Assembly: GCF_001625215.2 (NCBI RefSeq)
Contig: NC_030381.2
Coordinates: 35,338,689 to 35,402,688 of the forward strand
Direction: 5' to 3'
Length of the DNA stretch: 64,000 bases
From: Daucus carota subsp. sativus
Taxonomy: Eukaryota > Streptophyta > Magnoliopsida > Apiales > Apiaceae
Shown here: positions 1 through 64,000 of the stretch, in pieces
Position numbering within the stretch: the stretch's first letter is position 1
Layout: each line of letters starts with the position of its first letter
Notes under the pieces: generated by a model
What the model saw: only the letters and a program-made list of their open reading frames with translations
Told to the model about the DNA's origin: nothing
The model's database searches: none
Translations under genes and position numbers: made by a program

Positions 1-202
1 CTGTTTAAGTGTGTAATTAATATATTTAGTATATATTAACTCTTTTATAGGCTTGTAAATGGACATTCCACATTCAGTCACTTGATCCTTTTAAATTTAA
101 TGATTTTTAAATTGAGGGAGTCATATTCTCAATAGTTAAAAACATTTTTACTGTCAAATAACATGACAGGCAACTCAAATACAACTGGATACAACATCTC
201 AG

Positions 203-1547
203 TGTATATTTCCCAGAAGTCCAGCTTTTGTTCTGGCAACTGCAGCTGTGGTGTTTCTTGCAATTGCCCACATTGTAATAAATGTAGCAACTGGATGTCT
301 GTGCGTGAGAATCCTACCTGAAGTTCTTAATTTTAGACTGACAACTGCTCTAGTCTCTTCTACAATGTCCTGGTATATAATCCTGTATATATGTTTCTCT
401 TTCAGAGGTGCTAATTTACTATAACCTTTTATGTTAGCCACTTAGCTTAAAAGTTTGTGGATATTTGCAATTGCATGATCATGTTTATAAGATTCAATTT
501 CCCGTCATTTCTTTATTTAAAGACGGGTCTACTCGTAAAAATAAAATACTTGGGGATCCGCATTATTAGACATATATAGGAAAGAGGATGATATTGCTAA
601 TGAGGACGAGACCTCCCTAAAAGTTGGATTATTATTATCTTGGTTGAGTTCTAGGATGTAGAAGTATGGCGAAAATATCAAGTCAAGCTTAGATACAAGT
701 AAAATTCAGTTGCATCTTAGTATTAAATTTCTAGGTGTACGTGATCCATTGAAGACTAAATTTAATCACATGCGTAGAGGTTTAAAAATTGAGTGAAAGT
801 ATTTGTATTTCAATATTTAGATGAAATAGGTAAACCTACCGAAGAGACAAACATAACACAATTAGTGACGGTTACTCTTAGATTTTATCATAATATTCAA
901 ATATGCCAATTTTATACTTCTTTTTTCTTAGATTTGTTAACTCAAACTTTGAAAAATGAAAACTTGCTACAAAGTGATTCATTTGTTTATTTTCTAATTC
1001 AAGGCAAAATGAAAGTTGTGCAACTATGTCACCGTTGTGATAAGAAAATTTCACTCATAAAACCTACATCACTGAATATGACATAAAAGGTGTCAAAAGC
1101 TAATCAAGCAAGGCTGTTGAGATAATTCAAAATATGGTGTGAAAACACTTAGGTAGAGATGAGACAAGAACACTGATAGAAGCCAGTTACCAACTCCTCC
1201 AGAGAAGGATCACCCCCCTGGAAAATAGGATTTGTTCAGAGATAAATTCATAGAACATTCAACAACCATCTATTGGTTGATCTGTTAGACTAGATCAGCA
1301 TTACATCGAACTTGAAAGTGGCGTCTTGGCAAGACGACAAGCTTAGCCTTGTATGTTTGCAGCCTTAATTTTGACTGCAAACTTTCCCGGGAGTGATTCC
1401 TGTGGTGGGAGATAATTTGTTCATGAAAACTGTGGCTTCCTAGTAATTGACCTTAGGCAAGCATAGAGAAGTGATAAACAAGGGTTAGTATAGAAGAAGC
1501 CACATATGCAACAATGTTCATATGCCAATAGGAGGATCTTTCTTTGA

Positions 1548-1584
<37 letters not shown>

Positions 1585-2022
1585 TATTTCATTTTATGCA
1601 ATTGACCTTGCCCTAAAATGTGTATTTATATATAAGTATATAACTAATAGTTCTGAATTTTGTATGTGAAATCATGTGGCAGGTTCACATTATCGGCCGC
1701 TGTCTTCTTGTTGATATCTGGTGCAGCACTTAGTTATAAAGATGGTGAAGAGTCCAAATACGAAGGAAACTATTACTGCTTTGTTATAAACCGTCGCATA
1801 TTTGCTTTAGGTGGCTTATTGTCCCTAGCAACTGTGTTTCTTGGAATCCTGGCACATATATTAGTGTATTCAGCCGATGACTTGGATGAACGCTGGTCTC
1901 CACCTGCTGCTCCTGGACTACATGGCATTGCCATGGGACAAGCTGAGCTTTCTCCACAAAGTTCAGGGGATCAGGAATTTGTTCAAGAGATCAGTGCTTA
2001 CAGGGGACAAGAAATGGTGTGA
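203..2022 (+). CDS. DUF1218 four-TM membrane protein, 3' part (5' end outside window)
   Basis: Likely member of the plant DUF1218 family (MWL/secondary-wall-related small membrane proteins with four TM helices). One exon is 203-304: after a tctcag acceptor it reads CIFPRSPAFVLATAA and ends ATGCLC before a gtgag donor; this is the family's CxYPxSPAF loop and second TM helix. The last exon is 1683-2022 (acceptor ggcag): FTLSAAVFLLISGAAL is TM3, then YYCFVINRRIFALGGLLS leads into TM4, and a 45-residue hydrophilic tail ends QEMV. A middle exon is needed; a stretch ending near 642 (VGLLLSW before gttgag) joins in phase with the last exon, but its 5' border is uncertain. The first exon lies left of the window. 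Family assignment is firm from the motifs; the middle exon is inference. Confidence 0.75.
1549..1583. repeat. (ATT)n microsatellite
   Basis: About eleven uninterrupted ATT units in the last intron of the DUF1218 gene, roughly 100 bases before the final exon. Confidence 0.9.
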
Positions 2023-2440
2023 AACATTTTTACTCTAGGGTGCTCCCGTTATTAGAAAAAACTTGTTTTGTTCATTTCCAGATATTCCTATTGAGTTTGT
2101 TAACTTTATTAAATAACGAAAATGCTTCTTAATATTTCATCCCCACCTATTATTTTCTTTGAGTATGACAATTCTCTATCATAATTAATTACTGCAAATG
2201 TTTATGCCATCTACCTCATTTTGCTTCAAATTTCGAAACCTCCTTCTATTTATTATGAGTATAAGACTGATCATGTCAGACTTCAAACAACTCTTTTACA
2301 GGCAAACTGATGTCTTTTAGATTTCATTCAGTACAGACCCAAAAAGGATCAAAAGACCCAATTAAGCGGAAAAAGATTTTGTGCCCAACATTAATATATA
2401 TCAAAAAAAAGGATAAGAAATGGAATGGATAATATTTTTA
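2023..2440. other. 3' flank of DUF1218 gene, no further gene
   Basis: AT-rich 3' UTR and spacer between the DUF1218 stop codon and the CACTA element. No coding sequence or repeat recognised. Confidence 0.6.
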
Positions 2441-2443
2441 TTA

Positions 2444-3760
2444 CACAACACCAATTCTGGCCAATTACAACGGATATCTTACGACGGAAAGGCGGAGCGC
2501 AAAATTTACGACGGAAAACCACTATTCATCATAAATTCTCGTCAATACTTACGACGTACCAACATTCTGTCCAATGATTCGCTAGAATTCAGGCGCGACC
2601 TAATAAAATATAATAAATCTTTTCCCGCGAAAGAAACCGTCGTAAGTTAACATATCTACCTAATTAAAGACAAAAAAATAAATAAAAATAAAATGGTTTC
2701 TAGTTTTCGTCGTAACTACGCCGTCGTAAGTTCCAATAATTATATAATTATAGCTCTTAAAAAAGGAAAATAAATAAGAAAGATAAGTTTTAATTTTTCG
2801 TCGTAATTTAACCGTCGTAAGTTAACATATCTACCTAATTAAAGACAAAAAATAGATTAAAATAAAATGGTTATGGTTTTCGTTTCCGTCGTAATTATGC
2901 CGTCGTAAGTTCATATAATTATATAATTATATATGTATTAAAAAAGGAAGATAAATGAGTATGATAAGTTTTAATTTTTCGTCGTAATTCAAACGTCGTA
3001 AGTTAACATATCTACCTAATTAAAGACAAAAAATAAATGATAATAACATGGTTTTCGTTTTTGTCGTAATTATGCCGTCGTAAGTTCATATAATTATATA
3101 ATTATATCTGCTTTAAAAAAAGTAAAATAAATGAGAATTATAAGTTTTAATTTTCCGTTGTAAGTTAACATATCTACCTAATTAAAGACAAAAAATAAAT
3201 GAAAATAAAAATTGTTTTATTTTCCGTCGTAATTCTGTTGTCGTAAGTCCATATAATTATATATTTATATCTGTTTAAAAACGGAAAATAAATGAGAATG
3301 ATAAATTTTATTTTTCTGTCGTAATTAAATCGTCGTAAGTTAACATATTTAACTAATTAAAGACAAATATAAATGAAAATAAAATAATTTTCTTTTCTGT
3401 CGGAATTACGCCGTCGTAAGTTCATATAATTATATATTTATATCTGTTTAAAAACAAAAAAAAATGAGAATGATAAATTTTATTTTTTCGTCGTAATTAA
3501 ACCGTCGTAAGTTAACATATTTAGCTAATTAAAGACAAAAAACAAAATGAAAATAAAATGGTTAGGTAAAATTGAGCAGTAGGGTCCACGTGGTTGACTT
3601 TACAACGGAAGTGATAACTTGCGACACAATTTAAAATACCGACCATTTATTTAAATTCTGAAGCCAGGGAAAACGACGGAAACGTTCCGTCGTAAATGAT
3701 ACTAATTACGACGGAAAAAATGAAAAAATTTCGTCGTAAATAGCCAAAATTGTTGTAGTG
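2444..3760. mobile_element. Non-autonomous CACTA (En/Spm) transposon with subterminal repeats
   Basis: The right end reads, on the minus strand, CACTACAACAATTTTGGC and the left end reads CACAACACCAATTCTGGCC, a matched pair of CACTA-type terminal repeats. Both ends are flanked by TTA (2441-2443 and 3761-3763), the 3-bp target duplication expected of this superfamily. Internally the motif TACGACGG or its complement CCGTCGTAA recurs many times. A block containing GTTAACATATCTACCTAATT appears six times (near 2646, 2821, 3002, 3164, 3339 and 3511), a spacing of 162-181 bases. No transposase coding is present, so it would move only with help from an autonomous relative. Confidence 0.85.
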
Positions 3761-3888
3761 TTAGACCAATCAAATTAGTTCATATTGGTTTGCTCTTTTA
3801 AAATAAAAACTAAAAATCAGTGTCCTTAAAAGTTTTTTTATGGCTGTATATCTTTTAAAGTTTTGCTTGCATCTTATATATATAAAAG

Positions 3889-4087
3889 AACGGATTTTCC
3901 GGTGTGTGGGCGCACACTTACAACCACTTTTTTGTTGACGTAAAGGGTTTTTATTAGCCAAAATCTCATTATTAATCATGACCCCCGGCAAATGCACAAA
4001 AAACATGACGAGTAAAAGTTCTCCGCCTCAACAAAAAGTGGTTATTAATGTGTGCCCGTAGGCATCCACAAATGGGTATTATACTAT
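3889..4087. mobile_element. MITE-like inverted-repeat element
   Basis: Imperfect inverted repeat of about 40 bases: the left arm around 3906-3939 contains GCACACTTACAACCACTTTT and the right arm around 4024-4062 is its approximate complement (AAAAAGTGGTTATTAATGTG). The 8-mer TATAAAAG flanks both sides (3881-3888 and 4088-4095) and could be a hAT-type target duplication, but in AT-rich DNA this may be chance. No coding capacity. Confidence 0.5.
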
Positions 4088-4095
4088 TATAAAAG

Positions 4096-4847
4096 TTTTT
4101 GTAAAAAAATATGTGCAACTGGTAATGTTAATCACTAATTAAATGATATTAAAAATTAAATTTATAATAATAATTTGATTCACCGGGTTCGGGACGGGTT
4201 CGGCGATGGTACGAGCAATACTGCATCCTGATTCCTGATCCAGTCGCCTTTGGTCTTGGTATCATTTGTTCTTCATTTACCAGCAAACATGTGAAATGTG
4301 GTCCAAAAACGAATGACATACTTGGCATCTTACTAGAAAACCATTTTCATATGTGGTCCAAAACCACAAACATGTGCTCATATTTTAACTTAAAATTGAG
4401 GGGTATTGATATTCATCTTTTTCAAATCATTGACAGTCATCAGTTGTCTGCTTTACATGTGCATCTACTGATTAGCTAAGCTAGCAAACTTGGGAAAATC
4501 TCTTATAAGTTGTTTCATTCAACAGGACAGCTAAAGAACAGACCCGTTTTAATAAAAAACAATCACTTGCACTTGTGATTGTGAATTTAAGAGAACAGAC
4601 CCTTTTTACCTCCAAAAGAATATTATTCATACGAAATCACATATAAATTGAATTTTAACAAATTAACCCAAGAAAACGAGAACTCAAAGTTCGAACTCAC
4701 CGATATACATTGCATACATAAACACTAAATAAAGAGCCGCGTGATTTTTAATCATGGGGCATATAAATCAGAAAACAAGAAATAAAAAGATTAACAAATA
4801 TTGATTTTTTGGGAAGAGAATATATATAAAAAAACTTCGAAGAAGAC
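4096..4847. other. Intergenic, no gene seen
   Basis: AT-rich spacer. It holds the presumed 3' UTR of the minus-strand gene that ends at 4848; nothing else recognised. Confidence 0.6.
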
Positions 4848-5594
4848 TTAAAAGTCCTTGTCCGAGACGCTCAAGCCCAAGCCTAATCTTGGGTTACCTT
4901 CTCTCTGTGACTCCACTCGCCGGAGAGCACACTCGCCGAACCTCGTTGATAGTTTCCCCAAAATGTCGCCGGAGATGCTCCAGTTGCCTCCACCCACAGA
5001 TCTCGATCTTGAAACTTTACGATCAAGTCCGCTTCCATTCTCTTCCACAGCAAAACCCTCCTCATTCCTTATTTTGGCAATGGACGCCAACTGTTTGATC
5101 TTATGCCGCTTAGAAAGATGAGTGAATGACCAAAATCCACGCTTCTGGGGCGTGCTCAAATCATCAACAGGACTAGATTCTACCAAATTTGTGCCACGCA
5201 TGACAGTAGATTTACTGCGGTTAAAAGTGACTGCATTGGATGATGATGAAGGTGGGTGATTCTGATGCTTGTTTTTTGGGGTTGGGAGAAATGGGTTTCT
5301 CGATTTCTTGAAATGATGATACGGGTTGTTGTTCGCATTGATGGGGAGTACAGATGAAGAGTGATGTGATGTTGAAGAAGAGGAAGCAGTAGCTTTAGTA
5401 GTGACAAGAAATGGGGAGGAGACTAGTTTGCCAAGCTTTTCTTGGAGACAGAAGGCACATATACCACCACTAGGGCTGTTGTTTTTGTATGGATGATATG
5501 TGCATTGCATTGAAGCATCGCCATAATCATCATCAACTACATTTACCATGGTTTTATGGTGAGATGGAAATGAGTTGTTCTTGGTGGTGTTCAA
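4848..5594 (-). CDS. Plant protein with CxxH/CxxC N-terminal motif, DUF740/OCTOPUS-like
   Basis: Intronless 248-residue protein. Near the N-terminus Cys31, His34, Cys46 and Cys49 form a CxxH-x11-CxxC pattern, followed at once by LQEKLGKLVSS. This arrangement (…GGICAFCLQEKL…) is typical of plant proteins related to the DUF740/OCTOPUS family, which are membrane-associated and often polar, and of shorter uncharacterised relatives. The rest is low-complexity: poly-Ser and poly-His tracts (residues ~65-85), basic stretches, and a short conserved-looking block RGFWSFTHLSKRHK near the middle. It ends GLSVSDKDF. The first ATG at 5594 places the Cys/His motif about 30 residues in; Met16 is an alternative start. 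No TM helix or signal peptide is visible. The wider family is a reasonable guess; molecular function is unknown. Confidence 0.75.
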   Translation of the reverse strand: MNTTKNNSFPSHHKTMVNVVDDDYGDASMQCTYHPYKNNSPSGGICAFCLQEKLGKLVSSPFLVTTKATASSSSTSHHSSSVLPINANNNPYHHFKKSRNPFLPTPKNKHQNHPPSSSSNAVTFNRSKSTVMRGTNLVESSPVDDLSTPQKRGFWSFTHLSKRHKIKQLASIAKIRNEEGFAVEENGSGLDRKVSRSRSVGGGNWSISGDILGKLSTRFGECALRRVESQREGNPRLGLGLSVSDKDF

Positions 5595-6908
5595 GACACT
5601 TTGGTGGTGGTGTGGAGTGAGGAGATTTTGTGGAGGAGTGTGTGTCTTGTAGCTTGTGTGTGTGTTGGAGTTTAGTAGAGAATGGGGAGACTGGTAGTCC
5701 CAAGTAGCACGTTATTCCTCGTTTTAAGGAGAACATGACTTGTGGTTTGCACCGCCACGCTCATTCTCGAACACTATTTTACTGCAGTAGAGTTGAGTTG
5801 GCGGTTTTGAGTTAAATATACGTTATTCCGAATAACTGTATAATGAGGTTGTTTGATTTAAAATAAAAAAGTAACTTATTTTAAAATAAAGAAGAAGATT
5901 ATAAGAGCAACTATAACAATCATCTAATTTTTTTTTCAAAATTAATATGAAAAATCAAGTCTTAACTATTTATTATATGGAGTTAAAATTTCATATACAC
6001 TTCAATAGTCTTCCTCTATGTCACTCTCTATCTATTCTTTATTACATAATTAGACATGCGTAAACAAAATCACTCATGTATGTTGAAGACGGGGAGAAGA
6101 GAGAAACTCTTATAAAAAGAATGAAGGAACTCTTAAGAATTTGAAAAAGACGGGAAGCTCTCAGAGCTTGGTTTTTTTAAAAAAAATTCTCAAATTTTGA
6201 CTTAAGAGCTTGAATGCTCTAAGTGATAAATGAACTTAGCTTTTAAGTTTTTGAAATTTTATTTATAAATTAATTATGTGTTTGGTAAAATAATTTCTCT
6301 CTGCCCTCTTTCTTAACCTCATGTCTCTCTAGCATACTCTTGTCGTAACCTGGGGCTTCTATCGGTTTTCACCGGTGAAAAGCTCCAAAACAGTTAATTA
6401 CTTTATTTTCTTCTTAATTTTTGGATGATACTCCTTCTTGGAAAACTCAGATCTTAAATCATTGGAGATTTCGCTGTCTTCCTTCCAAACAGATGAGTTT
6501 TCAGTCCGATTTCTCTTATTTTTGTGGTTCTGCTCTTAATCTATTCTCGAGAAAATTTTAGATCTAAACTAAAACCATCGTAGATTTCGCTGTTTTTATT
6601 CTCTATTTTAAGCGGGTGGACTTTCATTCAATTTCTTTTATTTTTGTGGTTCTTCGATCTAAAATTTATTTATTATTTCGGTTTGGTGTAATCTCTTTTT
6701 GGTGAGAGTTAGTTGATTCTGTCTTTGGTGATTTATATTTTTATAAACATTTTAAAATATATAACAAATAAATTAGACAAAAGTATATTATTTTAGACTA
6801 TCATTTTAATTAAATACCTGTATTACTCCTTTTCTTTTTTACTTATTCTCGGCTACTAGGCCATGTCACTTTATCTCCACCAAAAATAAAACAAAAATCT
6901 CCAACTCA
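5595..6908. other. Divergent promoter region between the minus-strand gene and LC8
   Basis: Spacer between two genes transcribed away from each other, so it holds both promoters. It includes a possible MITE (5904-6220). The 600 bases before LC8 contain pyrimidine-rich stretches suited to a 5' UTR. No further gene seen. Confidence 0.5.
5904..6220. mobile_element. Possible PIF/Harbinger-type MITE
   Basis: Starts AGAGCAACTATAACAATC and ends AAGAGCTTGAATGCTCT, so both ends carry AGAGCA-like sequence in inverted orientation, as in the clearer MITEs at 30-31 kb. The inverted match is short and the target duplication is not clear. Confidence 0.3.
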
Positions 6909-9876
6909 ATGAGTGAAGCAGCAAAGCGAAACGGAGATGACCGGAATTCCCGGCCGGCGGCCTCTTCATCCGCGACCGGCAAGAAAGTAATCATCAAAAG
7001 CGCGGATATGAAGGACGATTTGCAAACTGAAGCAATCAACATTGCTATCGGTGTACGTACATCTCCTTCACATTCTCATCATTTCTCATCTTCACTAATT
7101 ACACTACTAATTACACCACTAATCACACGAATCTGTTCATCTTTATGTGTATGACTTGTAGGCATTTGAGAAGCACAGCGTGGAGAAAGATGTAGCAGAG
7201 TACATTAAGAAGGAGTTCGATAAGAAGCACGGTCCTACGTGGCACTGCATCGTCGGCAAAAACTTTGGTATATGCTTCTCCTTGCTAGATTTTTGAAATT
7301 TATGTTGTTTCAATAGCGAAAGCCTTGTTGGATTGAGTGATAACAATGCTGATTACTGATTATTGATCAAGTGTGATGATTGTACAAGATGTCTTTGTTT
7401 TGGGAATTTTGATTTTAGGAATATGTGTATCGGGATTTAGGGAGATCTAGCTTTTAGATCGCGATATGGCTTCAATTACGGTATTCAATTCTGTTTTGTA
7501 TGGTTTGTGTTGGTCTGGCCCCTAGCTTCAATGAGGTGTGTGACTCACCTCATGCTCAAGCTACACAATAGTTTTTGCACCTCAATGGGCCTCTCATGTT
7601 AGAAGATTCTGTTTATTCTTAATGACCAAGAGTGGTTATAGTTGGGTTGCATACTTACAAGGTCGAGATATAGCAAGTGTTGTGTAAACACACACTAGGT
7701 ATATCATTTTCATCTACCAAATTGAATATGTCGAGACTCGCGACGTTTCATCTGAGATAGAATTTACCTTGGCCAATGCTCCCCATAATCATCTATGAAG
7801 ATCTTAGCTGGTGGTTTTGTGCTAACATTTGTTGGTTTAGATTGATATAGGCATCCTTTTTTAAATTTGTGGTAATCCTTTCCCCATGCTCATAACAGAA
7901 TAGTCAGAAAAGATCATTACTCTATTCCACAGATACATAAGAGATAGTTCATATATGAGATCTTCATCCTGTTGTGAGGCTGAGTTGTTATTAACACAAC
8001 CGTCTTCAGAGATAGACTACATCCAAAATTTTCACTTGCCAGATAGGTAGCTCTCAAGTATGACATATAAAGGCAAAGACTAGTGCTGATCCAAAATGAA
8101 AGACTTGCAAGGTTCTATCTTCTATCACCAGTCAATACTGTACCAAGTTACGTCTTTTGTGGATCTAATTTATCATGTTCACTAAGTATTCAAGAGTTAT
8201 ATGTCCTAAGACATTGAGGCACCCCTTCTGCATTATTCTGCAATTTTGGTGTTGCGAGTGTCTGTACTCTGTAGTCTACCATAAATTGTATAATTCATTT
8301 GTAGCAGAATCAGTAGGTTGTAGAAGGTTCTTGGAGATACACTGCATTTTTTTTTGATCTCTAGAACATGAACACAGCAAAGCTAAATCAGAGATTACAG
8401 ATTCTTCTACCACCAAGGAGCCTTCCATAAACATGCTGCCCTTATTTTCTTGAACAGCCCAAACACCTAGTTCATGAGCAACTTCTCTACGAACAAAAGA
8501 CCATTCGCACAAAGTAGTTGAACTTGCTACTCTTCTTGTATGCCTCTACACATTTGCAGTGGAATTGAATACACACATTCTCGACTAATGCCCTTTCAAA
8601 ATATAACAAATCTACCTCCTCCACACACCTCACAAATCCCCTCTCCAACATTGATTCAGTTGCAAAAGGAACACATCTAGCTTCCGCTTCAAGGACTGAA
8701 GCCACCATAGATATGGGTTTTGCACCGAGCTTAGACTTTGCCTTCTGAATCCCAACACTTAACCCAAGCTAGCATTTAGGTTTTCACCTTAACCATGCCC
8801 ATGGAGGGAGGTTTTCACATTTTATTTGGAACTGAGATACACTGCATTTGACTTTGCCTGTTTGACAGCACCGCCAAATGGCAAATTCATCATAGCAACA
8901 AGTTTCAAAAGAGTGCGGAAACCCCTTGATGCAGGACAAGATGTAGAAACAACAATTTATTTAATAAAACCGATACGAGAAGATAAACTCGGGTGGATGA
9001 ACCACTGAACACCCACCACTCCAAGGGTTGCCCAGTCACAGAAGGGAGTTATAACTTGAATCAACGGATTGCAACCCATAAAAGAGACCCAATGTTAATA
9101 ATATCTCAAAAATCAAATCTAACTGTAATATGTGGGAATTGGGATTGCATGACTTGTATAGGCAATAGGAACCCAAAAACATACCCTTACGGACTAAGGT
9201 CCGATAACAATTGGGCTTATCAAATAACATGCTACAAACTAATAAACTCCTGGCACCACATATATAGGAGGTAGATAAACTCCCTTTTATCTCCACATTC
9301 AATACATTTTAATAAATTAATATCATATACAAATATTGTTCATTTCCGTTCCCCATCAGCGCATATTCATAGTACATAGAAAGTTATGCTTATCAATATA
9401 CAAAGGGTATCAGTTATAAACTTATAATGCATAGTGAGTGTCCAATAAATTTGCGGTATATGATCTTTATGGTAGATAAATTTATAGCGTTGAAAAAAAA
9501 AAAAGAAATCCAAAGAAGATCAGAGGTGATTGTCCAGCTAAGGAATGCTTAGGTCCAAACTCACTCTTGCATAAAAAAAAAATTAATAGAACAGCATAGG
9601 AAACACTTTTTGTTCTTTTACATTAAATTTACATGTACTTGCTTGCTGTAAAAAGATTATGAATGTTTTGTGAAAGGAAAGTAACAGTAACTATTTCATA
9701 GTAATCTGATTCTTATGTGAAGTTGACTAGCATTCGTGTATGAGCTATATTTGTCTAATGATGAGTGATGAACTTCTTGGGTTTATATTGCAGGTTCATT
9801 TGTGACTCATGAGACCAACCACTTTATTTACTTTTATTTGGACACGAAAGCCGTATTGCTGTTCAAATCTGGTTGA
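6909..9876 (+). CDS. Dynein light chain LC8-type protein (DLC1/DYNLL-like)
   Basis: Three exons: 6909-7052, 7162-7267 and 9794-9876, all with GT-AG borders and matching phases, giving 110 residues. The first ~25 residues are plant-specific and Ser/Ala-rich. The remainder is the whole LC8 fold: [19 protein letters not shown], then [19 protein letters not shown], then [20 protein letters not shown] and the C-terminal [17 protein letters not shown]8 is a small dimer that clamps short linear motifs in partner proteins. Flowering plants lack cytoplasmic dynein heavy chains, so here it is a dimerisation hub (for example in nuclear pore proteins) rather than a motor part. The second intron is about 2.5 kb and contains a broken RNase H-like fragment. 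The donor at 7053 was chosen over 7051 because only it keeps the frame. Confidence 0.95.
8276..8708 (-). pseudogene. Broken RNase H-like (RVT_3) domain fragment in LC8 intron
   Basis: On the minus strand two overlapping reading frames carry pieces of the plant RNase H-like domain common in LINE-derived proteins: [19 protein letters not shown], then VEEVDLLYF, then [16 protein letters not shown]. The order and spacing match the domain (substrate-strand helix, ESD-like position, final VAHELA-type motif). The coding is in more than one frame, so it is a relic. It lies antisense inside intron 2 of the LC8 gene. It could instead derive from a host gene with this domain. Confidence 0.5.
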
Positions 9877-11595
9877 GCTGTGCTAGTGTTGCAACATGAT
9901 GATTGATACTGTGCTATGTTTTACCTCTGTATGTATTGATTAATAACTACTAGAGCACAAAATATTAGGGACACTCTCCTTGTGCTAAGCTGTATATTAA
10001 TTTTGACCTATATGGTGTTTCAATTTCATCTGGAATTTTCACCTAGTTTTTCCAATACAGCTTCTTGACGTTATTGCTTCTGCATCTTGAAACTTGATAT
10101 TAAGTAAGCATAATGTAAAATGTATCAGTGTACATGAAGCATAGTTTAAATGAATTTTAAGCACAATGTATTGAGGTTTAGGCTGCTCTTTCGTTTTCTG
10201 ACAAAGTATGAAAGGGAAGTGCCATCTATATAGTGCATTACAGTTCTTGTCTATATATGAAGGAGGTAGATAACATGTAATGTAAACTCTAGTCAGCTTA
10301 TTTGTACTTATCATAAATAAAGATTTTATCTGATAAATATGGATCATTATGTAGCTTTCTTCAGGTGAAATATCGTCCTCAACAAAATCAACAGATTTTA
10401 CGAGGCGAAAATATTGTTAAGAACAATTCGTCTTTTAGTTATAATCGCCTCACTTGTGGCTGTCGAGCTACAGTATGAAGGCGGTTTCAGTTTCCGGACT
10501 CCAGTGACAAGACAAGTTCAGTTTTAAGCATTCCTAGCTTCATGACTGAGGCTTGGATTGCATTCTACAAATACATTTCACTTAGGAAAAGTGTAGGCAG
10601 TTTATTATTAATCTATGATTTGCCTATGTTATTTTTTCAGTATGGTATCTGTAAGGATCACAGTTAGCTTGCAGACCTCAGAAATGATTGAGATTTGAGT
10701 TGGCATTTGTAGACCCTCTATCTTCCTGCTGGAAGAACTCTGAGAAATAAAAGAAATCTTTTCTCTGGTATCAAAATGCCAATGCCTGTGACCTGTGAGA
10801 CTAGACAAATATGGGCCAGCCAGCTCTCAACTTTAAGACTGTTTATTAAGATTGCGGGTCTTAGTGGCGCATAAAAAATATTCAAGTGGTTAAATGCCTT
10901 AATCAGTTGATTTCAGATCATAAGATCCTCTCTCCCAGTGCTTCCCGCTATAGTTTAGTGGGCAGATGGAGTATAAATTCTCACACTTTTTTGATTCTCA
11001 TATCCTAATACCTGGATTTCTGATAAGCTAACAGATAATTATGTTGCTCTGCATAGTTGTGCATGGACATGGTGGGACTCGGGCACTCGGCATGCTTGCA
11101 GGGGCCTCCATATGCGGTTGCTCGGTTTGGTTCGGTTTCACTTTCACATTGTATTGTAATTTTGGATCTCGACATTTCAGTATAAGGTTGGGATTTATGA
11201 TCTCTACATTGCATTGTGAATTCTGGTTTTCGAGTGCTCTGATTTCGTTCCCCTCACGTCTGCTGGAACAATCGATCACATCAGGTGTAAGGAGTCGCCA
11301 TCTAAATAAGAAGAGCTGATACTCAAACAATACTCATTGGAGAGTGGAGCTCCCATATTTCAACTACAGGGGTAAGATAACATTGTCGTTTAAATTAAGT
11401 TGTAAAAGATAAGAAGATTTTGACTTTATTATCTAATAAGAGACAGTGATGGTGTGATACTAATTAAAGGATAAGCTTTCTTTATAGATCTTACAATTAT
11501 TTAACACAACTGGTGACATGTTTAAACATACAAAATCGATAACATGAAGTGTCTAAAACAGACATAACTGATAACATGAAGTATCTAAAATATTA
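9877..11595. other. LC8 3' flank and spacer, no gene recognised
   Basis: Contains the 3' UTR of LC8 and about 1.5 kb of unique-looking sequence. Open frames of up to ~100 residues near 11.0-11.3 kb overlap each other on both strands and resemble no family I know, so they are not called. Confidence 0.5.
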
Positions 11596-11819
11596 CTCCC
11601 TCCCTCTATCCCCTCATTTCTTTACGTTAAATTTTGGCACGCTTTTTTATAGAATAGTTCTATAATATATTTTTAAAATATTTTTTTCAGAATAAAAGTT
11701 TGATATTTAAACTTTTATTCCAAAAAAAAAATTTTAAAATAAAATTATGGAACTATATCTTATAGGAGCCTCAAAATACGTGCAAACAGTGAACATAAAC
11801 TACCTGGAGGGACGGGGGA
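11596..11819. mobile_element. Stowaway-like MITE
   Basis: Left end CTCCCTCCCTCTATCCCCTC preceded by TA; right end reads CCCCCGTCCCTCCAGG on the opposite strand. The interior is palindromic and AT-rich (AAACTTTTATT region). Typical Tc1/mariner-derived Stowaway MITE, about 225 bases; the right border is approximate. Confidence 0.65.
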
Positions 11820-12429
11820 TTATCAACTTATGAGGTAAGCACTGTGGATTTTTGCATCTCATACATAAGCTAGCAGCTAGCCTGTATTCATATAGATTAC
11901 AGAAGTGTTGCAAATGCCCGTATTTTGTTATCTGAGTTCAATGGGAAAAAAATGTTACGAGGGGAAAAGCATGGTTAGATAATACCAGAGATATGTTTGG
12001 GACAGAGACTCAAGGTTCAACCTAAAATACAACGTCTAACTTTCGAAAATCAAAAAAATAATTAAATATACAGTCTAATCTTCAAAAATTAATAAAAAAA
12101 ATTCATGCTTGTGAAACCTTCAAAAATAATAAAAAAATTGTTTTATAAGAGATGACATTCAGCTACACACTATTGAGAATTGGATCTTGAATCGCAACTA
12201 ATCTTTAAACTTTAACAAATTGTTCTTTTAACCCCTCTATCCCAATATTTTAAACCTCAAAATATTTTATTTATTTATTTTTTTTTGCCAGAAAAAAAAT
12301 GATTTTATTGAGCTTTCAAATCATTTGCTAAAACATGAAACAAATCTGGATGGACATCACGAAGTCATGTCAACTTCAAAATTCTGATTCCGCGGATATC
12401 AGAATCACAAATGCTGCCCTTAAAATCTT
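11820..12429. other. Intergenic, no gene seen
   Basis: AT-rich sequence with short A and T runs; nothing recognised. Confidence 0.5.
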
Positions 12430-12604
12430 ATATATACTAGCCTTTAACCCGTGCGAAGCACGGCCGGTATATAGTTCGTAAATTATTATCTATAATTTAA
12501 ATTTTAACACCATTTTATTAGTATTTTATCCATAATTTTAATTAAATTATATTATTCAACTGACTATATTTTCTCCCGATTACTTAAAAATTGACAAATC
12601 CTAA

Positions 12605-12620
12605 TATATATGTGTGTGTA

Positions 12621-12669
<49 letters not shown>

Positions 12670-12670
12670 T
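12605..12670. repeat. (TG)n(TA)n compound microsatellite
   Basis: Alternating TG units pass into about eighteen TA units. Confidence 0.9.
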
Positions 12671-13004
12671 TAGTATTTAGGACATTTAATCTGAATTTAG
12701 TACACGTAGATTTAAAAATAAAAAAATCAGAAAGTTCTAATCTTTTCCAAACATAGCCGATCGTGTAATACCTTTGAAAGATTCAGTAATCTAATCAATC
12801 GAATTTCAACGTAATTTTGTAATCTTAGTTTTTTTTACAACAATAACTTTTAAGATTAGAGTTAGAATGAGTTATGTAATGATTATATTGAAATAAAATA
12901 CGTTAAAATTAAAAAAAGTTATATATAGGTTCTTGTTAAAAAAAGATATTCAAAATTATATATTTATAAATTTATTTATAACATCATTATAATTTTTTTA
13001 ATGA

Positions 13005-13308
13005 AATATTATATGATAATGCATTTTTATGAGTGTTTTTAGTATTTGAAAAATACTTGAAAAATACCAATAGACTCCACATTTGTAGACTTGTAGTACC
13101 AAAAGGAGAGTACGAAACCAAAAAATATAACTAAAAACTTGGATTACAAATTATACCCAATATTATATGATAATGTATTGTTAGGAGTATTTTTAGTATT
13201 TGAAACTGTTTATAATACCAATATACTCCACATTTGTAGACTTGTAGTACCAAAAGGAGAGTACCAAACCAAAAAATATAACTAAAAACTTGGACTACAA
13301 ATTATACA
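13005..13308. repeat. Tandem duplication of a 154-bp unit
   Basis: Copy 1 (13005-13158) and copy 2 (13159-13308) both start AATATTATATGATAAT and share a long near-identical part including CACATTTGTAGACTTGTAG and ACTAAAAACTTGGA. They differ by scattered substitutions. Non-coding. Confidence 0.85.
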
Positions 13309-14039
13309 CATGTTGGCTTATTATAGTATGAGTAATTAACAGTTTGCATCCCCTAATTTAGGTGGTTTTTGCGATTTGGTAACGTATTTATAATGTTGGC
13401 ACTATGCCCCTCTTAGCTTATAAAAGTTAAACAAACTACAACCCATTGTGCTCTCTCCGTTAAGATAGTAACGGTTGACGTTATTGTGCAAGGATAAAGT
13501 GGGCAATCCATGTATAAAATAAATATATAATACAGTACCATGCAGTTAATACAAAGCCAACAATTTTTATGTACAGTCCCTGTGGCTCATCTTCTCCATC
13601 ACAACAAATCTTATTCATCACAACAAGCTAAATAAATAATGTAGACAACAAGCTAAATAAGTAATGTAAGTCAAATTTCAAATCTTTTAATTATTTTTTC
13701 GCATGACTAAAACCAATATATCTTAACATCTGTAAAGTTGGATTGTTGAAAAAAGCATTTTAATAATTAATATATGTTAACATCCGTACGGTTGGATTGT
13801 TGATTAAATTATTTCGAAAAATTATTATATTAATTAGGAATGAATCGCATCTTAAGGAGTAGTACTTCTTATTGGATATTTCTTTTACAAAGTCATGCAA
13901 CTTAAATTTTAAATTTTTTAAATTATTTCACACAAAATAAATATATTTCTATTCATATTTAAAAATTTACAAATATTTTAATTTTAAACTAAATGAATTT
14001 TAATATGTAATGAAAGTAATTAGATCTGGGAAAGATAAA

Positions 14040-14233
14040 TTTGACAGCATACTAAATATGACCGAATAAATTTGACCGGTGCTAAATTTGACCGTTTTTG
14101 GTCAAATATGAAAGCGGTCAAAAATAGTCGGTCAATTTTAACTTTGACTTGATATCATACGAAGTTGACCTTAAATTTGACTGCTAGTGGTCAAAAATAA
14201 GCCGGTCAAAAATACCCGATTTTTCTTGTAGTG
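14040..14233. mobile_element. CACTA-type transposon end inside the MULE
   Basis: On the minus strand the sequence starts CACTACAAGAAAAATCGGG at 14233 and is followed by repeated GACC/GGTCAAA motifs (TTTGACCGGT, GGTCAAAAATA), the style of CACTA subterminal repeats. No matching second end was found nearby, so only one arm seems to be present. Confidence 0.5.
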
Positions 14234-14298
14234 GGGAGTTGAAGGGATGATGTTGGGCGGAGGAATGATCAGTCAAGCAGGTTTTTGTTTTTTTATTA

Positions 14299-14557
14299 CT
14301 CCTTCTATCCCAAAATACATGTCATATTTGACTTTTAACTAGTCAAATTGACTATAGTTTGACTGCAATATATACGTATTATATAATTGAAAAAAATAAA
14401 CAAAAAAATATCATTAGAAAATATATCTAGGTTATTTTAAGATTTAACTTTTTATGTTTAAAAATAATAAATAAATAATTTTTTAATATATAGTCAAAAA
14501 TGAGTCAATTTGACTAGTTAAAAGCCAAAAGTGACATGTATTTTGGGACGGAGGGAG
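14299..14557. mobile_element. Stowaway-like MITE nested in the MULE
   Basis: 259 bases with TA on each side (14297-14298, 14558-14559). Left end CTCCTTCTATCCCAAAATAC; the right end on the other strand is CTCCCTCCGTCCCAAAATAC. The inverted match continues through ACATGTCA and TTTTAACTAGTCAAA. Typical Tc1/mariner-derived MITE. Confidence 0.88.
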
Positions 14558-14765
14558 TACATTACATTCTTACGTATATCACTAGTCAATAATGTTGACT
14601 GTCATCTTTTAACGGAGAGAGCACACTGGTTTGTAGTTTGTTTAACTTTTATAAGCTGAGGGGGACATAGTGCCAACATTATAAATATGTTACCATATCG
14701 CAAAAACCACCTAAGTTAGGGGATGCAAACTGTTAATTACTCTTATAGTATAGTATAGATTATTC

Positions 14766-15559
14766 TATCTTGGAATCACTCCTGAAGAATAACTTGGAAA
14801 TGGGAAGAATAAATTATAACATTCATATGATGATATGAACGTGTATTAGCATTCAACTTGTGATTAAAAAAAAAACAAACTTATATTAGCCTCCTCTTTC
14901 AACTTTAACATGAAACTTTTATTGTGTACATGTATAACGTCTAAGCCGACCCCTGCAGTGGAATGATATTTCTTCTTGGTACGAGAAAAATCGAATACTA
15001 ACACACCCATTTATCTCCATCTTTTTGTTCGACATAGCAGTAAATAACAATCAAGCAACCCTCTAAATCATGTTATATCAGTGATCACCAACACACAACT
15101 TAATTAATGAACACATAAATCAAATTGATTGCCACAAAAAAGATTAGATCATCCATAATTACTTGAAACTGACAAACAAAAGACACCTTGCGTGCCAGTT
15201 TTTCTCTAGATCTTCAACTCTGCACCCTTCACCAGCACTTAGTAAATGCTACAACTAGTACATTTCTAAAGATTAAACAACAAATAAACAAATAAACAAA
15301 ATCACCCCTCCTGCTGTCCTCTGATCATTATCATAATACCGGCCGGGAAAACCAAACCCATGGGCTGCAACTCTGCTACTCCTTGGCCACAAAATAGTAC
15401 CACTGTCACTGCCTCACTGCAGATATACTCTATTTGATTCTTGGAATGGTAAAAAAGTGCAAATAAAATACACACAAAAAGCTGGCTATTAGTTTAGAGG
15501 GATAAAGATTCAAAACTCAGATGAAAAGCCCACTGGGCTTTTTTCTAGTACAGAATTAT
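14766..15559. other. Intergenic, 3' flank of FLZ gene
   Basis: AT-rich spacer; its right part is the likely 3' UTR of the minus-strand zinc finger gene. Nothing else recognised. Confidence 0.5.
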
Positions 15560-16263
15560 TCATGTGGCTTTTCTTGAAGATGGGGATGAAGTAGCTGAAG
15601 ATCTCATGGCGGCCAATGAACACTTTTTCTTAGGACTTGCAGTTTTAGTAGTGCTTGTAGTCTTTTTCTTCATCTCAATCTGCTCATCCATGTATATTTG
15701 CCTGCACCTGCACTCCTCACTACAAAAACCCCTGTCCCCTCTGCATCAAACCAACTTTAACCAATCAACATATGCTAGGGTATTTTTAGTAGCAAAATTT
15801 ACTCTTTTTTCTTTCCATCTCTACCAAGATTTATCTACTTATAGTAAGTTGGTAACAAATAGAAACACATATGTTTGCAGCACACTCAAAATTCAAAAAT
15901 AAAAAAAATATCATGCTTATAATAAGAGTACTATTGTTTGATACATCTCGAGGTTTTAGAAGAACAGGTAACTTTCGACGTAGATACATGATAGTACAAG
16001 ACTATGAGTTGAACTTACTGGTACATGTAGATGTCTCTGGAAGGCAAGAGCCTGGTTCCACACAAGAAACACTGATCAAGAAAGCTGGCCTTACCAAACG
16101 AAGATGATCTCGAAGAAGGTGACAAAGGTGGTGCTGATTTTCTGTTGATGGTCATAACTTTGTTGATAACTTGTGCACTTGTGTTGGTCTTCCTAGTACA
16201 ACTACTTGAACTAGTTTTTGTTGTCACCTTGTCTGATTCAAGCACTATGCTCAGACCCACCAT
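15560..16263 (-). CDS. FCS-like zinc finger (FLZ/DUF581) protein
   Basis: Two exons, 16019-16263 and 15560-15740, joined at a gtaag donor and a gcag acceptor in matching phase; 141 residues. The FLZ domain spans the junction: SFLDQCFLCGTRLLPSRDIY in exon 1, then GDRGFCSEECRCRQIYMDEQ in exon 2. Zinc ligands are Cys65, Cys68, Cys88 and Cys92, with the signature FCSxEC. FLZ proteins are plant-specific adaptors that bind SnRK1 kinase subunits and link energy status to other pathways. The N-terminus MVGLSIVLES matches the usual start of the family. The C-terminal tail is Lys/Ser/Thr-rich (KKKTTSTTK, SSATSSPSS). Neither exon alone makes a full domain, so the intron is required. Confidence 0.9.
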
Positions 16264-18877
16264 CTCTCGGGCGGTTTGGGCGGCGGCGGAGGAGGAGAGG
16301 CGAGATTTGGGTTATGAGAAGGCGAGAGAGATAAGTACTAGTAGGAGGAGCTAAAAAGGAGGTGGTGGGGGTGTGTTTAAGACTGTGATGGTGTGGTAGG
16401 GTCTTTTGTTTCTTTATTTTTTTTACTGTTAACCTAGGTGGAAGAGTATGGCAGGAATTCAAAGAATACCTCAGCTATTTTACTGCCACGTGCCCCCTTC
16501 TTCATTTCTTCCTTAATTTCATTTGTCGTCTTCCCTTGTTACACTATTCTTTATTTAAGAAAATACATAATATTTGAAATATTCATAACTAAAGGATAGA
16601 CTTGGGATAATGACATGTAACACAAACAAATCAAATGGAGCTTATAAATGAATCATAAGATCATCACTCAGGCCCTGAATATGAAGTATGTTTCTCAAGG
16701 TCTTGTATCTTAGCCCATATGAATGGTTCTAAAAGCCCATGCCAAGTATCTTGGGACATTTTGTTGGACTTTGCAGTTCTGATTGGATCACTGACTGGAT
16801 TCAGCAGTGATACTCCTCTCCAAGTCTTATTTTGGTTTAGTTGTAAAATTTTTGAATGAATATTGTAATTTATAATTTTTATGCATTGAAAATTACTATT
16901 ACTTGGTTGTAAAAATTTTAAAGGTAATGTGATTTATAATCGTATATACAAATTATAATAATTTTGTTCAATTAATTGTTTCAGAAAAAATAAAAAATTT
17001 TGTTCAATTAATTTTAGTTTTGTATCGGTATCTTTAGTTCTATCTTTCAAATTGATAAAGGATTTAAAAAACATATGTATTTGACTGAAATGACAAGATG
17101 ATAAAGTATATAAATCTCTTTTACTAATATATGTAACAATTAAAGTATTATATTTATGATGAAGTATAGTGATACCCGTCTATAAAGAATTGATAAAAAT
17201 TATTCTTAAATAATTAGAATAGTATTTTCAAATATTGATATTGTCTAATTTTTTTTGAAATTATAATTTAAACTCGATATTTTATTTTTTTTTCATAAAA
17301 TATTTTACGTGAATACTCAAATAACAAGTAAATAATATATTAAATTTACAAATGAACATGTTTTGGCAATTTCTTACAAAATTTTGATTCCTATTTTAAC
17401 ACAATAGTTTATTCCAATTTTCTTCTTTTCATCTTCATGTTTTTGTTCTTTTTTGTTCTATATATTTAAGCCGCTGAGACCTATTAATTGATCTACTTAA
17501 AATATTAAATTTGTGAAGATGATGTTTTTAGTTGGTACTAAGCTTAATCCAGCGTCCACATGTACCACGTGATTTGCAACAGTAATTATTAATTCGATAA
17601 AATATTCATTCATTTGGCACATCTATTATAAAATATTAAAACATCGAAGTCATGTATTAGATAAATTATATTTTTGTCATGCACCAAAGACTGATATTAC
17701 TTGATGTAGATGTTTTGGATTTAATAAGCCTATTCTATTCTGACCTATGTGTTTAAAATTCTGAATCATAACTATATTTAAATAAGAAATGAATGTTAGA
17801 CAAAGCATTTAGAAATATATATTACTTTTTATATCACGTAATAGACCCTAGTAATTGATGTAGTAAAATATTGAATTTGTAATGATTTTGTTTTTATTAT
17901 TTGTACTAAGCTTATTCAAAAGGCGTTTTGAAATATAAGTCGTTCGACTTTTTGGCACAAAGGACCGTTTATTAAATTTATTATTTTTAAATCTTCTTTT
18001 CTTGAATAAAAATAGGTGATCATTAATATTATCATTCAGAAAAAATTTTAAAAATAATAAATTTAACTGAAAGATCAAACACTAAGAAATGTGTGTCGAA
18101 CAGTCAAACGACCTATATTTTAAAACGAAATATGTGACTTGCAAAAGCATTAAATAATAGGAGCAGGAGATATTATTCTTTTGTCACAAATTTTATTTGG
18201 TCTCAAACTTTGTTTTTTATCATATTACACCTCTAAATTTGAAACTCGTTTTATTTTACACATTTTAAACCAAATTTCATCCGAATTAACTATTATAGTT
18301 AATATAAGTTGTGATAAAATATTAAAATTTTATATAATTATAGTCTCAATTCAAAATATCTAGTAATTCCCTAAATAATTAATTTATAAAGGTTTTATAA
18401 TATTTGAAACATTAGTATAGAAGTGTAGTAGAGTTTTTAATTAATATAACTCTAATTCAAAACTAATTATTATTATTATTGAAATGTCATGTGTATCGGT
18501 CCTTTTACCTATACTTGCAACATAAACAATTGTTCCCAATTGTTCCGATGATCAGGGATAAGTCAGCAAGCATCTTCGGGGGAGGTGATATTATTTTATA
18601 TCGACACAGTAAAATATTTGATAAAATAAATATCAAAGTACTAGTAATTTTTTTGGTTTTTCAAAAATAATTAAGTTGAAAAAATATTTTCAAAAATGCT
18701 TTTAGAAAAAAAAAATCCAAAAATACTAATTTTTAGAAAATATTTTTAAAAATACGATTTACAACTGATAAACTAAAATCAAATACAAATGCAATCTTAA
18801 AAAATTAATACCTCAAATCATCTGTGATTATATGATGTGTTACATAACAAATTATATTTGCGTGCCTTTAAATATAT
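16264..18877. other. AT-rich intergenic region, no gene
   Basis: Contains the FLZ promoter on its left side. The rest is AT-rich spacer with scattered short repeats. The short open frames here have strongly AT-driven composition (Lys, Asn, Ile, Phe) and no recognisable domain. Confidence 0.6.
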
Positions 18878-19308
18878 GGGAATTTGGCAAAAATACCGCT
18901 TTTGCTGTATTATTTGCAAAAATACTATCTACCTAGAAGTATTGCAAACTTAAATTTTCTTTATAATTTTAGTTAAAACATTGGCACAAATACGGGATTT
19001 TTTGCAACTAAATATAATTTTCAACCAATTTTTTTAAAGATGCATTTGTGATTGCATATATAAATCTCCTCAATTGATTGTGATTGTACCAGACACGGAA
19101 GTCCTATTATCGTCTGATGGAATCAACTAAAATCAAAATATAAATCAATTTTTTCAAAAATTAAATCAAAGTTACATTTTCAATTGCAAAAATTGAAAAT
19201 CGTATTTTTAAAAATAAAACTTAAAAATTGGCAATTTTGGAAATAAGTTTCAAAATGATAGTATTTTTAAGAATACCTTAAAAAAGTAGTATTTTTAAGC
19301 AGTTTCCC
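18878..19308. mobile_element. Possible TIR-type non-autonomous element
   Basis: Left end GGGAATTTGGCAAAAATACC and right end, read inward, GGGAAACTGCTTAAAAATAC are similar inverted sequences. The interior has repeated AAAATAC-type blocks. No clear target duplication and no coding. Confidence 0.4.
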
Positions 19309-19612
19309 AAAAATTTATAGTAAAACTCCTCATTCTTTCAAATTACGAAATTAAACATATAATTGCGTCAGTACTAACATGTTTACTTGTTTCGCATTCA
19401 ATATTGATATGAATAATCACGAAACTCATGATAATAAATCTAAGTCATAGTCTTTAATCAGCAAGTAACACACATTAAATAAAGTTGTATTTTAAATATG
19501 AGTAATTAACACATTTCAACAATCTCTCAAAAACTAAATATTTTGCTTTTTAAGATAATAAGTTATAATTTCTAAACTAAGTAAAAAATTTGAATTGTCA
19601 ATCTGAGTAGGT

Positions 19613-19694
19613 CAATATTAATATCACATAAAATATTAATATTACTTAAGAAACAATATTAATATCACATAAAATATTAATATTACTTAAGAAA
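19613..19694. repeat. Perfect tandem duplication of 41 bp
   Basis: Two identical copies, 19613-19653 and 19654-19694, each starting CAATATTAATATCACATAAA and ending TTACTTAAGAAA. Lack of any difference suggests a recent duplication. Confidence 0.9.
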
Positions 19695-20095
19695 CTGATA
19701 ATGCACGATGACTAACTTTATTTACTAAAATGAAGAAAAAGTGAGGTATGGATTTCTGGGGTACGAAAGACAAACATGTACCGGTGTTTACAGTATTTTT
19801 TTTATAGAAAAGACATATTGACGTTTATTTTTATCATATACCACATTTCACAATCTATTTTTTTTAAAAAAATAGTATATATGCATATTTTTGTTTATTT
19901 TTATTTTTAAATTTATTCTAGTGTAACACATTAGTAAGAGAAAATTAAGAATTAAAATTTTATTTTACAAGGTTAAATATTTAGTGGTAGACAAATATTA
20001 CTTTCAGGGGGTTGGCAAATTTTTATATTTACATAAATGTATAAATAAAATCAAAATTTTAAAAATTGTATAATACGTACTTTAATATTATGAGA

Positions 20096-20975
20096 CCACG
20101 GTCCCATTAACGTTAACGTAGCTTGGTCCCTGCTAATGATCACAGTGAAAGTAGCTTCATTCCTCCGCAAATTTTGAGTATGCTAATGATCATAGTGAAA
20201 GTAACTTCATTCGTTGGCGGATTTTGAGTATGTTATTATAGTGTTATCATCGTCTTCTTGATTTTTATTACAATTTTGTGTAAGAATCGAGTAGAATTGA
20301 AAAATCTAAATAATGATAACAAAATTTCGATAAGGAGTTCACTTATCAACAAAAGGAGTTCACTCATATCAACAAGACAACAAAAGAGTATAAATTGTTG
20401 GTGCCTGCTAACAAAAGTGAACAACACATGACCACAGGTCAAAAACAAACATCTGCTTAACATAAATCATTGCACAAGCACACTAGAGTGAAAATCATTA
20501 CAACCTCTTTTTCCGAATTAAAAATCATAACAACCTTATTCACTAAAAAGAAATAAAAGATGATGATTTGCTTAGTAGAAAAACAATTTCAAGATGACGA
20601 AATTGACGATTATTTGTTCGAATTTAAAAATCTTAAAATTGCTTAAAAAACTGGTAGATATGGTTGTTGATCTCATCCGGCTTTTCTTCATTGATGAAGT
20701 GGGCAGTTCCTTCCATTACAACCACTTCCTGCAGCAATGGAACATATTTCTGGAACTCGCCCTTGTGTATAAAATCCTTGGCGCCAGGCATATTGTAAAC
20801 CAAGTCGAATTCGCCAACAATATGTTTTGCCGGTACCATTACCTGAGCTCCGGTCCAAGGCGCCGTAAGTTCCCATGTCCTGCAGGAAAGCATTTAAAGG
20901 TTTTTTAGTTGCTACATTTCGATAATATATTTGCATGACAGTTGATAGGATATCAAAGAAATTAAAGAAATTACT
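20096..20975 (-). repeat. Epoxide hydrolase 3'-end module, copy A
   Basis: About 880 bases that match the 3' flank, last exon and ~100 bases of the last intron of the epoxide hydrolase gene at 28.0 kb. Landmarks shared with that gene are AACGTTAACGTAGCTT, AAGGAGTTCACTTATCAAC, GATGATGATTTGCTTAGTAG and the terminal exon. Similarity stops near 20975, before exon 2 would begin. Confidence 0.8.
20633..20879 (-). pseudogene. Detached last exon of soluble epoxide hydrolase, copy A
   Basis: An open terminal exon (after a CAG acceptor-like site) coding TWELTAPWTGAQVMVPAKHI through to the final FFKQF, including the catalytic Asp of EFDLVYNMPG and the catalytic His of EGTAHFINEE. No exon 1 or 2 is present within 1.5 kb upstream on the minus strand, so it cannot make an alpha/beta-hydrolase. 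It is almost identical to the last exon of the complete gene, so the duplication or a later conversion is recent. Confidence 0.8.
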
Positions 20976-21889
20976 CACTTAAATATTTAATTTTAAATTA
21001 ATTTATAAAATTGAATTAAATGAAAAATTCATTTCAGAAACTAATTACTAAGATAGTTGGCATGGGCTCTAAAAGTATTAAACTGATATATTATATTAAT
21101 AACAATTTAAATATTAATAACATATTATTTTTAAATTATAACCAATCAATATAGTCAATATCACTGAACTACAATACTTTACAGTTTACATAATATCTTA
21201 CCGGTCTAATTTACCCAATGTTTATAGTCACGGAAATGCTCTTAGGATTCAGTTATAAGCTACAAGGTTGAGGAACGAAGATTATAACAAGGAAGCCTAT
21301 TATTTGGCATGAATCATGCACGTTTAAAAGAATAAGATAAATATATACCGCTAATTTGATACAAACTTTGTTTTCAAAATAATAAGCTATTTTAGTCATT
21401 TTATTTCTGACAACTTGCATATACAAATATACAAGAAATTAACTCCTGACTTTTGTACGAGATTAGTTTTATCAACTGGACTAAAAAATTGAGTTCACTC
21501 TCGCCTATTGCGTCTTTTGTTTTCCCTTTAAAACGTGTTTATAAATTTCATTTTCGTTCTCTCCAATCAAACAAAACGTTACATTCAAAGCTTTTCCGGA
21601 AGCCATTCCTCTCAGTTTTAGCCCCTTCTGACTAGAATGTGTGACTGATCTTCGTGGATATCTCATTCAACATTATCACGCAGATTGCAAATACGTTTTT
21701 AGCTTGTAACTAAAAGCACTGGTGTTTGTCATTGTTATGAGTCTTTAAATGTTCTCTTTTCTTATTAAAAATGATATGCAGACTTTCTTGAAGCTCAAGG
21801 ACGTAGGCATTCGGAGGTTGAGCGGTTAATGAACTGTCAGAGGTTACCTTAGAACCCTTAGCTAAAAGGAAATTCCCCGAGTTGGAAGA
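20976..21889. other. Intergenic, no gene seen
   Basis: AT-rich spacer between the epoxide hydrolase fragment and the first CNGC fragment; includes short A/T-rich repeats resembling the MITE interiors at 30-31 kb (near 21050-21230). Confidence 0.4.
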
Positions 21890-22130
21890 AATTAATTGGC
21901 TTGCCACTGGATGTGTCAATTTATTTTTGCTATTGGAGAATAAATCTGTTGACCTTCAACGAAATATATGTCAGCCATAAATTCAAATTTGCTGAAAATT
22001 TCCCAATCTTTGCTACAATGGATGAGGCATGACCGCATCTTAGATGCCATTACCGAAAGATTTAAAGAAAAATAAAATCAAAGGAAGCTAAGTTTTGGTT
22101 CCTAGAGTTTTAATCGATAAGATGCATTTC
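21890..22130 (+). pseudogene. CNGC fragment (C-linker/CNBD region), upstream relic
   Basis: Nucleotide match to the intact channel gene downstream: TGGCTTGCCACT.., then TTGACCTTCAACGAAATATA, ATTCAAATTTG, ATCCCAATCTTTG-like and ATGGATGA..CATCTTAGAT correspond to gene positions ~23735-23940. The frame is interrupted several times. It has no introns in this stretch. It lies 360 bases upstream of the intact gene on the same strand. Confidence 0.75.
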
Positions 22131-22488
22131 GTATCTTAACTTTGTTTTAAATGAAAAATGACGATGGTTACAAGAAGGAAGTGTGTAGAAAAATAGGCTT
22201 TTCTGTTTTTGGTACATGTAATCTTCGTAAACTCTTCAGTTGATTGATTGTATATATGATCTTTAAGGAAGTAGGTTTATCTAGTGAAGTGTGTTTCCCT
22301 ATGGATTTCAATTACGTTCTTCCATCCCAGCAATTTCTTGCCCACTAATTATTCTTCAGGTCTTATTATTGTTTTCCTCTCAGTTTTTCACCCCTTTTCA
22401 TTGGGGGTGCGGAGATGATCATTCTTTGTTGCTGATTCCTTGTTTGTACTCAGATTGCATATTCAAATTCAGCTGGTAACTTGAGCGA

Positions 22489-24306
22489 ATGCATGCATCT
22501 AAGAAATATAACGCACTGATGCAAAGTGCAACAGTGATATCCATTTCCGACAGCTATCTGAACTCCATTGAACTAAAGTTCCGCAATAGACATTCTACAA
22601 ATGCTAAAGATAGTTGGGCAAGAAGAAGTTTATATTCACTATATGAATGTATTCCCGGGGTCATGAATCCTCAATGTAAAACAGTTGGGATCTTGAGTAG
22701 CGTCTTCATCTTCTTCTTTCTATTAGCATTTTTGATACGAACTTTATTAATCTTTTCGCATCATGCGGAGAAGGATAGAAATTGCATAGTTGATAGCAGT
22801 CACATGGGAACTGCATTGTCTACTATGATAGACCTGACCAAAGTCAGTTTCATTTTGTACATAATTTTAATGTTTAGAGTGGCTTACGTTGATCCGAAAT
22901 CTAGAGTCTTTGTATACGACTCAAAGAAAGTAGCTCTTAATTATCTATCTGGCTACTTTATTGTCGACTTGTTTTTGGTGGTTCCACTTGCCCAAGTCAT
23001 TGTACGGTGGGTGATACTTCGAACAACCAGCTTCTCTTATGGGCCAATTGAGGTAGTATATTTCTTGCAGTATATGGCCGTGCTATGTAGACTTCTGTCT
23101 ATGCTTGCCAATCAGTCTACAAACGCCTTGGTATTTAAGTCATGGTTGTCTAAATTTGTTATAAATCTTCTGGCATTTTTTCTTTTTAGTCATGTGGTCG
23201 GGTCATTTTGGTATTACTTTGCCTTGAATAGGGTAGCCTACTGTCTTCGAAATGCTTGTGGTGAGAATTGGTGCTTAATGTATGTATCTTGTGAGCGTAG
23301 ATATGAGAATGAGAATTTTGTAAAGGACTCACCATCATTCAAAAACTGGAAGAACAACAACAATGCCACGGCTTGTTTTGGTCCAAGCGGTTACAAATAT
23401 GGAATTTATGTGGAAGCTGTCAGCCTAGCTCAAGAATCTAATCTACCAATGAGATACATCTATTCACTGTTTTGGGGGTTCCAGCAAATTAGTACTTTAG
23501 CTGGAAACCAAACACCAGCTTTCTTTGTGGTAGAAGTTCTCTTCACTATGTTCATTACTGCTACAGGTCTTTTGCTCTTCTCTCTTCTCATTGGAAATAT
23601 ACAGAGCTTTCTCCATGCTCTGGGACGCAGGAGTTTAGAAAAGTCTATGAGGGGTCTGGACGTTGAGCATTGGATGAGCCATCGACGATTGCCAGAAAAA
23701 CTTAAAAGGCAAATCCGTAAATCAGAAAGATACAACTGGCTTGCCACCAGAGGCGTGAATGAATTATTATTATTAGAGAATCTACCTGAAGACCTTCAAA
23801 GAAATATACGCCGACATCTCTTCAAATTTGTGGAAAGCATCCCAATCTTTGATACGATGGATGAATCCATCTTAGATACAATTAAGGAAAGACTTAAACA
23901 GAAAACATATATCAAAGGAAGGAAGCTAATGGTTTCTGGAGGTCTTTTTGATAAGTTGGTTTTTATAGTTCAGGGGAAGCTTGAGAGCATTGGAGAAGGT
24001 AGTAGCAGTGTAGTTTCATTTTCTGAAGGAGATGTTTGTGGCGAAGAACTTGTTACAGTGTGCCTAGAACATTCTATTATGAAAAGAAATGGAGAGGATT
24101 TTAGGATTCCAGCACAGAAGTTGCTAAGCAAGAGGACAGTAAGATGCTTAACAGATGTAGAAGCATTTACTCTCGGAGCTGCTGACCTGGAGGAAGTGTT
24201 CAGATTCTACTCTGGGCTCCTGATCAGAAATCCTCATGTTAAAGGTGTAATTAGGAAGCAATGTCCTCCTCATAGGCAGGGTCTTACGCGAAGAAAATCA
24301 TTTTAA
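22489..24306 (+). CDS. Cyclic nucleotide-gated channel, CNGC19/20-like (group IVa), intronless
   Basis: A single open frame of 605 residues. Order: short N-terminus; PGVMNPQCKTVG before S1; TM segments from residue ~65 to ~240; a Cys-rich S5-pore loop with NACGENWC; pore helix and filter FWGFQQISTLAGNQTP (328-343), the AGNQ filter of CNGC19/20-type channels; S6 to ~373; C-linker with LDVEHWMSHRRLPEKLKRQI and RYNWLATRGVNE; CNB domain ~450-570 with the phosphate-binding cassette FSEGDVCGEELV (511-522). Plant CNGCs are plasma-membrane cation (Ca2+) channels in immunity and development. Odd points: relatives are split by many introns, the N-terminus is about 150 residues shorter, and the usual C-terminal IQ/calmodulin region after the CNBD is missing. 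This suggests a retroposed copy. ATG at 22489 is the first in frame. Confidence 0.85.
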   Translation: MHASKKYNALMQSATVISISDSYLNSIELKFRNRHSTNAKDSWARRSLYSLYECIPGVMNPQCKTVGILSSVFIFFFLLAFLIRTLLIFSHHAEKDRNCIVDSSHMGTALSTMIDLTKVSFILYIILMFRVAYVDPKSRVFVYDSKKVALNYLSGYFIVDLFLVVPLAQVIVRWVILRTTSFSYGPIEVVYFLQYMAVLCRLLSMLANQSTNALVFKSWLSKFVINLLAFFLFSHVVGSFWYYFALNRVAYCLRNACGENWCLMYVSCERRYENENFVKDSPSFKNWKNNNNATACFGPSGYKYGIYVEAVSLAQESNLPMRYIYSLFWGFQQISTLAGNQTPAFFVVEVLFTMFITATGLLLFSLLIGNIQSFLHALGRRSLEKSMRGLDVEHWMSHRRLPEKLKRQIRKSERYNWLATRGVNELLLLENLPEDLQRNIRRHLFKFVESIPIFDTMDESILDTIKERLKQKTYIKGRKLMVSGGLFDKLVFIVQGKLESIGEGSSSVVSFSEGDVCGEELVTVCLEHSIMKRNGEDFRIPAQKLLSKRTVRCLTDVEAFTLGAADLEEVFRFYSGLLIRNPHVKGVIRKQCPPHRQGLTRRKSF

Positions 24307-24744
24307 ATTTCCATGATGAATAACAAAAAAACCCGTCTCTAATTGGAAGGCACGTTTTCATACATGTTGCTGCAGCACAGTCCAGTATCATTTAATATAT
24401 CATAGTATAATTTAATTTAGTTTCCTATTGCGTAGTGTTTCTTTAAATGCAATCTATCTTTGTGCATGTAATGATTTGGTTACAGAAAAAAGTTGTTTTT
24501 GCTCTATCTTAAACCGTGGTGTTGTATACTTGTATTTTCATTAATAACTTAGTCTGATCAGCTTCAGATATTAATAACCCAGGCAGTCTGATCAGCGACA
24601 GTTCCGGCACATCTCACAATGTGAGAACTGGATCATAAGGTCTTTCAGATTATCAAGGACATACAAAATAGCTGTAGGTGCTGGTAGTATGATTACCGTA
24701 ATCATACTGGTGTACACTGCATCAAATCAAAAGTTCATACTGGT

Positions 24745-25063
24745 GTAGGGAAACTTGAGAGTATCGGAGAAGATAAAATGTAGTTACTTTTAAAGGAGAT
24801 GTTTGCGGTGAGGAACTAATTACGCTGTGCCTTGAGCATTCTGCTTAGAATAGAAATGGAAAACAAATTAAAATTCCGGCGAACAAATTGCTAAGCAATA
24901 GGTCAGTAATTTGCTTAAAAAATGTCGAAGCATTTACTCTCCGAGTGGCAGACTTGGAAGAGATCGCCAGTCTTTTCTCCGGGCTTCTGATGAGGAGTCC
25001 CCTGTATAACGTAACACTAGGAAGGATTTCCCAAACCGGAAGGGGCTTCCAGCAAATCGTATA
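24745..25063 (+). pseudogene. CNGC fragment (CNB domain), downstream relic
   Basis: Matches the C-terminal third of the intact gene upstream: GGGAAACTTGAGAG, AAAGGAGATGTTTGCGGTGA, TGTGCCTTGAGCATTCTG, TTGCTAAGCAATAGGTCAGT and GAAGCATTTACTCTCCGAGT correspond to gene positions ~23975-24235. Interrupted by stops and frame changes. Like the gene, it has no introns, so it descends from the same intronless ancestor. Confidence 0.8.
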
Positions 25064-25606
25064 AAACTTGCATGGAGTGTAGGAAACAACATCTGAGTCA
25101 TTGTGGTTAGCTTAAAAGAAGTGACTTCTTGCTTATAATAAAAAAGTAGAGTAAAAGTAAGAATTAAATAAGTTAATAAAGTGTTTGGAAAATAAGCAGA
25201 AACTGTGAGAGAGAAGTTAGCATTCTCCGCTTCTTAAAAGTGCTTCTACTTCTTTACACAAACGGGTCAAGAAAAACAGAAGTCAGAAGCAGTTTTTGCT
25301 TCTTGCAAACAAACACCACCATTATTCAGAAGCCTGATAACTCCGGAAACTGGACCTTTTTGTCACACTGTCAGAAATAATCAATATCAAAGTATTGTAA
25401 TCGAGCTGAAGGCTGGGATTAAAAAGAAAACGATTTTTACAGAGGCACAGGCGTGTGTATATTTGAGTTATGAAAACATAATTTTCTTTTTGGTGTGGCT
25501 TATTACTATATGATGAGATTAATTTTAGTACATACACGTTAATAATTTTATGATTTAGTACATGACTGGTACAAATAGTAGAAATAAAAAATAAAAATAG
25601 TTGATA
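25064..25606. other. Intergenic, possible MITE
   Basis: The stretch 25105-25320 begins GTTAGCTTAAAAGAAGTGAC and contains GTGTTTGGAAAATAAGCAG and, near its end, CTTGCAAACAAACACC, an imperfect inverted relation seen in hAT-type MITEs. No gene. Confidence 0.35.
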
Positions 25607-25900
25607 CTCCCTTTGTCCCTCTCATTTCTTTACATATTTTGAGATGTTCCTCTCTTTTTTTATGTTACCATAAATAGTAAGTTTTTCCCATCATTACACC
25701 CACTATCTTCCTCTTCTATCTCATATTTAACAATAAAAACTACTATTACACCCACTACTTTCCTCTACTATTTCAAATCTATTATTAAATATTGATAGGT
25801 TCCACCACTTTACCCACTTTTCATCTAACTTTACTCATTTTTCATACATTGTCTTGGTCTCCGTATCCCCCTCCAATGTAAACAATTGAGGGGGACGGAG
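25607..25900. mobile_element. Stowaway-like MITE
   Basis: Starts CTCCCTTTGTCCCTCTCATT after TA and ends, on the other strand, CTCCGTCCCCCTCAATTG. The inverted match continues to GTTTAC/CTTTAC. About 294 bases, non-coding. Confidence 0.75.
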
Positions 25901-26534
25901 TGGAAATTGGTACAATTTTGTTCCAGTTTAAAGACTTTCTGCAATAGCTGGAGCCTGGATGCATGACCATAGAGATAGTCCTATATTGGTGAACAGAAGA
26001 ATTCTACTTGTCTAAATTATCTTTAGCATCTTTTATCTTTAGCAGAGAGTTCACTGGAAGTCTAAAATTGACATTGATTAAACACTATGCATCAGAACCT
26101 TATCTTCGCTTGACAAGCATCTTACCATTTATTGGTTAGAAATATGAGTTCTGGAATCATGGTTCTTTTTTAGCTTCTTTCAGTTCAGAGGAGATTGCAC
26201 AAGTGTAATATGTTTTTTGCAGCACACATCTGTTTTGTTACTATATTATTATCGCTTTTACATATTTATTTGATTCATAAAATTTTGAAAAAATTATTCT
26301 AATTTTGATTTAAAATAGTAAATAATACGCACGTATAGCCGTGACCTTCCTTTCCACTACTTGCCAAATTCCACTGCTGTCCCTCTTTTTTAATGGTGTT
26401 AATCTCCAAACTAACGGAAGTACACACCTTACAATAATTTACAGACTTGAGATACACACGATGCTTAGATATGAAAATAGAGGTACATAAAATGCACCAA
26501 GCTAAAAATATAGGTACACAGTGTGCAATTTATT
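25901..26534. other. Intergenic, no gene seen
   Basis: Unique-looking AT-rich spacer without recognisable coding sequence. Confidence 0.5.
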
Positions 26535-26648
26535 CTATAAATCATTGCACAAGCACAATATAGTGAAAATCATTACAGCCTCTTTTTCCGAGTAAAAAGT
26601 CATTACAACCTTACTCATCAAAGAAATAAAAGATGATGATTTGCTTAA

Positions 26649-26841
26649 GGGGTCATTTGTAAACATGCATTTCATTTCAAAATGATTTCAAATGATAGAA
26701 TTTGAGTTGTCATTTCAAATTGTCAGATTTATAGTAACATTTGAATGTGTGGATTTCAAATGAAATCCAAATCCAAATTTCCAAACAAGTTATTTGATCA
26801 AATCCAGAATTTCAAATGAAATCCTGGTTCCCAAACAGGCC
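26649..26841. mobile_element. hAT-like MITE in module B
   Basis: Left end GGGGTCATTTGTAAACATGC, right end read inward GGCCTGTTTGGGAACCAGGA, imperfect inverted repeats; the interior has repeated TTTCAAATGAAATCC palindromic blocks. Comparison with modules A and C, which lack it at the same place, shows it as an insertion. Confidence 0.7.
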
Positions 26842-26879
26842 ATGACAAATAGACGATTATTTGTTCGAATTTAAAAATC

Positions 26880-27126
26880 TTAAAATTGCTTAAAAAACTG
26901 GTAGATATGGTTGTTGATCTCATCCGGCTTTTCTTCATTGATGAAGTGGGCAGTTCCTTCCGTTACAACCACTTCCTGCAGCAATGGAACATATTTCTGG
27001 AACTCGCCCTTGTGTATAAAATCCTTGGCGCCAGGCATATTGTAAACCAAGTCAAATTCGCCAACGATATGTTTTGCCGGTACCATCACCTGAGCTCCGG
27101 TCCAAGGCGCGGTAAGCTCCCATGTC
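26880..27126 (-). pseudogene. Detached last exon of soluble epoxide hydrolase, copy B
   Basis: Terminal exon with an open frame (TWELTAPWTGAQVMVPAKHI to FFKQF) and the catalytic Asp and His retained; one visible change is TEGTAHF for MEGTAHF. No exon 1 or 2 lies upstream on this strand before the next unrelated sequence. Same status as copy A. Confidence 0.8.
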
Positions 27127-27372
27127 CTGCAGCCAAGCATTAAAAGGCTTTTTAGCTGCGGTCCCCTTTAACGTTAACGTAGCTTCGTCCCTACTAATGA
27201 TCACAGTGAAAGTAACTCCATTCGTCAGTAAATTTTGAGTATACTAATGATCGAAAGTAGCTTCATTCGTGAAAATAACTTTATTCGTTGGTGGAGTTTT
27301 GAGTATGTTATTATAGTGTTATATCGTCTTCTTGATTTTTATTACAATCTTGTGTAGGAATTGAGTTGAATT

Positions 27373-27681
27373 AAATTTGGTACTAATATAAATACTCCTT
27401 GTTTATTTCAATGTTGAAACTTTGATAAGAATTTCGCATAATTATTTCATAAATTAAATTATTTGAGTTTTAAAATTTAAAACAAAAGTTTTCTTAGTAT
27501 TATAATTTTGATAGCGAAATAATCGTTATATTATAAAATCTTGATTACGTATAAATCTTTTAATAATAATAATAATAATAATAATTATATTATTATTTTT
27601 ATTATTTAGATTTATTATTATTATTATTATTAAAAAATTTAAATAATAAGAATAATAATATAATAATTATTATTAAATAAA
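27373..27681. repeat. AT-rich insertion with (AAT/ATT)n, absent from copy A
   Basis: The flank of the complete gene and module A are co-linear (GATTTTTATTACAAT.. then TAAATAATGATAACAAAATTT) except for about 300 extra bases here, made of AT-rich sequence ending in AAT/ATT microsatellite tracts on both strands. The tracts could pair as a hairpin. Confidence 0.6.
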
Positions 27682-27990
27682 AAGTCTAAATAATGATAAC
27701 AAAATTTGAACAAGGAGTTCACTTATCAACAAAGGAGTTCACTCAGCAACAAGAAGACAACAAAGACCACAAAGAGTATAAATTGTTGGGCGTGCTAAGA
27801 TAAGTGAACAACAGATAAACACAGAGGTCAAAAACAAACATCTGCTTAATATAAATCATTGCACAAGCCCAATATAGGGAAAATCATTACAACCTTATTC
27901 ATTAAAAAGAAATAAAAGATGATGATTTGCTTAGTAGAAAATCAATCTCAAGATGGAAAACTGACGATTATTTGTTCGAAATTAAAAATC

Positions 27991-29695
27991 TTAAAATTGC
28001 TTTAAAAACTGGTAGATATGGTTGTTGATCTCATCTGGCTTTTCTTCATTGATGAAGTGGGCAGTTCCTTCCATTACAACTACTTCCTGCAGCAATGGAA
28101 CATATTTCTGGAACTCGCCCTTGTGTATAAAATCCTTGGCGCCAGGCATATTGTAAACCAAGTCGAATTCGCCAACAATATGTTTTGCCGGTACCATTAC
28201 CTGAGCTCCGGTCCAAGGCGCGGTAAGTTCCCATGTCCTGCAGCCAAGCATTTAACGGTTTTTAATTAGTTGCTACATATCCGTAATATATTTACATTAC
28301 ACTTGCTAGGATATTGTTGGAATGGTCATAGAGAGACATTACTTACGAGTCAAAAGCTCGGTAATAATTGAGAGGACCAGTAAAGCCGGTTTGCTCGTAC
28401 TTGGTGGAATAATAGTTGAGATCATCTTCGGATAACCAAGATGGCAGGGGAGAATCTGTAGAGTCTCCATTGAAACCCTTCCCCTTAGGGAAGAACCATG
28501 GAGCAGGATCACGGTGTGACAAAAATTTCTTCAAAAATGTTTTTGTACCGATATTATTTGCGATTTCGGCTTCCATACCCCCCGGTTCCTGCAACATGAC
28601 ATGTTAAGGTTTTTAAACACGAGCTATATCTTGGTAATGAATTAGTTATAGAATCTTTGCATATTAGAAATACAATAAAATTTCAAATTCCGCCCCGATT
28701 TGTTTTTCCAATTTTTTTTTTCAAATTATGAAATGATTATGTTAATCAAATAATTTATATGCATAAGAATCTCATTATATTAGTGTTCGTGGAAACAATA
28801 TATATTATTACCTAAAATCTGTGAACAATTTTTGGGTATCAAAATATTTTCATCATGATGCTCACAAAAAAATCTGAACATACAAAAATGGAAAGTTTAT
28901 AAATCTTTATATATTTAAAATAGGAAAGTTTATAAATTTATATATCTTGCCAAGTGGATCTCATCTCTGAATATGGAAACACAAAAGGTAGGTAACGTAT
29001 AACATAGATGAAAAATACACAAATGTCGCTCTACCACTCGTTTTCAAAGAGTACATTCATCTCAAAACAATCAACATGAGATTGTCCGCCCAAATTAAAC
29101 TAAATCGCTCGAGCTAAATCTCAAAATTTCAATGTCTTATTATTATCCGAAAAGAGAATCTACATTGGTTTTAAACCGCAACAAAGTAAACTATGATATG
29201 ACAAGAGTGATGATGACTAACCTGGAATCTAACCATGTAATGATCCTCCCCATACAAAGCTTTCATTGCATCAATGACTTTAAAATCCGGATTCCTCGGC
29301 AAATAATGAATACTCAAGCTCACCAAAGCCTTCACTTTATCCGGCCTAAACAAACTCAAATGCCACGCAATATACGCACCCCAGTCATGCGCCACCACAA
29401 ACACCTTCTCCTTCGGCGCCACCACGTCCAGCAACGCCACCAGGTCGCCGACGACATACGGCACGCTGAACTTGGACGGGTCATCGAGTGGGGCCCCCGT
29501 GGTGTCTCCGTAGCCACGGAGATCAGGCGCCACCGCGCGGTAGCCGTGGGAGGCGAGGAAATGGATCTGGTGGCGCCAGGAGTACCAGAGCTTGGGGAAG
29601 CCGTGGATGAAGAGGACGGTGGGGCCCTGGCCCTTTTCGGCTACGTGGATGTTGAGGCCATTGGCGCTGATCGTTCTGTGCTCAATGCCTTCCAT
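27991..29695 (-). CDS. Soluble epoxide hydrolase (alpha/beta-hydrolase)
   Basis: Three exons, 29222-29695, 28347-28588 and 27991-28237, join in phase to 320 residues, the usual length for plant soluble epoxide hydrolases. They hydrolyse fatty-acid and other epoxides to diols, e.g. in cutin monomer and oxylipin metabolism. Visible features: oxyanion loop HGFP (31-34), nucleophile Asp104 in VAHDWGAYIAW, lid tyrosines Tyr153 (GEDHYMVRFQ) and Tyr234 (GPLNYYRAF), acid Asp264 (EFDLVYNMPG) and base His299 (EGTAHFINEE). The residue before His-Asp-Trp is Ala rather than the common Gly. No peroxisomal targeting tail is evident (ends LKQF), so probably cytosolic. Exon 1 is notably GC-rich against its surroundings. 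Two extra copies of exon 3 lie downstream (26.9 and 20.7 kb). Confidence 0.95.
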
Positions 29696-29775
29696 GTTTG
29701 ACTTAAAAGTGAGCTTTTTTAGTATTATTTTGTGGGCGCAAGGCAGTGGTGAACAAGAGATAACAGGTGGTTAAT

Positions 29776-29783
29776 TATTTATA
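29776..29783 (-). promoter_or_regulatory. TATA box of epoxide hydrolase gene
   Basis: TATAAATA on the minus strand, 81 bases before the start codon at 29695. Confidence 0.6.
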
Positions 29784-30083
29784 GATGATGGAGCCTCTGC
29801 CGCTCTGCGTATTGTAACGTATGGATAAGTTCTAGAAGTTGGGCCGGTTGTGCTACATTCGGAGTTCAGCCCAGAAAGTTTTTATGGAATTAAGGAGCAC
29901 AAATGGTTTCTGTTTTTATGAATGATTATATTTGGTGAATCATGTAAATCTGTAATAAATGTCACCGTCCTTCATTACCAGAAAAAATACATTCTATATA
30001 TTATAATTAGAAATAATAATAATATTTTATATTTAAAATATATCCAATCAATATTATCAATATCATCAAAACAAAATATGTTA

Positions 30084-30506
30084 GAGCATCTCTAATAATG
30101 AGAAACACTTTAAGCATCCCCAACCATCTAAAACCCTTGGCTAAAAGGTGAGTTGACATACTTAAAATAAAAAAATTTAGCCAACAGCTCCAAAAACTCA
30201 ACTCCAACCATACTCAGCTGTTGTCTATAAATTTAGCCAATCTCCTATGAATGGCTAAATTTGTCGAATCTCTACAGATCTGTAAGAAAATCTGTAGGAA
30301 GATTGTACATCATTTATTACCATATTGAACTGATATATTCTATTTTAACGATTTAAAATATTAATAACATACTACTTTTAAATTATAGCCAACCAATATA
30401 GCCAATACAATTGAAGCAAAATGTCTTACATGTCCAGCAAATTTTACATAATGTCTTACAAGTCCAATTTAGCCAACGATTATAGCCAACGCAGTTGGAG
30501 ATGCTC
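30084..30506. mobile_element. PIF/Harbinger (Tourist-like) MITE 1
   Basis: Starts GAGCATCTCTAA after TTA (30081-30083) and ends TTGGAGATGCTC before TTA (30507-30509): inverted ends with a TTA target duplication. Its interior shares CTATGAATGGCTAAATTTGTCG with the neighbours. No coding. Confidence 0.8.
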
Positions 30507-30569
30507 TTAACTAAAAGTCCAGTTTTATACCAAATTTAAAAATTATAGTCAATGCCAAAAAAAACAACA

Positions 30570-30893
30570 CTCCAAACATAGCAAACCCTGGTCTATAATT
30601 ATAATCACCCCCTATGGATGACTATATTTGTCGAACCATTAGTGAATTCCACGTCATCTCCCATAATTTATTTTCCTCCTTCCCGCTGCTTACAAATTAT
30701 TTATTACCATATTAAACTGATATATTCTATTTATAACAATCTAAATATTAATAAAATACTATTTTTAAATTATAACCCACCAATATAGCCAATACCATTG
30801 AAGCACAATGTATTACAGGTTCAGCAAATTTTACATAATGTCTTACAGGTCTAATTTAGACAGCAATTATTGTCAATTCCATTGGAGATGCTC
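30570..30893. mobile_element. PIF/Harbinger MITE 2, left end decayed
   Basis: Ends TTGGAGATGCTC before TTA (30894-30896). Its interior (CCCCCTATGGATGACTATAT, TGAATTCCACGTCATCTCCC) is the inverted counterpart of MITE 3. The left border is degraded. Confidence 0.65.
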
Positions 30894-30965
30894 TTACAGG
30901 TTCAACAAATTTTACGTAACATCTTATATTCTCAATTTAACCCACCATTATAACTAACTTCATTA

Positions 30966-31293
30966 GAGCATCTCCAATGGTGTTGACTATAATTGTTGGC
31001 TAAATTGGATCTGTAAGACATTATGTAAAATTTGACGAACCTATAAGATATTGTGCTTCAATGATATTGGTTATATTGTTTGGCTATAATTTAAAAATAG
31101 TATATTATTAATATTTAGATTGTTATAAATAGAATATATCAGGTTAATATGGTAATAAATAATATGTAATCAGTGGGAAAAGAGGAAAATAAATTGCGGG
31201 AGATGACGTGGAATTCGCTACAGATCTGTAGCGGATCGACAAATATAGCCATCCATAGAGGGGATGGCTATAATTATACACAAGGAGATGCTC
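30966..31293. mobile_element. PIF/Harbinger MITE 3
   Basis: Starts GAGCATCTCCAA after TTA (30963-30965), ends GGAGATGCTC before TTA (31294-31296). 328 bases, in opposite orientation to MITE 2. Confidence 0.82.
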
Positions 31294-31312
31294 TTAAAGA
31301 TATTCTAATTTA

Positions 31313-31661
31313 GGGTCTGTTTGAGAGTGCTGTTAAAAATTCTTTTGCGGTCAGAAAAAATGCTGGTAAAAATAATGTTGTAAAAATCAGATAAGTGTTT
31401 GGTAACTTTTTCGACATTTGCTTATTTTGAGTTATAATATAAATTTTTTTTATGAGGTTTCATAATGAAATTTATAACAGCTTCCTGCAAAAGTTGAAAT
31501 CAGCTTTTTCCAAAAGCATGGGGACCTGCTTTTTTTAAAAGCAGCTTTTCAACTAAAAATGCTGTTAAAAAAGCTGTTTTTAGATTTATCAAACAATTTT
31601 TCACCTACTTTTCAGCAAAATACTGTTATGACTGTCTACAACAGCAATCCCAAATATTACC
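31313..31661. mobile_element. hAT-like MITE
   Basis: Left end GGGTCTGTTTGAGAGTGCTG, right end read inward GGTAATATTTGGGATTGCTG: matched inverted ends. The interior carries AAAGCAGCTTTT-type palindromes. Target duplication not clear. Confidence 0.6.
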
Positions 31662-32561
31662 TTAGTCATAATTTAGTCAACCCACTAAAAATGTTCTAAG
31701 AAAACAAAGTGCGTATAATTTGGACGTGAGCCGGATAATCCCAGCGACGGAATTAATTTTGGACGTAAGTTGTTAGATGGACCTGAGTACGATGAATTTC
31801 ATCGTTTGAAATTTATGTTAACCGGAAAAGGTTAGTTAAGATTATTATATTTAAATTATTTTCCCAAATTCTAGTTGAGCATATTTGATTTGTACATCAA
31901 TAATAATGAGACTCTAGTATATAAACCAATCAATTAATCAGTCATTTGTTTGTCATCAGATATGCTTACAAAACGGTTCGAAGAAAATAAAATACATATT
32001 CAGCTCATTGGGAACAACAATTATTTGCAGATATGCTTCCATAGTCATCAGATACATTTCAAACTGATTCCAAAACTTGAGGTCGTGGCCTCACATGCAA
32101 ATAACGGTAACCAGAATCAAGACACGCTCCAACTAGGCATCTACCAGTGTTCATACAATAACACATTGAATACAATAACACATTGATATTTTCAAATATC
32201 ACTCAGCACGGGGCTTGGCCTGTCTTAGAGTAACATTATACAAGCTAGTTCATATGCTTGAACATAAAAACATCACACTTTGATCTGAAAAGCAATAAAG
32301 AAGAGTATGAAATGATAAGGCAGAAAGGTTAGTCAAAGCTCAAAAGTAGTGCAAAGTCAGTAATTTAAGCATGAATGCAATTTTAAGAGGTGACAAAGAA
32401 GTTCACTTCCAAAGCATGCAACTTTTTACATGGAGAGAAACGAATGCATGCTCAAAAGTCACAATTTACTACATCTTCATTCTTTTAATTGAGATAAAAT
32501 CATCGACCTCTTGTTAGCGAGAGAAAAGGAGACACGATGTTACAGATTTTAACATAGTAAT
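31662..32561. other. Spacer and 3' flank of minus-strand gene
   Basis: No gene recognised; the right part is the probable 3' UTR of the gene ending at 32562. Confidence 0.5.
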
Positions 32562-33278
32562 CTAGGTGACCAAATAAATTGGCATAGGAGAGCTGGCGGA
32601 GACCCTGTGGTGCTGCTCAACGTTAATATCCCTAAGACTAATATAGGGCAAACTGTCCATTTCATCCCTCATGGCCGGAGAACGTGGACAAGACGCCGGC
32701 CGGCTGGTTGTCCGGTACGGAGTGGTGGACCCACTCCGACTCTCCGTGGTGTAAACCGGCGGCGGCGCTGAGAAGCCAATGCACTGGACTCCTCCACCAT
32801 TCTGAGAGCTGCTGCTGTGGTGGACTTGCGGGGTCCACTTGCCTCTAAAGAAGTGAAGAGCATGTTTCCACCAGCGCTTGTTGTTTTTGGTGCTGTGTTT
32901 GTTCTTCTTGATGATTTTGGAGGAGTCTAGGTCATGCGAAATGGTGGGCTTTTGGAGCTTCAAATGGAGCCCATCTATGGATCTTCCTGCTCTTGACGCT
33001 CCTTTCCTCTGCTTTCTTGCTTCTTCCACCACCTATTCAGTAATTTATCACAAAAAGCTGTCAAATTCACGATGAAAGGCTTAATTCTCAGACGTTAATA
33101 GTTCTCGATGTCAAATATAAGGTCGTACATGTCAAGTTAAATATTTTTTTCGATAGATCGAATAAAAGGAGGTTTAAAGAGAGTAAATAACCTGGAAATA
33201 ATCGAAATGTGGGTGGAAGCCGTAATCGCTGAAATGCTGGGCATCAGGCATTTGGAATACCGGAGACTTGTTCGCCAT
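32562..33278 (-). CDS. Small plant-specific basic protein, function unknown
   Basis: Two exons, 33192-33278 and 32562-33032, phase-0 junction (ccag|gtta donor, atag acceptor), giving 185 residues. Exon 1 codes MANKSPVFQMPDAQHF and ends FHPHFDYFQ; exon 2 continues VVEEARKQRKG. In the middle is a basic and aromatic stretch, NKRWWKHALHFFRGKW (~residues 80-95), then Ser/Pro-rich sequence with SRPASCPRSPAMRDEMD and an end segment LPYISLRDINVEQ. I recognise this layout only as an uncharacterised angiosperm family; no domain with known activity, no signal peptide, no TM helix. The exon 1 start is the first ATG and fits the family-like N-terminus, but is not proven. Confidence 0.7.
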
Positions 33279-34038
33279 GCTAATATGTGGAATAACTTAT
33301 AAGTCGTTTTTGAGAACCCTTTTCTCTTGAGTTGTAGTTTCAAAGACTGACCATTTGAGCTAGAGAGAGAGGAGTGAAGATGCAAAATGAGCAATGGGAC
33401 TCAGATTTGAACGGGGCGGGGCTCAACCAAGAGTACTCTTGATATAGGCACAAAGCCACAAATAAAGTGTAGTATTATAAGTTTATAAAAGTTTATAATG
33501 CATTTGCAAGGGAACAAGAAAGATTCTTGTGCACACATTTCTAGCTCTTCTCATAGTTTTTTTAATTCTCTGGTATCATTCCCCCTTAAATTTCAAAGTT
33601 GAAGACATTTTTTAAGTGCTAGATCTATACCATGGGTAATGCTATTTATCACGGGAGTGATGCAACACGCAATATAACTAATCTTCCTCTTTTGTTTGAT
33701 TCGTGATAATCCACGCCTCTTGTTACATTTGACTGCTGAATCAAAGTTGTAGAATAAAAACTCCTGAAATTTTCATAATTTATTCTCATTCGGGATTCTA
33801 ATTTTAACTGATCAATTAAACCTTATAACTCCTATCAATTAACTCTTATACGTCAGTCTATCTAGTTACTGTCATACCGTGTAAATTATCAAGTGACACG
33901 ATAATTTTTGAATGAAAGTCTATACAAAAGTTATTTTATTAAATACTGTATCAAATTCTATAGAAAAAACTTGATGATTAAGACATATATGTTCTTATGT
34001 GCCGCTATGAAATAACAACAAACTTAATAAATCTGAAT
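33279..34038. other. Promoter of minus-strand gene and 3' flank of PME 1
   Basis: No coding sequence recognised. Confidence 0.5.
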
Positions 34039-36750
34039 TTAAACTTTCATCATTCCGGGGTCATAAGGGATGCCAGCAACCGGAATCCATGCATCACCCT
34101 GGAAGAAACTCGCAGCAGTGAATTGGGAAATAACTTGTGGAGATACATTCTTTTGGACACCTTTCCATGTCACTCTCTTCGAGGTGTCCGATCCGGGTCC
34201 TCGGTTCTGATACTCAACATAATAGCAAGTGTCCTGTCCGAAATTACCTGTCCATGGAGACCATCCATCGGGAGCAATATTCGAGTCGATAAAAGATTGC
34301 ATCACAATTGTCCTCGAAAATTCTTTCCATGGACGACCCAAATAGGATTTGATGGGAGGATTTGCTTGCATGAATGCTGGCTCAGCTGTAATTTGGCAGT
34401 TCTGAAGTATATTTCCACCAGTGGATCTGCGATCTTTCCTGCCTTGTGCTGTCACCATGCAACCCTGATTATCCATTGGCTTTCTCACAATCATTTTGCA
34501 GTTTTGAAAAATAGCAGCAGCATCACCGAAGATGAAGTCAATTGTTCCTGTGATTGTGCAGTCGCGATAAAATTGACGGTAGGTGTGGGTGTAGAGGGTG
34601 TCTTGATAACCATCCATTTGGCACTGGAAGAAAATAGCTCTGTCACCAGATACTCGCAAAGCAACGGCCTGATGTTTAGCAGCTCCTGCTGAGTTCTCGA
34701 AGCCCATGTCCTTGGCCATGAAGCCATCACCATTTATAGCTAGACATAAGAGGTAAAATATAGATATTCAATTATTTGCATGCAAATTGATGCACAAAGA
34801 TGAATATTATGGTGCAAAAGGTTTACTAGTATATAATATCGTACCAAATGTTGCAGTTTTGAAAGTATTGACTCCATCGATGAAGTTTTTGTTCCCTGTG
34901 ACTTTGGTCTTAGTTGCCCCTTCACCCATCATGACAATATTGTTTGTACCCCTTGGAATATCAACATACTCTTTATAAACACCAGCCTTGACAAGTATAA
35001 CAAAGGCCTTGACATTATTGGCTGGGACTGTCTTGATGGCGTCACTGATAGTTTTGAATTGTCCAGATCCATCAAGAGCAACGACTGCATTTGGTTTTGG
35101 ATTAGCTTGAAGGAGACTTCTTTGGTGTTTGCCTGCCCATTCAGGAAGATCATCTGTGCCGCCGACTTTACGAGCTTTTGATATTTGCTCTGCATCGTGC
35201 ATTAGATTATTTCCATTACCGCTTGCTTTACCGACTTTTGTCATTTTTTTTGAATCATTCCCATTGTCGCTTTGAGATTCATTATCATTATCAAAGACTC
35301 TGCGCACTGTGGCCGCTGCTCCCTGACCGGGATCCTCGGCAAGAGAATGCTCGTTTGGAGGCCCATAAGCAGCATCATAGAGTCTGCGCGTTCCTGCTGA
35401 GAATCCTGTATCCTCATTTGGAGGTGGATCTCCGTGTGGGGTCTCATCGTCATAATCCAAGAGTCCGCGTTTGTGGTTTCTTACATTGAACGGAATCCCG
35501 GGATCCTCATTTGGAGGTGGATCGCCTTGTGGGGTCTCATTGTCATAATCCAAGAGTCCGCGTTTGTGATTTCTTGCATTATACGGAGTTCCGGGATCCT
35601 CATTTGGAGGTGGATCGCCGTGTGGGGTCTCATAGTCATAATCCAAGAGTCTGCGTTTGTGATTTCCTGCACTAAACAGAACCCCGGGATCCTCATTTGG
35701 AGGTGGATCGCCTTGTGGGGTCTCATTGTCATAATCCAAGAGTCCGCGTTTGTGATTTCTTACATTATACGGAGTTCCGGGATCCTCATTTGGAGGTGGA
35801 TCGCCGTGTGGGGTCTCATAGTCATAATCCAAGAGTCTGCGTTTGTGATTTCCTGCATTAAACGGAACCCCGGGATCCTCATTTGGAGGTGGATCGCCTT
35901 GTGGGGTCTCATTGTCATAATCCAAGAGTCTGCGTTTGTGACTTTTTGCGGTATACGGACCTCCGGGATCCTCATTTGGAGGTGGATCACCGTGTGGGGT
36001 CTCATAGTCATAATCCAAGAGTCTGCGTTTGTGAGTTCCTGCATTGGCCTGACTTGCAGGATCCTCATTTGGAGGTGGATCGCCTTGTGGGCCTTGTGGG
36101 GTCTCATAGTCATAATCAAAGAGTCTCCTGTGAATTCCTGGAATATGTAAAGATGAAACAATGGACTTGATGTCACTCATCATGGCAAGGGCATTGCTTG
36201 ATAGTTCATTAGAAATTTTCAATAAATTTTTCATTTTATCCGCAGCATCACCAGTTGTATTTTCAAAAGCATCAATACAAGTCTCTTGATAATCTATAGC
36301 ACCGGTAAGCCATGTCTTGACATCCAAAACATACTCCTCCATCTTGCTAGCCTCTAATTGTCCAACCCTGTCCACAGATCTGTTAAGATCCTTAACTGAT
36401 GTATCTAATAACTCCTTACACAGTTCATACGCTTTCTGAGTACGCGGGTCCTTAGACGCATCTTCAAGAGTTTTGGACTTCCCTATAGCGTCACCAATGT
36501 TACTGATGGCCGCTTTAAAGCCTGTCTTCATAAGCTCTTTCGGATCTTCAGAGTCTGATGTGGAGAGGCTTTTAACACATGTGTCCTTATAATCAACTGC
36601 TTCACACATGACGTTAACAGCTTTGTTTGAGGTGGTAACTTGACCATCATGATGGTTACCTTTGTTTAGAGTCACGGCCACCGCAACCGCCACCGCTACC
36701 AGGACTACCGAAGATACTCCTATCATCGTCACCGCTTTAGACAATCCCAT
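34039..36750 (-). CDS. Pectin methylesterase 1 with PMEI-like pro-region and amplified repeat linker
   Basis: Two exons, 34845-36750 and 34039-34739, in phase: 868 residues against ~550-590 for relatives. It removes methyl esters from cell-wall homogalacturonan. Order: signal anchor (residues ~8-28), PMEI-like pro-domain (~45-200) with its four Cys, repeat linker (207-~495), PME domain from VVALDGSGQFKTI to GMMKV. Catalytic residues all present: Gln659 (HQAVAL), Gln681-Asp682 (YQDTLY), Asp703 (GTIDFIFGD), Arg771 (YLGRPW). The linker replaces the short RRLL-type S1P processing site of group-2 PMEs with seven ~31-residue units plus weaker ones. Each core unit begins HKRRLL or HKRGLL, continues DYDxETP, and then PPPNED. 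The linker is rich in Asp, Pro and Tyr and probably disordered. Tandem paralogues lie at 40.3 and 43.5 kb. The frame runs through all repeats without a stop, so it is likely functional. Confidence 0.92.
35389..36132 (-). repeat. 93-bp coding minisatellite in PME 1
   Basis: Residues 207-454. Core units start at residues 240, 271, 302, 333, 364, 395 (31 residues, 93 bases each) and 426 (29 residues); a longer first unit at 207 and two degenerate ones at 455 and 483 flank them. Units alternate between a DYDYETPH form and a DYDNETPQ form, so the higher-order period is 186 bases; the last full unit has DYDDETPH. The DYDYETPH units keep RRLL, while later DYDN/DYDD units have RGLL. Every change in length is a multiple of three. 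Growth by unequal exchange of a two-unit block fits the pattern. Confidence 0.95.
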
Positions 36751-38649
36751 GATTATCTATCTAATTATTAACACACTATAAATATATTTACAACAAAATT
36801 TGGAGAATTTTTTTTTAATGTATTTCAATGAATACTATCCCTCGTGAGGGAAGGTGTTTGATCTATGAGCTGTTGGGCCAATATATCTTTAACAGAGTGT
36901 TTTAATACCCCTTCTACCTGTTTGGTTTAAGGAAACGAAGCTCATCCCAAACTCCATTGAAATATATAGACATGCATGCATAGAAATGTGAGGGAAACAG
37001 ACAAAAGAGTCCGCTAATTCGGTTGGTTAGAGAATTTGAGGCGCATAGCAATTTGCATTTCGAGAACATTTGATTTCCATATATTTCAATAATCTTTCCT
37101 TTCTCGACCGACAGTTGCGTTAAACTGTTAAGTTTATGATTACAGTTTCTATTTTGGGAAACTTTATTCACAGTGCATTAATAATTCCTGCCATGTACTG
37201 TACGGTTAATCTGAGGTAATTAGGTTAGGTCATGTTTTCCCTCGTCAAAAGCTACTTTGTGGTCTCTTGTTAATAATACTCTGTATCATCCTTACATACC
37301 AGTGAATTAGATTTATTATGTTTTAAATTCCTTTTCTGATATTATACAGTAAGCTTATTTTTGTTAAAAAAAAAAAAATCTTTGATAAAATATTAAGCAT
37401 ATACATGTATATTCAAATAAAAATTACTGGTAAGAGGGTGATGACGTTAACAACCGGTGCCAAAAATTATACCTAGATAGCTTGTTAGTTTAAAAAAAAT
37501 CTGATATTAATGTGAATTTAAAGACATTTGGTATTTTTAAATAAAATATATTCGATTACATAATGGAAAATCATTTTTGAGAACTAATAAAAGAATTAAA
37601 CTATGCTATCTATCAGATTAAAATAAAAAATGTTTATAGAAACTAAAGTATATATTTTTGATTTTAAGATGTAACAATAGAAAACCGCTAATTTCCACAA
37701 TAAGTTGTCGATAATTATGCGGTCTTTCGAAAATAAGTTGTCGAATATAATTTGTCGAAATTATATTTTCGACAGGTTGACTAATTTCGACTCTATTAAT
37801 TTTCACGTCCCGAATTCTGTTGAAAATATTCGGTCAAAAATAGCTATTTTCAACATAATATTATCTAATTTGTAGATCAACCAAATTATATTTAAGTAAT
37901 TCATATTCGATTAATTTGATTTTTGATTTGGCTAAAATGGATATCCGACTAAATCGGACGGAATCATAAACAGAATAATTTTTTTTTATAATCTAAAAAA
38001 TCAAATATCTCGACAATATATCCAGTGTTGGTCCTCGTCTACAAATTGTCAAAATAATGTATACACCAATCTTTTTCCTCAAAAAAATTCATTTTCAACA
38101 CTCTAAAATTGTCTTTTTCGGTAAATATATGATATATATTATCTATATTTTGAGAATAATGACTTAATAATTGATAATATTAGCAAAATGTTGAACCGGA
38201 GTATTCTACACTAATAATTTTGAATTTACATTCTAAATTGATAAACATTAATTCATCGATTAATCAATTATACCTATATATACATATATATTAGTAATAC
38301 TGGGGTTTTGTGCCATATTTGTACGTTATGATGGAATGTAAAAATTAATAATTATATATTTGTTTCATGAGCTACAAATTTCAATTATATATTAGAGCAT
38401 TTTCAACCTATAAGACCATTAACTAAAGTTCATTAATACAAATGTTATAAATAAAAAATATAGAGATTAAGTAAAAAAAAAAATCCAAGTAAACATTATG
38501 TTTATTTATAATTATAGCCAACATCGTGATTTTGCAATATTTAGCCAACAACAACATGTAACAAGATTTCATTTATTATCGTATTTAAATAATATATTAT
38601 ACTTATAACAATTTATGATAGTTATATTCCATTTTTAGAATATAATTAA
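36751..38649. other. PME 1 promoter and AT-rich spacer
   Basis: Includes the upstream block shared with PME 2 (37007-37045). Around 37680-37870 GTCGA/CGACA motifs recur (AAGTTGTCGATAATTATG, AAGTTGTCGAATATAATTTG), resembling subterminal repeats of a transposon without identifiable ends. No gene. Confidence 0.4.
37007..37045 (-). promoter_or_regulatory. Upstream block shared by PME 1 and PME 2 (PME 1 copy)
   Basis: 39 bases, on the plus strand starting GAGTCCGCTAATTCGGTTGG and ending AATTTGAGGCGCA, 257 bases before the PME 1 start codon. The matching block lies 215 bases before PME 2. Either shared promoter sequence or residue of the tandem duplication. Confidence 0.5.
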
Positions 38650-39940
38650 TCAATATATGAGTATCGTTGAAGATGATAATTTTTGACGTGTTAAATTATA
38701 ACTAACCGCAAGCGCACGGTGTCTATTATCGTGTAGACTGTCAAATGCGGGTCGTATTATCAAGTAGACAGCTGTTATCATCTTACTCAGTTATAGATGA
38801 TTGTTTCAAGAGCAAACGATTATAAAAGATATTTTGACTAGCTAGATTAACACTAACTAAATAGACACTGAAATACTATATTCAAAATCGAGGGCAATGA
38901 GATCCACCATGCTTACACAATGACTGGCTCTAAGCAAAAGTAATTAAAGTGGTCGTACAATTAGATTTTGTTATAATCTCTCTCAACTATCAACACTCTC
39001 GAAACATGTTTACACAAATAATCACTCTTAGTAATTCAATTAATTGAGTAATTAAAGTAATTTTAATCTATCTCGAATATTAACGCTCAGAAAAATCCAA
39101 TGATGCTCTCGCATTCACATTCATTCGGCTAATTGTATATGTGCCTCTAGTATTATATCTCTCGATCATACTCCTATTCGCATAGAATCAATTCATGATA
39201 TCGGCCGATTACACAAATCAATATTAAAACATAATCAACTAGAATTACCACAATCAAACAAATCGCTGTAAAATCTTACCAATATCATAGTGCAAACATG
39301 GCTTCCCCTTAAACCCTAGAACACACTACTCGCTAATAATTAAACTAGTAAAACAATAAAAAGACATAATAAAACTACCAAGAAAAGAGAAGAAACTGAA
39401 AAAGAAAACTTTTAAGCTTTAAAGTTGCCATCACATCCATAAAAGCCATAGTTTCTCCATAGGTCTCTCCCTCTCTAACCCTAATTCTACTCTAATAGTC
39501 TACCATGATAAAAACTGATCCTTCTCTAATAATTAAAGTCTTTTAATATTTAAAACTAATATACAAATAGAAATTAAAATCAAGTAGGATTGTGTCTCAA
39601 AATTCATAGCTGTACTTGGACCTCACTTTCTGCGCCTTTTCAGTTGGATTTTGCTTCGTGGAACACTTCTGAATTAAAAAAAATTTCAAGAGTTTCATGT
39701 GGGCTGTATGATCATCCAAATCCGACATCAAAAACTCATGATATGGCCCAAACAGTGCAGAATTTGGGTGTAATCCCACAAATCCGAACTTTAATAGAAT
39801 TTAGCTTCAAAATAGCTAATTTATCTTCAAATCCTTCTCAACTTGGAATTCAAATCTTTCTCAACTTGGAAGTCAAATGTCCAACATGATTATTTGAGAC
39901 AAAATGAAGAGTCGGGATAATACAGTTCTCGCTTTCAGAA
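38650..39940. repeat. Probable dispersed non-coding repeat, family unresolved
   Basis: Contains AACCGCAAGCGCACGGTGTC (near 38703), a sequence style I associate with high-copy plant repeats, followed by about 1.2 kb without coding potential and a small local duplication (TCTCAACTTGGAATTCAAAT / TCTCAACTTGGAAGTCAAAT near 39836-39866). Class and ends not determined; may be an old retroelement relic. Confidence 0.35.
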
Positions 39941-40290
39941 GTCAATTACTAATTTGAACATACAAATTATACAAACACATTTGTAAATCAGAATTCCAGC
40001 TCCAGTAACTAACTGATCACTTATCAAGAATAATACTTATGTTTATATAAGGTATGAATTACAAAGCCTGGCACAGCGGCAACAGGCTAATCTAGTACAA
40101 ATATATGGTGCAGTATAATGCATCATTCTATAAAGCCTGGCGCAGCAGGCTGAAGTATTAGTACATACACCCCACAAAATAGGGTTATATTATATATAGC
40201 ATATTCTAGGATTCTAACTGCACTTAAAATTGCAGCAAAAATGTTACAGATGCGAAATTTAGATACTTACATAACAAGGAAACTTCGAAA

Positions 40291-42037
40291 TTAAACTTTC
40301 ATCATTCCGTTTTCGATAGGGACGTTGGTAGCCGGCACCCAAGTATCACCTTGGATGAACTTGACAGCAGTGAACTGTTGAATATCTTGATCATTCATAT
40401 TTTTTATGATACCTGGCCAATTGACTCTCTTCGAGGTGTCGGATCCGGGTCCTCTGTTCTGGTACTCGAGGAAATAGCAAGTTTTTTGACCGAAATCACC
40501 TGTCCAGGGTGACCATCCTTCGGGAGCAATGATGGCATCGATGTTTGATTGCATGATAATTGTCCTGGAGAATTCTTTCCAGGGGCGGCCTAGATAGTTC
40601 TTTGTGGCAGGAGGGAGTCCTGGCTCCCCGGTTATCGTGCAATTCTGAAGGACATTTCCACCAGTGGAACGCTGATCGATCCGGCCTTGTGCGGTCACCA
40701 TGCAGCCTTGGTTGTCCAGTGGCTTCCTCACTACCATCTTGCAGTTCTGGAAGACGGAGGCGGAGTCACCAAAGATGAAATCAATTGTGCCGGTAATTGT
40801 GGTGTCACGGTAGTATTGGCGGTAGTTGTGATTGTAAAGGGTGTCCTGATAACCGTCTATTTGGCATTGGAAGACAACAGCCCTGTCACTGGATAATCTG
40901 AGTGCCACGGCTTGATGTTTCTCGGCTCCTGCTGAGTTCTCAAAGCCTATGTCTTTAGCCATGAACGCGTCACCATCCACACCTACATAGTAAAATTTTA
41001 AGGAGATCAATTTATATGTATTTATAAGAAATTGCGTTGAATCATTGCATGCATGTGAATATAAACGCACCGACTGTTGCAGTTTCAAAGGTCTTGACTC
41101 CATCGATGAAGTTCTTGCTCCCTGTGATTTTGGTCTTGGTTGCGCCCTCACCAATCAACACAACATTGTCTGTGTGCCTTGGAATTCTCACAATCTCGTT
41201 ATACACACCAGCCTTCACTTGGATAACAAAGGGCTTAGCATTGTTGGCCGGGACTGTGGCAATGGCTTCTCCAACCGTCTTGAACTGTCCAGAGCCATCT
41301 TGAGCAACGACCGCGTTGGGTGCAGCTGCAGCTTGAAGAAGGTGTCTTTGATGCGTAGTTATCCAATCAGGAATCTCATCATCCACACTAGATAGTCTCC
41401 TCTGGCCTAGAGACTTAAGGTCTACGGATTTCAAAATATTCGTGAGCTCAGTGACCATCGCAAGGGCATTGCTGGATAGTGCATGAGACATTTTCAACAA
41501 ATTCTTCACTTTATCTGCAGCATCCCCGGTTGTATTCTGGAAAGCATCAATGCAAGTCTCTTGATTGTTCAAAGCACCGCTAAGCCAGGTCTTAAGATCC
41601 GCAATTAATTTATTCAAATTACCCGCATCAACTTTACCAACCTTGTCCATTGATCTGTTAAAATCATCCACTGAGGTCTCCAACAATTTCTTACAAAGTT
41701 CATATCCCTTTTTGGTACTTTCATCCTTAGAGGCATCTTCAAGAGTTTTGGACTTAGAAACCACGTCGCCAATTTCCTTAGTGGCGGCCTTAAAGCCCGT
41801 CTTAATGAGTTCCCTAGGATCCTCTGTGTTGGCTTCAGAAAGACTCTTGACACAAGCATCCTTGTAGTCAGTTGGCTGACACAACGAATTCACGGCCTTG
41901 TTAGAGGTGTGTACAGTCTGGCCACCACCCTTTTCGTCGCCACCATCACTGCTTTGGGTGAGGGCTACAGCAACCACCACAGCAACCAGGACTACCGAAG
42001 ATAGACCAATAACAGTTATCTTTTTCGACAATCCCAT
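40291..42037 (-). CDS. Pectin methylesterase 2 with PMEI-like pro-region (group 2)
   Basis: Two exons, 41071-42037 and 40291-40982, in phase, 552 residues, normal for the family. Signal anchor at ~8-27, PMEI-like pro-domain with conserved Cys, processing region with GQRRLSSVDDEIPDW and HQRHLLQAAAAPN, then the PME domain. Catalytic Gln346 (KHQAVAL), Asp369 (YQDTLY), Asp390 (GTIDFIFGD) and Arg455 (YLGRPW) are present, so it should be an active, secreted pectin methylesterase. It is the closest paralogue of PME 1 (both start MGLSK, share the same intron position and very similar pro-regions), and shows the unexpanded linker from which the PME 1 array presumably grew. The last residues are GMMKV, as in PME 1. 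Confidence 0.96.
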
Positions 42038-42202
42038 CTTTATTTGTCCAATAGACTACCTAATTTTAGCTCGAAAAAATTACTAAGGCTGGCTAATCTT
42101 ATTTTTTATCTTGTTTTATTGATCACAGAGCTCTTGGGGTACGGTTTTATTGAGTTTCTACAAATACCCCTATGGGCTCTGATTCGAAATGCAGACGAGG
42201 CT

Positions 42203-42219
42203 GATATATATATATATAG
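42203..42219 (-). promoter_or_regulatory. TATA-like (TA)n tract before PME 2
   Basis: Run of TATATATA about 170 bases before the PME 2 start codon; a plausible TATA region. Confidence 0.4.
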
Positions 42220-42251
42220 CGGTGAGCAAGGAGATTGAGACGGGGATGAAA

Positions 42252-42290
42252 GAGACCGTTAATTCGGTTATTTAGAGAATGTGAGGTGCA
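42252..42290 (-). promoter_or_regulatory. Upstream block shared by PME 1 and PME 2 (PME 2 copy)
   Basis: 39 bases starting GAGACCGTTAATTCGGTTAT and ending AATGTGAGGTGCA; about 33 of 39 positions match the PME 1 copy, in the same orientation and similar distance from the start codon. Confidence 0.5.
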
Positions 42291-43516
42291 ACTATTCTGA
42301 CTCAAGGTATGGTTATTGGATTTGAAGGTTATCATTAGCTTTCCTATTCTGGGAACAAATATCTACATTTCTGGACCGACAATCTTTTTTTGTTTCTCCT
42401 TAATTTGCTCTGTTGTGGCAACGTTAATGCTTCAGATAATCCTCTGTGTTTGGTTCAGAAGAGAGACAATCCTATGTCCCCAGGTGCCCCTGAAAATAGG
42501 TCCATTCTTGGTCTCTCTTTTGTTTATGGTGCAGTTAGCTCTTTGTGAATTAATAAACTCGAAACCACTCAATTTTATCAATTTATCAGCATTCAGAAAA
42601 ATATCTGTTATGTTGGGACTAAAAAATAGCAATGATTCGTCAAAGATTCTTATTACACTTAGCATGTTTGGACGAGGTTAAAATAATGACTTATGACTTA
42701 CAGTCACTTATTATGATAAGTGTATAAGTGTGTAGCTTAGATTGTATGTTTGGATAATTGTGTATTGTAGTTGACTAATTGACTTATGTATTCATAAAAA
42801 TATAAAAATAATGACTTACAGGCTGTATGTAGTATATAAGTATTACAGCTTATAGCCTTATATGAACCAAGGAGACAGTTGGATTGCTTATCATCGAACA
42901 AGTCTTTACACATTGTAACGAAAAAGTAGAAAAAATTCATTAAGGTTCATAATTCTAACAGTTGCAATGTACTTGTCTGAGCCTGATAATCCATGTGAGC
43001 TGAGTATCTTTCATGATGTGCATGATTTTGTCGGTACATTATACATTTTCTGGTATATTAAGATTGTAAGTACCTAAAGCTGTTATGTGTGGTTCTGCTG
43101 ATCACTTGTTCTTTGAGAAAATAATATTAGAATGAATCATTGATCTCAGATTATGTCCCGCGTTTTGCTTTATAATTTGATTTAAAATTTAATAGATTAG
43201 GCATGTAATTGAGACGCGAAGAAGTCCTCAGATGCGGAACTGCAAACTCAAAAAGGTCACTATATCAATCTGTAAATTGCAACAGAGTTTCTGTTTATGA
43301 TGAAACTCAAAAGGATGAAGAGGGATATAGTAAAAGTACAAAATTTCTTAGCAGAAAAAATTGAACTTCAGTGACTCATATACAATTTGCGCTATCAAGG
43401 CGAATCATATATTGCATTTCCATCATTTGATCATCAATTCGACAATGAATAATATATGCTAGGACATGGCTTGCATATCTTCCTACATACAAAAGGCAAT
43501 TTTAGACAGTTGTGAT
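42291..43516. other. Spacer between PME 2 and PME 3
   Basis: No gene. A 121-residue open frame on the plus strand at 42316 has hydrophobic composition but resembles nothing known. 42660-42870 has repeated GACTTA/ACTTATG motifs that may belong to an old MITE. Confidence 0.4.
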
Positions 43517-45481
43517 TCAGCTGCTGGCGTCTGGGGAAGGGGCGGGGGAGGGGGTTGCAGCGCTTGTGGTGGCGGCCATACTATAGGGGATACCGGTAGA
43601 AGGAATCCAATCATCTCCCTTGAGGAAAACTTTAGGACTATAGGTATTAGCTTCTGCAGAAGTAATGTTCTTAACACTAGGCCATTGTACCCTTTTAGAA
43701 ACATTTGCACCAGGGCCTTTGTTTCCAAACTCCACAATGTAGGCTGTCATGTTATTTGGATTTTTCTCTTCCCAAATTTGCCATCCCAATGGATTGATAA
43801 AAGATTCAATGAATGAATCGATGATCACCATTTTGGAGAAGGATTTCCAGGGGCGGCCCAGGAATGATTGGATCGTAGGACTGGCAAGTACATCAGCTTC
43901 TGCTGTAATAGTACAGTTTTGTACTACGATTCCTGTGATGTCGTCAACAAATTCTCGGCCTTGGGCTACAATCACACAGTCCTGGCCAGCTGCTGGTTTT
44001 CTGGCAACTATTTTGCAACTTTGAAAGACAACCACTGAGTCTCCGAAGATGAAATCAATAGTGCCTGAGATGGTGCACTCCCGATAGAATTGTCTGTAAT
44101 CATGAGTGTAAAGAGTGTCTTGGAAACCATCCATACGGCAGTTGTAGAATATTGATTTATCTGCTGCCACGTGAAGGGCCACTGCTGGACCTTCATCTGC
44201 AGCTGCTGTGTTCTCGAATGAAATTCCCTTTGCTATGAAGTTGAATCCACTTACTCCTGTATATTCATATATAAGTAAACACCAAGAGTTCAGAGTCAAA
44301 TGACAATTCCAGTAACTGGAAATTAAGCACTTACATGACTGATTTAAGGTGTCTCAGTAAACTGTTCCGTAAAATTTAATATTCTGACCTTAGCCATACA
44401 AGGGACTTAGCTGACATAAGGCCAGATCAAGAAACAAAAAAGATGGATGAAGCATCTATTTTCTTATGGAGCAATGTGACTTACCAACAGTTGCAGTCTC
44501 CAATGTGGGGAAGCCTTTCTTCTGAGATCTGTCACCGATGATCTTAGTCTTTTTGGGGCCATCTCCAACCAACATCACGTTAGTCATGAACTTATCAAGT
44601 CTAACAATCTCTCTATATTCACCGCTCTTAATGTATATAATAAACATGTTCTGATTGTTTTGTGGAATCAATTTAATAGCCTCATTAATGGTCTTAACTT
44701 TCCCAGAACCATCTTGAGCTACAATAACATTAGCCATGCGTTTAGCATTGTCACCTTTGAGGAGTTCTTTGTTGTGATCCTTCACCCAAGCAGGAAATTG
44801 GTCTGCCCCTGGAACTTGTAAGAGCTTTCGCGCATTCCCTGTCACCTGCAGATCTGCCAACTCTCGGCTTAATTCATCAACCATATTAAAACCGTTGATG
44901 GTCAGCTCACGAGAGAGCTGCAATAGTTTTGTCATTTTTTCTGCTGCATCTCCGCTTGTTTCCCTGAAAGCATCCAAACAAGTCCCTTGAGCCGTATTGG
45001 CAGCAGAGAGCCATACTTTGAGATCAAAAAGATATCCTTGTATATCATTTACATCAATACTAAAATCATTTATTTTATTGAAAGATCTCTTTAAATCATC
45101 AATAGCTGATTGAAGGACTTGCTGACAGACTTTATAAGCCCCAGATGTTCTGGGATCATTCTCCGCTGCCTGTAATGTTGATGAATTCTTGAGTGAGCCC
45201 TGGATATGTTGCATCGCATAATCAAACCCGGCCTTAATCAAATCTCTGGGGTCAGTAGTATTCATCGCGGCAGGGAGGAGTGTCTGCTCACAAGTGTCCT
45301 TGTATTGAGTAGGCCTGCAAATTGATTGCACAGCTTTCTGTGATTCAGCTACATGATTTTTTTTGGCCTCATCTGCATCCTTGTTACTGTGCTGAAGATC
45401 TACGACCACCGCTCCAATAACCAAACCTACAAGGAGGATTGAAGACAGAGTAACAACAGTAACTTTTTTGTTCAAAGCCAT
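43517..45481 (-). CDS. Pectin methylesterase 3 with PMEI-like pro-region and Pro-rich tail; oxyanion Gln replaced
   Basis: Two exons, 44485-45481 and 43517-44256, in phase, 578 residues. Signal anchor (~8-28), PMEI-like pro-domain, a processing site NARKLLQVPGADQFPAW, then the PME domain from VIVAQDGSGKVKTI. Present: Gln378-Asp379 (FQDTLYTH), Asp400 (GTIDFIFGD) and the Arg of FLGRPW. Missing: the oxyanion-hole Gln of the QAVAL motif; here the text is EGPAVAL, with Pro356 in the Gln position (22 residues before Gln378, the standard spacing). It also has a C-terminal extension after the usual end, TTSAATPSPAPSPDASS, of the arabinogalactan/extensin-like type. More distant from PME 1 and PME 2 than they are from each other. 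Reduced activity is possible. Confidence 0.93.
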
Positions 45482-46428
45482 TTTCTTCTCAAAAATTGAG
45501 AAGAAAATGGCTTAGAGAATGTCGAAGAACTCCCCAGGTGAATACTAATTTATCTATTTGCCGCCAGGGCTAGTTTTGCCCGAGACCAGAGATGAAAATG
45601 ATAAGAAAAACAACTGAGAAATTCGATTGATATAAAGATATATCTGAGAAATATGAGGTCCAGGGAGTTGAGGAATGTTTCTATATTTAGTAATTCACAT
45701 GATCCTCTAAACCATACTTGGAAAGTCTACTTTTGGTTCCTACTCCATTGCTGTCTGATTTTTTAGCATAATTTAGAAGGTAACTGATTGTTATTAATTT
45801 GTAGTTGAGCCTGAAATGTAGCTAACAGTGTCAATGATCATCATATAAGACACCCTAATCTTTTGTGATTTCTAAATGCATGCTATTTTTATATAGTTCC
45901 CATGCATGCAGCATGCACAGACGTAGACATTGATGGTGTGGAGTACGTATAGCTGAAATGGCATTGCAAGAAGCTTTACATTAGTCGAACTCAAGTCTTC
46001 CGTAAGCATGGGCTGTAATATCATGTTAAGTGACCAATTCTCCTAAAATCTATTTAGCCTATGCCAGCTATTTGTGATCTATTTAGCGGGTCCAATAAGT
46101 CTCAAACATCATTCATTAAACAAATTCACCCACATGTTAAAGCCAACTCTTCTGATGAATGACAACTATTTTGAAGCAGAGTGGGTATAATTTACTGGCA
46201 TAAACTTCCTATTTTATCGGCAGCTTGTATATAAACTTAAAGAACATGCATTAAGTAAACATCCAACTTATTTATCCATCTCTCAGAATAATCTGAGACA
46301 GCAGAACAGGTTCATACATAGTTATAGTTGAAATGTTTAATATCGAAACCAAAATGCAAAGTGAACTACGCGCAGTTCAATGTTGAAAGCAAAACACAGA
46401 GATACATAACAGCTGTAAGCTTTAGACC
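45482..46428. other. PME 3 promoter and sucrose synthase 3' UTR
   Basis: Holds a TATA-like CTTTATATC (minus strand, ~45632) about 150 bases before PME 3. The right part is the 3' UTR of sucrose synthase. No other gene. Confidence 0.5.
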
Positions 46429-49400
46429 TCAATCCTCATCCACAGCTAAAGGAATCATCTTCACCTGTAATACAAAAAAAAAAAGAAAAAGAAATTATAT
46501 GCAATCTGTTACAAGTCACAACCAGTAAGAACTTGCTGTATGTTCATTCGCTTGCTTCCATGTGTTAAGACTTGACCCTTAAATGAAAAATGGGTATGAT
46601 GTAAGATATTATATTAATGTTGTGTTTGGTTGGGCTGAATGAATTCGAAATGAACTGAATAAAATTTGAACATAGATAGTTGTTCAGAAATTTCATTCTT
46701 CGCCCACTTCATTCCTTACACACAATACTAGAAATGGAATGGAATGCAAAAATAAGTGACTGGTAAGTAAGTGTAAAAAGTAAAACTAGCTTATAAGAGT
46801 TAATTCTCAAGAAGTATATATGTGAAGTGACTTCTTTAAAATTTGTAATTAATATACACAAAACTATATTAGCAACACCACATGCAACTTATATACGTGA
46901 AGTGACTTCTTTTAAGTTTGTAATTAATATACACAAAACTATACATATACAACTTTTAATGATCTTTATTTTCTGTAACTTTTAAGTTATATATATTATC
47001 ATCAATTTAAATTATCCAGACGAAAAATAACTTTTGCGTTGCTACTTGAAAAAAATAATAGCAATAAGTAACTTTCTTGAGATAAGACCCACGGACCTAA
47101 GAATTAGTGACTGTTTATTAAATTACTTGCACTTACTACAAACTTTTGGGAGAACTAACCTGATCACTATACTTTGTAGCGTAGAACATCTCCAAATATC
47201 GTCGATTCTCTAGCCTGTCAAGCTTTGTTACATGTTTCCAGAACCCATAAACCCCAGCTAATGACAGAAGCCTCTCTGAGTATATCTTCCAAGTGTACCT
47301 GCACATATAATTTAGATATGGGGGCAGAATTATGTAAAATTGTTTGACCACATTTAAAGCAAAACATCATACTTTTGATGGATGCGTGCAAGTGCTCCAT
47401 CAGATATTTGATTCCAGTAGCTCTGATCTCTCTGGGTCCGTTCAAAAAAGTTGACCAAATTGATTGTAACCTGCTCAGGGTGATAGGGATCAATGTGGAA
47501 TCCAGATATGCCATGCTCTATAATTTCTGCAGGACCTCCGTGAAGGGTAGCAAAGGTAGGGAGACCGCAAGTCATTGCCTCCACAACTGTGAGCCCAAAA
47601 GCTTCATAGAAAGCAGGCTGAAAAGAATGTGTGAATCAAATAATGAGACTATGTACTTACAGAAGGCATGTAAAGTACTTAAATAATTTTTACCTGAACA
47701 AAGACACCTTTTGTATCTGCAATGTAACGGTAAAGTTCACCATTACGAGCTCGATTCATCTGTGCAGTTATCCATCGAAATTGCCCATTTAGGTTGTACT
47801 TGTTCATTAGACCATGCATCTTCTCAATCTCAGTGATCTCTTCTCTATCCTTTGATTGTTTTATATCGATGTAGCCACCAACTACAACGAGATTTGCTAG
47901 TTCTCTTAGCCTTGTATCTTTACCATAAGACTCAACTAGCCCAGTCAGGTTTTTCACTTTATCCAATCTTGCCATGGAAAAGATAATGGGCTTTGATGGA
48001 TTACTCAGCATACCACTGCATATAATATAGACAAAGTATCAGCAAAAATGACCTCTGTAACAAGAAACCTTAATAGTTAAATTCCTCAAAACCCTCCATA
48101 TATGGAAAGTTGTAAATGGCATCTGCAATGCAGCCCAATGGACCAGGCCCAGCCCAACAGCCAAGTAACCAAGCAGTACTAATTGCTTACAGTAGACTTC
48201 GTGCAGGGGCAAGAAGAGAAATTCCGACAGAGAAGGGGTTAAGTGGGGGAACAGAGAGGAAAAAGAGGGCATTGAGAGTTTTGTTTTGCATACACTTAAT
48301 AAGGGTTCTAGGAGTGAGAGGCTACTCGAAAGTCCTCATTTATCTGTCTTTAGATTCCGTTCTATTGTATTTCCCGTTTGTAAGCAACAATTGAAGTCCA
48401 GTGTAGAATTTTGTGGGTTCCATCATGTTTCAATTAAATAAGTATTCCTTCCTACTTCCTAGTATATATTGTAATATATATAATGTAGCCAAAAAAATCA
48501 GGAAAATTATGGCACCAAACAACCCATAGGAGAAAAGAGAGTAATTTTGGAATCATGTCTATAGTGCTCGGAATGCAACAAGCTTAACAAAACTCCAATG
48601 TCTTCTTCCATGAAAGCCACTTGGCAATACTTCTAGTCTCGTAGAACAATGATCAATCCCATTATGGTCATTATACAAAAATAAGATTTTGAAATTCAAT
48701 TAGCAATAAAACAAAAGCTGGAGTTCACACCCTGACCTAACAGGATGCTTTGAATGTTGAATGAGCAAGAACCATGATCAAGTGAATGTTTATAAGATAC
48801 ACCAGAATGTGTGAAAAATCTTAAAGCAACATTAACATGTAAATATAGATTTAGCACAAAAAACCAGTAAAAACACACAGAAATGAGAAACTTACATATG
48901 TTCATTGCTCTGCTCTGGATCATATAACAGCTTTTCAATCGCGCCATGTAATGCAGTAAGTCTCATATCCTTTTCTGTGTATGAGAAGTAAATGCTCATA
49001 TCTGCTCCAGGAGAGACGATATTGAACTTGGGATCAAACACATTAATGCCATGAACTACACGATACAGCCCAGGCAGAGTGAAGCCTGTGTAACTCTCAT
49101 ACTGTCCAACACAGTTTTTGCTGAAATAGTGGGAAAATGTTAAAGTGTGTATATGCATAGATTCTACAAAACACTATATTCTCATAAGCTTAAAAAGGTG
49201 AGAATCGAAGAGTTTTACTAATTTTTATGAGCTTGTTCACTCAGCTTCAACACAATAACAGTAGTTAATCATGTGGAAGTATATGCAATATACATTAGTA
49301 AGAAATACTTTTGAAACAGAATATTAAGGAAAAAAAAAACTAAAATGAGAATCTTATTCTAGGAAAGTACTTATGATCAGAAGATTGTCCCTCCTGTAAC

Positions 49401-52400
49401 GAGTAGATTCCTTGTATCAGGCAATAAGAGACAAATATTTTATGGAAGTTGGAGAATTCAAGAAATTTCTTTCCATGAAGTGAGATGCATACCTTCCAGC
49501 AATCTCCTGGTATGTGCTGGTGACAATGAAATCTGCAGAGTTCATAGCAATGAGATCAGCAGTAAACTGGCTTGAGAAATGGTATTTGTCTTCGTAATTT
49601 CTCCAGTACAAGTCAGAATCAGGGTACTTAGTTTTTTCCAGCGCATGAGCGATGTTGCACTGTATAAGTTGACATTGTTAGGAATAAATGCTTGAAAGTG
49701 AGTCAGGGACAAAAAAATTAGAACTTATTTAGACCTGTGTGACACCAAGTTTATTAGCTAACAGGGAAGCAACAAGATTCCCATCACTATAGTTCCCAAT
49801 GATGAGGTCTGGAACACCCTGTAATTCTGCAGCAATTTCATTTGATACATCCTAATAAAAAATAACCCATATCAGATAAATGCTTAGAAGATGTGGAAAA
49901 GGTCCTGTAATCAACTACTGGGACTATCTTGGAAAATCAGTGAAGAAGAAGATAATTAAAAGGGAAATTTGTACCTCAGCAAAGGTCTCCAAATAAGGCC
50001 ACACATCAAATCTAGAAATCCATTTTCGAAGAATGCTTTTCTCAGTCCTAAAAGGCACGCGCAGAATATGTGTGTGCTCGGTTCCACTGACTCTTTCTAT
50101 TCGCTGATTGCATGTAGTTCCTTTAGCATCAGGTATCAATCGTGTGACCTTACACAGTCCAAACAGGGAACCATTAAAATCGAACTTGGTAATGGAAGAT
50201 TATTGAGACGATAATCATAAGAAGTACAAATTTAGCTAGGAACAAGTTTCATGTTGGGATAAGACAGGTGAGTATCAAGTATACTTACAATAAGTATATT
50301 TGGGTAAACATCCAGTCCTTGCTCCTTTATTCTGAAAAGCATCTCATTCTCCAGGGCACGCACTTGATCAAGTATGTAGACAACCTTTATCCATAAAGAT
50401 AAAAATGTAATTGGCAGGGAACACATATTTGTAGTACAAAAACAAATACAATAACTTCTTTTTGTGAAAATTAGGACAGAGAAGCAAAGTTGTCATTCAC
50501 ACAAATTATGAACTGTGAAATCTAATTATTTGTTATACAAGATCACATTACCTGTCCACCAGTGTCAGGCAGACCTAATACATTCGCTTGGCCAAAATAT
50601 CCATGGGGGGAGAGAATCACAATGTTGAAGACCATAGGAATCATCCCAAGAAATTTCTCCAAGGTAGCTGCATCAGGAGCCTGAAGGATGTCAAGAAGTA
50701 GATGGACAGTTTCGGATACCCGATGCGCTGTGTTACCCCAACCTTTCTCGAAGCCCATACCTTGGAGTCTACTTTCAAAGCAATGATAAAATTCAGAGGG
50801 GTTTTCTATCATGGTGTAAGAACAATTTACAAGCCAAATATATTACTTCTTTTTGGAGAGGATACTATAAATCTTCATAGTCACTTACACATATTCAAAC
50901 TCAGAACATGGTGCATCCGGTTTAAAATAAGAAAGATATTCCGCTGCCCTAGCCAATGCCAAATGAAGTCCAGATATAGTTTGTATCCGGTCATTTAGCA
51001 TCCTTACCTGGAAAACATCATGAACAGTGTGTTAACTGTTAAGCTTTTCTTTAAATTTTTTGCTTACTATTTAGAATGACATAAGTAATTGCTTCAACAT
51101 ATGAAGATAATAACAAGAAGATAAGTAACCAAGTCATAACAAATATATATATGACAGTTATTAAATAAGTTGACATACGTGTCCCTTATGTTTGTGTGTA
51201 CGGAGAAACTCAAGCAGAGGGTCTAAATTCTCTTTATTTCGGAACATAAAAGAAGATAGGTGACGGTTGAGAAACTGAACCCCGCTGCCAATGGAAGGTG
51301 ATTGCGTCAGACGAGGAAGTGTTGATTCGAATGGATCGAAGTCAATCTCAAGCACAAAGTTCTTGTTGTACCTATAATGTAATCTTTGTTGACTTAGTTA
51401 AGTTATGGCAAGGAAGGGCTACATATTTACTGAAACCTTGTATTAAAACATCTCTTAGTTTCAAATAAGAGAACATGAAGAATCTTAAAACATGGTGAAC
51501 TGCAAGAAAAGGTGAGGTTACTTACTCTCCATTGACAAGTTCTTCCTTGAATTGAAGATATTCTGAAACATTTAAATGCTCCACACTCAGTTCATACACA
51601 TTTACGCGGATAAATTCCCAAATACCTGGCCTTGGACGAATAGCAATGGCAACTAAAGGAGGTAGAACAATAGCTTCCTACAAGCACAATAACATATATA
51701 CTTAAGAATTTAGCAAGATAATGAATAAGTTTACCAGCGATCTGACCAATATAAACCATAATTAAACAAATATACATATATATAACTAATAAGCTTCATT
51801 AGCATGTAACATACATAAACCAGGACAACATTAATAAATATATTGTTCCTTCATTCTCATCCTAGTGACATACATAAAAAAGCAGGATTACAGATTTCAT
51901 ATATAGATTTAATACACACGTAACTGAATTTTTTTATCAGTTTGGAAATCCATATCTATGTTGAAAAATCGAGAGTTCAAACCAAGAACTTTGAGAGATA
52001 ATTTTTGAAGTTTATACAACACCATTATATATTTTGAATTATTCATGGGGTCACATAATTGGCATTCTTATATTTAATAATGCTATTTAGTAACTTTTTT
52101 AATGTTTGTCGGCAAAATGTGTTGCTTCCTAGTTACTAGATCCACCCCTGGTTATAATTGTTAATATATTTATTTAGAAATTATTTCTAGAAGTTCAATG
52201 AAAAGAACAGATATGCACTGAAATATAATTTAGATCGGCATAGTATGGGAATAAGACATATCAACTCGGCTTGTGATGAGTTCTACTCGTATATCCAATT
52301 AAGAAATTCCTCTACAAATTCAATGACATAGAGATGCACTGAAACATCATTTAGATACACATATTATGGGAATAAGACATATCAGGTCAATTTGTAATAA

Positions 52401-53105
52401 GCAATCAATAATTAACTCAAGTTTATATGAGGTGAAAGAACATTTTAGTCGGAAATTTCATTGTCTACTCATAGATGATCCTAATACAGTGAACACATAT
52501 GATGTTAGCATTTAAATCTTTATTTGATTTGTGAAAATGGTCAGTTATAAAAATTTAAATACTTACACAAACATGCCTCAACTGAGGTTTGAAACATCAA
52601 CATGTTTTTACCAAGAGGATGTATCCAAAAAAAATTATTTGAGGAATTGAACTAGCTCCATAAGACAATGTGTTCTGAAGCAAGCTCAAGCTGAAATGGT
52701 AATTTTAGAGGGCAGATATGATTTATTTCAATTTAAGGGGTTGAGCGTCACCTGGGAACATCTCAAGATTTGGATAAAGGGGCCATCTTTGAGCTTTTTG
52801 AGTCCATCTTCACCAACAACACTGTCCAAATCATCTATCAGATCATGGGATTGTAATATCCCCTTTCCGCGAGCTACATATCTTTCCAATGGACAGATAA
52901 AACAAGATTTTAGATACAAAATTAAATGAAAAAATCAGCAACCAACTGGAAATATTCCAATTCATCAATAAAGAAGATGAAAAGGCAGAGAGTAGTGGAT
53001 TACTTACCGGTTGAACAGATTGACAAGTTCATTCCGGTGAGCAGATAGGGTATCTTCAACCCTGTCACGCATGCTCAGTGGCCCATTAATTAAAGTGTGT
53101 GGCAT
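46429..53105 (-). CDS. Sucrose synthase, SUS2/3-type
   Basis: Fifteen exons with GT-AG borders, all in phase: 53008-53105, 52752-52881, 51526-51677, 51179-51371, 50889-51007, 50552-50768, 50289-50384, 49975-50148, 49735-49851, 49493-49659, 48896-49120, 47694-48015, 47373-47617, 47160-47298, 46429-46464; 809 residues, the normal length. It converts sucrose plus UDP reversibly to UDP-glucose plus fructose, feeding starch and cell-wall synthesis. Signs: N-terminal [73 protein letters not shown], and the GT-B donor-site E-x7-E in [16 protein letters not shown]. Best fit is SUS2/SUS3-like ([27 protein letters not shown]). Odd: the N-terminal regulatory serine lacks the basic residue at -3 ([10 protein letters not shown] where LTRxxS is usual). 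Exon 6 start at 50768 was chosen because it restores the family reading. Confidence 0.96.
46823..46943. repeat. Imperfect tandem duplication in last intron of sucrose synthase
   Basis: Two copies of GTGAAGTGACTTCTTT.. followed by TTTGTAATTAATATACACAA, starting at 46823 and 46899, 76 bases apart. Confidence 0.75.
48016..48895. other. Large sucrose synthase intron with inserted non-coding sequence
   Basis: This 880-base intron is much longer than the other introns of the downstream half. The stretch ~48080-48440 has a composition unlike the rest (GAAGGGGTTAAGTGGGGGAA, GGTTCTAGGAGTGAGAGGC) and may be a fragment of an old retroelement end. No coding recognised. Confidence 0.35.
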
Positions 53106-53198
53106 CTTTAAAATTAACTGTATTGAACTTCTCAAATATTTAGTGAGCAATTGATTGGGAAAATGTGAAGGTGACTGCTATTTGTGTGTGTATGGGGG

Positions 53199-53208
53199 AA
53201 TATAAAGA
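53199..53208 (-). promoter_or_regulatory. TATA-like box of sucrose synthase
   Basis: CTTTATATTCC on the minus strand about 95 bases before the start codon. If transcription starts ~30 bases downstream, the leader is short and unspliced; sucrose synthase genes often have a leader intron, so another upstream start is possible. Confidence 0.45.
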
Positions 53209-53296
53209 GCGAGGTGGTGAAGGAGTTAACATTTGGGGGGGTTTGAAAAAATCCAAAAGATGTTTGACGTGTCAAGCTGCATGCAACTCTAGAGTT

Positions 53297-53945
53297 CCGT
53301 AGTCATTCAAGATTAATATAACTTCATAATTATCACTAGAGAAGAGATATCTATTCATCAAGTTTATCTCATTTTTCACTGTGTCAGCCTTCTTGTACTA
53401 CTAGTAATAGTGTAATACCAGCAGCTAGGGGCCAGTAAATTATCAATCTGTGGGCTTTGCATAGCAGCTTCTTTCATCATGCAATTCTTTTTACACCCTC
53501 ATTAATTTTCTCTCTCTGAACAACCATTTTCAGAATATTGTGCATGCAGTGCACTACCGTGCCTTTACTTCTTCCATAAATGATAAGTATGAAATGAAAT
53601 AGGCGAAAATTGAATGACAGTCGGTCGGCAGAATAGTCTTAATGTGTTTGAGGTGACAAACTTCACACATGGCATCTCTACATTTCAGTATTCATTTAAG
53701 ATTGATATAAATTCATAATTATCACCAGAAAAAGAGATCTATCCACCATGTTTCAACTCATCTTTCGATTTGCACAGCCTTCTACTACTAGAAATACCAA
53801 CAGCTAGGAGCTTTGGAATTTTATTATATGTCGGCTTTGCTTGGCAGTTCTTTCATCATGCATGATTTGCGCACAGTTACAACCGTTTTTGGAAGATTGT
53901 GTATGCAGTGCCGTGCCTCTACTTCTTTTCATAAATGAAAAGACG
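53297..53945. repeat. Imperfect tandem duplication in the sucrose synthase promoter
   Basis: Copy 1 (~53297-53590) and copy 2 (~53690-53945), about 388 bases apart. Shared blocks in the same order: CATTCAAGATTAATATAA / CATTTAAGATTGATATAA; TTCATAATTATCACTAGAGA / TTCATAATTATCACCAGAAA; TTTCATCATGCA; ATTGTGCATGCAGTGC / ATTGTGTATGCAGTGC; TTACTTCTTCCATAAATGA / CTACTTCTTTTCATAAATGA. Non-coding. Confidence 0.8.
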
Positions 53946-55585
53946 ATCTAATTGTAGCTAGTAGAGTCCGAATATTGTTACATGGAACACTTGTGTCAAT
54001 GCCGAGGACTTATGCGAACAAAGGACACCTCGCGGGAAATCTTAAACATAATTGCCACCATGTCTTTTAATGGTTCTAAATAAATATTAACACAACGGCA
54101 GTCCTAAAAGTCTGCTCTTACTTCTCTTGATAGTCCTACAGTCCAAACCTAGAAGCTCCTACTCCTCTGACATCTAAATAGAGTGCATAGTGCTATATAA
54201 ATGCTAAAGCATCTAAATATGTCATATATATGCTAACTAAAAAAATTGTTACTGTCAATACTAACCAAATGCCATAATATTCTAATTACGCCAACCATGA
54301 AAAAGCAACAAACAGTAATCTAATTTCTTCTCTATATAAGTGTAACTTGTTTTCCTCAGTAAATTACCAGTAAGGAGTTGAAGATAGATATAACATTACT
54401 TGATGATAACGGAAATTACCTGAGCAGAAAGACTACTTCTCAGAGGCATTCCTTTACCTCATAACAAACTCTTCAACTGATTCTGATGGACCCTGCCACC
54501 ATTCGAAAACTCGAAACAAGGCAACTAAATCATCCTTCAACCCAAGTCCACCTGCAATAAGCAGATACAACAGTATATTCTCATCAATCTACAAGTCAAA
54601 GCAAAAACAAAATGTTCATCGGCAATCTTATGGATGTTTTTACATTTAAGCTCATCTAGCAACCAACCAAACAATCTTCTTAAAGTGTCACAATTAATCG
54701 AAATATTGATACAGCATTCGTATTAAGATAAATATTATTTTTAATAATTATCTAATCACTGTGTAGATATAAAAATCCGAATACTCCCGGAGCATTCAGC
54801 ATTGTCCGAATATAGTATAAAATGCACAAATTGGAGATAAGAACATAAACTGATGGAAACCTGGCCTAGATTAAATACAATAAAATTCGTTGACAACATA
54901 CCACAATTGGATTAGGTAGTTTCAATATGAGGATGTTCTCTTCAATTATAAAAAAATGTAAAAACTCTTACCACCGTTGGTCCCCAAATTTGTACTACAA
55001 GTACTCGCTATCGCCACATATGAAAACTGCAGCCACCAAGAATGTGTTTGAATACACATTGGTTCATGTAACCAGCTGCATTTACAGACCCTCTAGCAGA
55101 TGCTGTTAATATCATTCTCAGCACTGCCATTGGCAACCAACTCTAGTGAGGCAGTGTCAGCTATAATATTTACTAGCGGAAAGAAATTACTAGCTGCATC
55201 CATAACATTCTCAGAGGTCATAAAATTTTGTCTATTTTCTAGCGAATATGCCTACTTTGATATCTGGACGTACTGTTAGCTGTTTGCTATATTATGTTAC
55301 TTTTGCACCCCAAACATAGTGACGGATGATTCTAAGATTGCGTAATGACTGTATGTACCTCGTATGCACAAAACTCCGGCTGCTAGTCAGAAAAAGTACG
55401 GTGCCAATAACAAATAAAATGTAAGTTTGAGTGTGTAGTGTGTACGATAATAGCACGTGAATGCTATCCTTTCCCGGCTTCACCGTGCCATACCTATTAA
55501 ACAACCAACTCAACTTTATATTAATCGTGAGAAGTGCATCCTCAAAATTCTACTCTGTAAGAGGCTCAAACCAATTATCAATGAA
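53946..55585. other. Upstream region of sucrose synthase, no gene assigned
   Basis: Mostly AT-rich spacer. At 54454-54551 (minus strand) an acceptor-like TTGCAG is followed by an open stretch coding VALFRVFEWWQGPSES and ending EEFVMR before a stop; it looks like a terminal exon but I cannot name it and see no partner exons. Confidence 0.35.
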
Positions 55586-55589
55586 AAAA

Positions 55590-55740
55590 AATACCCTTGT
55601 TTTTATTGCACCACATGTCATCGCCTCTCCCATACTCTATAATATACTCAATATCCTCTGGAATCAACGTCATCTCCCCGTGCTTCATTAATAAGGTGTC
55701 AGTCTCCGGCCTCCACCTCTCAACTACAACTGATTTCCGC
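55590..55740 (-). pseudogene. Plant mobile domain (PMD/MAIN-like) fragment
   Basis: On the minus strand VVVERWRPETDTLLMKHGEM followed by TLIPEDIEYIIEYG matches the core of the plant mobile domain (the ALVERWRPETHTF..GE.TITLEDV pattern of MAIN/MAIL proteins and of transposon-borne PMDs). A stop precedes the motif and the usual VPVDG continuation is missing. Weak further similarity may extend to ~55998. It is a relic, either of a host MAIL gene or of a PMD-carrying transposon. Confidence 0.65.
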
Positions 55741-55999
55741 TTCTAATCAGTTTGTAGCACCGCATGACTGTGGTAAACACCCCAAAACCACACATATGTA
55801 ACAGCTCCCTCTATGATCTCCAAAACTACCAATCTCGCATGTGTGAGTTATCACAAAACGTCTGCAACTTCCGTCCACCCCCATTCCACAGCTCAACACT
55901 AACATGATACTACTATCCCCACAAAATAGTTGACGGTTCCTGCAATATATCATCCACGGCATGCGACAGCAACACACCATCCAGATCATGCACATCATC

Positions 56000-58900
56000 G
56001 ATCACTAAAACATATTAATGAAACAAATAACATTTCAACATCTCTTCCATAAAATCAAACAATAGTTAATGACAAATTAATGGCTTAAATTCATTTCGCC
56101 ATTGAAGTTTGACATGTTGTACACAACAACCATGCTTGTTTTAAAAAATACGGTTCAATCATTAAAGTTAACTCATACGTGTTTCCTCACCATAATCACA
56201 AAGAATTAAAAAAAGCGGACGGAGTGCGTTACACTCGCTCTGAAAGAAAGTGATCATATCATGCTGAGAGAACAAGACCTAGTATAGGCTGAATCTGTGT
56301 CAGGCCCGACTCAGGTCCACTTTCACATAATATTTTTATAGACAAAGTTATGGACAACAAAAGAATATTAGGCATTCTTCATGCTTTCTTCCTATTAGTC
56401 ACTTCATTTTCAATTAATAATTAACTTTTCTTTACAAAAGTATTAATTAATACACTTGTTAATACCATCCTTCTCATCCATAGGCGCTACAAGATAGAGT
56501 ACCCCGTCTGATTTTTTAAATATAATTAATTATAACACATTTTTTAAAAATTAATATGGTAAATTTTAATAAATTAAATATTATTATATTATTTTAAGAT
56601 ATTTGATTAGTGTCCCGATTAATCGTTCCAGTTTATCCTTGATTATCTGATTAGTTATTAAATGATAACCTCATTGATTATTTTCGATTTCGATTTTTAT
56701 AACACTTCTCAGGACCAGCAAAGTCGTACATCAAACATATTTTGCTTTAATTATAATTTAGATTTTTCTGGGATAAAAGATAAAAAAGATATATTTCTTA
56801 TATATATTTATTTTAGGTTACTTGATTAATATATTGAAAACGTCCCAAAAACTAAGAATACCAGAAACATATTATCAAACACTATTAATCCTACACACAT
56901 ACATAGATACACAAATACATAGAGTCATAAATACATACACACGCACACACATAAATAAATAATTAATAGTATGTCTTTTTATGACATTGAAAGGCTTGAA
57001 GATGATGATTCGGCTTGAAATCGAAGTTTAAAAGTAATGTTATAATTGATGATTCAACTTGAAATTGAACCGTAAAATTGGTGATATATAATTTCCAGCG
57101 ACTCGCCCTCTCTTGCATGTATATTTGAGTACATGCTATATTTTCCCATCCCAAAGAACGGGCTGGGCTGTGTTTTTTTACACGGCTCCTTTAAAAATCA
57201 TGTTCGTTAAAAGTTTCATTCAACAACTCTTAAGCCATTTGTTATATATGACTTAAGTTGCAAATAGTTGCACCGAATCCACACCCATCTATTAATACTT
57301 CCTTGCAACTCATTGTCATTCTGAAGATCAACCGCAAGCGATGACAACAAAGGGGGGTATCACTATCACCTCAACTCAGCCAATTCGATTAATATATCCC
57401 ACATGAACTCCATATATAAATATGGAATGAATAGGAACAACAATGAAGATCTAATATTTAGTAAATTTTGAACCAATTTTACTCTTATTCCTATTGACCT
57501 ATTTTTAAAAAACAACATTAACTTGAATTGATTTCTCATAGTAATTTCATCGAATACATAATGTACATAATTATATAACTCATATTAAGTTGCATATAAA
57601 ACACATACATACACACCTTTGTTTCAGAGTGTTTAAAGAAGATCATCTGATGCAGCTAATTCAGCTTGGAGCCCTTAGTTTACACTGAATTCTTCAGTGT
57701 CATTTTGTTTCTATAATATCAATAGCAAAGTAAAATTAGTACAAAAATATGTTTAGTAATAATAATAAAATAATAACATGTGTGTGTAAATGAACCTGAA
57801 GTAAAATATTGTAATGCTCCGATAACATAGCGTTCGTTCTCGTGAAATAAAGACAAGCCGAAAGGGAGGGGAACTGGTGATTGGTGAGAGAGACATCCAT
57901 TTCAATTTCCCCGCCAATTTATTTTTTATGTTTTTTTACTAATCCAATTTAAATTCTTTAACTTGATGTAGTGGGTGGGCTGTACCAGAGGGATTGGGTG
58001 GGCCTAGTTTTTTAACTGAAATATGGGCTGATTAGAACTTTTGATTAATTTTACATGGTTACAGCAAATAATGTTAGATGGAAATTAGCTTGTCGCCCGT
58101 TTATTATTCTTAATTTATTTTTTATTGATATTAATAAATTTCCAATTTATTTGATTATTGTTTGATCTCTTTCTACGAGAGTTTGGTCTTTGTTGTTCAT
58201 GATATCCCAGACTAGAGATCTTATGGGATTTTTATGATGTTGAATTAGTGACAAGGGTTTTTGTGGTGATGCATTTAACAACGATATTATTATATGTTTG
58301 TCCAATTTCGATTATATATATAAATGTCGTATGATTTACATTATTAAATTATTTTCTTTTTCCAAAAAATTAAAAAAATAAACAATTTTACATGATTAAA
58401 TAAACAAATTTTCTCCTTTTTTTTGGAAATAACAAAAAGAAAATTCAGAGTAAATAACAAATTTTTGATTGGTTGTGAATGATACTCTGTTTTATAATTT
58501 TTATAGTTAACCAATCTCTATAACATATTTAAAATTAACAATGTTTTAGCGTCCGGAGTGCGGATATAATTTCTTAGTCTCTATAACAAGATTTCACGAA
58601 ATTTATCATCATATTAAAATAAAAATATTCGTGAAATGAGAAGTCATTTGTATTTTATCAAGTAACATCTTCAATGCAGACCCAAGTGCAGCATTGGAGA
58701 AGGGAACTGGTCTTCAGTTTTACCATTGGAGCAAAGCTTCTGAGTTGGCCAGGGTTGCTTTGTAGTGAAATGGCCATCTTTTTACACAATCCTCTTTAAT
58801 CTATGTGACAATAAAAAAGAAGAGGGACTTGGGCTCCTCATTGTGGATGCTCCTATGAGCGTATGTTTCTTTGTGTTCCCTCATGCTTACTACACCAAGA

Positions 58901-59069
58901 GCTTAAAATCCAAAATTTTGTCTTTTGCAACCTATTTTAAATCTAATTTAGTCGCCTAAATCCTATTTCATGGACAGTAGCTTAATAAGAATGAACAAAC
59001 ACCAGAATATATGTTCCCATTTGCCGTAGTGACTTGTCATGGCATTACATAAGGAGATCTCTGCTTATC
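56000..59069. other. AT-rich intergenic region, no gene
   Basis: About 3 kb with no coding sequence I can support; short open frames only. The part around 57100-57200 includes GAACGGGCTGGGCTGTG and an ACACAC-rich stretch at 56930-56960. The last 100 bases are the PR-10 promoter. Confidence 0.5.
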
Positions 59070-59070
59070 C

Positions 59071-59078
59071 TATAAATA
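59071..59078 (+). promoter_or_regulatory. TATA box of the PR-10 gene
   Basis: TATAAATA, 101 bases before the start codon; a good match to plant TATA boxes at a fitting distance. Confidence 0.7.
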
Positions 59079-59171
59079 CTATCCTCACACAATATTACCA
59101 AAACCAACTCAAGAAATATTCTTTGATTTGGCTTAATCTATTAGTTTTCACCCCAACCTTACGTAAACAAC

Positions 59172-59929
59172 ATGGGCTTTGCAAGCTTCACCGATGAGTA
59201 CACTTCCCCTATTGCTCCATCAAGGCTATTCAAGGCCTCCATCGTAGACTCTCACAACTTAATTCCAAAACTGTTGCCGCAAGGTATTAAGAGCATTGAG
59301 CATATTCAAGGTGATGGGGGAGCCGGAAGCATCAAGCAGATCAACTTCATTGACGGTTAGCTCATTTCCTTATGTTTATCATCACCATTTGGAAAAATTA
59401 TACGGAGACTACTATTTTATTAGAGACCTGGCAAACCATATATGTAATGCAAGCTGAACATGTTTTGCATAATAATATATTTTGCAATATTCTGCTTGCT
59501 GAACATATAAGGTCTCCAATTAAAAAGTGGTCTACAAAAAACTCACTCTACTTGTACGTAGATCTTGATTTTAGTTAAACATGTCTAATGGTTATATACT
59601 AATTGGAAATCATCAATGTTACTCATGTAGGTCGCACTTTCAATAGTGTGAAGTACCACATTGACGAGCTCAGTGAAGATAAGTACACATATAACTATAC
59701 TCTGTTGGAAGGCGATGCTCTGGTGGAAAATCTTGAAAAAATAACTTACGAGGTCAAGTTTGAGTCCTCTCCTAGTGGTGGTACCATCTCTAAGGTAACG
59801 AGTAAGTACTACACTAAAGGAGAATTCATGCTTAAGGAAGAGGATATTAAGGCCGGCAAGGAGAAGGTTTTATCGATGTATAAAGTTGTTGAAGCCTACC
59901 TCATCCAGAACCCTGATGCCTATGTCTAG
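59172..59929 (+). CDS. PR-10 / Bet v 1 family protein
   Basis: Two exons, 59172-59355 and 59631-59929, giving 160 residues, the family's usual length, with the intron at the conserved place (phase 1 near residue 62). Features: N-terminal FTDEYTSPIAPSRLFKAS, the glycine-rich loop GDGGAGSIKQINF (48-60), YTYNYTLLEGDAL, and the C-terminal ligand-pocket helix KEKVLSMYKVVEAYLIQNP. Bet v 1 proteins are small cytosolic carriers that bind flavonoids, cytokinins and other hydrophobic ligands; many are induced by pathogens and some are pollen or food allergens, and one branch acts as norcoclaurine synthase. Which ligand this copy binds cannot be read from the sequence. A TATA box lies 100 bases upstream. 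Confidence 0.95.
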
Positions 59930-60540
59930 ATCTTTTGTCTCCAAAATTGTTATAATCTCTCCAAGAGGTTTACACGCAGCCTGTCTTGTTGTTTTCATTT
60001 TGATTTTTACTTTTCTATTGTTCTGGAATAAGGAGACTTTGGTTCTGAGCTGTGTCTTAACCATATAAAGTCATCAGTCATGTCTTAGTTCTGTATTTCA
60101 GTGTTTACATCCTGAAAATAAGAAAACCTCTTGTTAAATCATTTTTGTTATCAGAGATTGAAAGCTTTTAACTTTGAAATAACTTTCTTCTTGCTTAACA
60201 TGAAATACTGCAAAATCTCATTAGGAAGTACTAATGCTGTTGACAATCTGGACAATATATATACCATAAAACAAGAAATATTAAGTCAACCGTGATTATA
60301 AACTAGGATATAATAACAGAAGATGATATATTTTTTTAACGAAACATTGCAAACTATACAAATTTGAATTAACTTGTAAATTTATAATTAAGTGCATCAA
60401 ACATTATGTTGTTAATTACGTTGATTAAGATCCATTCTTATATTAGTTGAATTGATGTTGATAAATATGAACTTATGTAGCAAAAAAAAAAAAAGGGATA
60501 TGAACTCAGGGCAAAGGTATATGAGAGGTACGAGAGGTTA
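59930..60540. other. PR-10 3' flank, no gene
   Basis: 3' UTR and AT-rich spacer. Confidence 0.5.
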
Positions 60541-60874
60541 GAGAACCTCCAGTGCAGCGATGGCCACTTTCCATTTTACTGCCAAAACTGTCAGGCCACG
60601 TAGATGTAACTGAGCTTGGAAATAAATTGGCCAACCTACTCCAATCCAAGTGCCCAGCTTCTCAAGTAGTTACCCTTCCCATGTAGGTGACTGCACGTTA
60701 AAGAAATATTAAAAAAATAAAAAAATATGAAAAGCTCCATCAACTGGGCAGCCCGGCTTGGTGGCCACGGCCAGTCCACCTGTATTGCTCCAACGCTCAA
60801 TTCTAAAAAACACAAGAGCCCGGGTCACTTTCTCCTGTCCCGAGGTAGAAATGGGCACCCCATTGTGGGTGCTC
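60541..60874. mobile_element. PIF/Harbinger-like MITE
   Basis: Begins GAGAACCTCCAGTGCAGCGA after TTA and ends ATTGTGGGTGCTC before TAA; inverted GAGCACC-like ends and a relatively GC-rich interior with CCCAGCTT/GGCAGCCCGGC blocks. The target duplication differs at one base. Confidence 0.6.
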
Positions 60875-61784
60875 TAAGATTCTTTCTTTTGTAGATGTAT
60901 AAAGTTATTGCTCCGTTTAAAGAATTTGATAAATAACATACAGTTTAATTCCTGATTAACTTCACAAGTCATCGTGTCCCTGCTCCTGAGTCATGAATCC
61001 GGAAATCGGATCAACTCGATTCATTTTCAAAATAAAAAATAAAAAAATCAGTGACTGAGAAATTGAAGAGCCGGACAACAAAAAAAAATTAATAATTTTT
61101 CTATCTCGTTAAAAATATTTAATTCAATCATTGATATTTTAGTGTACAAATAGTTAAATAATAAAATTAAGGATCAAAATTTTGTGTTTCAAACCAGAGT
61201 CACACCACCAAACTCATGTAAAACAGATAAAAGAGAAAAGGATTAGGATTTATTGTTTACAGTTTAACAGTTAAATCTAGTCAATTCGAGTTTGGCTTGA
61301 ATAATCGAATTCAAACCGAGTTTTGACTGAATTTGGACAAAGATTTTTAACCAAATACTCTAATCTTTATATGTATTCTTTTGAAAATATTCGAAAATAG
61401 ATACTGAGACTGAGTCAGCTGATTTTTACAGGATAAAGGATCACAATTTCATTTTCTATTCATTAATGAGGTATGGACGTCTCGGAGGGAGTTCCATATT
61501 TTGATGTTAAATTTAATCAATAACCTTTGTCTAATTTATTAAAATTTATTTAGAATTCTCGTTGGACTAATACTACTAGCCAACTTTTCCTTCCTTTCAT
61601 TCTTCATTCCCCTCCAGTACTCCTGAGGTTTGATACGGTTCCCTCTGGACTTGCTGCTTTTGAAGCTCCATCGTTCTTGTAGCTCATTTGAATAAGAAAG
61701 TAGTTGATTTGATATACAAATTAAACTAAACTGATTTATCCTATTACTAGAGTTCTCTATATATTCTTATACTATGCCCAACTA
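60875..61784. other. Intergenic, no gene
   Basis: AT-rich spacer; nothing recognised. Confidence 0.5.
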
Positions 61785-62420
61785 AACCAAATCAAACCAA
61801 ACATATTCGGTATATCCCGCTTAGAGCAGGATCTGAGGAGGGTAAGATGTACGCAGCCTTGCCCCTACTCTTAAAGTAGAGAGGCTGTTTCCGTGAAGAC
61901 CCCCGGCTTAGTGCACAACAAATAAAATAGTGTGTGCTATAATAAGAATATAATACATTAGCCCATGGCCTTCTTCACATGGGACTTACCCAAACATTTT
62001 TGATTGGCGCTAATGCATCTGGTAATAACTGAGCTGAACCCTCCCTTAAAACATACACCATAACCCTCATAATCTCTGTGAGCCACGAGACCTAGTCTCA
62101 ACTACTCTAATACGCCGTCTCCAATCATTCTTATCAAATGTCATATCACCCGTGAGATTTAAGGCTCCATGTCCAAACTTAATTGATCAGCCCATGTCCG
62201 ATGAGGCCGACCCTCTTTCTCTTACCCCGAACCGATATGTGTTCTACTCTCCTAACCGGTGTTGAGTTACATTTACGCCGAACATATCCATACCAACGTA
62301 AACGTCCATCCCTTATATAGACTCAACACCTAAAAGACGTCGAAAAGTATCATTCAGTATATGCCCAACTATTTCTTGCAATTTCTCACGTTCACATTCC
62401 AACGATTCTAATTTGCAAGC
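61785..62420 (-). mobile_element. 5'-truncated RTE-type LINE, 3' end
   Basis: Read on the minus strand, the right part codes remnants of the C-terminal region after the reverse transcriptase: VRGKRKRGRPHRTWADQL followed by SLDM, and later a KNDWRRRIRV-like piece (the KRGRP..TW....DM..DR..WR.RI pattern). It is followed by the 3' tail common to plant RTE LINEs: GCCGGGGGTCTTCACGGAAA, AGCCTCTCTAC, GGCTGCGTACATCTTACCCT, then GCGGGATATACCGAATATGT and TTTGGTTTGG repeats at the 3' terminus. The coding part is in several frames, so it is dead. Confidence 0.75.
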
Positions 62421-63250
62421 TTGATATTCTACGAAAGCACAACTCTTGACAAAACAAAGAAAAAAAAAATAAAAAATTGTAGATATTCTTTTGAATTTTG
62501 GCGCTCAAACTAAGAAATAGACCATATAAGCCAAAATGGGGATGCTGAGCAACAAAATTTCATGCCTCTCCTTCACCACTGCCACGTGGATGTTCATCGA
62601 CTACGTCTTTCCGCCTGATCACCCCCGTGGGTCAGCTACAGCAACTTGAAGAATCTTGTAAATTCATGGATCAGGGCTCAATAGAAGAATCCTCTTTATA
62701 ATATGTTAAACTTATCTGGAAAAGTAGATTAAGCGGACACTTAATTACAAGTACAAATAGCAAAGGGGATAAATATCTAACCTCTGCAAGAGATTGAATT
62801 AGATTTGTATTCGACTTTTATGAGTACAAAAATGAAAAGAAACAAAAAGCTAATCTGAATATATTCTGCTAGAACTGAAATCCAATTACTGAGTGAATCA
62901 AAACCATTTATCCTAACTAAAATTTTATAGGAATAGATGAGGAGGAATCGATTCCGTTATCTAAAGTCGGTTATGACCTTCACTGTATATCCACATATAT
63001 TCTTCAATCATAGAAAGCAATCAACGATAATTTCTGGTAGGGTTGAGAATTTCATGTGTGAACGCAAGGAATTGAATTCTTTAGACCTGCCTAATTATTC
63101 TTTGTGAAATGCATTTGACACTTTCACTGTAACTTGTTCCAATGAGAATAGAAACTCATATTCTGCCAAGTGGATCTCTCTTCTCTTAAGCAAGTTGAGA
63201 GGCATGAATGCTTTTTTATTCAAAGGAGTACAATAATTATTAACCGGAAA
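62421..63250. other. Intergenic, no gene
   Basis: Spacer with poly-A near 62460 and no recognisable gene. Confidence 0.5.
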
Positions 63251-63611
63251 CAGTGTTCTAAAAATCCCCGATTTAACCGATTAATCCCCTGCAAGGTCGG
63301 CTACCGATTCGATTTTTGAAATCCGATTAATCCTTATGTATATTTCTTAATCGAAGTATATATGATAAATTGTGAATATTAAAATACTATATTACTTTAA
63401 ATATGAAAAATTATAGAGTTTATGAATATAGTAAATATATTAGTTACTAAATATCTAATATAATAATAACTAAATATTAAATAATATTTTAATATTAAAA
63501 TAAATCTGATTTTCACTCCGATTAATCCTTCCGATTAATCCCCGATTTCCGATAAATCTCTGAATCGGTAGCTCAACCGATTAGGTCCGATTTCCGATTT
63601 CTGTAACACTG
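63251..63611. mobile_element. hAT-like MITE
   Basis: Starts CAGTGTTCTAAAAATCCCCG and ends, read inward, CAGTGTTACAGAAATCGGAA: CAGTGTT ends typical of hAT elements. Subterminal CCGATTAATCC motifs are repeated in both arms. Flanks share only GAAA, so the 8-bp target duplication has decayed. Confidence 0.7.
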
Positions 63612-63628
63612 GATAGAAAACGTAAGGA

Positions 63629-63891
63629 CAGTGGCGGAGCCGGAGTTTATTATCAGGGAGAGCCAAAATATGCTGAAAAATATTCCCTCATAAGTGAAAA
63701 TGAGGAAGGGCCAAAATATGTTTGAAAAAAGTGATAACATAAGAAATCGAACATGACTCTTAGAAAAATTATACTATAACTAATATCACGTGATCTACAT
63801 ATCACAAAAGGTTATTGTACAAGAAATAATTATAGAAATTTCAGAGAGGGCCCGGGCAGGTCCTGGGCCCAATGTGGCTCCGCGAGTGCGT
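63629..63891. mobile_element. hAT-like MITE (CAGTGGCGGAGCC ends)
   Basis: Left end CAGTGGCGGAGCCGGAGTTT; the right end reads TGGCTCCGCGAGTG, an altered complement. This GGCGGAGCC..GGCTCCGCC pairing is typical of a common plant hAT MITE group. The right end is duplicated in tandem. Confidence 0.6.
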
Positions 63892-63928
63892 GGCAGGTCC
63901 TGGGCCCAATGTGGCTCCGCGAGTGCGT
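63855..63928. repeat. Perfect 37-bp tandem duplication
   Basis: Two identical copies (63855-63891, 63892-63928), each GGCAGGTCCTGGGCCCAATG continuing through GGCTCCGCGAGTGCGT. Doubles the right end of the MITE. Confidence 0.92.
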
Positions 63929-64000
63929 AAGGGGCTTTTAGATCGTGAGTGAGAATGTGATCAGAAATGGGAATGAAGGGTATAGTAATCAGGATATGGG

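Follow-up and report, generated by a model that had tools for sequence, protein, structure and literature searches.

The window, the whole 64-kb stretch of DNA that was analysed, holds three PMEI–PME genes with introns, all on the minus strand, which together form a tandem PME cluster. From this gene content the DNA is taken to be of plant origin. Gene A, the member with a repeat-bearing linker, was modelled as a spliced frame with one intron, and its product is 868 amino acids long. The features of gene A, apart from the linker, are as follows.

34039..36750, minus strand: gene A, type-I pectin methylesterase (PME) with repeat linker (splice model, Pfam; 1gq8 nearest structure)
34845-36750, minus strand: gene A exon 1
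34740-34844, minus strand: gene A intron, 105 nt, GT-AG
34039-34739, minus strand: gene A exon 2, including the stop codon
36664..36729, minus strand: hydrophobic N-terminal segment, either a signal anchor or a signal peptide, residues 8-29 approximately (by eye; a low-confidence model has helix 2-29)
36181..36621, minus strand: PMEI-like pro-domain, residues 44-190 (Pfam)
34845..35091, minus strand: PME catalytic domain, exon 1 part, from residue 554 (Pfam)
34093..34739, minus strand: PME catalytic domain, exon 2 part, to residue 851 (Pfam and signature scan)

For the splice model, donor 34844 was preferred because the resulting junction, TATFAINGDGF, resembles TATVGVDGDAF of paralogue B; an alternative in-frame donor at 34826 is possible and would add six junction residues that are absent from the paralogues. 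Matches to PF04043 (PMEI; E 5.9e-30) and PF01095 (Pectinesterase, residues 554-851; E 1.2e-133) were both above the Pfam cut-offs. All five of the usual PME signature motifs were found in the catalytic domain by signature scan (GVYKE, QAVALR, QDTL, DFIFG and LGRPW), the last four of them in its exon 2 part. Among solved structures, two PMEs come closest, 1gq8 of carrot and 1xg2 of tomato. Gene A is apparently an intact type-I PME. A pseudogene was ruled out, as the frame is intact, the signatures are present, and both domains show purifying dN/dS values against paralogue B. A frame artefact within the record was likewise rejected, with units that are multiples of three and a clean splice model, although the copy number may be misassembled.

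Several other features were recorded elsewhere in the window. A tandem array at 2634-3559, made of 5.3 copies at period 175 and having a sub-period of 88 nt, appears non-coding by eye, a 151-nt repeat occurs twice at 13005-13307 with 90% matches, and a perfect 37-nt repeat, G+C-rich by eye, occurs twice at 63855-63928. Protein-coding sequence comprises a partial alpha/beta hydrolase gene at 29174-29770 on the minus strand (PF00561, E 2.4e-22) and an exon of a glycosyltransferase-1 protein at 47682-48038 on the minus strand (PF00534, E 8e-07), which by eye we take to be sucrose-synthase-like. An open frame of 608 residues at 22480-24303 on the plus strand matched no Pfam family above the cut-off.

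Ten repeat units make up the array in the linker of gene A, eight of them good and two degenerate. A repeat array between the PMEI and catalytic domains had been proposed in the initial annotation, and it proved real, flanked as it is by the Pfam matches at residues 44-190 and 554-851. The coordinates first given for it, 35389-36132, take in units 1 to 8, but the degenerate units run on to about 35266.

36034..36132, minus strand: unit 1, HRRLFDYDYETP, 33 amino acids, HRRLF|DYDYETP(QGP)QGDPPPNEDP..., with an in-frame three-residue PQG duplication
35476..36033, minus strand: units 2-7, six of 31 residues (93 nt) each, HKR[RG]LL|DYD[YN]ETP[HQ]GDPPPNEDPG plus a variable tail
35392..35475, minus strand: unit 8, shorter, HKRGLL|DYDDETPHGDPPPNEDTGFSAG, nearest to RRLSSVDDEIP of the paralogue
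35308..35391, minus strand: degenerate unit 9, TRRLY|DAAYGPPNEHSLAEDPG... (RRLYDAAYG)
35266..35307, minus strand: degenerate unit 10, VRRVF|DNDNES..., low end approximate
35110..35157, minus strand: retained ancestral linker end, DDLPEWAGKHQRSLL, with cleavage motif 2 adjoining the enzyme (aligned with paralogues B and C)

The core consensus is HKR[RG]LL-DYD[YND]ETP[HQ]GDPPPNEDPG; unit 8, whose end reads PNEDTG, supplies DYDDETP as a third core variant besides DYDYETP and DYDNETP. With Tandem Repeats Finder, the array was detected at 35410-36091 with a period of 93 (7.3 copies, 88% matches, score 1042) and, with a higher score of 1161, with a period of 186 (3.7 copies, 93% matches). Y/H-type and N/Q-type units follow each other in turn, which gives a higher-order repeat of two units, or 62 residues. 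As the longer period scores higher and the unit types alternate, the last amplification was probably that of a two-unit block. Further reading frames across the array are also open, among them an antisense ORF of 238 amino acids, so the openness of the array proves nothing alone; the case for coding is made by the domains on either side, by the splice model and by the paralogues. When 86 residues of the array, almost three units, were searched against PDB sequences, none of 177,635 matched at E <=10, and a scan of viral contigs with part of gene A exon 1 (547 amino acids) gave two pattern matches and no relatives.

Gaps of 3.5 and 6.8 kb separate gene A from the two other PMEs of the cluster.

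40291..42037, minus strand: paralogue B, type-I PME, 552 amino acids, exons 41071-42037 and 40291-40982, unrepeated linker RRLSSVDDEIPDWITTHQRHLLQ
43517..45481, minus strand: paralogue C, type-I PME, about 578 amino acids, exon 1 44485-45481, exon 2 probably 43517-44256 (four splice models leave its sites ambiguous), linker RKLLQVPGADQFPAWVKDHNKELLK

At its end, paralogue C carries a tail rich in Ser, Pro and Ala, ATTSAATPSPAPSPDASS, which is absent from A and B. The one-intron model of gene A is like those of its two paralogues. Both paralogues have a short linker with a basic motif at each end and without repeats, QRRLSSVDDEIPDWITTHQRHLLQ for B and ARKLLQVPGADQFPAWVKDHNKELLK for C; the PMEI and PME Pfam matches are separated by 46 residues in B (194 and 241), by 59 in C (191 and 251) and by 363 in A (190 and 554). 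In gene A the linker begins with HRRLFDYDYETP and finishes with DDLPEWAGKHQRSLLQ, the array lying between. The finishing end, DDLPEWAGKHQRSLL, aligns with DDEIPDWITTHQRHLL of B and ADQFPAWVKDHNKELL of C, so that motif 2 (HQRSLL) is retained adjoining the catalytic domain. Automatic alignment supported this second end but set the RRL of B against unit 9 of A rather than unit 1, which can happen where a single site is faced with many copies; that the first linker end of A corresponds to the first end of the paralogues is our own reading of the sequences.

The relation of the units to the paralogue linker was examined by comparison with shuffled sequences, a correspondence that rests on 11 residues. 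RGLLDYDDETP of unit 8 is identical to RRLSSVDDEIP of paralogue B at 6 of 11 positions, a score reached by 0.4% of 5,000 shuffles of positions 4-11. For units 1-7 the corresponding figure was 1-2% of shuffles, whereas units 9 and 10 (39% and 17%) were no better than shuffled sequence. The array thus looks like an amplified cleavage motif 1 together with its acidic DDExP stretch. Tyr is absent at the equivalent place in both B and C and was therefore probably gained in gene A.

Gene A is similar to other type-I (group 2) PMEs, such as AtPME17 and those of flax, which have a PMEI pro-region and RRLL/RKLL motifs, in domain order, in PME signatures and in having a motif at both ends of the linker. 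It is unlike them in having motif-1-like sites ten times over, each followed by Asp, and in linker length, with a Pfam gap of 363 residues as opposed to the 33-residue linker of AtPME17 (PMC11371470, available portion). According to the accessible part of a survey of flax, two motifs are present in 19 of 60 type-I PMEs, one in 25 and none in 13, and a novel motif 2 tetrapeptide occurs in 3 of the 60 (PMC4008260). In Nicotiana benthamiana, the available text describes RRLL, RKLL, RVLL or RTLL in 8 of 8 processed PMEs, and four unprocessed PMEs without basic residues at this place, except one with RALL (PMC11494411). The pro-regions of type-I PMEs are reported to be rich in intragenic repeats (PMC11462849), and repeat growth there is therefore unsurprising as such.

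For identification of candidate cleavage sites, the pattern R-x-[LVI]-[LFYSTKAM] was run over residues 190-560 of gene A, and 11 RxLx/RxVx sites were found, ten in the array and RSLL outside it. The array sites are RRLF, four RRLL, three RGLL, RRLY and RRVF, the last fitting the RxVx extension only; units 1-8 account for the four RRLL, the three RGLL and the RRLF. Asp stands directly after each of the ten, and eight go on as Asp-Tyr-Asp. At the edge of the enzyme, HQRSLLQ has RSLL followed by Gln, at residue 544, and the chain of 1gq8 would start at approximately this RSLL|Q bond (its residue 6 aligns five residues downstream). Use of the stricter flax-paper motif, [RKQ][RKEHLN][LDMI][LMAKR], left four matches between the domains, all of them array RRLL, with RGLL, RRLF, RRLY, RRVF and RSLL unmatched over residues 190-560. 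The site scan and Pfam together agree with the original description of a PME pro-form with S1P-type RxLx sites between its two domains, and the array scan also bore out that Asp precedes Tyr at every DYD. Five distinguishable unit types (1, 2-7, 8, 9 and 10) all keep Arg, Leu or Val, then Leu, Phe or Tyr, and Asp, a retention that mildly favours function.

The enzymes that cut at such sites have been described in other precursors. In the part of PMC13082318 that was available, S1P/SBT6.1 cuts RALF23 as RRIL|A, a change of RRIL to GGIL abolishes cutting, RxxL/RxLx is common to SBT3.5 and SBT6.1, and SBT3.8 cuts CLEL6 between Met and Asp-Tyr (VVM|DY). Since S1P cuts after RRIL and SBT3.8 before Asp-Tyr, the candidate RRLL|DY fits both cut positions. 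The array sites would therefore unite both kinds of signal, S1P-type and Asp-Tyr, at one bond, which is a matter of anatomy and not proof of cutting, and the array as a whole fits multi-site cutting by S1P-type subtilases. It differs from these substrates in two respects, as far as the available portions of the sources go: the SBT6.1 sites in RALF23 and the two in CLEL6 lack an Asp directly after the cut (PMC13082318), and those of CLEL6 lie well upstream of the peptide (PMC7162652).

Divergence was then compared between the paralogues and among the units. Between A and B, dN and dS are 0.25 and 1.18 for the PMEI domain and 0.17 and 0.98 for the PME domain; with dN/dS at about 0.2, the domains of both genes look kept as working proteins, although a pairwise ratio says nothing of the branch. 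Within the array, the variable nucleotides among units 2-7 number 4 out of 69 in the core and 13 out of 24 in the tail (Fisher p 1.3e-6; units 1, 8, 9 and 10 excluded). Over units 2-8, with unit 1 excluded for its 9-nt insertion and units 9 and 10 as not alignable throughout, pS and pN were 0.056 and 0.039 in the core and 0.457 and 0.369 in the tail, the tail values being inflated by the unit-8 tail, which is a boundary. The corresponding pN/pS ratios are 0.70 and 0.81, and fourfold sites, very few in number, are variable at 1 of 9 in the core and 1 of 3 in the tail. Because silent sites in the core are about as unchanged as replacement sites, the likeness of the units is no sign of peptide selection. 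By these values the array is young or homogenised, and the contrast between core and tail, alike for silent and replacement changes, points to homogenisation or history rather than protein-level constraint. The notion that unit likeness proves peptide selection was rejected for this reason; with so few silent changes, the comparison neither supports nor contradicts a functional meaning of the conserved DYD cores.

AlphaFold2 was run on gene A exon 1 (635 residues) with a three-sequence alignment. In the resulting model, which has low overall confidence (mean pLDDT 40), the pro-domain is helical and residues 201-536 contain no helix or strand, with block pLDDT values of 24-37; this prediction agrees with a disordered linker. 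As computed from sequence, array residues 207-456 carry a net charge of -23 with a pI of 4.7, and the PME domain has a pI of 9.1.

The account of these data that we prefer, with chances that we would put at about even, is a lineage-specific amplification of motif 1 (BM1) and its acidic D-D-E-x-P stretch, giving a cuttable, disordered linker in a working type-I PME. Sequence analysis supplied the gene structure, the domains, the sites, the likely origin and the recency of the repeats, and from these we infer cutting at array sites, the identity of the protease and fragments without an essential role. The linker would present up to ten RxLx or RxVx sites of the S1P/SBT3.5 type, with Asp after each presumed cut, and the ordinary second site (BM2) would adjoin the enzyme. 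Cutting in the Golgi at one or more array sites and at BM2 would be followed by shedding of the PMEI pro-region and secretion of an ordinary basic PME of 35 kDa, the array departing either in acidic pieces some 31 residues long or still joined to the pro-domain as its tail. Points against such cutting are the stricter flax motif, which fits the four RRLL only, the lack of Asp behind the SBT6.1 cuts of RALF23 and CLEL6, and the unprocessed N. benthamiana PME with RALL; against the proposed origin, units 9 and 10 match the paralogue linker no better than shuffles do.

An inert array, in which unequal crossing-over or slippage multiplied units of 93 and 186 nt and only BM2 matters, is a possibility that we take seriously while leaning against it. 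The 186-nt higher-order period, the near absence of silent divergence in the cores and the pN/pS ratios of core and tail are all as such neutral growth would leave them, and the coding sequence of type-I PME pro-regions is richer in intragenic repeats than that of the PME domain (PMC11462849). What speaks against it is the retention of site and Asp by five unit types despite their decay, which, with so few independent types, is only suggestive. The charges computed from sequence raise a further option, which seems to us very unlikely, namely that the acidic array binds the basic PME domain or slows secretion, so that the enzyme stays shut or within the Golgi until several cuts have been made. 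Removal of the pro-region is described, in the accessible part of PMC11494411 (citing Wolf 2009), as needed for activation and secretion, and a pI of 4.7 facing one of 9.1 would suit such a regulator; however, basic HKRR and acidic DYD patches alternate rather than forming a single acid tail, and a folded element is absent from the predicted structure.

The remaining explanation is that of the initial annotation, a sulfopeptide polyprotein, in which S1P-type cuts at each RRLL or RGLL, with Asp-dependent trimming, would release up to eight DYD peptides as signals; we hold this to be improbable. It is equally doubtful that the peptides are Tyr-sulfated, perhaps hydroxyproline-modified, and made together with the PME. 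CIF and PSK are plant tyrosine-sulfated peptides, and precursors of signalling peptides are not known to be enzymes. The units resemble PSY and RGF/CLEL sulfated peptides in the expected N-terminal Asp-Tyr, the Pro-rich continuation and the SBT6.1- and SBT3.8-type cut positions; cuts as known for S1P (RRIL|A) and SBT3.8 (VVM|DY) would put Asp-Tyr at the N terminus (PMC13082318, available part). For TPST to act, an Asp must precede the Tyr, and in the case of CLEL6 the sulfation step is placed in the Golgi, after SBT6.1 has cut (both from the accessible part of PMC7162652). This prerequisite is present at 12 of the 17 Tyr of the linker (residues 206-544), and 12 DY compare with a mean of 2.1 and a maximum of 9 in 2,000 shuffles, the units being copies of one another. 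Membership of the DY-led units in the PSY family was rejected: the motif DYxxxx[AP]NxxHxP (PMC7913133 and PMC11641228, as given in the available portions) is matched at none of the 14 DY sites of the gene A protein, N8 and H11 being missing in all 14. One unit type is weakly like PSY1 in the latter's second half (GDPP--PNEDPGVP aligned with GDPSANPKHDPGVP; P 0.003 by shuffling, and 0.009 when DY was kept), and a second and a third gave 0.005/0.017 and 0.08/0.20 (DY free/kept), from 3,000 shuffles each on three unit types, uncorrected. In the two better types, the PSY-like stretch does not keep register with DY, a point against the sulfopeptide reading, and we treat the likeness as a lead only. 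Signalling-peptide precursors are also of about 70-200 residues (PMC7913133, available text) against 868 in gene A.

Multi-copy precursors do exist. That of sweet potato HypSys reportedly gives six peptides, going by the title of a reference. Neither it nor the yeast alpha-factor precursor is known to have a large catalytic domain. Peptide activity is proven in both systems, whereas the peptides of gene A are putative. Yeast alpha-factor offers the precedent, with similar peptide units repeated in one precursor and change in copy number (PMC5850478, accessible portion), and gene A likewise has repeated units with candidate sites. Against the sulfopeptide reading, the likeness of the cores is accounted for by recency, units 9 and 10 no longer have Asp-Tyr although they keep R-R-hydrophobic-aromatic-D, and Tyr is missing from the equivalent place in the paralogues. 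A literature search, covering few subscription journals and main texts without supplements, recognised neither a repeated motif-1 array nor, also to the disadvantage of this reading, a sulfated PME linker; it found no paper on PME linkers that combine repeats with cleavage motifs, and of the unit peptide strings only PPPNED was retrieved, in the scanned text of a nursing journal of 1900. Of the sulfopeptide-array proposal, the pro-form, the S1P-type sites, Asp before Tyr and the location thus stand, while selection of the repeats as peptides gains no support. That the PME zymogen doubles as a multi-copy precursor, its activation by Golgi subtilases freeing up to eight singly or doubly sulfated DYD peptides, strikes us as unlikely. 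If it were true, pectin demethylesterification and a peptide signal would be produced in fixed ratio, and the composite RRLL|DY would be a site for S1P and for Asp-dependent subtilases alike.

If the linker is cut as its anatomy suggests, gene A would be a natural case of an enzyme-precursor processing site multiplied into a peptide array. Such multiplication would be a step by which a polyprotein hormone might arise, with pectin remodelling and peptide signalling linked in one gene. Even if the array is inert, gene A and its unrepeated tandem neighbours provide a clean comparison of cleavage-site number with PME activation and secretion.
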